Below, one piece after another: positions 1 to 39,567 of a stretch of DNA of 39,567 bases. The notes beneath the pieces are model-generated. The model saw only the letters and a list, made by a program, of their open reading frames with translations. It did no database searches and was not told where the DNA came from. Position 1 is the first letter of the stretch, and each line of letters starts with the position of its first letter. Origin of the DNA: Gammaproteobacteria bacterium. GTDB taxonomy: Bacteria > Pseudomonadota > Gammaproteobacteria > Arenicellales > Arenicellaceae. The stretch covers positions 1 to 39,567 of the forward strand of contig JAFMHC010000018.1 of assembly GCA_017854775.1 (NCBI GenBank). Direction: 5' to 3'. Made by a program: the position numbers and the translations under genes.

Positions 1-134
1 CACCGCCGACTCCAACGCCGACACCGACACCGACACCGACTCCGACTCCGACTCCGACTCCGACTCCGACTCCGACGCCGACCCCAACGCCGACGCCAAC
101 GCCGACTCCAACGCCGACTCCAACGCCGACGCCG
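1..134 (+). repeat. ACNCCN hexanucleotide tandem repeat
   Basis: The DNA is a run of hexamers alternating ACT/ACA/ACG with CCG/CCA, encoding Thr-Pro. The central part has several identical ACTCCG copies in a row. The array continues off the left edge, so its full length is unknown. Because the unit is 6 bp, gain or loss of copies changes length without shifting frame. Confidence 0.85.
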
Positions 135-308
135 GATGAAACTCCAGAGCAACCGCCGATGACTCCTCCTGACGATATTATTAATGACGTTGTGGCAGTT
201 GATCGCGGTACCCCGGAATCGAGAGACCCGAGCGTGAGACGTCTTGATCAACCAACTCGTGATGAAGACGAAGATGAAATTAGAAGCTTTGAGAACCAGT
301 GTCGTTAG
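1..308 (+). CDS. C-terminal end of a Thr-Pro repeat protein (5' truncated)
   Basis: An open frame enters from the left edge (codons starting at position 3) and ends at TAG 306-308. The first ~45 codons are an almost pure Thr-Pro repeat built from ACN-CCN hexanucleotide units. The tail of ~55 residues is acidic and polar (a DEDEDE run near the end) and closes in FENQCR, with one terminal cysteine. Thr-Pro tracts are usually extended linkers or wall- or periplasm-spanning stalks, so this may be the end of a surface or periplasmic protein. FecR-domain proteins often sit next to CHASE2 cyclases, as here, but the visible part contains no FecR sequence, so that identity is only a guess from context. 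The function is not recognised. Confidence 0.7.
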   Translation, partial: PPTPTPTPTPTPTPTPTPTPTPTPTPTPTPTPTPTPTPTPTPTPDETPEQPPMTPPDDIINDVVAVDRGTPESRDPSVRRLDQPTRDEDEDEIRSFENQCR

Positions 309-388
309 ATCGTTGTTGCAACACGGTTGCTTGAAGCTTTAAGAGGCTTCACCTCGCGATAAGCGCTTATAGCATCGGACAATAAAAA

Positions 389-422
389 GGCTAACCCTAT
401 GAATGTAGGGTTAGCCTTTTTT
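389..422. terminator. Strong intrinsic terminator, probably bidirectional
   Basis: A perfect 11-bp stem (GGCTAACCCTA at 389-399 and TAGGGTTAGCC at 406-416) encloses a 6-nt loop. It is followed by six T residues on the plus strand and preceded by AAAAA (384-388), which would form a U tract for minus-strand transcripts. It lies between the converging Thr-Pro protein gene (plus) and the cyclase gene (minus) and can serve both. Confidence 0.92.
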
Positions 423-480
423 ATTTAAGCCGCTTAGTACTAACTAAATTGTTTGAGTATTGTTATTGACTTAAATACCA

Positions 481-2748
481 TTACTTAGTGGTGAAGGTAT
501 AAACTCCGTCCCAGTCAGACGCTGGAGGTTCGGCCAAAAAGTGTTTACAGCGGCTGATGTACAGTTGATGCACGAACCGTTCTCCGAATTCTCGGTTTAA
601 GCGCTCGAGTACGCTAATCGCTTCAGAGAATTTCTGTTGCTTATAAAGATCGAGTGCCGCATGGAAGCGATCGCGTTCGTCTTTCTCACCAATGCTTACT
701 TCCTCGCTCAAACCGATTGGTTCGAGAATCGTCACCGGTTCGTCTTTTCCCTTCACCCGCACGTGGTCTAAGATTCTGTATTCGTATTCCGGCGCTTCGG
801 CTGCGGTAAATTCAGTGACAATAAATAACACACCATATTCTTTAGTCAGACCTTCCACTCGCGCACCCAAATTTACTGAGTCGCCTAAAACGGTGTAGGC
901 CATGCGAAACTCCGAGCCCATGTTGCCAACGTTCATATTGCCGGTGTTCAAACCGATGCCGATTTTAACTTCAGGCCAACCCTTAGCCGCAAAACGTTCA
1001 TTCAATGGACCGAGTTCTTCTAACATTGCCATGCCTGATTGCACTGCTGCGCTAGCATGGTTTTCATTCGACACAGGAGCTCCCCAGAAGGCCATCATGG
1101 CATCGCCCATATATTTATCGATAGTTCCATGGTTGTCGTGAACGATGCGCGTCATGGGGCTAAGGAGCTCGTTCATCAAGGTTGACAGTGATTTAGGGTC
1201 TAGGCCTTCGGATATATTTGTGAACCCTCGAACATCGCTGAAGAGCACGGTGAGCTGCTCTCTCCTGGCCTCTAAATTATAGGCTTCGGGGTCTTTTGAC
1301 ATCTCATCAACCAATTCGGGCGGTATATATTGGCCGAACAGACCACTAAGCTTGGCCTTATTACGTGATTCGAAGAAATAGCCGTAGGCCATATTAATCA
1401 TGTACAGTCCGGTTGCCAACGACAGCAGCGGGGCAATCGTCAAGATGGTGTTCTCATATGTCCATAGATACATATTGCCCGCGACTAGCGCTGCTGACGA
1501 CAATAGCCACAACAAGGTTTGCGTGGTGGCACCAAGCATCGGCAATAAAACCGAGAGTAAAACACCAATCAGCAAGATCAATAAAAATTCAGCGCTCGCG
1601 GCATAATACGGCCGAGACCTAAAGCTCGCGTCGAGCATGCCGGTGATCGTCGCCGCATGCACTTCAACCCCAGGGTAGTTGTTTTGTTGCAGCGGTGTAT
1701 TTCTTAGATCGACTAAGCCCGCTGCCGTGGTGCCAACAATGCCGATCACATACTGCAAATCCTCTGGGTTTTTAACCGTTTGATTTAATATGTCGGTAGC
1801 TGAAATATAGCGAAAGCTGTATGCGCGGCCGGTATACGGAATATAGGTAGAGCCATGTGGATCAATTGGCACTGTACCTGTGCCGATATCTAAGCCCTCA
1901 ATTACTTCTTTGCCTTGTTCGTCGATTGCCGTGATCAGCTCGGTTTCACTGACTAAATAATTTCGCGCTAAGGCTAATGATAGCGATTCATAAATTGCGC
2001 CATCAAACTTTTCCAACAGCTGGATACGGCGTAAAATTCCATCCCTATCTTGCGATGGAATGGAATAGAAACCGCCGCCAAGTGCGTTCTCTTGTAGCTC
2101 TGGGACATTGCCGGTATAGCTCGTCACCAAGGCTTCGACCATTTCGCCATTATTTGCGTGTTCGCTTCTATCATCGGTACTTTGCAGCGTAAGCATATCG
2201 TAGTAGGGCGTGCCTTTTTCGAATGCTGGTGCAGCTAGAACACCGGTGCGGGTTGAGCGAGTAATACTTTTATCGAAGTAATAGCCCATAATGACTTGCC
2301 GGTCTTTAAGCGACTGTGCGAATACAGCATCAGGATTCAAGTAAGGCTTGTAGTCCTGAAAACGGTTTAGAAAGGCCTCATCGTTACTTTGCGATGCGAG
2401 TGTCTCGAGCAACTCAAGCTCTTCAGACGAATCACGCTCTGCGAATACCACGTCAAAGCCGAGAATATCGAGTTGGTAAACATCGAACAAAGTGTCAATC
2501 AATTTTGCTAGTTTTACTCGGTTCCATGGCCAGTGGCCTTCTTCAACTAAGCTTCGCTCGTCTATATCGATAATTACCACGCGCGGGTCTACTGCTTTTT
2601 CAGTGACTGTCGCAGCGAGTCGGGTGTCGTAGGCGATAAGCTCTAGTTTGTCCAGTAGCGGCAAGTCAATTTTGTTGCGCTCCCAAGCGATAAATACGCT
2701 GGTAAGAATGAGACCAACAAGGATTCTACTAAAGTACTTTTTTATCAT
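481..2748 (-). CDS. CHASE2-domain adenylate (class III nucleotidyl) cyclase
   Basis: A 755-residue membrane-bound class III cyclase that would make cAMP (possibly cGMP) in the cytoplasm in response to a periplasmic signal. An N-terminal membrane segment (about 8-22) is followed by a periplasmic CHASE2 sensor (about 30-380, with the typical VVIIDIDERSL start), three closely spaced membrane segments (about 385-455), then the catalytic domain (about 495-675). That domain has metal ligands D505 (FSDVRGF) and D549 (YMGDA), Lys545 as expected for ATP rather than GTP selection, and VLGDSVNLGARVEG. A TPR-like helical tail follows (about 690-735). An AAGG lies about 11 nt upstream of the ATG. The gene is divergent from the MBL hydrolase gene, with an inverted repeat between them. 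Class and topology are clear; the signal sensed is unknown. Confidence 0.93.
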   Translation of the reverse strand: MIKKYFSRILVGLILTSVFIAWERNKIDLPLLDKLELIAYDTRLAATVTEKAVDPRVVIIDIDERSLVEEGHWPWNRVKLAKLIDTLFDVYQLDILGFDVVFAERDSSEELELLETLASQSNDEAFLNRFQDYKPYLNPDAVFAQSLKDRQVIMGYYFDKSITRSTRTGVLAAPAFEKGTPYYDMLTLQSTDDRSEHANNGEMVEALVTSYTGNVPELQENALGGGFYSIPSQDRDGILRRIQLLEKFDGAIYESLSLALARNYLVSETELITAIDEQGKEVIEGLDIGTGTVPIDPHGSTYIPYTGRAYSFRYISATDILNQTVKNPEDLQYVIGIVGTTAAGLVDLRNTPLQQNNYPGVEVHAATITGMLDASFRSRPYYAASAEFLLILLIGVLLSVLLPMLGATTQTLLWLLSSAALVAGNMYLWTYENTILTIAPLLSLATGLYMINMAYGYFFESRNKAKLSGLFGQYIPPELVDEMSKDPEAYNLEARREQLTVLFSDVRGFTNISEGLDPKSLSTLMNELLSPMTRIVHDNHGTIDKYMGDAMMAFWGAPVSNENHASAAVQSGMAMLEELGPLNERFAAKGWPEVKIGIGLNTGNMNVGNMGSEFRMAYTVLGDSVNLGARVEGLTKEYGVLFIVTEFTAAEAPEYEYRILDHVRVKGKDEPVTILEPIGLSEEVSIGEKDERDRFHAALDLYKQQKFSEAISVLERLNREFGERFVHQLYISRCKHFLAEPPASDWDGVYTFTTK

Positions 2749-2785
2749 CGGATAATGGGCCTTCTCAGTGCTATTATAGATACCA

Positions 2786-2816
2786 ATATTTATGCCATTC
2801 TATTCGGCATCAATAT
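2786..2816. promoter_or_regulatory. Inverted repeat between the cyclase and MBL genes
   Basis: Arms ATATTTATGCC (2786-2796) and GGCATCAATAT (2806-2816) are complementary at 10 of 11 positions and separated by 9 nt. The element sits 38 bp upstream of the cyclase start, in the 175-bp divergent region. It could be an operator for a dimeric regulator or a leader hairpin; no family can be assigned. Confidence 0.4.
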
Positions 2817-2923
2817 CGAGATCTATATGTAATCGCTTTTATAAAGCTTTTAGGTCTAATAGTTGAAGTGATCATCGCGATAGGCTATAAATTAGAAGCT
2901 ACTGATAGGGTCAAATAAGAATA

Positions 2924-4105
2924 ATGATAGGCGACATAGAAAACCTACGAATACACTTTTATGGTGTTCAGGGCAGTGGTTCAGTTTTCCCCCAAAAGGA
3001 AGAGCGAGATTACATTCGCTTGAACTCCGACTTAGAACTTTTAAATAAAGCGTTTTCCAAACTACAAGAAAAAACAAATGCTAACAATACTCTAAATTGT
3101 TCGGTCGAAGAAATCTTGGGTGGCCCAGTAAACGCCGAATCATTGACGCTGTTTCGAGAAAGTTTAGAGCCACAAGAGCAACCGGTTTTCGGCGGTTGGA
3201 CTACGTGTTTCAGATTAGAAACGTCCGACGGCTACGACATTGTAATTGACTGCGGTAGTGGTTTTCGACTGTGTGCCCAGGATCTTGAAAAAAAATGGGG
3301 CGATAAAGAGCAGCGCACGCTCTATATTTTAGGTACTCACGCGCATTTCGATCACACTGAAGGTTTCGACCAGTCGAACGTTTGCTTTGACCCGCGCAAC
3401 CATATTCACTTTCTGGCCAATCGGTCTTACCTCACTTCATTAGACCGCCATCTCGGGATTTTCTCTCATCAAGCGAACCGAAAAGATGAAGGGCGGCCAA
3501 CGCCATTGAATTACGAAATGATGCCGGCCAGCTTTGAATCTACTGAAATTAGAGATATTGCTAAAGATGGCGCAGAAGATAATCCAATGGTTAGCCAATA
3601 TCATGATGTTGGTGAGCCAATTAAGATAGGTAAAACCACTATTCAACCGTTTAGTGTTTTTCACCCAGACCCGTGTCTCGCCTATCGTATAGAGCATAAT
3701 GGCAAGGTGTTCGTTTTTTGTACTGACCATGAGTTGCGTCGAGGTGACGACCCTGATTTTCATCTGCAAGTCGCTAGCTTAGATGCTGAACAGCGCTTGG
3801 TAGAGCAGGCGATGAACGCCGATGTGCTGTATCGAGATGGTCAGTTCTTGCGTGATGAATACGATGCCAAAAAGCCCTTAGGCGGTGCCCAAGGCGTGGC
3901 ACGAAAAGACTGGGGGCATAGTTGCATTGAAGACGTCGTTGATATGGCGATAAAGGCTAATGTAAAACACACTTACATTGGCCATCATGACCCGAGTCGC
4001 CGATGGTCTGAACTAGTCGAGATCGATCAAGACCTTGAGCAGCAATCGAAGACTGAAGGGCGGCACTTTGAATTAGCTAAAGCCGAAACTATTATAGATC
4101 TATAA
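2924..4105 (+). CDS. MBL-fold metallo-hydrolase
   Basis: A 393-residue cytoplasmic protein with no signal peptide. The metallo-beta-lactamase metal motif is H139-A-H141-F-D143-H144, preceded by IVIDCGSGF (about 107-113). Further candidate ligands are H247 (FHPDP), D268 (CTDHE), H332 (WGHS) and H354/H355 (GHHDP). The GGWTTCFRLE start of the core and the long region between the metal motif and the C-terminal histidines resemble the RNase Z/cyclic-nucleotide-phosphodiesterase-like MBL group more than lactamases. Divergent pairing with an adenylate cyclase makes a phosphodiesterase role tempting, but this is inference. The start at 2924 has no obvious Shine-Dalgarno. The 3' end overlaps its own terminator hairpin. 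Substrate is unknown; fold assignment is secure. Confidence 0.9.
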   Translation: MIGDIENLRIHFYGVQGSGSVFPQKEERDYIRLNSDLELLNKAFSKLQEKTNANNTLNCSVEEILGGPVNAESLTLFRESLEPQEQPVFGGWTTCFRLETSDGYDIVIDCGSGFRLCAQDLEKKWGDKEQRTLYILGTHAHFDHTEGFDQSNVCFDPRNHIHFLANRSYLTSLDRHLGIFSHQANRKDEGRPTPLNYEMMPASFESTEIRDIAKDGAEDNPMVSQYHDVGEPIKIGKTTIQPFSVFHPDPCLAYRIEHNGKVFVFCTDHELRRGDDPDFHLQVASLDAEQRLVEQAMNADVLYRDGQFLRDEYDAKKPLGGAQGVARKDWGHSCIEDVVDMAIKANVKHTYIGHHDPSRRWSELVEIDQDLEQQSKTEGRHFELAKAETIIDL

Positions 4106-4122
4106 TTCGTTTCGGCTTTCTT
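4081..4122 (+). terminator. Intrinsic terminator overlapping the MBL stop codon
   Basis: AGCCGAAAC (4081-4089) pairs with GTTTCGGCT (4109-4117), followed by TTCTTT. The loop contains the self-complementary TTATAGATCTATAA, extending the stem. The 5' arm lies inside the last codons of the MBL gene and the stop codon (4103-4105) lies within the hairpin, so coding end and terminator are merged. Confidence 0.8.
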
Positions 4123-4238
4123 TGTCCGCGTATGTAAGAGAGCGTTAAGTTCGAATCGACAATGCCTCAAAATCCCATCAAGAGCACTCAGAACTTAACT
4201 CAAGAGCTAATTGAGTGGGTGACAATTGATAGTGACTT

Positions 4239-5645
4239 TTAGAGAACCTTACTCTTAATTACCAGCATTTTCTCACGGGTCATTTCGTGCATCGAATATT
4301 GAATGCCACCCATACCGATTCCAGATGCGTCGCGTCCACCAAACGGCATCCAATCTACCCTGAAAGCGGTATGGTCGTTAACCATAACGGCTGTCGCATT
4401 GAGTCGGTTACTGGTATCTAAGGCATCGTCGAGAAGCGTGGTAAATACCGCTGCCTGAAAGGCAAAAGGCAAACCATTGGCTCTGGCAATAGCGTCGCTT
4501 TTATCTGTATAAGAATAAACGCAAACAACCGGCCCGAAAATTTCTAATTGAGAAACTTGAGCATCTTCGGCAGGGTTTAGAATGACTGTCGGTGCATAAC
4601 ACGTCTCCGAAATTCGCTTGCCACCGCATAACACTTTGCCCCCAGACTGCTCGGCTTCTTCAACCCAGTCAGCGATACGGTCGACCTCTTTTGTAGTAAT
4701 CAATGGCCCGACTTCAGTGTTCGGGTCGAGTTGGTCACCAACAATAAGTTTAGATGCTTTGTCGGCAAGCTGCTTAGCGAAATCGGCCGCGCGTGATTGG
4801 TGCACATACACACGCTGAACCGAAACACATACCTGACCAGCATGATAAAATCCACCTTTGGTTAGGCTATCGAGCATTTCCTCAGCATCGCTCTCGTTAT
4901 CGAACGCGCTCTGATCGACGATTACTGGAGCCGCGCCACCATGCTCTAAGGCTGAGCGCGTGCCAGGTGAGAGCTTGGATTGCAACATCCAACCCACCTT
5001 GGCCGAGCCAATAAAGGAGAAGAAATTTACTCGTTGATCGCAGACCATTCGTTCGGAATCTTCACGGCTGGTTAGCAGCGCAGTACACCAGCCCTCTGGC
5101 AGACCGGCCTCGTGCAGAATTTCGACAAAGCGAAGACAAGACAGTGGCGTTAGCGCCGCAGGTTTAATCAGCACTGGGCAACCAACCGCGAGTGCCGGTA
5201 TGGTCTGGTGCACAATTAAGTTCAGCGGGTGGTTAAACGCGCTGACCGAGCAGACAACACCAATCGGTTCTCGCTGGGTGAAGGCGATTCGATTCGTCGA
5301 CGAGGTGGTGTGCCCCATTGGAATTTGCTCGCCTTTGATTTGAGGAATGTGTTCAATCGCTAATTTGACGCCGTTGATTGCACGAAGCACCTCAACTTTG
5401 GAATCAACATACGGCTTGCCGCCTTCACTTGCGGCAAGTTGAGTGAGCTCCTCAACTTGCTCACTCATTATCTCGATCACCCGCTCGAGTATCTCTACTC
5501 GCTGGTGCGCGGGTAACCAGTTGTCACGATTCTCGATTAGGCTGTGCGCCTTGCTAATGGCGCTTTCAAGTTGTCCAGCTGTGCTCACCGGCACGCTTTT
5601 TATTAAGCTTTGGTCGAATGGGTTGTTAACCTGAATAGTACTCAT
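4239..5645 (-). CDS. NAD(P)-dependent aldehyde dehydrogenase family protein
   Basis: A 468-residue ALDH-superfamily enzyme oxidising an aldehyde to an acid or acyl product. Catalytic features visible are the oxyanion Asn138 (SAFNHPLN), cofactor Lys161 (VLIKPA), the FIGSAKVG cofactor-binding turn (about 211-218), general base Glu234 (ALEHGG) and nucleophile Cys273 (GQVCVS). EIFGPVV near the C-terminus is also typical. Length is normal for the family. It lies 61 bp downstream of the ThDP enzyme on the same strand, so the two are probably one transcript; the ThDP enzyme may release an aldehyde that this enzyme oxidises. A GAGG lies about 12 nt before the ATG. The specific substrate cannot be read from the sequence. 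Confidence 0.93.
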   Translation of the reverse strand: MSTIQVNNPFDQSLIKSVPVSTAGQLESAISKAHSLIENRDNWLPAHQRVEILERVIEIMSEQVEELTQLAASEGGKPYVDSKVEVLRAINGVKLAIEHIPQIKGEQIPMGHTTSSTNRIAFTQREPIGVVCSVSAFNHPLNLIVHQTIPALAVGCPVLIKPAALTPLSCLRFVEILHEAGLPEGWCTALLTSREDSERMVCDQRVNFFSFIGSAKVGWMLQSKLSPGTRSALEHGGAAPVIVDQSAFDNESDAEEMLDSLTKGGFYHAGQVCVSVQRVYVHQSRAADFAKQLADKASKLIVGDQLDPNTEVGPLITTKEVDRIADWVEEAEQSGGKVLCGGKRISETCYAPTVILNPAEDAQVSQLEIFGPVVCVYSYTDKSDAIARANGLPFAFQAAVFTTLLDDALDTSNRLNATAVMVNDHTAFRVDWMPFGGRDASGIGMGGIQYSMHEMTREKMLVIKSKVL

Positions 5646-5706
5646 AGTTTTGTTTTACCTCAGCCTGTTGAGCTGCGCTTGTGTATTCCGGGTTAAAAAT
5701 AGCGAA

Positions 5707-7347
5707 TTAAATAATGCACGCGCTTTCTTTGAGTAATACATTTAAGATTGAATGATTCAAAGAATAGTCGATTGGTAAGTCGATGATATGTACCCCTTTC
5801 GAGTTCAGTGCGGTATCTAAAATGCTTTGGAATTGCTCATCTGATTCAGCGCGGTAACCATGGGCACCAAAACTTTCAGCGTACATTACGAAATCGGGAT
5901 TTTTGAAATCTAAGCCGAAGTTGTCAAAGCCAACACCCTCTTGCTTCCACTTAATCATGCCGTAAGCGCTGTCGTTGAGAATAATTACGACTAGGTCTAA
6001 GCCCATGCGAACAGCTGTCTCGATTTCTTGCGAGTTCATCATAAAGCCACCATCGCCATTGATCGACACTACTTTACGATTAGGGTGAATTTGCTTTGCG
6101 GCCATGGCCGAGGGTAAGCCTGCACCCATCGTCGCCAATGCATTATCGAGCAGCATAGTATTGGGTGCGCGGCATTCATAATTTCGCGCAAACCAAATTT
6201 TGTATACGCCATTATCCAAGGTGACAATGTCTTCGTCATCCAAATTCTGGCGTAGCAAATTGACCAAACGTTGAGGCAACATAGGAAAGCGATCGTCTTT
6301 AAAGTACTTAGTTATATGGCTGTCTACTTTATCTTTAACACGCTTAAAGTAGCTAAAATCTCGATCCTCAGAAATCTTTATTTTCTCAGAGATTTCCCAC
6401 ATTGACGATGAGATATCGCCAACAACGTTAAGTTGCGGAAAGTAGACATCGTCGATTTGCGCCGCGAAAAAGTTCAAATGAATCACTTTTTTACCACCTT
6501 TCTCCATAAAGAATGGCGGCTTTTCGATGACATCATGACCAACATTGATGATTAGGTCAGAGCGTTCGATCGCACAGTGTAAATAGTCGTTGGACGACAG
6601 CGCCGCAGTGCCTAAATATTGCGGGTGACGTTCATCGATTACGCCCTTACCTAATTGTGTATTGAAGAAATAAATACCAGTTTCGTCAATGAATTTGCGT
6701 AACATTTTACCGGCGAGTTTTCGATTGGCGCCAGCACCAACTAATAAAAGAGGTAGCTTGGCATTTTGAATCATCTCGACAGCGGCATCAATCGACTTAT
6801 GGTCAGCACTTGGGCGGCGGTGGCCAACAACCTCAAAAAGGGATGCATCAGTTTCTTCTTCAGCGATGTCTTCTGGCAGTTCCAAGTAGGCTGCACCAGG
6901 TCGTTCTTCCATCGCGATTCTAAAAGCGTCACGCACCATTGCTGGCACATTATTGCCATCAACGATCTGTTCAGAGTACTTAGTAATTGGCTTCATTAGC
7001 CCGACTACATCAACGATTTGGAATCGACCTTGCTTGCTCTTGCGAATCGGCTTTTGGCCCGCTAACATGATCATTGGCATGGCGCCCAATTGTGCGTAAG
7101 CGGCTGATGTTACAAAGTTTGTTGCGCCAGGGCCCAAGGTCGACAGACACACTCCAGGCTTGCCAGTAAGGCGACCGTAGGTGGCCGCCATGAAGCCAGC
7201 GGCTTGTTCGTGACGAGTTAGAATTAGCCTGATTGAGGAACCTTGAAGAGAATCTAAAAAATCTAAATTTTCTTCTCCAGGTATACCATAGATGTATTCA
7301 ACGCCTTCATTTTCTAGTGCTTTTACGAACAGGTCGGAAGTCTTCAT
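5707..7347 (-). CDS. Acetolactate-synthase-like ThDP-dependent enzyme
   Basis: A 546-residue member of the IlvB/pyruvate-decarboxylase superfamily. The N-terminal Pyr domain carries catalytic Glu47 (RHEQAAGFMAA) and LGPGATN (71-77). The central domain is about 185-340. The C-terminal PP domain has the ThDP-Mg motif GDG 431-433 to Asn458 (NDSAYGMI). Annotation pipelines usually call such proteins acetolactate synthase large subunit, but no small regulatory subunit gene is adjacent and the partner is an aldehyde dehydrogenase. A catabolic 2-oxo acid decarboxylase or carboligase is therefore equally plausible, rather than branched-chain amino acid synthesis. AGAGGG about 6 nt before the ATG is a good ribosome-binding site. 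First gene of a two-gene minus-strand operon, divergent from gdhA. Confidence 0.9.
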   Translation of the reverse strand: MKTSDLFVKALENEGVEYIYGIPGEENLDFLDSLQGSSIRLILTRHEQAAGFMAATYGRLTGKPGVCLSTLGPGATNFVTSAAYAQLGAMPMIMLAGQKPIRKSKQGRFQIVDVVGLMKPITKYSEQIVDGNNVPAMVRDAFRIAMEERPGAAYLELPEDIAEEETDASLFEVVGHRRPSADHKSIDAAVEMIQNAKLPLLLVGAGANRKLAGKMLRKFIDETGIYFFNTQLGKGVIDERHPQYLGTAALSSNDYLHCAIERSDLIINVGHDVIEKPPFFMEKGGKKVIHLNFFAAQIDDVYFPQLNVVGDISSSMWEISEKIKISEDRDFSYFKRVKDKVDSHITKYFKDDRFPMLPQRLVNLLRQNLDDEDIVTLDNGVYKIWFARNYECRAPNTMLLDNALATMGAGLPSAMAAKQIHPNRKVVSINGDGGFMMNSQEIETAVRMGLDLVVIILNDSAYGMIKWKQEGVGFDNFGLDFKNPDFVMYAESFGAHGYRAESDEQFQSILDTALNSKGVHIIDLPIDYSLNHSILNVLLKESACII

Positions 7348-7691
7348 TTATTACCCTCTTGTTGAGTAGTGCTTTTATTATTTTTAAGCTTCAACGGCGA
7401 TCGATATATTGTCAACCGAAGCCTATAAAGCGACACTTTGAGTGTGCACGAGTAGCCCGAGTACCAGTATAGGTACGGGCGTGTTTAGAGTAAAACTTGT
7501 TTGCCCTAACTATGCAATAGAACAAAAGGATTATAGACATTAGGTGTCTATGCCAGTAAAAAGGGTTTATTGTTCGATGAGTCTAACGACAATAGGGGTA
7601 AATCTGGGGAGTCAACCAAAGAGGGCTATATCTTTTGACAGCCCACTAGAGATTACTGCGGCTCTTAAAATGAGCTATTCATAATAAAAAG
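7348..7691. other. Divergent intergenic region between the ThDP enzyme and gdhA
   Basis: 344 bp without a convincing gene; it must hold the promoters of both divergent units. Two structured elements are visible: a hairpin of GCCCG..TACC (7455-7465) with GGTACGGGC (7472-7480), and a perfect inverted repeat ATAGACA/TGTCTAT (7533-7551, 5-nt spacer). A TTGACA occurs at 7636-7641 but no good -10 hexamer lies at the right distance, so no promoter is called. Confidence 0.6.
7533..7551. promoter_or_regulatory. Perfect inverted repeat upstream of gdhA
   Basis: ATAGACA, 5-nt spacer, TGTCTAT. The 19-bp size and position between two divergent starts fit a dimeric repressor or activator site. The cognate regulator is not identifiable. 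Confidence 0.35.
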
Positions 7692-9080
7692 ATGTTTAAA
7701 TACAAGGTGATGAAATTGACAACAAACAAGGTAAGCGAAGAATTAGAAGAATTCATGAACGGTTTGAAACGACGCAATCCAGGGGAGACTGAATTTCAAC
7801 AAGCGGTAGAAGAAGTGGCGGCCACCATCATTCCTTTTATCCATGACAAACCAAAATACACACAGGCTCGAATTTTAGAGCGCATGAGTGAGCCAGACCG
7901 CATGATCACTTTCCGCGTAGCATGGGAAGACGATGATGGTAACGTGCGAGTTAATCGCGGCTATCGTGTGCAGTGTAATAATGCGATTGGCCCTTACAAG
8001 GGCGGCATTCGCTTTCATAAGAGCGTTACGCCCAGCATCTTAAAGTTTTTAGCGTTTGAGCAGACCTTTAAGAACAGCTTAACCGGCCTACCAATGGGCG
8101 GTGGTAAAGGTGGTGCCGACTTTAATCCTCAAGGTAAATCAGATCGTGAAGTGATGCATTTCTGCCAAGCTTTTATGACTGAGTTGTATCGACATATTGG
8201 GCCATTTACTGACGTACCAGCAGGCGATATCGGCGTTGGTGCGCGTGAAGTAAGTTATATGTTCGGTCAGTACAAGCGTATTCGCAATGAGTTTGTTGGT
8301 GTGCTAACCGGCAAGGGTTTAGAATTTGGTGGTAGTGAGATTCGCACCGAAGCGACCGGCTATGGCTGTGTTTACATGATGGAAGACATGATGAACCATC
8401 ACAATCATAAGCTGGATGGCAAAGTTGCTATCGTCTCTGGCTCTGGAAACGTGGCGCAATATACTTGTGAAAAAGCGACTCAATTAGGCGTCAAAGTTGT
8501 CACTCTCTCTGATTCATCGGGTTACATCTATGATCCTAAAGGTATTGATGCCGAGAAACTGGCTTTCGTAAAAGAGCTTAAAGGTGGCCGTCGCGGTCGT
8601 ATTTCTGAGTACGCTGAGAAATATGGTTGCGAGTTTCACGAAGGTAAAGCTCCTTGGGAAGTAAAAGCTGATTTGGCTTTCCCATGTGCAACGCAAAACG
8701 AGATAACGCTAGACGACGCTAAGATGTTGATTGACAACGGCGTGATGGCGGTTTGCGAAGGCGCGAATATGCCTACCTATAAAGATGGTATCGACGCATT
8801 GTTACATGCTGGCGTGCTATTCGGCCCAAGCAAAGCGGCTAATGCCGGTGGTGTTGCTGTTTCCGGTTTGGAAATGAGCCAGAATAGTATGCGTTTGTCA
8901 TGGGATCGCGAAGAGATGGACAAACGCTTACGCAAAATCATGTCGGGAATTCATGCGAGCTGTGTAAAGCATGGTACCGGTCAGCACGAGACAACCGACC
9001 AAGTTGACTATGTAAAAGGCGCGAATATCGCTGGTTTTATAAAAGTTGCTGATGCTATGTTGGCGTATGGCGTGATGTAA
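7692..9080 (+). CDS. gdhA: NADP-specific glutamate dehydrogenase
   Basis: Interconverts 2-oxoglutarate plus ammonium and glutamate with NADP(H), in the cytoplasm. Alignment by eye to E. coli GdhA is close over the whole length: AIGPYKGGIRFH substrate loop, catalytic lysine in LPMGGGKGGADF, DVPAGDIGVGAREV, the SGSGNVAQY dinucleotide loop, CATQNE, EGANMPT and ANIAGFIKVADAML at the C-terminus. The frame allows a 462-residue protein from 7692. Starting at ATG 7710 gives 456 residues and an N-terminus the same length as E. coli GdhA, with AAGGTG just upstream, so 7710 is the likelier start. It is followed by its own terminator and is monocistronic. Confidence 0.97.
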   Translation: MFKYKVMKLTTNKVSEELEEFMNGLKRRNPGETEFQQAVEEVAATIIPFIHDKPKYTQARILERMSEPDRMITFRVAWEDDDGNVRVNRGYRVQCNNAIGPYKGGIRFHKSVTPSILKFLAFEQTFKNSLTGLPMGGGKGGADFNPQGKSDREVMHFCQAFMTELYRHIGPFTDVPAGDIGVGAREVSYMFGQYKRIRNEFVGVLTGKGLEFGGSEIRTEATGYGCVYMMEDMMNHHNHKLDGKVAIVSGSGNVAQYTCEKATQLGVKVVTLSDSSGYIYDPKGIDAEKLAFVKELKGGRRGRISEYAEKYGCEFHEGKAPWEVKADLAFPCATQNEITLDDAKMLIDNGVMAVCEGANMPTYKDGIDALLHAGVLFGPSKAANAGGVAVSGLEMSQNSMRLSWDREEMDKRLRKIMSGIHASCVKHGTGQHETTDQVDYVKGANIAGFIKVADAMLAYGVM

Positions 9081-9122
9081 ACTAGCCCAAGCAGTTAGTT
9101 AAACTAGCTCAAGCTGTTAAGT
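9079..9122 (+). repeat. Imperfect 22-bp tandem duplication after gdhA
   Basis: Two adjacent 22-bp copies, 9079-9100 and 9101-9122, both begin AAACTAGC and share most positions (CAAGC, then GTTA). The first overlaps the gdhA stop codon. It looks like a small local duplication in the 3' untranslated region, just before the terminator. Confidence 0.6.
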
Positions 9123-9132
9123 AAAATTAAAG

Positions 9133-9168
9133 CGCACATACCATATTCATTGGGTGTGCGTTTTTTTT
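9133..9168 (+). terminator. Intrinsic terminator of gdhA
   Basis: The stem CGCACA..CC (9133-9142) pairs with GG..TGTGCG (about 9152-9160), with a small bulge, and is followed directly by eight T residues (9161-9168). It lies 52 bp after the gdhA stop codon. Confidence 0.85.
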
Positions 9169-9188
9169 GCCGAACTCATTTACCTAGC

Positions 9189-9203
9189 TGTTCTAAAAGA
9201 ACA
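9189..9203. promoter_or_regulatory. Short perfect inverted repeat before the DUF924 gene
   Basis: TGTTCT, 3-nt spacer, AGAACA, about 75 bp upstream of the DUF924 start. Size and position fit an operator, but nothing identifies the binding protein and a 6-bp arm can arise by chance. Confidence 0.25.
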
Positions 9204-9276
9204 AATTAGTTTGCCTGATAACTGGATATACTTCGATATCGATGTATAAGCGGCCAAATATATTGGAGAATCGAAA

Positions 9277-9813
9277 ATGCACAATGAAATTATAGAATTC
9301 TGGTTTATTGAAATCGATAAAGTTAAATGGTTCAAAAAAGATCAGAGTTTTGATGAACTAATTCGATCAAGGTTCAGCGAAGTGCATGTCCAAGCTTCTA
9401 AATGCGAATTATTTTCTTGGCGCTCGACAGCCCTTGGTTGTCTCGCTGAAATTATTGTACTAGACCAATTTTCAAGAAATATGTATCGCGGCAAGGCAGA
9501 GTCGTTTGCCCATGATTCTTTGGCGCTATCGCTGGCACAGTCGGCAATATCGAAAGGGTTTGATTTAGAGTTAACGTCGCAACAAAAAAGTTTTCTATAT
9601 ATGCCGTTTATGCATAGTGAGTCACTAATAATTCATCAGCAAGCGATGACTTTATTTACCAATCTTGGTGTCGAATCAAACTTGAAGTTCGAAGTTAAAC
9701 ACAAATTGATAATTGAACAGTTTGGTCGCTATCCTCATAGAAATAAGATCTTGGGCCGCGCCTCGACTAGCGAGGAGGATAGTTTCTTATCACAACCTGG
9801 GTCTGGCTTTTAA
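9277..9813 (+). CDS. DUF924 family protein
   Basis: A 178-residue protein with the features of the DUF924 family: an N-terminal IIEFWF motif, W38-type WFKKDQSFDELIRSRF segment, the central LAEIIVLDQFSRNMYRG block, the helical FLYMPFMHSE block and a C-terminal EQFGRYPHRNKILGR. The family is all-helical and resembles TPR folds; its biochemical role is not established. No signal peptide or membrane segment is seen. GGAG about 9 nt before the ATG supports the start. It stands alone between the gdhA terminator and the ECF41 operon and is not obviously part of either. Confidence 0.93.
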   Translation: MHNEIIEFWFIEIDKVKWFKKDQSFDELIRSRFSEVHVQASKCELFSWRSTALGCLAEIIVLDQFSRNMYRGKAESFAHDSLALSLAQSAISKGFDLELTSQQKSFLYMPFMHSESLIIHQQAMTLFTNLGVESNLKFEVKHKLIIEQFGRYPHRNKILGRASTSEEDSFLSQPGSGF

Positions 9814-9964
9814 GGGATAGCCGGAGTAGGTTTTATTAGTTCGCCCAGCCATTACTGATTTTAGTGAATACCATTATCTGAGGCAGACATTTGCGATAAA
9901 ATTAGTGTCCTACGAGCTGGAGAGCTAAATCACCAGTTCGGTCTATTCACGCACATTTTTGTTC

Positions 9965-10013
9965 CTAAGTTTTTGCCACTAAGTTTTTAACTAAGTTTTT
10001 TTACTAAGTAAGT
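9965..10013 (+). repeat. CTAAGTTTTT short degenerate repeats
   Basis: CTAAGTTTTT occurs at 9965-9974, 9979-9988 and 9991-10000, with a fourth partial copy CTAAGTAAGT at 10004-10013, immediately upstream of the ECF41-type promoter. Spacing is irregular (14, 12 and 13 bp). It is an AT-rich, possibly bent, stretch in a position where upstream elements act; it may also be simple low-complexity drift. Confidence 0.4.
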
Positions 10014-10037
10014 CACAAATCCAAGCGCTATTTCGTC
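10011..10037 (+). promoter_or_regulatory. Predicted ECF41-dependent promoter
   Basis: AGTCACA (10011-10017), exactly 16 nt, then CGTC (10034-10037). The known ECF41 target motif is TGTCACA-N16-CGTC, so only the first base differs. The -10 element lies 32 bp upstream of the first gene of an operon whose third gene encodes an ECF41-type sigma factor. This is the arrangement expected for autoregulation. Confidence 0.75.
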
Positions 10038-10069
10038 ATAGAGGTACACAAACTACTTGCTTATTTCCG

Positions 10070-10450
10070 ATGAAGAAACTACTTATTTGCTTAGGACTAT
10101 ATTACATACTGCTTGGATTCTACCTTTTATTCGCACCTATGCATTTTTATGAGATGACACCAGGTGTCTCAATGATGGGGCCATACAACAAGCACTTTGT
10201 CTTAGATGTATCATTCGCCTTTCTTGCCAGTGGCATCGCGGTTCAATTGGGGGCAATTCAGTCCAATAAATTGGCCTCAATGATGGGCGCTTTATGGCCA
10301 CTGATGCACGCATTATTTCATATAACGATTTGGATTAGGCGCGACTTCATTATTGACCGTGTCAGCGTGTCAGATTTTCTAGCCGTTATTATTCCCGGCT
10401 TACTTGTAATGTTATTGGCTATTAGATTCAATGAGGTGCGCAATGTTTAA
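10070..10450 (+). CDS. Small integral membrane protein of the ECF41 operon
   Basis: A 126-residue very hydrophobic protein with about four membrane segments: roughly 5-24, 45-63, 68-90 and 103-121. Short loops contain FAPMHFYEMTPGV and WIRRDFIIDRVSVSDF. No signal peptide apart from the first segment, no cysteine pair and no catalytic motif is visible, and the family is not recognised beyond general similarity to small DoxX-like or DUF4345-like membrane proteins. First gene downstream of the predicted ECF41 promoter; its end overlaps the next gene by 8 bp, so it is translationally linked to the CGPC protein. In other ECF41 loci the target gene is often a soluble redox enzyme or a DoxX-type protein, and this gene fills that position. 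Confidence 0.75.
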   Translation: MKKLLICLGLYYILLGFYLLFAPMHFYEMTPGVSMMGPYNKHFVLDVSFAFLASGIAVQLGAIQSNKLASMMGALWPLMHALFHITIWIRRDFIIDRVSVSDFLAVIIPGLLVMLLAIRFNEVRNV

Positions 10451-10982
10451 ATTAATGCTGAGCAAAATGATCAATAAATTTGAGTCTCATTATGACTATG
10501 ACGCAAGCTATATGCATGACATCAATTCCATTTCAGCCAGTGCAACGACTCGGTTAATGATGTTGTCGGGCATGACAAATTATAGCGGTAGTAACAAAAC
10601 GATCTGGGGCGGTGCTGCGTTAGCCGCTACCTTGCATGGGGATTGCGGCCCGTGTGCGCAATTAGTAATTGATCGATTGATAGAACAAGGCTTAGATGCA
10701 AAGCAACTTATAGCCTGTATTAATAAAGACTGGCTGACTGCCGCTGATACTGGGCTAGGTTATCGCTTCGCCCAAGCAACCCTATGCAACTTAGAAAACC
10801 TAGAACCGCTGCGCGGCGAAATACTCAAAAAGCATGGTGATAAAGCGCTAATAGCCGCAAGTTTCGCGACTGTCAGCTACCCAGTGTATCCTTTACTAAA
10901 ACGCGCTTTGGGGTCTGCCAAAGCCTGCCAAAAGCTGGTTATTGGTGAATATCAAGCGGTGCATGAACCGCAGCAGGTCTAA
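10443..10982 (+). CDS. Carboxymuconolactone-decarboxylase/AhpD-like protein with CGPC motif
   Basis: An all-helical protein of 179 residues when started at ATG 10443, which has GAGGTG 5 nt upstream; a longer in-frame start at 10431 is less likely. The diagnostic part is H65-G-D-C68-G-P-C71 in a helix, as in AhpD/carboxymuconolactone-decarboxylase-fold peroxidase-type proteins with a redox CxxC. The second half (helices about 75-175) is helical but diverges from standard CMD domains. Proteins of this fold are the classic neighbours and regulatory targets of ECF41 sigma factors. It overlaps the upstream membrane-protein gene by 8 bp, and its stop codon overlaps the sigma-factor start (TAATG). 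A role in thiol or peroxide chemistry is inferred from fold and context only. Confidence 0.8.
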   Translation: MFKLMLSKMINKFESHYDYDASYMHDINSISASATTRLMMLSGMTNYSGSNKTIWGGAALAATLHGDCGPCAQLVIDRLIEQGLDAKQLIACINKDWLTAADTGLGYRFAQATLCNLENLEPLRGEILKKHGDKALIAASFATVSYPVYPLLKRALGSAKACQKLVIGEYQAVHEPQQV

Positions 10983-11845
10983 TGCCTAATTATACTGAAT
11001 ACTTTGAGTTGGAGAGGCCAGCCTTAATGTCGATCGCTTATCAAATGTTGGGCGAACGTGCGGCTGCGCAAGACTTAGTTCAAGATGCCTGGGAGATTTG
11101 GAATAAGGCAGATAAGGCTACCATCGACTCGCCGCCAGCATGGTTGCGAACGGTAACCAATCGATTAGCCATAGACGCTTTGCGATCGGCTAGGAAAAAG
11201 CGCGAAGTATACGTCGGGCCGTGGCTGCCAGAACCGTTGATTGAAGACGTTCAAGGTGGGCCAGATGCCGCTTTGGCATTAGCAAAAGACTGTGAATTAG
11301 CATTAATGTGGGCTATGGAACGCTTAACCATCGAGGAGCGCAGTGCTTTTATTTTACGTAAAGTGTTCGACAGCGACTATGCTGAGTTGTCAGAAGTCTT
11401 AGGCAAAACTGAAGCGAACTGTCGTAAAATCGTTAGTCGGGCCTCGCAGAAAATCGCTTCGACTAAATTGAAGTTTAACGTCACACAGAGCGAAACGTAC
11501 GCGTTGCTAAGTAAATTTACTCAAGCTTGTGCTGCCAAGAATCATGACCAAGTATTATCCTTGCTGGCGCCAGATGTCGTGTCTATTTCTGACGGTGGGG
11601 GCCACGTCCGCGCAGCACTACGACCCTTGTTTGGTGCTCTTGAGGTAAGCGGTGTGTTGCTTTCGATACTACGCAAGTACTCAAGCAATAGCACGACACA
11701 TAGAACCAATGTCAATGGACAACCTGCACTAATTATATCTGCAAATAATCAGCTCAATACTGTATTAACCATCGGCGTCAATGATGCAGGTCTTATCGCT
11801 TGGATCTATATGATGCGGAATCCTTACAAGCTCAGGCTTTGTTAA
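10982..11845 (+). CDS. ECF41-group RNA polymerase sigma factor with SnoaL-like C-terminal domain
   Basis: A 287-residue extracytoplasmic-function sigma factor. Region 2 is about 8-75 (DLVQDAWEIW), region 4 about 100-160 (LTIEERSAFILRKVFD, then the recognition helix LSEVLGKTEANCRKIVSRA). The extra C-terminal SnoaL-like domain (about 170-287) identifies the ECF41 group, together with its three signatures: W81-L-P-E-P in the linker, D204-G-G-G in the domain and N280-P-Y-K-L near the end. The last is NPDKL in most members, so the D-to-Y change is a real deviation. In ECF41 proteins the fused C-terminal domain controls activity in place of an anti-sigma factor, consistent with no anti-sigma gene here. 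The start overlaps the preceding stop by one base. Confidence 0.95.
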   Translation: MPNYTEYFELERPALMSIAYQMLGERAAAQDLVQDAWEIWNKADKATIDSPPAWLRTVTNRLAIDALRSARKKREVYVGPWLPEPLIEDVQGGPDAALALAKDCELALMWAMERLTIEERSAFILRKVFDSDYAELSEVLGKTEANCRKIVSRASQKIASTKLKFNVTQSETYALLSKFTQACAAKNHDQVLSLLAPDVVSISDGGGHVRAALRPLFGALEVSGVLLSILRKYSSNSTTHRTNVNGQPALIISANNQLNTVLTIGVNDAGLIAWIYMMRNPYKLRLC

Positions 11846-11934
11846 CAAGCTATTTGAATACCTATACCTATATGGGTACGTCTTTAACAACCGGCAGGAC
11901 AAAGGCTAAGCCATCGTATTAGCACTGACTTACA

Positions 11935-11960
11935 GTGTGTATTGATTAATCAATACACAC
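11935..11960. repeat. 26-bp perfect palindrome between converging genes
   Basis: Arms GTGTGTATTGATT (11935-11947) and AATCAATACACAC (11948-11960) are perfectly complementary with no spacer. A second small hairpin, ACTTCG/CGAAGT (11961-11966 and 11979-11984), follows directly. The element lies about 90 bp after the sigma-factor stop and before the gspD stop on the opposite strand. It lacks a T tract, so it is not a standard terminator; it could be a transcript-end hairpin for both genes or a protein-binding palindrome. Confidence 0.75.
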
Positions 11961-12049
11961 ACTTCGGCTGGTTCGTAACGAAGTTATTAGGAAAACTAAA
12001 TCATTAGAATTAGCGCATGTCTGCTAAGTTCGCGCAGCCGTGCAGTAAA

Positions 12050-14137
12050 TCAAAGCTGGCTCAACGGAATAGGGCGTAAGCCAATCATTTTCTCTCGATA
12101 TTCTTGAGTAATTGCATCGGTGTCATCGCCGTTAGAGATAACTCGGGGCGTTATCAATACGATCAATTCGGTGCGTTTCGAGACATCGGTCGTAGTGCTG
12201 AATAATTTCCCCAAGCCTGGAATATCTTTAAGTAGTGGAACACCCGCTTCACGGCTCGAACTTTGCTCTCTAATCAAACCGCCTAGTACCACGGTCTGAC
12301 CGTCTCTGATCGACACTGTGCTGTTCAATTGGCGTTGCTGGATAGTAGGGGCATCTATCTGCGATGTAGTGTTGTTGACCACGCTGCTGACTTCTTGGCT
12401 AATCTCCATGGTGACCATGCCGCCCGAATTAACTCGAGGCGAGACGGTTAGCAGAATACCCGTATTACGATATTCGATTTCGTTAACGGTCGGTGCCTCC
12501 GGCGATATATTGCTGACCGCTTGACGCGTCGGGATTGGCACTTCGTCACCGACTAGAATACTAGCTGTGCGATTATTGAGTACCATTAACGAGGGTGACG
12601 AGAGCACTTTTAAGCGCGAATCATCGGCTAAGCCATTGAGCGCCGCACGAACTTCACCTGCACGTTCTACAACGTAGCTGAAGCCCGGTTGAATCGCGCC
12701 GATACCGGAGCCGCCTAAGTCAAGCCCACCACGGGTACTCGAACTTCCCCTGGAGCCGTTTAAATACCACTCTAGGCCATACTGTAAATCGTCGCTTAGG
12801 GTGAGTTCCATAATGCGAGCTTCGACCAGTACTTGTAATGGCGTGCTGTCTAGCTGCTTCATCGCATCGCGAACCGCTTTATAATAATGCGGGCTGCCAG
12901 TCACAATAATACTATTAGTACTTTCATCGGCGACCACTCTAAAGTTATTTTTTTGCTTCAAATTACTTAGTGAGCGCGGTGCAGTTCGGCTGCGCTCATC
13001 ATCGCCACTCAATTGGTTTGTATTACCAAGCCCTGCATTGCCAATTCCAGAACTGCCAAACCCTGTATTTCCAAACCCTGTATTTCCAAACATAGACTCA
13101 AGCAGTTTGGCTAAGTCTGTGGCGCGGCCATTTTGAACTCGGTAGACAAAGAATGCTTGATTCGATGCGCCGCCAGACTTGTCTAAGCGTTCGACCCAAT
13201 CACCGATCATTTTCACCGAGTCGTTATGGTTGGCTATCACCATGATTGCATTAGAGCGCTCAATGGCGATGATGCGCATAGCTTGTGCTTGGCTCTCATC
13301 AATCTGTTGGCCAAATAGCTCGACCAGCTCGCCACGGATTGTTTCGGCGCTGGTGTTATCGACTGGGAATAGGCCAATTGACATTCCTTTTAGCCAGTTT
13401 ACATCGAAGCTACGTGCTAACTCTTTAACCTTGTTTATCTTGCTATTGGAACCGCTCAAGGCCAATAAATTGCCTCGTTTGACCGCCGTCGCCGACACTT
13501 GGTAGCCGTCGAGAAGCTTGGCGAATTCGGTGGCGTCGATATAACGCAATGGAATAATTTCAAAGTTGCCTTGGCTAACGGCTAAGTTATTGTCGGCCCC
13601 AGGCACGATGCTGTAGCTGTTATCTTGAATAATTAAGCGTGCATTAACTGTCGACAACAACACTTCTAAGGTTGGCACTAAATCACTAACAGCCAATCCT
13701 TCTTGGTTATTTAAGCTGACTTGACCCTGTACCTCAGGCGATATAGTGAATTCTTTACCGAGTTGATCGCTGAGGATCATGCGCGCCGCTTCGCGGATAG
13801 GGATGTCGACAAAGTTGAGAACAATGTCGCCGCCTCTAGCGCGGAAGCGTGCATCAGGCGTAGTCGATGAGCGAGGTTTAGGCGCATTGACCGCTTGCCC
13901 AGGATATATTTTAGCCTGTGATTTACCACTCTCGGTTAGCGATAACGCAGTCGCGCGACTATCAGCTGGCGCTTTAAATTTAGCATCGCTGGTATCGGTT
14001 TTAAGCTCGTGGTCTAAGCCTGTAGTGTGACGTTGCCAATTAGGCTTGACAGTTTCACAGCCGACCAGTGACACGACTGCGATGATAGTCAGCCCGTGTC
14101 TCACGCAATTACGTTTAATGTTATTAAAACGAGTCAT
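12050..14137 (-). CDS. gspD: Type II secretion secretin GspD (predicted lipoprotein)
   Basis: A 695-residue outer-membrane secretin that forms the exit pore of the T2SS. A lipoprotein signal ends in LVGC (Cys27). A low-complexity linker (about 45-100) precedes the N0/N1 region (GDIVLNFVDIPIREAARMIL, about 103-180), two further N domains (about 190-320 and 325-430) and the secretin core (about 435-670) with VEARIMEL, VGDEVPIPTR, EYRNTGILLTVSPRV, VVLGGLI and the closing KRTELIVLITPRVI. The third N domain carries a Gly/Asn-rich insertion (about 350-372) made of GFGNT-like pentapeptides. Most classical GspD proteins have a cleaved Sec signal and need a separate pilotin; a self-lipidated secretin may not. 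It is divergent from gspE. Confidence 0.95.
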   Translation of the reverse strand: MTRFNNIKRNCVRHGLTIIAVVSLVGCETVKPNWQRHTTGLDHELKTDTSDAKFKAPADSRATALSLTESGKSQAKIYPGQAVNAPKPRSSTTPDARFRARGGDIVLNFVDIPIREAARMILSDQLGKEFTISPEVQGQVSLNNQEGLAVSDLVPTLEVLLSTVNARLIIQDNSYSIVPGADNNLAVSQGNFEIIPLRYIDATEFAKLLDGYQVSATAVKRGNLLALSGSNSKINKVKELARSFDVNWLKGMSIGLFPVDNTSAETIRGELVELFGQQIDESQAQAMRIIAIERSNAIMVIANHNDSVKMIGDWVERLDKSGGASNQAFFVYRVQNGRATDLAKLLESMFGNTGFGNTGFGSSGIGNAGLGNTNQLSGDDERSRTAPRSLSNLKQKNNFRVVADESTNSIIVTGSPHYYKAVRDAMKQLDSTPLQVLVEARIMELTLSDDLQYGLEWYLNGSRGSSSTRGGLDLGGSGIGAIQPGFSYVVERAGEVRAALNGLADDSRLKVLSSPSLMVLNNRTASILVGDEVPIPTRQAVSNISPEAPTVNEIEYRNTGILLTVSPRVNSGGMVTMEISQEVSSVVNNTTSQIDAPTIQQRQLNSTVSIRDGQTVVLGGLIREQSSSREAGVPLLKDIPGLGKLFSTTTDVSKRTELIVLITPRVISNGDDTDAITQEYREKMIGLRPIPLSQL
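13026..13085 (-). repeat. 15-bp tandem repeats inside gspD
   Basis: Four 15-bp units run from 13026 to 13085; the last two (13056-13070 and 13071-13085) are identical. On the coding strand they give GFGNT-like pentapeptides in a loop of the third N domain. Copy-number change would keep the frame. Confidence 0.8.
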
Positions 14138-14177
14138 AATTGTTCCAGTACTTATTTTTATTATATTAAGCGTAGCA

Positions 14178-14205
14178 TCAGGCGTTTAAAGATCTGAACG
14201 CCTGA
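14178..14205. promoter_or_regulatory. Inverted repeat in the gspD/gspE divergent region
   Basis: TCAGGCGTT (14178-14186) and AACGCCTGA (14197-14205) form perfect 9-bp arms with a 10-nt spacer, 41 bp upstream of the gspD start. It may be a regulator-binding site for the divergent T2SS promoters or a hairpin in the gspD leader. No T tract follows. Confidence 0.45.
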
Positions 14206-14408
14206 ATCATAGCTAATGCCAGCGCCATTGATTTACAGAGTACAACTGAGTTAAATGGTACAGCAGCCTAGTTGCTCGCACAACAGGCCTAAAGTCGCAC
14301 GAAAAGTCGCACAAAAATGTCATAATTGGCGCAAAGCCGCACCGACTCTAGCGCTGTATTAAAGGTGCTAATATCAAAGTTTGATCGCGGCCTAATGCAC
14401 TGTTATGG

Positions 14409-16130
14409 TTGAGATTGAAACTAACTAATTTATCGATTAGCTCCTTGTTAATGAATCAGTCCGAAGCCAAGCCTATAACCGTCGAAGTACTGCAACGATT
14501 TGTTGATCAGGGCTATCTTACTGACAAACAGCGTGACCAACTAGCCAGCGCTAGCAGCGGTGGTTTGAGATCAATGATTGATAATGGTTTGGTGCCTGAA
14601 CGTGCGTTTGCCGAGGTGCTAAGCTCCGCCTTCCGAGCCCCGCTAATTACCCGTCAGCAACTACCCTCGTTGGCGTTACCAGGCACCCAAGACTTGTCTG
14701 GCTTTCTGATTCAACATGAAGCACTGCCGGTATCGTTGGTAAACGGCGTGCTTAGTCTGGCTATGTCTGACCCGTCCGATGAGTTTACCTTGCAAGTATT
14801 AGGCTCCAAATTAAAGTGCCAGGTAGAGCCTCATGTAGCCCTACGCAGCGAGCTTCTTGAGGCACTGGCGAGGGTCTATCCCAATGGCCGGTCGGCTGAT
14901 ACTAAGACCGGAGAAACTGAGACCGGCAAAACCAAGATCGGTAACGTTGACTTATCTGATGACCAGGATCTACCGGATGACCTTAATAGTGAGTCGGTTT
15001 TAGTACGTGACCTGCATCGTTTAATTCAACGGGCGGTCAGCAGTAATGCCTCAGACATTCATTTCGAGCCAGTAGAGTCACGTTTGCGTGTCCGCTTTCG
15101 AATTCATGGGTTGTTGAGAGACATTGATAGTTTTAGTGGCCAATACGCCGATCAAGTTGTCGCCCGTTTAAAACTAATGTCGAAATTAGATGTCACTGAA
15201 CGGCGTCAAGCGCAAAATGGTCGCTTTAAATTCCCCGCCGACGGACGAATGGTTGACCTGCGGGTATCAACGCTACCGCTGCATGATGGTGAAAGCATCG
15301 TGCTGCGCTTATTAGAATTTGGTCTCAGTCAGCAATCACTTCAAGGTCTAGGCTTCAGTGACGATATCGCCGAGTCGATACAGCAAGCAATTAGTTCGCA
15401 GCAAGGGCTGGTATTGATTACCGGCCCAACCGGATCAGGTAAATCGACTACTTTGTATGCATTACTAAATCAGTTGAACCGGCCAGAGCTTAAATTGATC
15501 AGCATTGAAGACCCGGTTGAATTAAACATTGCCGGCATTAATCAGATTCAAGTCGATGAAGATTATGGCATTAGTTTCGCAGCGGCACTAAAAACAGTGC
15601 TACGCCAAGACCCCGACGTGATTATGGTGGGTGAAATTCGCGATGCCGAAACTGCTCAGTTAGCGGCTCAAGCGGCGCTCACCGGTCATCTAGTGTTAGC
15701 GACCTTGCATACTCCCTCAGCCGCATCAGCGATCACTAGGCTGATAAATTTGGGGCTGCCGGAATACCTTGTGTCATCGACGGTGAAAGCGGTCTTAGCT
15801 CAACGCTTGTTGCGACGCGTGTGTCGCGACTGTCAGGATCAGGGTCAAGACACGGATAGCGCAGAGGCTTGTTCGACTTGTGCCGGGCTTAAGTATTCAG
15901 GTCGAACCACGATTGCCGAGTACTTACCGCCGTCAGCCTTTGTTAGTCGAATTTCTGAACAGGTTGGTCAAGTTTCTGAACAGCTTATGGCAACAAGGCT
16001 ATTGAACGGCGTCAGTCTGAATGACGATGCAGCTCGATTGATTGCCTGCGGAGAAACCGATCAAGCCGAAGTGTTTCGGGTTTTGGGGTTTCATGCCCAG
16101 CCTAGCATTCAGTCTAGTAAGCCAATCTAG
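14409..16130 (+). CDS. gspE: Type II secretion ATPase GspE
   Basis: The cytoplasmic hexameric ATPase that powers pseudopilus assembly. Counting from the TTG at 14409 (573 residues), an N-terminal N1E-type domain (about 20-155) and a charged Thr/Lys/Gly-rich linker (about 160-190) lead into the ATPase core: SDIHFEP (215-221), Walker A GPTGSGKST (339-347), the Asp box LISIEDPVE, Walker B VIMVGEIRDAETA and the His box LATLHTPSA. A shortened tetracysteine zinc site (CRDC..CSTC) follows. The TTG start is doubtful: ATG 14451, giving 559 residues, is preferable because family N-termini begin just before a VEVLQRFVDQGYL-like segment, though neither start has a strong ribosome-binding site. It opens the plus-strand gsp operon. 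Confidence 0.95.
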   Translation: MRLKLTNLSISSLLMNQSEAKPITVEVLQRFVDQGYLTDKQRDQLASASSGGLRSMIDNGLVPERAFAEVLSSAFRAPLITRQQLPSLALPGTQDLSGFLIQHEALPVSLVNGVLSLAMSDPSDEFTLQVLGSKLKCQVEPHVALRSELLEALARVYPNGRSADTKTGETETGKTKIGNVDLSDDQDLPDDLNSESVLVRDLHRLIQRAVSSNASDIHFEPVESRLRVRFRIHGLLRDIDSFSGQYADQVVARLKLMSKLDVTERRQAQNGRFKFPADGRMVDLRVSTLPLHDGESIVLRLLEFGLSQQSLQGLGFSDDIAESIQQAISSQQGLVLITGPTGSGKSTTLYALLNQLNRPELKLISIEDPVELNIAGINQIQVDEDYGISFAAALKTVLRQDPDVIMVGEIRDAETAQLAAQAALTGHLVLATLHTPSAASAITRLINLGLPEYLVSSTVKAVLAQRLLRRVCRDCQDQGQDTDSAEACSTCAGLKYSGRTTIAEYLPPSAFVSRISEQVGQVSEQLMATRLLNGVSLNDDAARLIACGETDQAEVFRVLGFHAQPSIQSSKPI

Positions 16131-16156
16131 GTGGCTGGTCAAAGCGAGCTGAAGTT

Positions 16157-17191
16157 ATGAACCAGTCGGATCAACTTATTTCCTTTGCTGAGGACCTTGC
16201 GGTGCTCCTCAATGCCGGCTCAGACCTTGATTCGGCCTTAGGCTTAATGGTTAGCTCACGATCCGAGAGCAGCTTAAAGCCAGTGCTATCGCAGATCAGG
16301 GGCAAGCTCAGGCAAGGAGTATTGCTGAGTTCGGCTCTACGGCAACACCCAGAAGTTTTTGACAACTATGTGGTTGCTATGGTTCGAAGTGGCGAAGCAT
16401 CTGGCCAGTTAGCGACTGCGCTAGAGCAACTTGCTCAGCAGTTAGAAAGCAGTCAAGAGCTAAAGAACCAGATCAATACTGCGCTGGTTTACCCCACTAT
16501 CTTGGCAGTTGCCATGACTCTCAGTCTCGCCTTGGTGCTGGGTGTTATTTTGCCAAAGCTGACCGGATTGTTTGAGTCCTTCGGCGGTGATCTTTCATTT
16601 TCCGCTAAGGCTTTGTTGGCAGTCGGGCAGTTTATGACGGCATGGGGGCAGACGATTTTATTTGTTGTTGCCGCTGCGATCATCGTGGCTTATCTATTGC
16701 AAGACCAGCTCAATACTAAACAGAGAATGCAGTCGCTGTTAGTGCGTGTGCCCTTTATACGGCGGCTTTTGAGTCAAATTGAATTTGCGCGATTTACCTC
16801 GACCTTGTCAAGTTTGCTGGCCTCAGGTTTATCGCAGACCGATGCCTTGGCGATTGCTGCTGAGAGTTTCCGGCAATTAAGTAATCGAGATCAAATTGAG
16901 CTGGCGATAAGCAAGATCAAAGAAGGTCAATCGCTTAGTAGCGCGATTAAGGCCGTAGAAGGTCTCGGCGACCTTTACGCTCACAGCATTGAAAGTGGCG
17001 AACGTGCTGGGCAATTACCGGCGACCTTGAATGTTCTGGCGCGACGCCTAGAGAAAGACTTTAGTCGACGCGCACAACGCTTGGCGTCGCTGGTCGAGCC
17101 AATTTTGATTCTTGCCTTAGGCTTAGTCATTGGACTAATTATCTATACCGTTTTTGCCGCCTTGCAAGGCATGGGAGACCTACCGTTGTGA
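16157..17191 (+). CDS. gspF: Type II secretion inner-membrane platform protein GspF
   Basis: The polytopic platform protein that couples GspE to the pseudopilus. It has two T2SF domains (about 5-130 and 205-330) with the repeated FAxxLAxLLxSGxxL pattern (FAEDLAVLLNAGSDL and FTSTLSSLLASGLSQ), the EASGQL-type sequence in each half (SGEASGQLATAL, SGERAGQLPATL), and three membrane segments (about 112-133, 160-181 and 313-336). At 344 residues it is shorter than the usual ~400, mainly lacking the N-terminal extension. It starts 26 bp after gspE and its stop overlaps the gspH GTG start. Confidence 0.95.
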   Translation: MNQSDQLISFAEDLAVLLNAGSDLDSALGLMVSSRSESSLKPVLSQIRGKLRQGVLLSSALRQHPEVFDNYVVAMVRSGEASGQLATALEQLAQQLESSQELKNQINTALVYPTILAVAMTLSLALVLGVILPKLTGLFESFGGDLSFSAKALLAVGQFMTAWGQTILFVVAAAIIVAYLLQDQLNTKQRMQSLLVRVPFIRRLLSQIEFARFTSTLSSLLASGLSQTDALAIAAESFRQLSNRDQIELAISKIKEGQSLSSAIKAVEGLGDLYAHSIESGERAGQLPATLNVLARRLEKDFSRRAQRLASLVEPILILALGLVIGLIIYTVFAALQGMGDLPL

Positions 17192-17613
17192 GTCTAGTGT
17201 CACACCCGCTAGGGCAACAGCAAAAAGGATTTACCTTGCTCGAAATATTGGTGGTATTGGCCTTATTAAGCCTCATTGTGAGCATGGTGCCGAGCGGCTT
17301 AATGGGGCTAAATGAGAGAGCCAATCATCAACTGTTGGTGCAAAAGGTAGTGGTTGCCGCAAGACAATGCAGCATCACCGCGCAGCAACAACAACGTTCG
17401 ATTGGCCTAGGGTCAGAGTCGTGTCCACTGCCAGCCGATACCGCAGAGCTAACGGTAAATGCCGAATCGTTACCGCTGTTTCATGCCGATGGCACTGCCA
17501 GCCACACGGCGCAAATTATTATTGGTGCAGCCGCGACAGCTGATCGCCGAGCTACGGTTGTGAAGATCGACAAGTTAACCGCTAATGTCAGCCTACAAAA
17601 CAGTGGGCAGTGA
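17188..17613 (+). CDS. gspH: Type II secretion pseudopilin, GspH-like
   Basis: A 141-residue pseudopilin with the prepilin-peptidase site G14-F15-T-L-L-E (Glu at mature +5) and a hydrophobic N-terminal helix (about 15-38). The following AARQCSITAQQQQRSIGL segment fits GspH. It lacks the Asn-Gly-Tyr-Pro and calcium-site features of the major pseudopilin GspG, which is why it is called H and not G. Two cysteines (about 68 and 79) could form a disulphide. The GTG start overlaps the gspF stop (GTGA). If no gspG exists elsewhere, this protein may have taken over the major role, but this cannot be judged here. Confidence 0.8.
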   Translation: MSLVSHPLGQQQKGFTLLEILVVLALLSLIVSMVPSGLMGLNERANHQLLVQKVVVAARQCSITAQQQQRSIGLGSESCPLPADTAELTVNAESLPLFHADGTASHTAQIIIGAAATADRRATVVKIDKLTANVSLQNSGQ

Positions 17614-17616
17614 GCG

Positions 17617-18114
17617 ATGAGTAAACTTAGTGGATCGCTGGCCAATGGTCGTCAATCTTCATCAGGTTTCACGCTGATCGAAGTGTTGGTCGCCTTGAGC
17701 ATTTTAGCCCTAGGTGTTGCCGGTGTTGCCAAACTGCGCCTTACGGCTTATCAACACATAGCACTGACTGAAGAGATTCAGCAGGCGAGTTACTTTGCTG
17801 ATACGCATTTAAGTTCGCTGGGGTTGCAAAAGTCTATTGCCTCCGGTTCTCAAACTGGGGAGTACGCGAGAGGCGAAAGTGTCGACGGTTATCCGTGGCA
17901 GTTGTTACTGACCCCGCTTGGTGATGACGCTTTGCAACCTGAGTCGATCTCCTTAAGCGACAAAGTTCGGCCGATAAGCGCCGATTTGTCGGTGTGGGTC
18001 GATCAAGGTGCGCGCGAGTTAAGGTTTCATACCTTGATATTGGCCGAGCCGCTCATCGAACCAGAGCAACCCTCGCTATCTCGACCCAAGTTTAAATTGG
18101 CAGCAACCAAGTGA
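17617..18114 (+). CDS. gspI: Type II secretion minor pseudopilin GspI
   Basis: A 165-residue minor pseudopilin of the tip complex. The leader peptide ends in SSG|FTLIEVLVALSILALG, with Glu at mature +5 and the VLVAL helix typical of GspI/PilV-type proteins. The GYPW-L beta-strand segment near residue 92 and the C-terminal RFHTLIL strand fit the GspI fold. It begins 3 bp after gspH and overlaps gspJ by 4 bp (GTGA), so translation is coupled. The assignment rests on the N-terminal signature, size and gene order H-I-J-K. Confidence 0.88.
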   Translation: MSKLSGSLANGRQSSSGFTLIEVLVALSILALGVAGVAKLRLTAYQHIALTEEIQQASYFADTHLSSLGLQKSIASGSQTGEYARGESVDGYPWQLLLTPLGDDALQPESISLSDKVRPISADLSVWVDQGARELRFHTLILAEPLIEPEQPSLSRPKFKLAATK

Positions 18115-18614
18115 GGGCTCCAACAAACCATACAAACGGCTTCACGTTAATTGAAATGGTGTTGGCGTTGAGTATTTTTAGCCTAATATTATTGATTGCC
18201 TATCAATCTATAGTGTCGAGTTCACAAGCCAAGCTGCGGGTGTCTAATGCCATTGATCAACAAAGCGAACGCCGCTCGGCGTATCGCACGCTAAGCAATG
18301 CAATCGACTCGCAAGCGAGTATTAGCGGTGATAGATATGCCATCGAATTTGATCTGTCTAGCGCCAACAGCCGGTGGCTAGAGGGCGCTGACCGCTTGCG
18401 CTTAGTGATTGCTGATGATCAAAGTCTATGGGCCTACGTTGATGACCAACAGCCCGGCTCACGTCTTTTAGGGTCGCTTGATCAGGCCGAGTTTAGTTTC
18501 GTTAATGATGGCCTAAGTCAGCCAAATTGGAATAATGTGTCACCGCCAAGCGCGATAGAGTTGAGCTGGAGCGAACAAGGCGTGTTGCAGCGCTGGAGGT
18601 TTAGCGCACAATGA
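18111..18614 (+). CDS. gspJ: Type II secretion minor pseudopilin GspJ
   Basis: A 167-residue minor pseudopilin. The cleavage site is TNG|FTLIEMVLALSIFSL, with Glu +5. The RRSAYRTLSNAIDSQ segment (about 44-58) and the terminal QRWRF are typical of GspJ/PilW-like proteins. It starts at GTG 18111 overlapping the gspI stop and overlaps gspK by 4 bp (ATGA). GspI, J and K form the tip of the pseudopilus. Confidence 0.88.
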   Translation: MRAPTNHTNGFTLIEMVLALSIFSLILLIAYQSIVSSSQAKLRVSNAIDQQSERRSAYRTLSNAIDSQASISGDRYAIEFDLSSANSRWLEGADRLRLVIADDQSLWAYVDDQQPGSRLLGSLDQAEFSFVNDGLSQPNWNNVSPPSAIELSWSEQGVLQRWRFSAQ

Positions 18615-19399
18615 CCAACCATAAGCGATGCTCAGCCTTTGCGATTTTTACGGTAATCATGTTGCTCGCGGTTATTAGCCTAATAAGCTTGGCTATGACT
18701 AATTTGTATCTCACCAATACGCGCGCGACCAGCTTGGATCTGCAACAACTTGAGGCGCAACACCTGCTCGATGCTGGCACCCGTTTTGCCGCATTGAGTT
18801 TGGCCTCACCGAGAGAAAAAGTCTCGGGCTCGGCGATTCCCTCTAAGCATCTTGTCTATTCGTCGCCCGCCGCTGATGTATTGATCGAAATACAAAATGA
18901 AGCCGGTTTTATCAGCATATTAACCGGCGATAAAGAACTACTAAGATCCGCCGTAGCAGCAAGCGGAGCCTCGCGACAAGACGTTGATGCGATAATTGAA
19001 TCACTTCAAGCTTTAAAAGAACCCGGCCGTGAGCCAAGTTATCGCAGGTTAAGGCAATTGCTGAGAGATAGCTCAATAGACACTCAGGCCTTGTTATCGG
19101 TGGCAAGCTTGCATAATAATCAGAAAGGGGTGCATCCCAGCGTGGCCACAGCGGCTGTGCTATCACTGCTGCCTAAGCTGTCTAAAGCGCAGCGCGAGCG
19201 GCTATTAGCCACACGCAACGATGACTCGCCGAGCTTGATCAGCAACCCTATCGAGAGTGATTACTTCAGCTCGACCATTTCGGCTTATTATCGAATTTCT
19301 GTATCGCTTGAGCTCAACGGTAGGCGCTATACGCGATTTCAGATCATTAAGATGATTAACCAGAAAGGGCGTTTGTATGAGGTTCAGGCAATTCTCTAG
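18611..19399 (+). CDS. gspK: Type II secretion minor pseudopilin GspK
   Basis: A 262-residue protein with an N-terminal pilin-type helix (about 9-31) and a large globular domain containing the helical Ser/Arg-rich segments of GspK (YRRLRQLLRD, RERLLATRNDD). As usual for GspK there is no Glu at mature position 5. The residue before the helix is Ala (CSAFAIFTVIML) instead of the standard Gly, so the prepilin-peptidase site is unusual. It is somewhat shorter than typical GspK. The start overlaps the gspJ stop. A gap of 108 bp before gspL suggests either a pause in the operon or an extra promoter. Confidence 0.85.
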   Translation: MTNHKRCSAFAIFTVIMLLAVISLISLAMTNLYLTNTRATSLDLQQLEAQHLLDAGTRFAALSLASPREKVSGSAIPSKHLVYSSPAADVLIEIQNEAGFISILTGDKELLRSAVAASGASRQDVDAIIESLQALKEPGREPSYRRLRQLLRDSSIDTQALLSVASLHNNQKGVHPSVATAAVLSLLPKLSKAQRERLLATRNDDSPSLISNPIESDYFSSTISAYYRISVSLELNGRRYTRFQIIKMINQKGRLYEVQAIL

Positions 19400-19507
19400 A
19401 GCTGTGTTTCTCTCTCAACCTTGGTCGACAAATTAGTTATATTCATTGCTCGGCAAGCTAGTTACACTAATCGTCTAAATTTGTTGTTAAACGCGTTTCG
19501 ATAATCT

Positions 19508-20458
19508 ATGTCACATACTGATAACCCAGTCTTAGGTTTTTTTGCTTGGTGGAAGCAAGGCTTGCTGAGTCCCCTTCCTAAGGCAGAAGTGGTCAGAGTT
19601 GTATTGACGGTGGTCGACAATGTTGTCTGTGATTCAGCCGGTCAAACGCTTAACCAAGGTGAAATCGATCAGCTTGGCAAAAGCGCGGATCTCTATCTTT
19701 TTGTCGCCCCCGAAAAAGTCATGTCTAGACGCATTTTCGACGCCCAAAAAGGCTTGTCGCTATCCGCCATCGCCGAAGAAGTTCTGCCGTTTGATGCAAG
19801 CGAACTTATTGTTGCCCTAGATGTTGCCCAAGGCGATGATCAAGACCAACTCCATTGTATTGTCAGGTCTGAACTAGTCGAACCGTTATCAATATGTAAA
19901 GTTAGCGGTTTAGTCTGCTCCGGCGTCGCCTTCGATGTGTCAGAACAGCGGCTATTCGCACGCTTAGATGACCAACCTTTGGTGAGCGAAGCGAAAATAC
20001 CAAAATACTCGTTGCTGGCGTTGTTATTGCTGGTCATCGGCTTGTTGATTAGCACGGCGTATCTCTCTCGTTCTGAAAGCCAAAAAAGCAAAGCACTCGC
20101 CAGTCAACTAAGCCAATTGCGGGAGCAAGTACATGGGGCGCAGGCCGATGGAGTAACAACAAAATCGATTAAGCAGCTAATTGAAACGCGAGATGCCGAG
20201 CAAATCATTGCCACCTTAACGGCTATCGCTGAGTCTTTACCCGAAGCCGCGATTGTTGATCAATTAATACTCTCAGACAACGAATTAGTGATCGACGCTA
20301 ACGCGGTAAGTGCTACCCAAGTGCAGGCCAATTTAGATTCCTCAGGGGCCTTCGAAGCAAGCGAGTTTATCAGTACGATATCGCGTAGTGCCAGCGATGA
20401 CCGAGAGCGATTTAGGCTTAAGGCAAGTATCAGTGAGGCGCGTAAATATGACGATTAA
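19508..20458 (+). CDS. gspL: Type II secretion inner-membrane protein GspL
   Basis: A 316-residue bitopic protein. The cytoplasmic actin-like GspL domain is about 25-160, although degenerate. A single membrane helix lies at about 167-186 (LLALLLLVIGLLISTAYL), followed by a coiled-coil stretch (about 190-215) and a small periplasmic ferredoxin-like domain (about 230-310). GspL anchors the GspE ATPase to the membrane and partners GspM. Identification rests on topology, size and its position directly before gspM, since sequence conservation in GspL is low. The stop overlaps gspM by 11 bp. Confidence 0.82.
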   Translation: MSHTDNPVLGFFAWWKQGLLSPLPKAEVVRVVLTVVDNVVCDSAGQTLNQGEIDQLGKSADLYLFVAPEKVMSRRIFDAQKGLSLSAIAEEVLPFDASELIVALDVAQGDDQDQLHCIVRSELVEPLSICKVSGLVCSGVAFDVSEQRLFARLDDQPLVSEAKIPKYSLLALLLLVIGLLISTAYLSRSESQKSKALASQLSQLREQVHGAQADGVTTKSIKQLIETRDAEQIIATLTAIAESLPEAAIVDQLILSDNELVIDANAVSATQVQANLDSSGAFEASEFISTISRSASDDRERFRLKASISEARKYDD

Positions 20459-21362
20459 TCGCCACGTCACCCTAGCTTACTTATTATTGCTCGTCACGCT
20501 AGGGCTGTTAGTGAAATTTCTCGCATTGCCAATAGTGGCGAATCTAAGCTCACAACAAAAAGCTAATCAAGCACTGCAGAATGAGATGCTTGCATTGCAA
20601 CTTCAGCGGCAAAAGACCGAGCAAAATTACGCCTCTATAGCGCTCGAAACAAAAGCCATGCTCGAATCGGGTGTGCTGGTCTACTCAGCAAAAGCGAGTG
20701 ACGCAGGGCACCGACTACAAGAACAAATAAAAGCAGTTTTACAAGCTGATGCCGTGACGATATCGCAGTTACGACCGAGCAATGAAGCGCTCTCCGGCGG
20801 TCTATCGAAAAGCCGTTTGGAGATAAATTTTCAAGTGCCCGCTGAGTCTTTAAAGGGCGTATTAACGACGCTGTCAGAGAGTCGACCCAAGCTGCATATC
20901 GAGCTGATTAGCTTGCGTAGTAATGAGAAATATTTAATTAATGCACAGACTAGCTCGCGCACTAATACGAACAATAGCTTAGAAGTAAATTTGGGCGTCG
21001 CCATGTGGTACACCAACGATACTTCATTTGCTAATACTGATGCATTAGCGTTGTCGACGGATTCTGCTGGCGTTATCAAGGCGTCTAACTTGGTTAACTC
21101 AGAGACAAACATCTTAGCCGGTTTGTTCGATCAAAATGCGCGGTCTCGCTTCAGATCGCCGAGCCTCAAACACTATCGCCTCGCCGCGATTAATATCTCA
21201 CAGACCTCGCGTATAGCCATCATAGCCAACAGTTCGGGTGGCAAAATACGCAGGCTCGAGACTGGCGATATGCTAGATGCCTGGCGGGTTGAGGCGATAG
21301 ACTCAAGCGGCGTTAGTTTGAAGATTGGCGATCGACAGGAAACATTGAGTCTATCGCCCTAG
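20448..21362 (+). CDS. gspM: GspM with a C-terminal GspC-like HR domain
   Basis: Starting at ATG 20448 (GAGGCG about 8 nt upstream; an earlier start at 20388 would run deep inside gspL) gives 304 residues. A membrane helix (about 8-30), a coiled coil (about 33-65) and a ferredoxin-like periplasmic domain (about 70-165) match GspM. After a Ser/Asn/Thr-rich linker (about 170-230), the last ~70 residues (HYRLAAINI, RIAIIAN, LETGDMLDAWRVEAI, GVSLKIG, ETLSL) match the pattern of the GspC/PilP HR domain, which contacts secretin N domains. No separate gspC is present, so this looks like a GspM-GspC fusion without a PDZ domain. GspM identity is likely; the HR call is by pattern only. Confidence 0.75.
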   Translation: MTINRHVTLAYLLLLVTLGLLVKFLALPIVANLSSQQKANQALQNEMLALQLQRQKTEQNYASIALETKAMLESGVLVYSAKASDAGHRLQEQIKAVLQADAVTISQLRPSNEALSGGLSKSRLEINFQVPAESLKGVLTTLSESRPKLHIELISLRSNEKYLINAQTSSRTNTNNSLEVNLGVAMWYTNDTSFANTDALALSTDSAGVIKASNLVNSETNILAGLFDQNARSRFRSPSLKHYRLAAINISQTSRIAIIANSSGGKIRRLETGDMLDAWRVEAIDSSGVSLKIGDRQETLSLSP

Positions 21363-21471
21363 TAGTTAGCCGCATTAACTGTAAGAGCTTGAATTAAATC
21401 TGGCGCCATACATCCAGAGGTTAGATGAAGTCAGATCATTGGCTTTTTAGCATAATCAAATGACTGTCTTT

Positions 21472-21938
21472 TTAATCGTCTTCGCCTTTATTCTTTAATC
21501 TAATTGCTTGCCAATTAGCCAAAGCCGTTTTCGTATCAGGATGCACTTCACCGAGAACGCGCTGATTGATTTCAAGAGCTTTACCAAGCAACAACATTGC
21601 TTCAGAAAATCTCCCGAGTGCCTTGAGTACTAACCCTGCGTTAGTTAAATACGTGGCGTTATCAGAGATTAAGTGTGTTGCACGCAATGCATGAGTCAGC
21701 TCATCTTGTCGTTTGCGATCAGGCTTCTTTGATAAGCCGCTTCGGCGGCCGCTTGTATTGCACCCTCGGTATCGTGTTCAACTTGGGCAAAAATTTGATC
21801 CGCTTTCTTGTGCTTACCTTTCATTAGTGCCTTATTGGCCGTCTTGAAATAGTGATCCGGAATTTGCTTATCTTTTTCTTCCAGTTGTTTGATTCGCTAT
21901 TTTAGATAGTCAATATATTGCTCGAAAGAGATGCCCAT
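21472..21938 (-). pseudogene. Decayed TPR (kinesin-light-chain-like) protein remnant
   Basis: From ATG 21938 the minus strand reads MGISFEQYIDYLK, then TAG (21899-21897). The same frame continues as a Lys-rich helical segment up to AAAEAAYQR and ends at TGA (21698-21696). Overlapping it, another frame continues as KRQDELTHAL and then a TPR unit (DNATYLTNAGLVLKALGRF...LGEVHPDTKTALANW) to the stop at 21474. The pieces join into one sensible helical/TPR protein if one stop and one frameshift are repaired. GDIIMGISFEQY resembles the linker before TPR repeats in bacterial STAND/TPR proteins. It abuts the LysR 3' end and is truncated after one TPR unit. A 71-residue protein could still be made from TTG 21687. 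Confidence 0.6.
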
Positions 21939-21951
21939 GATGATATCGCCT

Positions 21952-22833
21952 TCACCCGAATTCTATCACCAAGTGATCGATCAACTTTCTTATCCTAGCG
22001 GTTAAATGGCGGGCCGAAGGGTACACGGCGTATAAGACAAATTCGCTTGCCATATTGTCTTCAAACAACAACACCAACTCACCTCTCTTAACAAAGGGTT
22101 CAACTGTATAGAGGGGGCAACGACCAATGCCTAAGCCACCCGCTGCCATATTCGCCACAGCATACGGGGAATTTGCGGTAAACGATCCGCTAACACGAAA
22201 CTTTTCTGCTTTTCCGTCGATACTAAACTGCCAATGTTCTGGGTCCGCGGATGATGTTTGTATCAAACAATTATGTGTCGACAATGCACTTGGGTGAAGC
22301 GGCTCACCATGAGTACGAATGTAGTCTGGTGAGGCAAACACCGCTAGTCGCATAGTCAGCAACTTCCGGGCAATAAGAGTGGAGTTTTGCAGTGGGCCAA
22401 AACGAATAGCGAGATCAAAACCGCCGTCAAGTATGTCGACGTGCCGATCTGAAAGGTCGAGCATAATAGAGACTTTGGGATGCGCCATTTGGAATGGCCG
22501 AATCGCTTTGACCAGTTCCCCCGAGCCAAATCCGGTCGGCGCCGTAATGCGAATAGGCCCTGCTAATTCAGATTGTCGCTCCTGCACCAATCCTTCTAAC
22601 TCATCAAATTGATCAAGCAATAATACACAGCGATCAAAATATGCGAGCCCCGTATCACTCAAAGCCACGCGTCGAGTGGTGCGATGAAAGAGCTGTGCTC
22701 CCAAACGTGATTCTAGTTGTCGTACATGTTTACTTGCCAAATTGGTGCTAATACCTAACTGCTTTGCCCCAGCTGTAAACGACTTTTGCCCAGCTACAGC
22801 CACAAAAATACGCATACTCTCGATCGTATCCAC
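21952..22833 (-). CDS. LysR-family transcriptional regulator
   Basis: A 293-residue LysR-type regulator. The winged HTH (about 1-60) reads MDTIESMRIFVAVAGQKSFT, AGAKQLGISTNLASKHVRQLE, RLGAQLFHRTTRRVALSDTG. The effector-binding domain (about 90-290) contains GPIRITAPTGFGSGELV and the LDLSDRHVDILDGGFDLAIRFG motif typical of the subgroup that controls a divergent reductase or GST gene. The gene is divergent from the GST gene with two inverted repeats between the starts, so it most likely regulates GST and the downstream oxidoreductase as well as itself. The inducer is unknown. Confidence 0.95.
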   Translation of the reverse strand: MDTIESMRIFVAVAGQKSFTAGAKQLGISTNLASKHVRQLESRLGAQLFHRTTRRVALSDTGLAYFDRCVLLLDQFDELEGLVQERQSELAGPIRITAPTGFGSGELVKAIRPFQMAHPKVSIMLDLSDRHVDILDGGFDLAIRFGPLQNSTLIARKLLTMRLAVFASPDYIRTHGEPLHPSALSTHNCLIQTSSADPEHWQFSIDGKAEKFRVSGSFTANSPYAVANMAAGGLGIGRCPLYTVEPFVKRGELVLLFEDNMASEFVLYAVYPSARHLTARIRKLIDHLVIEFG

Positions 22834-22856
22834 AAGCGTTCCTCATCGTCAGCTCT

Positions 22857-22887
22857 AAATATTGTCTCTATTTTGGAGATAATATTT
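22857..22887. promoter_or_regulatory. Probable LysR operator, site 1
   Basis: AAATATTGTCTC (22857-22868) and GAGATAATATTT (22876-22887) form 12-bp arms with one mismatch and a 7-nt spacer, 24 bp upstream of the lysR start. The position fits an autoregulatory LysR recognition site. The ATTGTCT core recurs in site 2. Confidence 0.55.
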
Positions 22888-22889
22888 AA

Positions 22890-22906
22890 ACAATATAGCG
22901 TATTGT
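22890..22906. promoter_or_regulatory. Probable LysR operator, site 2
   Basis: ACAATA (22890-22895), 5 nt, TATTGT (22901-22906): a perfect 17-bp palindromic element 3 bp after site 1 and 67 bp before the GST start. Together they resemble the paired recognition and activation sites of LysR regulators. Confidence 0.5.
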
Positions 22907-22973
22907 CTTTAAATCAATCAAGGCCTATTGTTTCTCACGATACAAATCATTCACTATCTTAGAGGAACCCACT

Positions 22974-23594
22974 ATGTCTAATGCCATTCGAATTCACAGT
23001 TTCCCACTGTCCGGCCATTCTCATCGAGTAGAGTTATTTGCTAGCGTCGCGGGCATAGCGCACCAAATCATTCATGTTGATCTTGTTGCGGGTGAACATA
23101 AACAAGCGCCATTTTTAGCCCTTAACCCTTTGGGTGTGGTGCCGGTTATTGAAGACGGTGATGTCGTTGTTCACGATTCGATATCGATTCTTATTTACTT
23201 AGCGCGCAAGTATGCGCCATCGTTTATCCCTCAAGACCTGCAGCAAGAAGCCGAAATGCATCGGTTTCTTGCGATGTCTGCTGGTGAAATTTCTTATGGC
23301 CCAGGCGTTGCGAGATTAATTAATGTGTTCAATTCGCAATCCGATCCAGTGGTGGCTAAAGCCACTGCCGAAAAAGCCCTAACAAAACTGGAACAACAAC
23401 TAACTGGCCGCGACTTTTTGGTAGCCAATAAAATCAGCTTAGCTGACTTTGCTATATACAGTTACGTCGCCCATGCGCCTGAAGGCGATGTGTCATTAGA
23501 ACCCTATGCAAATGTACGTCGGTGGCTGACAAACATTGAAAGCCTAAAGGGCTTTATCCCCATGCAAGCCACCAGAGTTGGTTTGGCCGCATAA
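22974..23594 (+). CDS. Glutathione S-transferase family protein
   Basis: A 206-residue cytosolic GST. The N-terminal thioredoxin-like domain (about 5-82) has the cis-Pro signature NPLGVVPVIEDGD and the glutathione-binding HDSISILIYLARKY. The helical C-terminal domain is about 90-200, with the DFLVANKISLADFAIYSYV hydrophobic-core motif. It likely conjugates or reduces electrophilic substrates. AGAGGA is 9 nt before the ATG. It is divergent from the LysR gene and 143 bp upstream of a PNPOx/ferredoxin-reductase fusion on the same strand; the trio is a common detoxification-type neighbourhood. The substrate cannot be told from sequence. Confidence 0.94.
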   Translation: MSNAIRIHSFPLSGHSHRVELFASVAGIAHQIIHVDLVAGEHKQAPFLALNPLGVVPVIEDGDVVVHDSISILIYLARKYAPSFIPQDLQQEAEMHRFLAMSAGEISYGPGVARLINVFNSQSDPVVAKATAEKALTKLEQQLTGRDFLVANKISLADFAIYSYVAHAPEGDVSLEPYANVRRWLTNIESLKGFIPMQATRVGLAA

Positions 23595-23737
23595 ACCTGA
23601 TTTTGCTGCCTGAGTTTTGCCACATAGCTTGCCGATCAAAGGCAAATGCACCGCGATGTAGCTTCGCGAGTGCGTCGTGGAGAGGCTTAAGCAACAAACA
23701 CCCAGAGCTTACGAGTTAACCCTGAGAGGTCTACATA

Positions 23738-25426
23738 ATGCACCACCAGACTAACGTTGAGATCCAATCTGACAGCAACTATTCTCCGTTTCATAGCGGG
23801 GAGCATCACGTGCAATCGCTTATGGGAGTTCGCGATGTCGAGCAATGGGCGCGTCAAGTGATCCGTGACTATTTACCAGAACAACATCGCGAGTTCTATA
23901 CCACGCAGCCGTTTCTTATTGTGTCTGCACGCGACAAGGCTGGGCAGCCTTGGGTGACTTTACTGCACGGTTCCGGCTCTGACGGCTTCGTTATCTCTCC
24001 GGACCCGAAACATCTAGTGATTACTGCCAGACGAGTCACCGGCGATGTACTCGAACATGCGTTTGAGGTCGGAGCTGACGTCGGTATTCTAGGGATTGAG
24101 CCAGCCACACGAAGACGCAATCGAGTGAATGGTCGTATCGTAGCGGTTGATTCGCAGTCGTTTACGTTTCGCGTTGAGCAATCTTTCGGAAATTGTCCAC
24201 AGTACATTCATCAACGTGAGACTTGTCTGGTTGAGAAAAGAACCAAGGTGCAAGTTCAGCGCAGTACCCGACTCTCGCAACCTCAGCGACAGTGGATTGC
24301 GACGGCAGATACCTTTTTTATTGCCAGCGGGTATCGCGGCGAAGGCGAGAGTGCCTCTTTTGGTCTGGATGCCTCTCACCGAGGCGGCGACGCTGGATTT
24401 GTTAGCGTTCTCAGTGACACCAGCTTGAGCTTTCCCGATTACCCTGGTAATAACCATTTCAATACTTTCGGCAACCTAGTGCTCGACCCTCGGGTTGGAT
24501 TGCTCTTTGTCGATATCAAGACCGGGAGTTTACTGCAAATCTCCGGCACGGCAATTATTGACTGGCACCCTGAACAAGCTCGACCGACAGCTGATGCACA
24601 GCGTATAGTCAAAATTGATATCGAACACGTTGTAGAACTGACTAACGCAATTCCACTAAGATGGGATAGCGATGAATCCGCTATTCGTTCATTGCGAGTA
24701 ATTGATAAAATTAGCGAAAGCCGAGATGTTACGTCATTCGTTTTAGAGGCAGAAGATGGAGAGCCGCTTGCCGGTTTTGAACCCGGCCAACACCTGCCGA
24801 TTAAATTGTCCGTTGCCGGTGCTGAAGATCCTATAAGCCGCACCTATTCACTCTCAAACGCACCCAGCGACACCAACTACAGAATTACCGTAAAACGCAC
24901 CGAAAATGGATTGGCGTCTCGCCACTTACACCAACATGTCAAAGTCGGTGACATAATTGAGAGCACCGCTCCAGCGGGTGACTTCATGATGACCTGCAAT
25001 CTTTGTCCGTTGGTTCTGGTAAGCGCTGGAGTTGGCATCACACCCATGCTCAGCATCTTACGAACAGTCGCCTCGCAAGCGGGAGAACGCCCGGTTTGGT
25101 TTGTTCATGGCGCACGCGACGGCGAGCACCATCCGTTTGCAAAAGAAGTGCGCAGCTTGGTTGCCAAGCACCCGAATATTAAATTGCATGTCGTTTATAG
25201 TCACCCGAGTTCGGGAAATATCCTGAATATGGACTTCCTCAATATGGATTACCACAGTGCTGGCCGTGTAGATGGAGCCTTGCTCTCAACGCTGGTCAAC
25301 GACACCGACGCCCATTACTTCCTATGCGGGCCAACAAGCTTTATGGCCGATATTCAGGCAGACTTACAACGCCGGTCTGTGCCGGTAGAACAGATTCATT
25401 ATGAAACATTCGGGCCAGCAAACTGA
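23738..25426 (+). CDS. PNPOx-like / ferredoxin-NADP reductase-like fusion protein lacking the [2Fe-2S] domain
   Basis: A 562-residue two-module protein. The N-terminal half (about 25-300) is a pyridoxamine-phosphate-oxidase-like split-barrel flavin domain. The C-terminal half (about 310-560) is an FNR-type reductase with FAD motif RTYSLSNAPSD, NAD(P)-binding LVLVSAGVGITPMLSIL and HYFLCGPTSFM. Related proteins usually carry a third, C-terminal plant-type ferredoxin domain with four cysteines (about 90 more residues). Here the protein stops right after the reductase at ETFGPAN and no ferredoxin sequence follows in any frame read by eye. Electrons may therefore pass directly to a substrate or a separate partner. 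GAGAGG 9 nt before the ATG supports the start. Probably co-regulated with the GST gene. Confidence 0.88.
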   Translation: MHHQTNVEIQSDSNYSPFHSGEHHVQSLMGVRDVEQWARQVIRDYLPEQHREFYTTQPFLIVSARDKAGQPWVTLLHGSGSDGFVISPDPKHLVITARRVTGDVLEHAFEVGADVGILGIEPATRRRNRVNGRIVAVDSQSFTFRVEQSFGNCPQYIHQRETCLVEKRTKVQVQRSTRLSQPQRQWIATADTFFIASGYRGEGESASFGLDASHRGGDAGFVSVLSDTSLSFPDYPGNNHFNTFGNLVLDPRVGLLFVDIKTGSLLQISGTAIIDWHPEQARPTADAQRIVKIDIEHVVELTNAIPLRWDSDESAIRSLRVIDKISESRDVTSFVLEAEDGEPLAGFEPGQHLPIKLSVAGAEDPISRTYSLSNAPSDTNYRITVKRTENGLASRHLHQHVKVGDIIESTAPAGDFMMTCNLCPLVLVSAGVGITPMLSILRTVASQAGERPVWFVHGARDGEHHPFAKEVRSLVAKHPNIKLHVVYSHPSSGNILNMDFLNMDYHSAGRVDGALLSTLVNDTDAHYFLCGPTSFMADIQADLQRRSVPVEQIHYETFGPAN

Positions 25427-25543
25427 TGATTCGAGAGGTGATCCTTTAGTTAAGCGCAATTGCCTTGGAAAAAGGTGGATGTGAAATAACCGTCTAAGGG
25501 GTTAGATGGGTGTTCATTTTTACGGGTCATTGGTTAAATTGGC

Positions 25544-25622
25544 AAAAAGTAAGACACGGCCCCAAGTATCCGAAAGGGTTGAGTCCAGCCAATTGAGAAA
25601 CCGTAGTTAAAAAGCGAGACAC
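25544..25622 (+). repeat. 14-bp near-identical direct repeats at the 3' end of the NACHT gene
   Basis: AAAAAGTAAGACAC (25544-25557) and AAAAAGCGAGACAC (25609-25622) differ at 2 of 14 positions and lie 65 bp apart. The second touches the end of the large minus-strand gene. They could be scars of an insertion or an attachment-type sequence, or chance. Confidence 0.35.
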
Positions 25623-25623
25623 C

Positions 25624-28600
25624 TCACTGATCTAAGTGGATGTCTGCTTCTCCTTGTTCCGTAGGCCTATTTGGAATTTGGCGCTTAGTCAAATCAATAC
25701 CAATGACTTCTATATCTTCAATATCACTCCTATTCTCGATATATGCTTTCGCATGGTCTTGAAGTTTCATAACCAATTCATCAAAATTAGTTTTGCTTGG
25801 AAGTTCCCATGAAGTTCTTTTTTTACCACGGTATACGAGGAGAAATACTCCAAAATTGGTTCGATAATCTCGCAGGTAGTCATTGCAGAGTTGGTTTTCT
25901 AGCCGTTCAATAAGTTCGTTGCCACTACAATTATCTGCGATCTTTAATTCAATTGGCATTGGAGCATCGAAAGCTTGTGAATTAAGACGTATATCGGGTT
26001 TCTTACCATCCGCTTGTTCTTCTTCCTGATGAACGGAGTAATTATTTTTTGCATGTTCACGAAGCCATTTTGATATTAATAAGCGTAATTTGGTTTCTCT
26101 ATTTTCTTTGATCCAAGTACCTGCCACGCTATCCTCAGCATGTTCAAGTTCATTTTTTAGATCAAATAATCTGGAATTAGCAATATCAAATAATTCTTTC
26201 GGACTGTGAGGTTCGCATTCTTGGTGTAGTGCAAAGTCTAATACATCCTCGACGCTCCAGTCTGGTAAGTCTGCTTCGTTTTCGAGGTGTGTTCGCGCAC
26301 TACTTTCCATCCAGCTTCGCGCATTTTCGTAAGGATGTTCGCTCGATAACTTCTTAAGCGCCATATAGGATTCCTTTCCAGGAATCTTTGTCAGGTCATT
26401 AAAAAGTAAACTTCTAGCATCCTGTGCATTGTCTCGGAGTTCTGGTGAGTAACATCCGCGTCCTGTACGGTCAATGTCTTCTGACATATGGATGTGCTGG
26501 TTTATCAATAAATATAAATTTTGTAAGTGTTCAACTGTTTTGTGATTTTCTTTAACGCTATGTGTGACTTTACCTCTTCGAGTGCCGCTTAGGTTGACTA
26601 CAAACTTCATAGCAAATTCCGTAGCTTCATTTTTGTCTTTATACGCCTTTAGGAATGCTGTTAGGCGGCTAATGCCCTCGGCAGGTAAAACAGAAACGAG
26701 TATAGAGAACCAAAAAAACTGATGTTTGGTGACTTGGCCTTCTATTTTTTTGATAGCCAGATCGGCTAATTGCTCATTAGAGATCAGCGCAGATGCCACT
26801 ATCACCTCTAAACACTTTTTTAGGTTTTCTCCAAACCGTAGCTCTTTAGAAATCAATTCTTTAAAAACTAGAGGTGCTAGTTCTGGAAACATCCATTTAC
26901 AATGCCATGAGACTTTGTCTAACGCGTAGTGGAGAAGTTTATCACCTTGATCTTCAAATAATTCCCATTGGATTTCTCGATAAAACATCTCTACAACGAC
27001 ATCAGGATGAGTCTTATAAAGACTTTCTAACCAGTCGGGAACTCCATTTATCTCTTGAATTGCATAACGGCACGCAATTTTCGCTTCATCTTCAGAAATT
27101 TCAGAAACCCAGTTTTCGTTTTCAGCATTTAAAACTCCAAGACCACTTAAACCATAAATCACGGAATATGGAGTTGAGTTATCGTATTTTCCAGCCTCTG
27201 AACAAAGCTGGGGTGTGTAATGCTTCCACATTGTAATTAAGAAAATCTTGAACGCCTCAGCGACCGCTTTATTTTGGTCTTCAATGAGATACGTCCAATT
27301 GGTATTCGCCCACTTATTGTTTTTAGGCTCACCTTTTTTCATTCTGTTGAAGAGCACTCGTTGAACCTCGTACATTCCACCTTTACCGCTTTCATCAACG
27401 TAGCTAACCTTTTCCAAATTTTTGGATGCATGTTCGCGCCAATTATTTAGGTTAGCTCGTTGCTTGGCTTGATAAGTGGTTCTTCGTTTTTTCGAACGCT
27501 GTTGTGATAGTTTAAGTTCTTTAAGTTCGTCACTCATCGCAGGCGGATGCAAATAATTTCGCAAAGCTTGTTCAAGGAACTCATTGCCGTTACAGATGTT
27601 TTTGATTGTTTTTCTTTCAGCAGGTAATCGTTTGTTTTCTTTATAAATCCGAAAGGCTATGGACAAGGCGATTAACTTATCGTCATTGGCTGATTTTTCT
27701 TTTATCCAAAGTAGTGCTTGAGTCAATGAAGTATCAGACAGGTTCCAGAAGTGACCATAATTACTAACCTGCCATTCCTGAGTAACGCCTTGTTCCCAAA
27801 ACTTTCTAACCCGAGCCGTATCGTGCCAAAAGCTAGAACAATTAAGTTCTTCCCATGAGGGCACTAATATCCTCAGTTTATTTTCAAAGTTTTCGCTATG
27901 GCCACTATCTTTAAAGCTTGCTAATTGCGAAAGGGTTTGTAGACCTAACGACGAGAGCATTATCCTAGAGCGCTTTTTAACAAGTTCTTCGGCTATGTTG
28001 GATACTGTTTGTAGTAGCCATTTGTATTGTTTTGAGACTTCACAGAGCGGTTGTTCAATATGCGGCTCTTGTAAAGCCAGTTCCGCGAACCCTGTAAAGA
28101 GAGCTTCCAATTTCTGCAGGTTCGAAATCTTACTAAGTTGCTCGAGTGAATAACTCAGGGCGTCAGAACTATATGGTTCTGGGGGAAGAAGGCGATTGAC
28201 TATGCTGATGAGACTTTCTGGAGAAATTTTAAGGGGAAAGCAATCTATTAGCTCACTAACTATATCTCGGTTTTTTCCAAGTTCAGAGGAAATAAAATAG
28301 TCAATAATGTCGCTAACTTCGTCAGTATTACATACCGACGAGCATGCTCGAAGGGCATAAATTCTAGTGTACTTTTCTGTACTGGCACAGATAGCTATAT
28401 TTAGGGTTTCAGATTTGCAAGCAATTAAATTTCCTTGCCAGACCATTCTTAGAAGAAGATTTACTATATCTCTATAGTCTTTGTATTGTTTAAAAAGTTC
28501 GCTGACGACCCCTACCATTTTTTTGTCAGAAAACCGTTCGAGAGCACCTGTATTAAACAAATATCGTAGGCTGTCATCCTTCGCCATTTCCTGGCAGGTG

Positions 28601-29964
28601 GCTTTCAATATTTTTTTTCTAAATTCCAGTGGGAATTTTGCTGGATCGCCTCCATCAAGTAAAATTGCCGGATTTACATTTAATGTCCGCTCTCTTAAGC
28701 TATCGTCAAATAATGCAACCCAAGCTAAAACTTCACGAAGCCTCGGTCTTGTCACCTCCACACCAAAGGTAGTCTGAAAGAATAGGGCTTCAATTTTTCT
28801 TCTAGACCCAGTTAGTAATAACTCTCTGATCCATTCTGCTGCTAAAAACTCTCGAATATCTCGATCATGAAATCTAACTGTCCCGTAGGCATTATCATCA
28901 AATATTGGGCGCTGTAATAGAGCCAGCTGCTCAGCCAAGCTCCAGTTCGGTAGAACCTCTTTAATGGAAACGGCGTTGTTTAACTGACCTTTATCAGGAA
29001 CCGAAATTCGAGAATTGGATGTAAGAGTGCAGATAGCCGCAATGGTCTTAATCCCTTCTCTGACCTTTTGATTAGGTAGCGGATTTAATTGATCTCTATT
29101 GGTGTCATCTTCTTCAATACGACGTTTGATGTTGGCTTTCATTACATCGAGCTTAGAGCCAATGCTATGGGTCAAAATCCAGTTGCTTATGATTCCATCA
29201 AGATCGCGTGGTCTCGTAGCAAATCTTTCAATGTTTGATCGCTTTATCGCATCGATAAACTCATCAGTATTTTGTACTCCTTTTTCAAAAGAATATTTCT
29301 TGATTTGTTCTGTATTCAAAGGCGTTAAAGAAAATATAATCGCTTTATTATCCTCTGTTATTGTTGTTTCGGACTTGGCTAAGTCATATTCATCAGTATT
29401 GTTTTCTTCGATACCTGCGGCGATTATGCTTTTCGAAGCCGGAGATGGTAGGTGTTGATTAAATAACTGTAGTTCAGATTTTGGTTGAAAGGTTGGACGG
29501 CTGCTGATAATTAAAGTTACTCTTTGAAGCGCTAAACCAAGTTCTCTCCTTAATTTTTTTAGGGCTAGCTCAAAATCACTAGGGTTGCTTAACTTAGACT
29601 CATCAACAGAGTCCAAAAAAATATAGCCGTCCTTCTTCGATTGTTTCCATTCCTGAAAATCTGCATGGTCGTCATCTCCTAAATTCTGAAAAGCTGTTTC
29701 AAAGCCACTCTTAAAATACTCTAAACGCATGAAGAAAGCTGATTTCCCATCTTCATGAAGTCCTTTTGCCCTATACAATAGTTCATGGGTTTTACCAGAG
29801 CCTGCTTCCGCTATAATGACAACCCGCTTATGCTCTAAAATATTGTCCCAGTCAATAGCCTTTTGTTGACCGAAAGCTATTTGAGTTTCAAAATCTCCTG
29901 AATCAGCACTCTCCTCTGAAACAGGGTAAAAAGTTCGGTTTAGGTTTATATTCTCTGAGATCAT
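25624..29964 (-). CDS. Large STAND/NACHT ATPase with C-terminal PD-(D/E)XK nuclease-like domain
   Basis: A 1446-residue protein. A P-loop NTPase of NACHT type lies near the N-terminus: Walker A AEAGSGKT (52-59), Walker B with the NACHT-style second acidic pair IFLDSVDES (115-123), sensor IISSRP (152-157), then RFATRPRDLD (about 247-256) and RFHDRDIREFLAAEW (364-378). About 420-1280 is predicted-helical sequence without recognised motifs, likely HEAT/TPR-like sensor repeats. The C-terminus (about 1285-1420) shows a restriction-nuclease pattern: E1290, D1324 (GKKPDIRL), E1339-L-K1341 (PIELKIAD), then a helix and FGVFLLVYRG. STAND ATPases with nuclease effectors are anti-phage sensors, which is the inferred role. 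The gene is AT-richer than its surroundings. Its ATG overlaps an upstream stop (TAATG) and no Shine-Dalgarno is seen. Confidence 0.85.
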   Translation of the reverse strand: MISENINLNRTFYPVSEESADSGDFETQIAFGQQKAIDWDNILEHKRVVIIAEAGSGKTHELLYRAKGLHEDGKSAFFMRLEYFKSGFETAFQNLGDDDHADFQEWKQSKKDGYIFLDSVDESKLSNPSDFELALKKLRRELGLALQRVTLIISSRPTFQPKSELQLFNQHLPSPASKSIIAAGIEENNTDEYDLAKSETTITEDNKAIIFSLTPLNTEQIKKYSFEKGVQNTDEFIDAIKRSNIERFATRPRDLDGIISNWILTHSIGSKLDVMKANIKRRIEEDDTNRDQLNPLPNQKVREGIKTIAAICTLTSNSRISVPDKGQLNNAVSIKEVLPNWSLAEQLALLQRPIFDDNAYGTVRFHDRDIREFLAAEWIRELLLTGSRRKIEALFFQTTFGVEVTRPRLREVLAWVALFDDSLRERTLNVNPAILLDGGDPAKFPLEFRKKILKATCQEMAKDDSLRYLFNTGALERFSDKKMVGVVSELFKQYKDYRDIVNLLLRMVWQGNLIACKSETLNIAICASTEKYTRIYALRACSSVCNTDEVSDIIDYFISSELGKNRDIVSELIDCFPLKISPESLISIVNRLLPPEPYSSDALSYSLEQLSKISNLQKLEALFTGFAELALQEPHIEQPLCEVSKQYKWLLQTVSNIAEELVKKRSRIMLSSLGLQTLSQLASFKDSGHSENFENKLRILVPSWEELNCSSFWHDTARVRKFWEQGVTQEWQVSNYGHFWNLSDTSLTQALLWIKEKSANDDKLIALSIAFRIYKENKRLPAERKTIKNICNGNEFLEQALRNYLHPPAMSDELKELKLSQQRSKKRRTTYQAKQRANLNNWREHASKNLEKVSYVDESGKGGMYEVQRVLFNRMKKGEPKNNKWANTNWTYLIEDQNKAVAEAFKIFLITMWKHYTPQLCSEAGKYDNSTPYSVIYGLSGLGVLNAENENWVSEISEDEAKIACRYAIQEINGVPDWLESLYKTHPDVVVEMFYREIQWELFEDQGDKLLHYALDKVSWHCKWMFPELAPLVFKELISKELRFGENLKKCLEVIVASALISNEQLADLAIKKIEGQVTKHQFFWFSILVSVLPAEGISRLTAFLKAYKDKNEATEFAMKFVVNLSGTRRGKVTHSVKENHKTVEHLQNLYLLINQHIHMSEDIDRTGRGCYSPELRDNAQDARSLLFNDLTKIPGKESYMALKKLSSEHPYENARSWMESSARTHLENEADLPDWSVEDVLDFALHQECEPHSPKELFDIANSRLFDLKNELEHAEDSVAGTWIKENRETKLRLLISKWLREHAKNNYSVHQEEEQADGKKPDIRLNSQAFDAPMPIELKIADNCSGNELIERLENQLCNDYLRDYRTNFGVFLLVYRGKKRTSWELPSKTNFDELVMKLQDHAKAYIENRSDIEDIEVIGIDLTKRQIPNRPTEQGEADIHLDQ

Positions 29965-30152
29965 TAATGTTCAATGCTATGGATTTTAAGGTTGATTTGG
30001 TTAACCAAGCGGCCTACATCACGGAAATTTTTCTTGTCGACTGAGTCCTGCGTAAGACAAAGCAGTGATGTTTTTCCTTCCTATTCAATACCCGTTTTGA
30101 GTATGAAATTGACAATCGTTTCAATTAAACTAGACGTGATGTCAGAGGGAAA
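29964..30152 (-). pseudogene. Possible remnant of a small gene upstream of the NACHT gene
   Basis: On the minus strand one frame reads SDITSSLIETIVNFILKTG-IE, TAG (30083-30081), EGKTSLLCLTQDSVDKKN-FRDVGRLVNQINLKIHSIEH, TAA. The TAA shares its last base with the NACHT ATG (TAATG). The amino acid composition looks protein-like and the coupling geometry is typical of an operon, but there is no start codon in the last 38-codon stretch and a stop splits the frame. It is best read as a decayed partner gene, or as a short leader frame with an unusual start; chance cannot be excluded. Confidence 0.25.
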
Positions 30153-30371
30153 CTATTGCCTTAAGCTGCGATTTTAACTCCAATGTTAATCGAACTTTAA
30201 CACGTGAGCCACGTCTTGCCTTTTTCTAAATAACCCACCATGTTTTTAGTTTATAACTTTTTTGAATGACCGCAATTTTCTACCAATTTATCAATCATTA
30301 GTCCTCAGACAATACCCCAACCCAAGAGCATGTTCAGTCAGTTCAAGCTCAAACTTTACACTTTTAATCAC
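29965..30371. other. AT-rich intergenic region between the NACHT gene and the c554-like cytochrome gene
   Basis: 407 bp with no intact gene that I can support. It contains the possible decayed frame next to the NACHT start and otherwise AT-rich sequence with several T and A runs. The NACHT promoter should lie here, but no convincing -35/-10 pair was found. No terminator for a gene on the plus strand is evident. The right end is the 3' side of the minus-strand cytochrome gene. Confidence 0.6.
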
Positions 30372-31796
30372 CTATTTTACCGAAGCCTGAATCTTCCGAA
30401 GCCCAGAAACAAAGACCTCCGGGCGATAACGTTCAGGGTTGTTTACCCCTTTAAACATCGTCTCGACGCCATCTAACAGCGCCTCTTTATTGCTGCCATC
30501 GCCTTGGCTGGCGATAACAACGCGAAGCACAGAGTTGATTGCCATTGCCGATTGTTCAGCTGAGGCATAACCTTGATGGCTAGCGCTTAAGCCATTGTTT
30601 ATTAGCGCATTTAATATCGCATTACCTTGTTCCTGAGAGAGTGGTGAGTCTTGTAGGCTGGTGCGAATTCTCTCAATATTGTTGAGTAATTTCGATGCTA
30701 ATTTATCGCTACTGCTCGATGACACTCCGCTGTTTAAAAATGCCTGAGTATTACTGAGTACCTCGTTAGCTAAAGTCGGCGACACTGTTTTAGCTAATTG
30801 ATAGCTCATCAATAAATGCGCATCGTTGTATCGAAGCGAGCCTGCCGCGAGGTCGGTTAGCGGGTTCGGCGCCCAGTCGACCTTGCTCATCGGTTGGTGA
30901 CAGCCTAGGCAGTCCATATGAACCAGTTCAGGGAATAGACCTGATCTTGGAAACGCTTTGATATTGGTCAGTAACTGTTCGGATGCGACCAGTTGCCCGA
31001 TTGCCCAAATTTGCAATTCATTATGATCGCCTTTGCGCGCAATATAATCGTCGTCTACTTGATAATGTGCCGGTTGAATGCTGCTGAAGGTGTTTAGTTC
31101 AAAGCTTAGCCGAGGGTGCCCAGCGCCCATTATGGTATGCGTGATCTTGCGGTCTGTGTGATTGCCTATGTGGCACGATACGCATAGCTCTGCCCGAACT
31201 GTTGGGTTTTCGGTTTTGCTTAAACCGGCGTTGAGGTTTTCTTGGTGGCTTGCTTTTGTATGCGATTCTATGTAGTTCTCAGCACCGCCGTGACAGGTCT
31301 CGCAGCCAACCCCTTCGCTAATATCGAAATCATCTCCATGACTTGCCAAAGCAACGTTATCGGCATGACAACTGAGGCAAACATCGGCTGTTTCGGCTGA
31401 TGCTAAGCCAAGGTTTCTAGCAATTTTTTTGGATTCTGGAGTTAACAGTGTTTGATAGGCTCGCGCGTGTGGGTCTAGCTCATTCCACGTACGAAACTCG
31501 TTTTGCAATACATTTGACTCAACAAAGGGCACGGTGCTTCCGTGGCAAGTGCTGGCGGCGCAACTGGCTACCCCTAAATGTTTGGCCGATATTTGCTCTG
31601 GATTGGGATTCGCAGCTTGTTGCGATGAACCGTCTTGAGCAAAAGCGTTGTTAAGCGCTGAAAGGCTAAAGAGGATCGCACTGACGACCGACAATGCTCG
31701 AACTTTTTTGAGTTCTAATAAAGAGGTAATTTTTAACATAGAGTTGAGCTTGAGCAAAAAGATTAGTTTTATTAAAAAACGTGATGAGAAATACAT
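30372..31796 (-). CDS. Five-haem c-type cytochrome, c554-like family
   Basis: A 474-residue exported multihaem cytochrome. A long N-terminus (two possible starts, Met1 and Met20) leads to a signal peptide ending LNNAFA|QD (about 53). Haem-binding motifs are C79-x4-C84-H (an unusual CX4CH), C140-LSCH, C165-ETCH, C205-VSCH and C296-LGCH. GVGCETCHGGAENYIESH and MGAGHPRLSFEL supply the distal histidines seen in c554-type cytochromes. The C-terminal third (about 330-474) is helical with no haem motifs. It likely transfers electrons in the periplasm. It is divergent from the flavoprotein gene, with 271 bp of shared regulatory DNA, so it probably belongs to the same redox module. Confidence 0.92.
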   Translation of the reverse strand: MYFSSRFLIKLIFLLKLNSMLKITSLLELKKVRALSVVSAILFSLSALNNAFAQDGSSQQAANPNPEQISAKHLGVASCAASTCHGSTVPFVESNVLQNEFRTWNELDPHARAYQTLLTPESKKIARNLGLASAETADVCLSCHADNVALASHGDDFDISEGVGCETCHGGAENYIESHTKASHQENLNAGLSKTENPTVRAELCVSCHIGNHTDRKITHTIMGAGHPRLSFELNTFSSIQPAHYQVDDDYIARKGDHNELQIWAIGQLVASEQLLTNIKAFPRSGLFPELVHMDCLGCHQPMSKVDWAPNPLTDLAAGSLRYNDAHLLMSYQLAKTVSPTLANEVLSNTQAFLNSGVSSSSSDKLASKLLNNIERIRTSLQDSPLSQEQGNAILNALINNGLSASHQGYASAEQSAMAINSVLRVVIASQGDGSNKEALLDGVETMFKGVNNPERYRPEVFVSGLRKIQASVK

Positions 31797-31928
31797 GGCC
31801 TAAAAAGTCCTGGTGCTGGAGCTAGAAAATGGGCGAGTATTCCGCCTCTCGAATAAGCATTACGCCTTGAGAGAGCCAGCAACTCGGATAATTATTTGCT
31901 TGATTAATTTGATCTTGCCGTTGCCCCA

Positions 31929-31970
31929 GTGTTTTGTCAAACACAAGTAGTCTGTCAAATATCGTTGTCA
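31929..31970. promoter_or_regulatory. Candidate operator cluster in the divergent cytochrome/flavoprotein region
   Basis: A perfect inverted repeat GTGTTT-N4-AAACAC (31929-31944) overlaps the first of two TGTCAAA repeats (31935-31941 and 31953-31959), and a third TGTCA is at 31966-31970. The region lies about 100 bp upstream of the flavoprotein start, within a 271-bp divergent spacer (31797-32067). A nearby TTGAT-N4-TTGAT is not an FNR palindrome because its second half is direct, not inverted. Confidence 0.35.
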
Positions 31971-32067
31971 GGCGATATAGTCTGAACTGCGTATATCTAT
32001 TCCTTCAAATTAGGTTAACATTCGGTTAGTATTTCTTCAGGGTAAAAAATAATGATGAGATGGGTAA

Positions 32068-34464
32068 ATGGAAACGTTTGACATTGCAGTGATTGGGTCA
32101 GGTCCTGGCGGCATGAGTGCGGGTGCTCACGCGGCCGAGTTAGGGTTGTCACACATTCTACTAGAGGGCTCGCCAAAACATTCAAATACCATCCAGAAGT
32201 ACCAGAAAGGCAAGCACGTGATGGACACGCCGACCAAGCTGCCATTACGAAGCCCGCTCGATTTCTCCGCCGGAACGCGCGAATACATATTGGATAAGTG
32301 GGAAGAGGGGATGACCTCGACCAATACTAATATTCAGTACGGTTCGGAAGTTAGCGCCATCGAAGGCTCTAAAGGTGACTTTACCATCACCTTGGTCAAC
32401 GGCAAGAAAATCGGCGCAAAATTCATTATTCTCGGTATCGGTGTTCAAGGTAATCCGCGTAAGCTTGGTTGCCCAGGCGACGAGTTTGAGCATGTGCAGT
32501 ATCAATTAGATGATCCGGACGAATACAAGGGCGAGCGTATCGCTATCGTCGGTGCCGGTGATGCGGCGATCGAAAATGCGATCGGCTTAGCGGGCTCGAA
32601 TCAAGTTTGTATCATTAACCGACGTGACGAATTTGCGCGTGCCAAGCAAGGCAACTTAGATCTTATAACCTCATCAATTAGCGAAGGCGTGATTGAATGC
32701 TTCTACGAAGCAAACCCCGCTAGAATCGAAGAAAACCCGAGTGATGAGAGCCGTTACATATTCTTCTTAAGCACTCCTACTGGCGAGGTGCCGGTGCCGG
32801 TTGATCGAGTAATCGCTCGATTGGGTGCGATTCCACCGCGTAGATTGGTTGAGTCGTTCGGTATTGAATTTCCCAATGATAGCCCTGCGGCGCTGCCCGA
32901 GCTGTCTAGCCAATATGAATCAAATGTTCCCGGCATGTATGTGATTGGTGCGCTCGGCGGTTATCCGCTGATTAAGCAAGCGATGAATCAGGGCTACGAG
33001 GTAGTCGAATATATTCAGGGCAATAATATTGAACCCGCTGATCATCCGCTATTTGTCGAAGCGTTTGATGGCTTGCCCTACGATAAGACTATTGATGAAA
33101 TTTTAGAGTATCTGCAAGCTTCATCACCAATCTACAACGGTATCAACCCGTTGAACTTTCGCGAATTCATTCTCGATAGTAAAGTCTCTCAAAGGGCTCC
33201 GGGCGACGAGCTATGTGTTAAGGGTGAATTTACCGATTCGTTCTTTGTTGTAGTCGATGGCAATGCCTATGTGAAGTTGCCAGGCGTTGGCGAATTTCAT
33301 TTTAATCGAGGTGGTTTCTTTGGTGAGCAAAGCCTAATTTCAGGTCGTCGCCGAACGGCAACGGTATACGCCGGAGAAGGTTGTGTTGTGGTCGAGACGC
33401 CTCGACGTAGCATGGTTAAGTTGATTAACTCGGTCGAGTCGGTTAAACGTGTGCTTGACGAGGCTTTTATTTTACGCGCCTTGCAAACCAAGTTTGCGCC
33501 AAATACTCCGCACGATCAGTTGGCCGAAGTTGTCGCTAATACAGAGCTAAAGACCTTCGACGCCAACCAGAATATTTATACCGAAGGCGAGCACGGCGAC
33601 GAAGTACACCTGATTCGTATTGGCTCGGTTACCTCGGTTAAGCAATCAAACAAAAAAGAAGTTATTACCTCGTACATGCCGGTTGGGCATTATTTTGGCG
33701 AGGCTGGTGTAATGGGTGACGGAATGAGAACCGACACCGTAAGGGCCAATGTAAGAACTGAGACGATATGTTTGAATAAAGCCAGCTTCGTTACGTTGTT
33801 AGAGAAAGAGCCAGGCTTACAAAAAGAAATTCAATCGCATGTTCGTGACCGTTTAACGGTTGAAGCCCGTATGGAAGCTCAGCCCAAAGGCGGCGAGTTA
33901 ATGTCGTTTCTGATGAGCGAAGGCTTGGGCGAAGGCACCGACGTTCTGCTTATCGATGAGACCTTATGCGTTGGTTGTGATAATTGTGAGAAAGCCTGCG
34001 CTGAAACACACGATGGCAATTCGCGCTTGAATCGCGAGGCTGGTGCCTCGTTTGCTGATGTTCATGTGCCGATATCGTGCCGTCATTGTGAGCACCCTCA
34101 CTGCATGAAAGATTGCCCTCCAGACGCGATTCACCGCGCCAGTGATGGTGAGGTATTTATCGATCAAGAAGCCTGTATTGGCTGTGGTAATTGTGTGCGT
34201 AATTGCCCATACGATGTGATTTCGTTACAGAAAAACCCAGCGCCTAAACCAACCTTGTTACATTGGTTGTTGACTGGCAAAGGCCCCGGCCCAGGTGGTA
34301 AGCAGTACGCCGAAGGTGAGACCATCAAAAAAGCGGTGAAGTGTGACGCTTGTAAAGATAATGCTGGTGGCGCGGCCTGTGTTCGAGCTTGTCCAACGGG
34401 TGCCGCGATGCGTCTGAATCCGAAGGATTTTGTCGACTTGGTCGGTAGCCGATTCGGTAGTTAG
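32068..34464 (+). CDS. Flavoprotein fused to two cyclic-nucleotide-binding domains and a four-[4Fe-4S] ferredoxin
   Basis: A 798-residue cytoplasmic electron-transfer protein. About 1-320 is a thioredoxin-reductase-like pyridine-nucleotide oxidoreductase: FAD loop GSGPGG (10-15), NAD(P) loop VGAGDAAIENA (161-171) and MYVIGALGG (290-298); the CxxC disulphide of thioredoxin reductases is missing. Two cyclic-nucleotide-binding domains follow (about 360-465 with FGEQSLISGRRRTATV, 480-595 with FGEAGVMGDGMRTDTV; the second is less canonical). The C-terminal ferredoxin has 16 cysteines in four groups: 634/637/640/644, 671/674/679/683, 703/706/709/713 and 759/762/771/775, as in DmsB/HybA/NrfC-type four-cluster subunits. 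Electrons could pass from NAD(P)H through FAD to the clusters, with cAMP or cGMP as a gate. It is followed by a b-haem-type membrane protein. Confidence 0.93.
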   Translation: METFDIAVIGSGPGGMSAGAHAAELGLSHILLEGSPKHSNTIQKYQKGKHVMDTPTKLPLRSPLDFSAGTREYILDKWEEGMTSTNTNIQYGSEVSAIEGSKGDFTITLVNGKKIGAKFIILGIGVQGNPRKLGCPGDEFEHVQYQLDDPDEYKGERIAIVGAGDAAIENAIGLAGSNQVCIINRRDEFARAKQGNLDLITSSISEGVIECFYEANPARIEENPSDESRYIFFLSTPTGEVPVPVDRVIARLGAIPPRRLVESFGIEFPNDSPAALPELSSQYESNVPGMYVIGALGGYPLIKQAMNQGYEVVEYIQGNNIEPADHPLFVEAFDGLPYDKTIDEILEYLQASSPIYNGINPLNFREFILDSKVSQRAPGDELCVKGEFTDSFFVVVDGNAYVKLPGVGEFHFNRGGFFGEQSLISGRRRTATVYAGEGCVVVETPRRSMVKLINSVESVKRVLDEAFILRALQTKFAPNTPHDQLAEVVANTELKTFDANQNIYTEGEHGDEVHLIRIGSVTSVKQSNKKEVITSYMPVGHYFGEAGVMGDGMRTDTVRANVRTETICLNKASFVTLLEKEPGLQKEIQSHVRDRLTVEARMEAQPKGGELMSFLMSEGLGEGTDVLLIDETLCVGCDNCEKACAETHDGNSRLNREAGASFADVHVPISCRHCEHPHCMKDCPPDAIHRASDGEVFIDQEACIGCGNCVRNCPYDVISLQKNPAPKPTLLHWLLTGKGPGPGGKQYAEGETIKKAVKCDACKDNAGGAACVRACPTGAAMRLNPKDFVDLVGSRFGS

Positions 34465-34560
34465 GTGATCGGTGTAATACAAACTTAACCTTGATGCAAT
34501 TGGCGTTGAAGCAATTAACCTTAAAGCGACCTAAAGTAAGCTAACTGAGAATAATAAATA

Positions 34561-35448
34561 GTGTATCAATCAATTTTAAATTTTAAGCGCGCTCGATACT
34601 TATGGCTTGCGCTTGCCGTTAGCGTGATGTCGATTGCGACTTATCAATGGCATCAGCCAATTGGTATGCCCAATGGCGGCACTTGGTTAGGCTATACACT
34701 TGGCACCATAGGCGCGCTGCTCATCGTTTGGTTGTTATTGCTTGGTATGAGAAAGCGCAGTTACAACTCCAATATGGGCACCGTACAAGGCTGGACATCG
34801 GCGCATGTCTACCTCGGCACCGCATTGCTACTTATCGGCACACTGCATGGCGGTTTTCAATTTGGCATGAATGTCCACACCTTGGCCTACGTGCTGATGG
34901 TAGCGGTCATTTTGAGTGGTTTTTTCGGTATTTTTGTTTACCTTAAGTATCCTAACTTACTAACTGTAAATCGTTCTGGCGACACTCTCGATAGCCTGCT
35001 AGATAAGGTGCTGAAGATAGACGATCGTAGTCGTCGTATTGCCGCAACTCCAGACTTAAGTCGATTAGTCGATAGCGCGATTGACGGCTGTGAAATTGGC
35101 GGCGGTTGGTGGCAGCAGCTAACGGCTAAAGGTTCCTCAACAATTAGTATCCCTAATGCGTTCGACTCGGATGGGCAAGAAAAATCACAATCGAATAAAG
35201 ACCAAGCATTGGTGATCGATGTTTTGGCTAATCGCTTATCACAATTGAGTGGTGGGGGCGACGAAGCCGGTGCCGTTCAGGGTTTAATTGCTAACTTTGC
35301 GGCCAAACAAACCTTACTAAGACGCATTAAGCGTGATGTTCAGATTCGAGCTATTTTGAAAATCTGGCTGTACATTCACGTGCCTATATCATTTGCACTA
35401 TTGGCGGCGTTGATTACGCATGTAATAGTTGTCTTCTTCTACTGGTAA
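34561..35448 (+). CDS. Membrane protein with two putative b-haem histidine pairs
   Basis: A 295-residue integral membrane protein from a GTG start. Hydrophobic segments lie at about 12-29, 43-62, 80-97, 107-128 and 268-293. Histidines H82 and H96 in one helix and H273 and H287 in the last helix are each 14 residues apart, the spacing used by membrane cytochromes to hold two stacked b haems. H106 is nearby. A soluble loop of about 135 residues (about 131-265) separates the helix groups. It lies between the Fe-S flavoprotein gene and the decahaem cytochrome gene, the right place for a transmembrane electron conduit (inference). No named family is recognised with certainty. There is no clear Shine-Dalgarno, so the start is uncertain. 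Confidence 0.8.
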   Translation: MYQSILNFKRARYLWLALAVSVMSIATYQWHQPIGMPNGGTWLGYTLGTIGALLIVWLLLLGMRKRSYNSNMGTVQGWTSAHVYLGTALLLIGTLHGGFQFGMNVHTLAYVLMVAVILSGFFGIFVYLKYPNLLTVNRSGDTLDSLLDKVLKIDDRSRRIAATPDLSRLVDSAIDGCEIGGGWWQQLTAKGSSTISIPNAFDSDGQEKSQSNKDQALVIDVLANRLSQLSGGGDEAGAVQGLIANFAAKQTLLRRIKRDVQIRAILKIWLYIHVPISFALLAALITHVIVVFFYW

Positions 35449-35503
35449 CTGCGATGTTTATTACTAATTTTCTGTTTATTGCCATGAACTGGGTTATCCA
35501 ACT

Positions 35504-37018
35504 GTGAGCGACCAAAAGCCTGATTATAAGCTGTCTCTAGAAGATACTCGTCTAAGTAAAAGATGGGTTTCTTGGGTTTTGTTTGTCGCCATACTGGCGC
35601 TATTTCTAATCGTGCCTATGGCAAGTTTAGTCAGTGATGAAGCGGCAGATGCGCTCAGAGGATCTCCTTTGCCGTCTGATAATTCCTGGAGTTCTGGTCA
35701 TCTGTCAAAGCCACATCGAATTCCGGAATTAAATCAAAACTGCCAAGCGTGTCACGTAAACGCATTCGAAGTGGTGCAAGATAATTCGTGTTTAAGTTGC
35801 CACGATGATACTAATCATCATTTTGACACCTCAATGCATGATGTTGCCAAACTTGATGGCTCGCGTTGCGCAAGCTGCCATATAGAGCATGACGAACCGA
35901 GCAGTATTGTGCGGCACGATGACAAACTGTGTAGTTCTTGTCATGCTGACATGGACAAGACCGGCGCGGTTGCTACCGAACTGGTTGATGTAGATAGTTT
36001 TGGTAAGGAGCAGCGTGGTAAGCGCAATGCGCCTCACCCGTCGTTTAAAGTCAGTATGTTGGTTTCTGAGGGTAAGGCGGATGCCATGACCTGGTCAATG
36101 CGGCGTGTAGCCTTGGCCGACAAACCATTGGAAGAATCGAATCTCATATTTCCGCATGATGTGCATTTGAATCCTGAAGGGATCGACGCGCCTGACGGCA
36201 ATCAGGTACTGGCCTGTAACGACTGCCATGTTACTGATGATGCCGGTAAGCTGATGCGCCCGGTTACCATGGAGAACAATTGTCGCTCGTGTCACACCTT
36301 GGTTTTCGACCCAGATGCGCCGCAGCGTGAAGTTCCACACGGCGACCCTGATACCGTATTGTTAACGCTTGAAGAGTACTACTCGCGACAGTTTCTACGC
36401 GATAGTTTGGGTCGCAACCCGACTCCGCAAGAAGTGCGCGATTTTATTTTGCGTCGCCCGGGCGGCACTGTTGCGCGCCGTGCTGAACAGGCACTTAACC
36501 TTGCGAGCCCCTGGGGTAAAGCGAATAGCGTTGCTAAAGAGATTTTTGAGAAGACCACCTGTAAAACCTGTCATGAGATTAGCATCGATGAGAGTGGTGA
36601 ATATTTATCAAAATGGCGTGTAGACCCTATTCGCATTACTGAACAATGGATGCCTAAATCTGAGTTTGATCATTATAAACATCGCGCTTCAGATTGTTCT
36701 TTGTGTCATGACGCCACTGGTTCGGAGCAGGCGAGTGACGTTTTAATGCCTGACTTACCAGTGTGTGAAAGTTGTCATACCGGTGAACGAACGCATGAGA
36801 ACAAGACACCCAGTAGTTGTGTGTCGTGTCACCAATTTCATTTGCCTGAGCAAAACGATTGGCGTCAAGCACTCGAATCGGGATCTGCTCGAAAGGTAGT
36901 TGAACAGATTAGCTTAGCTTGGCAACAAACTGATCAGCATCTAGCTAGCGATAATAAGGCCATCAGTACGTCGCTAGTTACGCCAGTTGTTGCACCGCTT
37001 AAGCCACTTACGCCTTAG
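35504..37018 (+). CDS. Decahaem c-type cytochrome, membrane anchored
   Basis: A 504-residue protein from a GTG start. One N-terminal membrane helix (about 22-43, no cleavage site) anchors a periplasmic domain with ten CXXCH motifs, starting at residues 80, 96, 122, 143, 238, 260, 353, 398, 421 and 439. Extra histidines nearby can serve as distal ligands. The motifs fall in groups of 4, 2 and 4, with a haem-free insert (about 270-350) containing the EEYYSRQFLRDSLGRNPTPQEVRDFILRRP region. The C-terminus is Ala/Pro/Thr-rich. Cytochrome c3/c7-like repeats are likely. It lies 55 bp after the b-haem-type membrane protein gene and probably receives electrons from it. Confidence 0.93.
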   Translation: MSDQKPDYKLSLEDTRLSKRWVSWVLFVAILALFLIVPMASLVSDEAADALRGSPLPSDNSWSSGHLSKPHRIPELNQNCQACHVNAFEVVQDNSCLSCHDDTNHHFDTSMHDVAKLDGSRCASCHIEHDEPSSIVRHDDKLCSSCHADMDKTGAVATELVDVDSFGKEQRGKRNAPHPSFKVSMLVSEGKADAMTWSMRRVALADKPLEESNLIFPHDVHLNPEGIDAPDGNQVLACNDCHVTDDAGKLMRPVTMENNCRSCHTLVFDPDAPQREVPHGDPDTVLLTLEEYYSRQFLRDSLGRNPTPQEVRDFILRRPGGTVARRAEQALNLASPWGKANSVAKEIFEKTTCKTCHEISIDESGEYLSKWRVDPIRITEQWMPKSEFDHYKHRASDCSLCHDATGSEQASDVLMPDLPVCESCHTGERTHENKTPSSCVSCHQFHLPEQNDWRQALESGSARKVVEQISLAWQQTDQHLASDNKAISTSLVTPVVAPLKPLTP

Positions 37019-37084
37019 AGCCTTAGAACCGCTTAAAAGTAGATACAAAAAGATCAATAAACATTGATAACTGAAATGCACATC

Positions 37085-38833
37085 ATGAAAAAATCTATGC
37101 TGTTAAACAAAATTAGTATTGGCGTTTTATTCGTTTTCGCATTGGCTGTTTTGCCCCTTAATACGGCGTTCGCGCAAGCCGTCTTAAGCAGCGCAGAGGT
37201 GCAAAGAATTATTGGTTTAGTCGTCAGTGAGGGCAACGCACGCGGCGCACCAGCGACCATAGCAGTAGTTGATCGCTCGGGTAATGTTCTTGGCGTGTAT
37301 CAAATGCCTGGTGCTGCAGCTCAAGTGACGATCTCTTCTCAGCGAGGAATTCCCGCTGGTAATGGATTGGAGGGCGCGGTTGTGCCAGCAACATTTGCCG
37401 CTATAGCCAAAGCTATCACCGGCAATTACCTTTCTAGTGGCGGCAACTCATTCAGTACCCGTGTGGCCAGCCAAATTGTGCAAGAGCATTTCAATCCGGG
37501 AGAATTTAATCAACCCGCTGGACCGCTTTTCGGCGTTCAATTTAGCCAACTTCAATGCTCTGACGTGACCGGTGAAGCGGGTACCAACCAAGCACCAAAG
37601 CCGTCACCGCTTGGCCTCTCGGCTGATCCTGGTGGTTTCCCACTGTATAAGGGCGGTGAGGTGGTTGGTGGTATAGGCGTTATTGCCGATGGCCTGTATT
37701 CAATCGATAATTCAATCTCTGATATCGACGAATCAATCGACGAGATGCTGGCAATGGCCGGAACCCGGGGCTTTGAAGCGCCGGGGCCGCTGCGTCAGGT
37801 TACTTTAGATGGCAAATTAGTTCGTTATTCTGATACAACTATTGCGGCATTGAGAACCGCCAACCCAAGCGGCCTGAACAACAGGCAGATTATTGCTGTT
37901 CCAGGCTTCTTCAATGGGCGAATTAAGTCAGGCGTACCGTTTGGTAGCCAAGCATCCGGTTTTACTGTCACCCAAGAATTCGGTGTGCCCGCAGTTGTGT
38001 TAGGCGACCGATTTAACCCTCGCGCAGGGACCGATGCCGGTGCGCTTAACGCCAATGAAGTTCGAGTGTTAATTGCTAATGCGCTCAGGGTGGCGATGCG
38101 TTCTCGCGCGCAAATCCGCAACCCTGCCGAGTCATCGGCTCGAGTGTCGATTTCTGTCGTCGACAGTAACGGTGTGGTTTTGGGTATTGCCAGAACGCCA
38201 GACGCGCCAATTTTCGGCACTGATGTCTCATTACAAAAAGCGCGAACAGCGGCGTTCTTCTCGCGACGCGATGCTGGCCAAATATTGATCGATGCGGGCC
38301 ATGGGCACTTCGTCAATACAGTCCGAGCGTTTGGCTTGCCGACTGCGTTGGCTGACGGAATTGCTTTCTCTGACAGAGCGGGCGGCAATTTATCGCGCCC
38401 GTTTTATCCCGATGGTATCGACGCAAACCCTCCTGGGCCGTTCAGTTTCCCGATAAGTATTTGGAGCCCGTTTAATGTCGGCCTGCAATTTAACCTTATA
38501 GCAAATCAGATATTATCGGCTGCGGTCGGCTGCACCACTATTCCGAGTCTACTTAACGGCATACAGATCTTTCCAGGTAGTGTGCCGATATATCGCGGTG
38601 GGCAGTTGATCGGCGCTATCGGAGTCTCCGGTGACGGTGTAGACCAAGATGATATGATTTCCTTTTTAGGTCTGCATAATGCAGGCTTAGAATTAGGCGG
38701 GGCGATTAACAACGCCGACCCTTCAATTCGAGCTGATACATTGTCGCCTCAAGGTGTCAGGTTGCGCTATATAAACTGCCCGCAAGCGCCCTTTATCGAC
38801 TCCACTGAAGCATCACCTTGCAACGGCAAATGA
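37085..38833 (+). CDS. Secreted protein with two GlcG/HbpS-type domains
   Basis: The ATG at 37085 gives MKKSMLLNKISIGVLFVFAL... and a clear signal peptide ending NTAFA|QA. The open frame extends upstream to 37064 without better initiation signals, so 37085 is preferred (582 residues). Two copies of the GlcG/HbpS (haem-degrading/haem-binding) fold are seen. Copy 1 has IAVVDRSGNVLGVYQMPG, later GGFPLYKGGEVVGGIGVIADG. Copy 2 has ISVVDSNGVVLGIARTPDAP, later GSVPIYRGGQLIGAIGVSGDG. Four cysteines (the last in PCNGK at the C-terminus) may form disulphides. HbpS-like proteins bind haem or cobalamin; a role in haem handling for the neighbouring multihaem cytochromes is inferred from position only. About 66 bp after the decahaem gene. 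Confidence 0.88.
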   Translation: MKKSMLLNKISIGVLFVFALAVLPLNTAFAQAVLSSAEVQRIIGLVVSEGNARGAPATIAVVDRSGNVLGVYQMPGAAAQVTISSQRGIPAGNGLEGAVVPATFAAIAKAITGNYLSSGGNSFSTRVASQIVQEHFNPGEFNQPAGPLFGVQFSQLQCSDVTGEAGTNQAPKPSPLGLSADPGGFPLYKGGEVVGGIGVIADGLYSIDNSISDIDESIDEMLAMAGTRGFEAPGPLRQVTLDGKLVRYSDTTIAALRTANPSGLNNRQIIAVPGFFNGRIKSGVPFGSQASGFTVTQEFGVPAVVLGDRFNPRAGTDAGALNANEVRVLIANALRVAMRSRAQIRNPAESSARVSISVVDSNGVVLGIARTPDAPIFGTDVSLQKARTAAFFSRRDAGQILIDAGHGHFVNTVRAFGLPTALADGIAFSDRAGGNLSRPFYPDGIDANPPGPFSFPISIWSPFNVGLQFNLIANQILSAAVGCTTIPSLLNGIQIFPGSVPIYRGGQLIGAIGVSGDGVDQDDMISFLGLHNAGLELGGAINNADPSIRADTLSPQGVRLRYINCPQAPFIDSTEASPCNGK

Positions 38834-38917
38834 CACAGCTAGTGGCGAGTAGATTGCTGCGGATCATAGTGTGCAGCGCTTTTAATGCTGTTAGAGATAA
38901 CCCTTGAACTTAATATA

Positions 38918-39567
38918 ATGCAGATTAAAACGAGCAATAAGACGGTAGCGAGCATCCGCTTAATAGCGCTTGCTATGGGGCTAATGAGTCAATCAGCGAT
39001 GGCGCAAGTTGCCAATGGTGAGATCATCGAGAGCAGCGAGCTTAGCCCAGAAGCAGCTCAAGTTATTGCGCTCGAAGCCCAAGGTGATCAACCGCAGTCA
39101 GCGCAGATTGATAGCCAAGCGGCTCGCCAGAATGAACTAAACTCCGCCAATCAAAAGCGGCTAGGTATTGAGCCAGCAACTTCGATAACCGTAAGTGATT
39201 GCAGTGAAGCGCCTAGAGAAACTAGCCGCCCACGTAGACGCCCAGCTTACCCAGTGTTGGTTTTCGAAGAAGATTACTGTAACCCCGATAGGCTTGCTCC
39301 TCCAAAAGCATTGCTGTTACCTGACCTAGCACCTGTGCCAGATCGCTGGCGTATCGTAGAGTCATTAGGTTATCCCGAGAATCGGTGGGACCCATACAAT
39401 AATAATAATCCGCTGAAAGGCGACAAACCGGTGTTTGGTAAAGATTGGTTTTATAATCTGTCGGCAATCTCAGACACGGTGTATGAGCCCAGAAATTTTC
39501 CGTTACCGGTAGGCAACGCCTCTACCGCCAGACCAGGCCAATTAGATTTGATCGCTGATGGCGATCA
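38918..39567 (+). CDS. Exported protein of unknown function (3' truncated by the window edge)
   Basis: An open frame from ATG 38918 runs to the end of the window (216 codons so far). The N-terminus has a signal peptide (hydrophobic LIALAMGLMSQSAMA, then AQ). The next ~60 residues are Gln/Ala/Ser/Glu-rich and low complexity. Then come two cysteines (SDCSEAP and DYCNPD) and an aromatic, Pro-rich conserved-looking segment: DRWRIVESLGYPENRWDPY, GDKPVFGKDWFYNLSAISDT, YEPRNFPLPVG. Such a segment resembles the start of large outer-membrane beta-barrel proteins, but I do not recognise the family firmly. It follows the GlcG-type gene by 84 bp and may be the outer-membrane partner of the redox module. 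Confidence 0.75.
   Translation, partial: MQIKTSNKTVASIRLIALAMGLMSQSAMAQVANGEIIESSELSPEAAQVIALEAQGDQPQSAQIDSQAARQNELNSANQKRLGIEPATSITVSDCSEAPRETSRPRRRPAYPVLVFEEDYCNPDRLAPPKALLLPDLAPVPDRWRIVESLGYPENRWDPYNNNNPLKGDKPVFGKDWFYNLSAISDTVYEPRNFPLPVGNASTARPGQLDLIADGD

Follow-up and report, generated by a model that had tools for sequence, protein, structure and literature searches.

A predicted autoregulated ECF41 operon in Arenicella and its recurrent membrane–CGPC protein pair

Layout of the locus

The stretch of DNA analyzed here, referred to throughout as the window, comprises 39,567 nucleotides from a marine gammaproteobacterium of the genus Arenicella (G000). Within it, a predicted promoter is followed on the same strand by three overlapping genes, the gene boundaries being those of the list of open reading frames.

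10011–10017, + strand: −35 element AGTCACA of the predicted ECF41 promoter (consensus TGTCACA; PMC3426412)
10018–10033, + strand: spacer of 16 bases, read from the sequence
10034–10037, + strand: −10 element CGTC of the predicted ECF41 promoter, assigned from sequence and conservation
10070–10450, + strand: gene 1, four-helix membrane protein, 126 aa
10443–10982, + strand: gene 2, CGPC protein, divergent CMD/AhpD-like, 179 aa
10982–11845, + strand: gene 3, ECF41 (SigJ-type) σ-factor with a C-terminal extension, 287 aa

The −10 CGTC and the start of gene 1 are separated by 32 bases, and transcription would be expected to begin at about 10043–10045. The start adopted for gene 2 is the ATG that gives an 8-nt overlap with gene 1, an alternative upstream ATG at 10431 leading to a protein of 183 aa, and genes 2 and 3 overlap by 1 nt (TAATG). 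The initial annotation had described a membrane protein/CGPC CMD-like/ECF41 operon with overlapping genes, and this arrangement is confirmed.

Two further features flank the operon. Directly 5′ of the −35 element, an AT-rich segment (9964–10010) contains four spaced copies of CTAAGT, three of them followed by T-runs; an alignment of upstream DNA from the Arenicella relatives shows no such copies, and they are possibly UP-element-like or a simple repeat. Downstream, a perfect 26-bp palindrome without a loop (GTGTGTATTGATT/AATCAATACACAC, 11935–11960) sits between the σ-factor gene and a converging secretin-like gene; it lacks a T-run directly after it and is a possible bidirectional terminator or binding site.

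The σ-factor and its C-terminal tail

The product of gene 3 contains the regions 2 and 4 of an ECF-type σ-factor (Sigma70_r2, E = 6e-13; Sigma70_r4_2, E = 5e-10; both above cut-off) and passes the NCBIfam SigJ model NF007214 (287.5 bits, cut-off 271). It falls below the curated cut-off of TIGR02957 (SigX4; 290 vs 323.25 bits) and is not filed under that family. The closest solved structure is that of Mycobacterium tuberculosis SigJ (PDB 5xe7; E = 1.5e-42 over query residues 7–235), a protein from another phylum and likened here by the protein alone. Regions 2 and 4 extend to about residue 158, and a C-terminal extension of about 100 aa carries DGGG and an NPxKL motif in which x is Y. As the initial annotation had read it, this is an ECF41 factor with WLPEP, DGGG, and NPYKL, found here as VGPWLPEP in the linker between regions 2 and 4, SDGGG, and MRNPYKLRLC. 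It is also the sole ECF41 factor of the genome, the next match being an ordinary ECF factor (E = 3e-5). The WLPEP hallmark is itself variable, since two Arenicella species (L009 and L010) have WLAEP instead, as do three ECF41 factors from gammaproteobacteria (L046, L050, and L051).

ECF41 factors possess a regulatory domain of their own, and the Ecf41 protein of Bacillus licheniformis is ~20-fold more active when the tail beyond about residue 204 is removed (PMC3426412). At the present locus, neither the open reading frames nor the domain scan revealed an adjacent recognizable anti-σ gene. The direction in which the tail would act here is taken by analogy from the characterized ECF41 proteins.

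Position x of the NPxKL-like tail was compared across 62 ECF41 proteins, in which it is D in 46, E in 11, N in one, and Y in two, the remaining two tails being unreadable by the pattern. The change from D to Y in the regulatory tail, to which the initial annotation had drawn attention, is therefore real and recent, and it is confined to one clade: Y occurs only in the window and in its closest relative (L008), two sister species whose σ-factors are 81% identical. The change might have unlocked or broken the regulatory tail, leaving the σ-factor of this species constitutive or inert. The scarcity of exceptions to D or E, which fill this position in 57 of the 60 readable tails, and the strong effect of tail removal in B. 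licheniformis speak for such an outcome; however, the Y is kept in two species with the rest of the motif set intact, which points to a tolerated change, and a single event in one clade provides no statistical support for an effect. We thus regard a broken or unlocked tail as unlikely and favor a σ-factor that is still restrained by its fused domain. The A at the start of the −35 element and the Y in place of D/E nevertheless mean that promoter strength or control could differ in this species. The idea that the first −35 base co-varies with the recognition helix of region 4 was considered and rejected as evidence: no consistent residue accompanies promoters beginning with A, C, or G, and the case comes down to one clade, the window and L008, in which the helix reads ANCRK; in the others, A/S or a different residue precedes the Cys.

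Recurrence and properties of the membrane–CGPC pair

The three genes and their promoter recur at 28 other places in the Proteobacteria. Sampling by σ-factor similarity covered 398 genomes of the phylum; of the 29 top-scoring loci, nine are membrane–CGPC–ECF41 operons with the promoter box just before the membrane gene. This proportion does not represent ECF41 factors at large, because the loci were picked for their closeness to the query. A second sample, drawn with the membrane protein from 337 genomes of the class to which G528 belongs and which is not that of the window, gave 23 loci, and 13 of them have the three genes in the same order and on the same strand. Their boxes are strict in ten cases, TGTCACA-N16-CGTA in two, and TGTCATA-N16-CGTC in one. 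Five plasmid loci of Rhizobium/Sinorhizobium, added to the orthologous Arenicella operons and both samples, bring the set to 29 distinct operons. These plasmid loci, annotated hypothetical–hypothetical–sigJ (L036 and L038–L041), resemble the window in the trio, its order, its orientation, and its promoter, and in L036, L038, and L041 gene 1 also overlaps gene 2 by the same 8 nt; the plasmid loci differ in a TGTCACA −35 element, in a spacer of 15 bases in four of the five, and in the sequence of genes 1 and 2 (~25–31% identity). Two of the Rhizobium plasmid operons contain apparent frameshifts, one in the membrane gene (L039 2632–3000, R. acidisoli) and one at the 3′ end of the CGPC gene (L041 3001–3492, C104), which suggests decay or sequencing error. 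The trio may already have been drawn in earlier literature: Wecke et al. (PMC3426412) show “hypothetical proteins” with the promoter, in white in their Figure 2, the family being undescribed in their text.

The four-helix nature of the membrane protein, proposed in the initial annotation, is supported by an AlphaFold2 model with helices at residues 2–21, 41–63, 67–91, and 100–125 (mean pLDDT 78). A Foldseek search of the PDB with this model gave no match at E ≤ 0.001, and sequence profiles of genes 1 and 2 found no match in the PDB. Eighteen diverse homologs share P31, G37, N40, H42, F43, D46, H80, A81, and H84, of which the polar residues N40, H42, D46, H80, and H84 lie in or near helices. 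A search of the contigs with the single sequence found no relatives, and one with an alignment found three loci. The protein does not match the DoxX_2 profile (PF13564), to which a relative, in L055, scores 20.5 bits against a cut-off of 26.3, so that similarity to DoxX_2/DUF4345 is sub-threshold and seen in relatives only. As no match to carboxymuconolactone decarboxylases, oxidoreductases, or epimerases was found, it lies outside the standard list of ECF41 targets. The initial annotation had called it a nonstandard target, and this stands with respect to the usual enzymes; it does not stand in the sense of something unique, because the protein is a recurrent partner in 29 operons.

An AhpD-type catalytic site has a CxxC motif and a His at +4 from the second Cys. 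In a 14-row alignment of the CGPC protein, a His never occurs at +4 after C68-G-P-C71, whereas a classical CMD protein encoded beside an ECF41 locus (P0001) reads CAHCIDMH, with the His present. The window protein is unmatched by the CMD profile (PF02627), and its relatives, searched one by one, reach at best 21.3 bits against a cut-off of 23. C68, C71, and C162 are invariant, as are Y19, D20, Y23, P150, K153, and G157. Judged by its sequence, the protein is related to the usual CMD targets but has diverged from them, and it is best called CMD-like. Taken together, the two window proteins are reminiscent of DoxX-like/DUF4345 and CMD/AhpD proteins in their four helices, their CxxC motif, and the weak profile similarity of their relatives, but they remain below either Pfam cut-off.

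In the gammaproteobacterium G190 the membrane and CGPC domains are fused in one 319-aa open reading frame (L017 949–1908, − strand), and no ECF41 factor was found in that genome, which points to a joint function of the two proteins that is independent of the σ-factor. The CxxC motif, the third Cys, the His/Asp set, and this fusion make a redox role of the pair a possibility that we advance tentatively. With a CGPC model that is unusable (pLDDT 36) and a membrane model that has no solved relative, the proposal is built on motifs and context. A more detailed version, which we consider doubtful, is that the pair forms a two-part membrane thiol-redox (or peroxide- or electrophile-detoxifying) enzyme, an ECF41-switched cassette of Alphaproteobacteria and a few Arenicella, in which the invariant His and Asp residues of the four-helix protein would hold a heme, metal, or quinone cofactor that the CxxC partner reduces or oxidizes and the product or substrate would be sensed by the fused domain of the σ-factor. 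A lone, diverged CGSC protein occurs in Arenicella G003 (L025 1501–2025), its membrane partner being absent; no ECF41 factor was found in that genome.

Anti-σ genes are often cotranscribed with, and located just upstream of, ECF σ-factor genes. The membrane gene is cotranscribed in this manner in the predicted operon, and membrane–σ-factor pairs with no CGPC gene between them occur in Sphingobium, Novosphingobium, and Methylobacterium, so the membrane protein could be suspected of being an anti-σ factor. However, its modeled transmembrane helix begins at residue 2, leaving no apparent cytoplasmic domain able to wrap a σ-factor; the Arenicella locus L011 lacks the membrane gene and keeps CGPC–ECF41 and the promoter; and the membrane gene is found with no neighboring ECF41 gene in Bosea, Skermanella, Sphingopyxis, and Tardiphaga. 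Moreover, the fusion partner in G190, where no ECF41 factor was found, is the CGPC protein and not the σ-factor, and ECF41 factors bring their own regulatory domain (PMC3426412). An anti-σ role is thus very unlikely, and we prefer to regard the membrane protein as a target of the σ-factor and a partner of the CGPC protein. Upstream of lone membrane genes in the sample from the class of G528, a NGTCACN-N16-CGTC box lies 122–147 bases away in five loci, and all five genomes hold an ECF41 gene elsewhere, a weaker kind of evidence.

The operon is distributed patchily, being present in four of 17 other Arenicella genomes and in none of the 82 genomes taken from elsewhere in the family and order, and its neighbors differ in each Arenicella genome. 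A tree of ECF41 factors groups the Arenicella sequences, with full support, with L043–L045, which belong to another class, probably the Alphaproteobacteria, and not with the gammaproteobacterial ECF41 factors. The operon was likely acquired horizontally, the membrane gene having been either lost once (L011) or gained later.

Promoter conservation, regulon, and proposed mechanism

The published ECF41 consensus promoter is TGTCACA-n16-CGTC (PMC3426412), and AGTCACA-N16-CGTC at 10011–10037 departs from it only in the first base, A for T, as the initial annotation had stated. GTCACA-N15–17-CGTC occurs once on the two strands of the window against a shuffle expectation of 0.07 (seven of 100 shuffles contained one), so the match by itself would be suggestive; what makes the promoter secure is its position and its conservation at five of five Arenicella loci and before 29 of 29 distinct three-gene operons. 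By chance, the strict motif would fall within 150 bp in about 4e-4 of cases per locus. The initial annotation had tied its reading to conservation of the motif upstream of orthologous operons. The σ-factor gene is present in four of 17 same-genus genomes, and all four keep the box ahead of the first gene, with −35 elements AGTCACA, TGTCACA (twice), and GGTCACA. Among the four Arenicella three-gene loci, pairwise identity is 70–96% in the box compared with 28–38% in the 60 bases upstream.

In the wider set the box precedes gene 1 in every one of the 29 operons (26 strict, three with one change), with spacers of 16 bases in 25 and 15 bases in four. Positions 2–5 of the −35 element (GTCA) and CGT of the −10 element are invariant, and the first −35 base is T in 23, A in two, C in two, and G in two; the A for T of the window therefore occupies the one freely varying position. 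The aligned promoters sharpen the ECF41 recognition rule to N-GTCACA-N15/16-CGTC, with a free first base. In the >COE>ECF> loci surveyed by Wecke et al. (PMC3426412), the ECF41 promoter precedes the first gene in 97 of 107. It is extremely improbable that the motif arose by coincidence and that transcription of the operon starts from a different promoter. Bare matches are no commoner in the genome than those of the reversed control (five vs six), and seven of 100 shuffles of the window hold a GTCACA...CGTC match, but place, spacing, and sequence are kept before all 29 operons while the flanking DNA has diverged within the genus.

A genome scan with this motif, suggested in the initial annotation as a means of defining the regulon, gave little beyond the operon itself. 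Of the five bare TGTCACA-N15–17-CGTC matches, four are located within coding sequence, and the remaining one (L001, N17) overlaps an open reading frame at its 5′ edge; the stricter GTCACA-N15–17-TCGTCA has two sites, the window promoter and one inside a coding sequence. A larger regulon was rejected, the bare matches not exceeding the reversed control and the second strict site being in a coding sequence. Since the genome encodes a single ECF41 factor and offers no other credible site, the σ-factor probably controls nothing but this operon, although weaker targets could be missed with the two patterns tried. This agrees with the single-operon regulons of B. licheniformis, Rhodobacter sphaeroides, and Sinorhizobium meliloti (PMC3426412, PMC6180224); in the last, RpoE9 acts on a single target, the CMD gene upstream of its own, whose mapped transcription start follows TGTCACA...CGTC (PMC6180224).

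The recurrence of the trio and its promoter elsewhere marks the window as a self-activating unit of known kind. The autoregulation predicted in the initial annotation gains support from the promoter conserved before every equivalent operon, and we infer from these sequence comparisons that the window very probably holds a three-gene, positively autoregulated ECF41 operon. In the mechanism that we propose, the fused C-terminal domain would restrain the σ-factor, making a separate anti-σ factor unnecessary, until a signal, probably a small molecule or redox change, releases it. The freed σ-factor would then guide RNA polymerase to AGTCACA-N16-CGTC and raise expression of genes 1 and 2 as well as of its own gene. 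The products of genes 1 and 2 would probably cooperate at the membrane, and they most likely form a thiol/redox or detoxification pair: the thiols would come from the CxxC protein, and the membrane protein, through its invariant His/Asp/Asn residues, would anchor the CxxC protein or exchange electrons or substrate with it.

The operon shares with the COE–ECF41 operons of B. licheniformis (ydfG/ecf41), R. sphaeroides (RSP_0606/ecf41), and S. meliloti (SMb20029/rpoE9) a fused C-terminal domain, a TGTCACA-N16-CGTC-type promoter ahead of a CxxC (CMD) gene that is linked to the σ-factor gene, and an apparently single target. It differs from them in that a membrane gene comes first, the CxxC protein lacks a Pfam CMD match and the usual His, the first promoter base is A rather than T, and the tail reads NPYKL. 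As a well-formed single-operon ECF41 unit, the window itself is ordinary, and its lasting interest lies in the recurrent unnamed membrane–CxxC pair: ECF41 factors are a widespread σ-factor group, and the recurrence of the pair, its fusion, and its invariant residues provide a biochemical handle on their signal. A related arrangement is seen in Novosphingobium resinovorum (L032 1538–4252), where back-to-back ECF41-type boxes (TGTCACG...CTCGTC at 2066, − strand; TGTCACA...CTCGTC at 2105, + strand) separate a classical CMD gene from an operon encoding an NAD(P)H-binding protein, the membrane protein, and ECF41.
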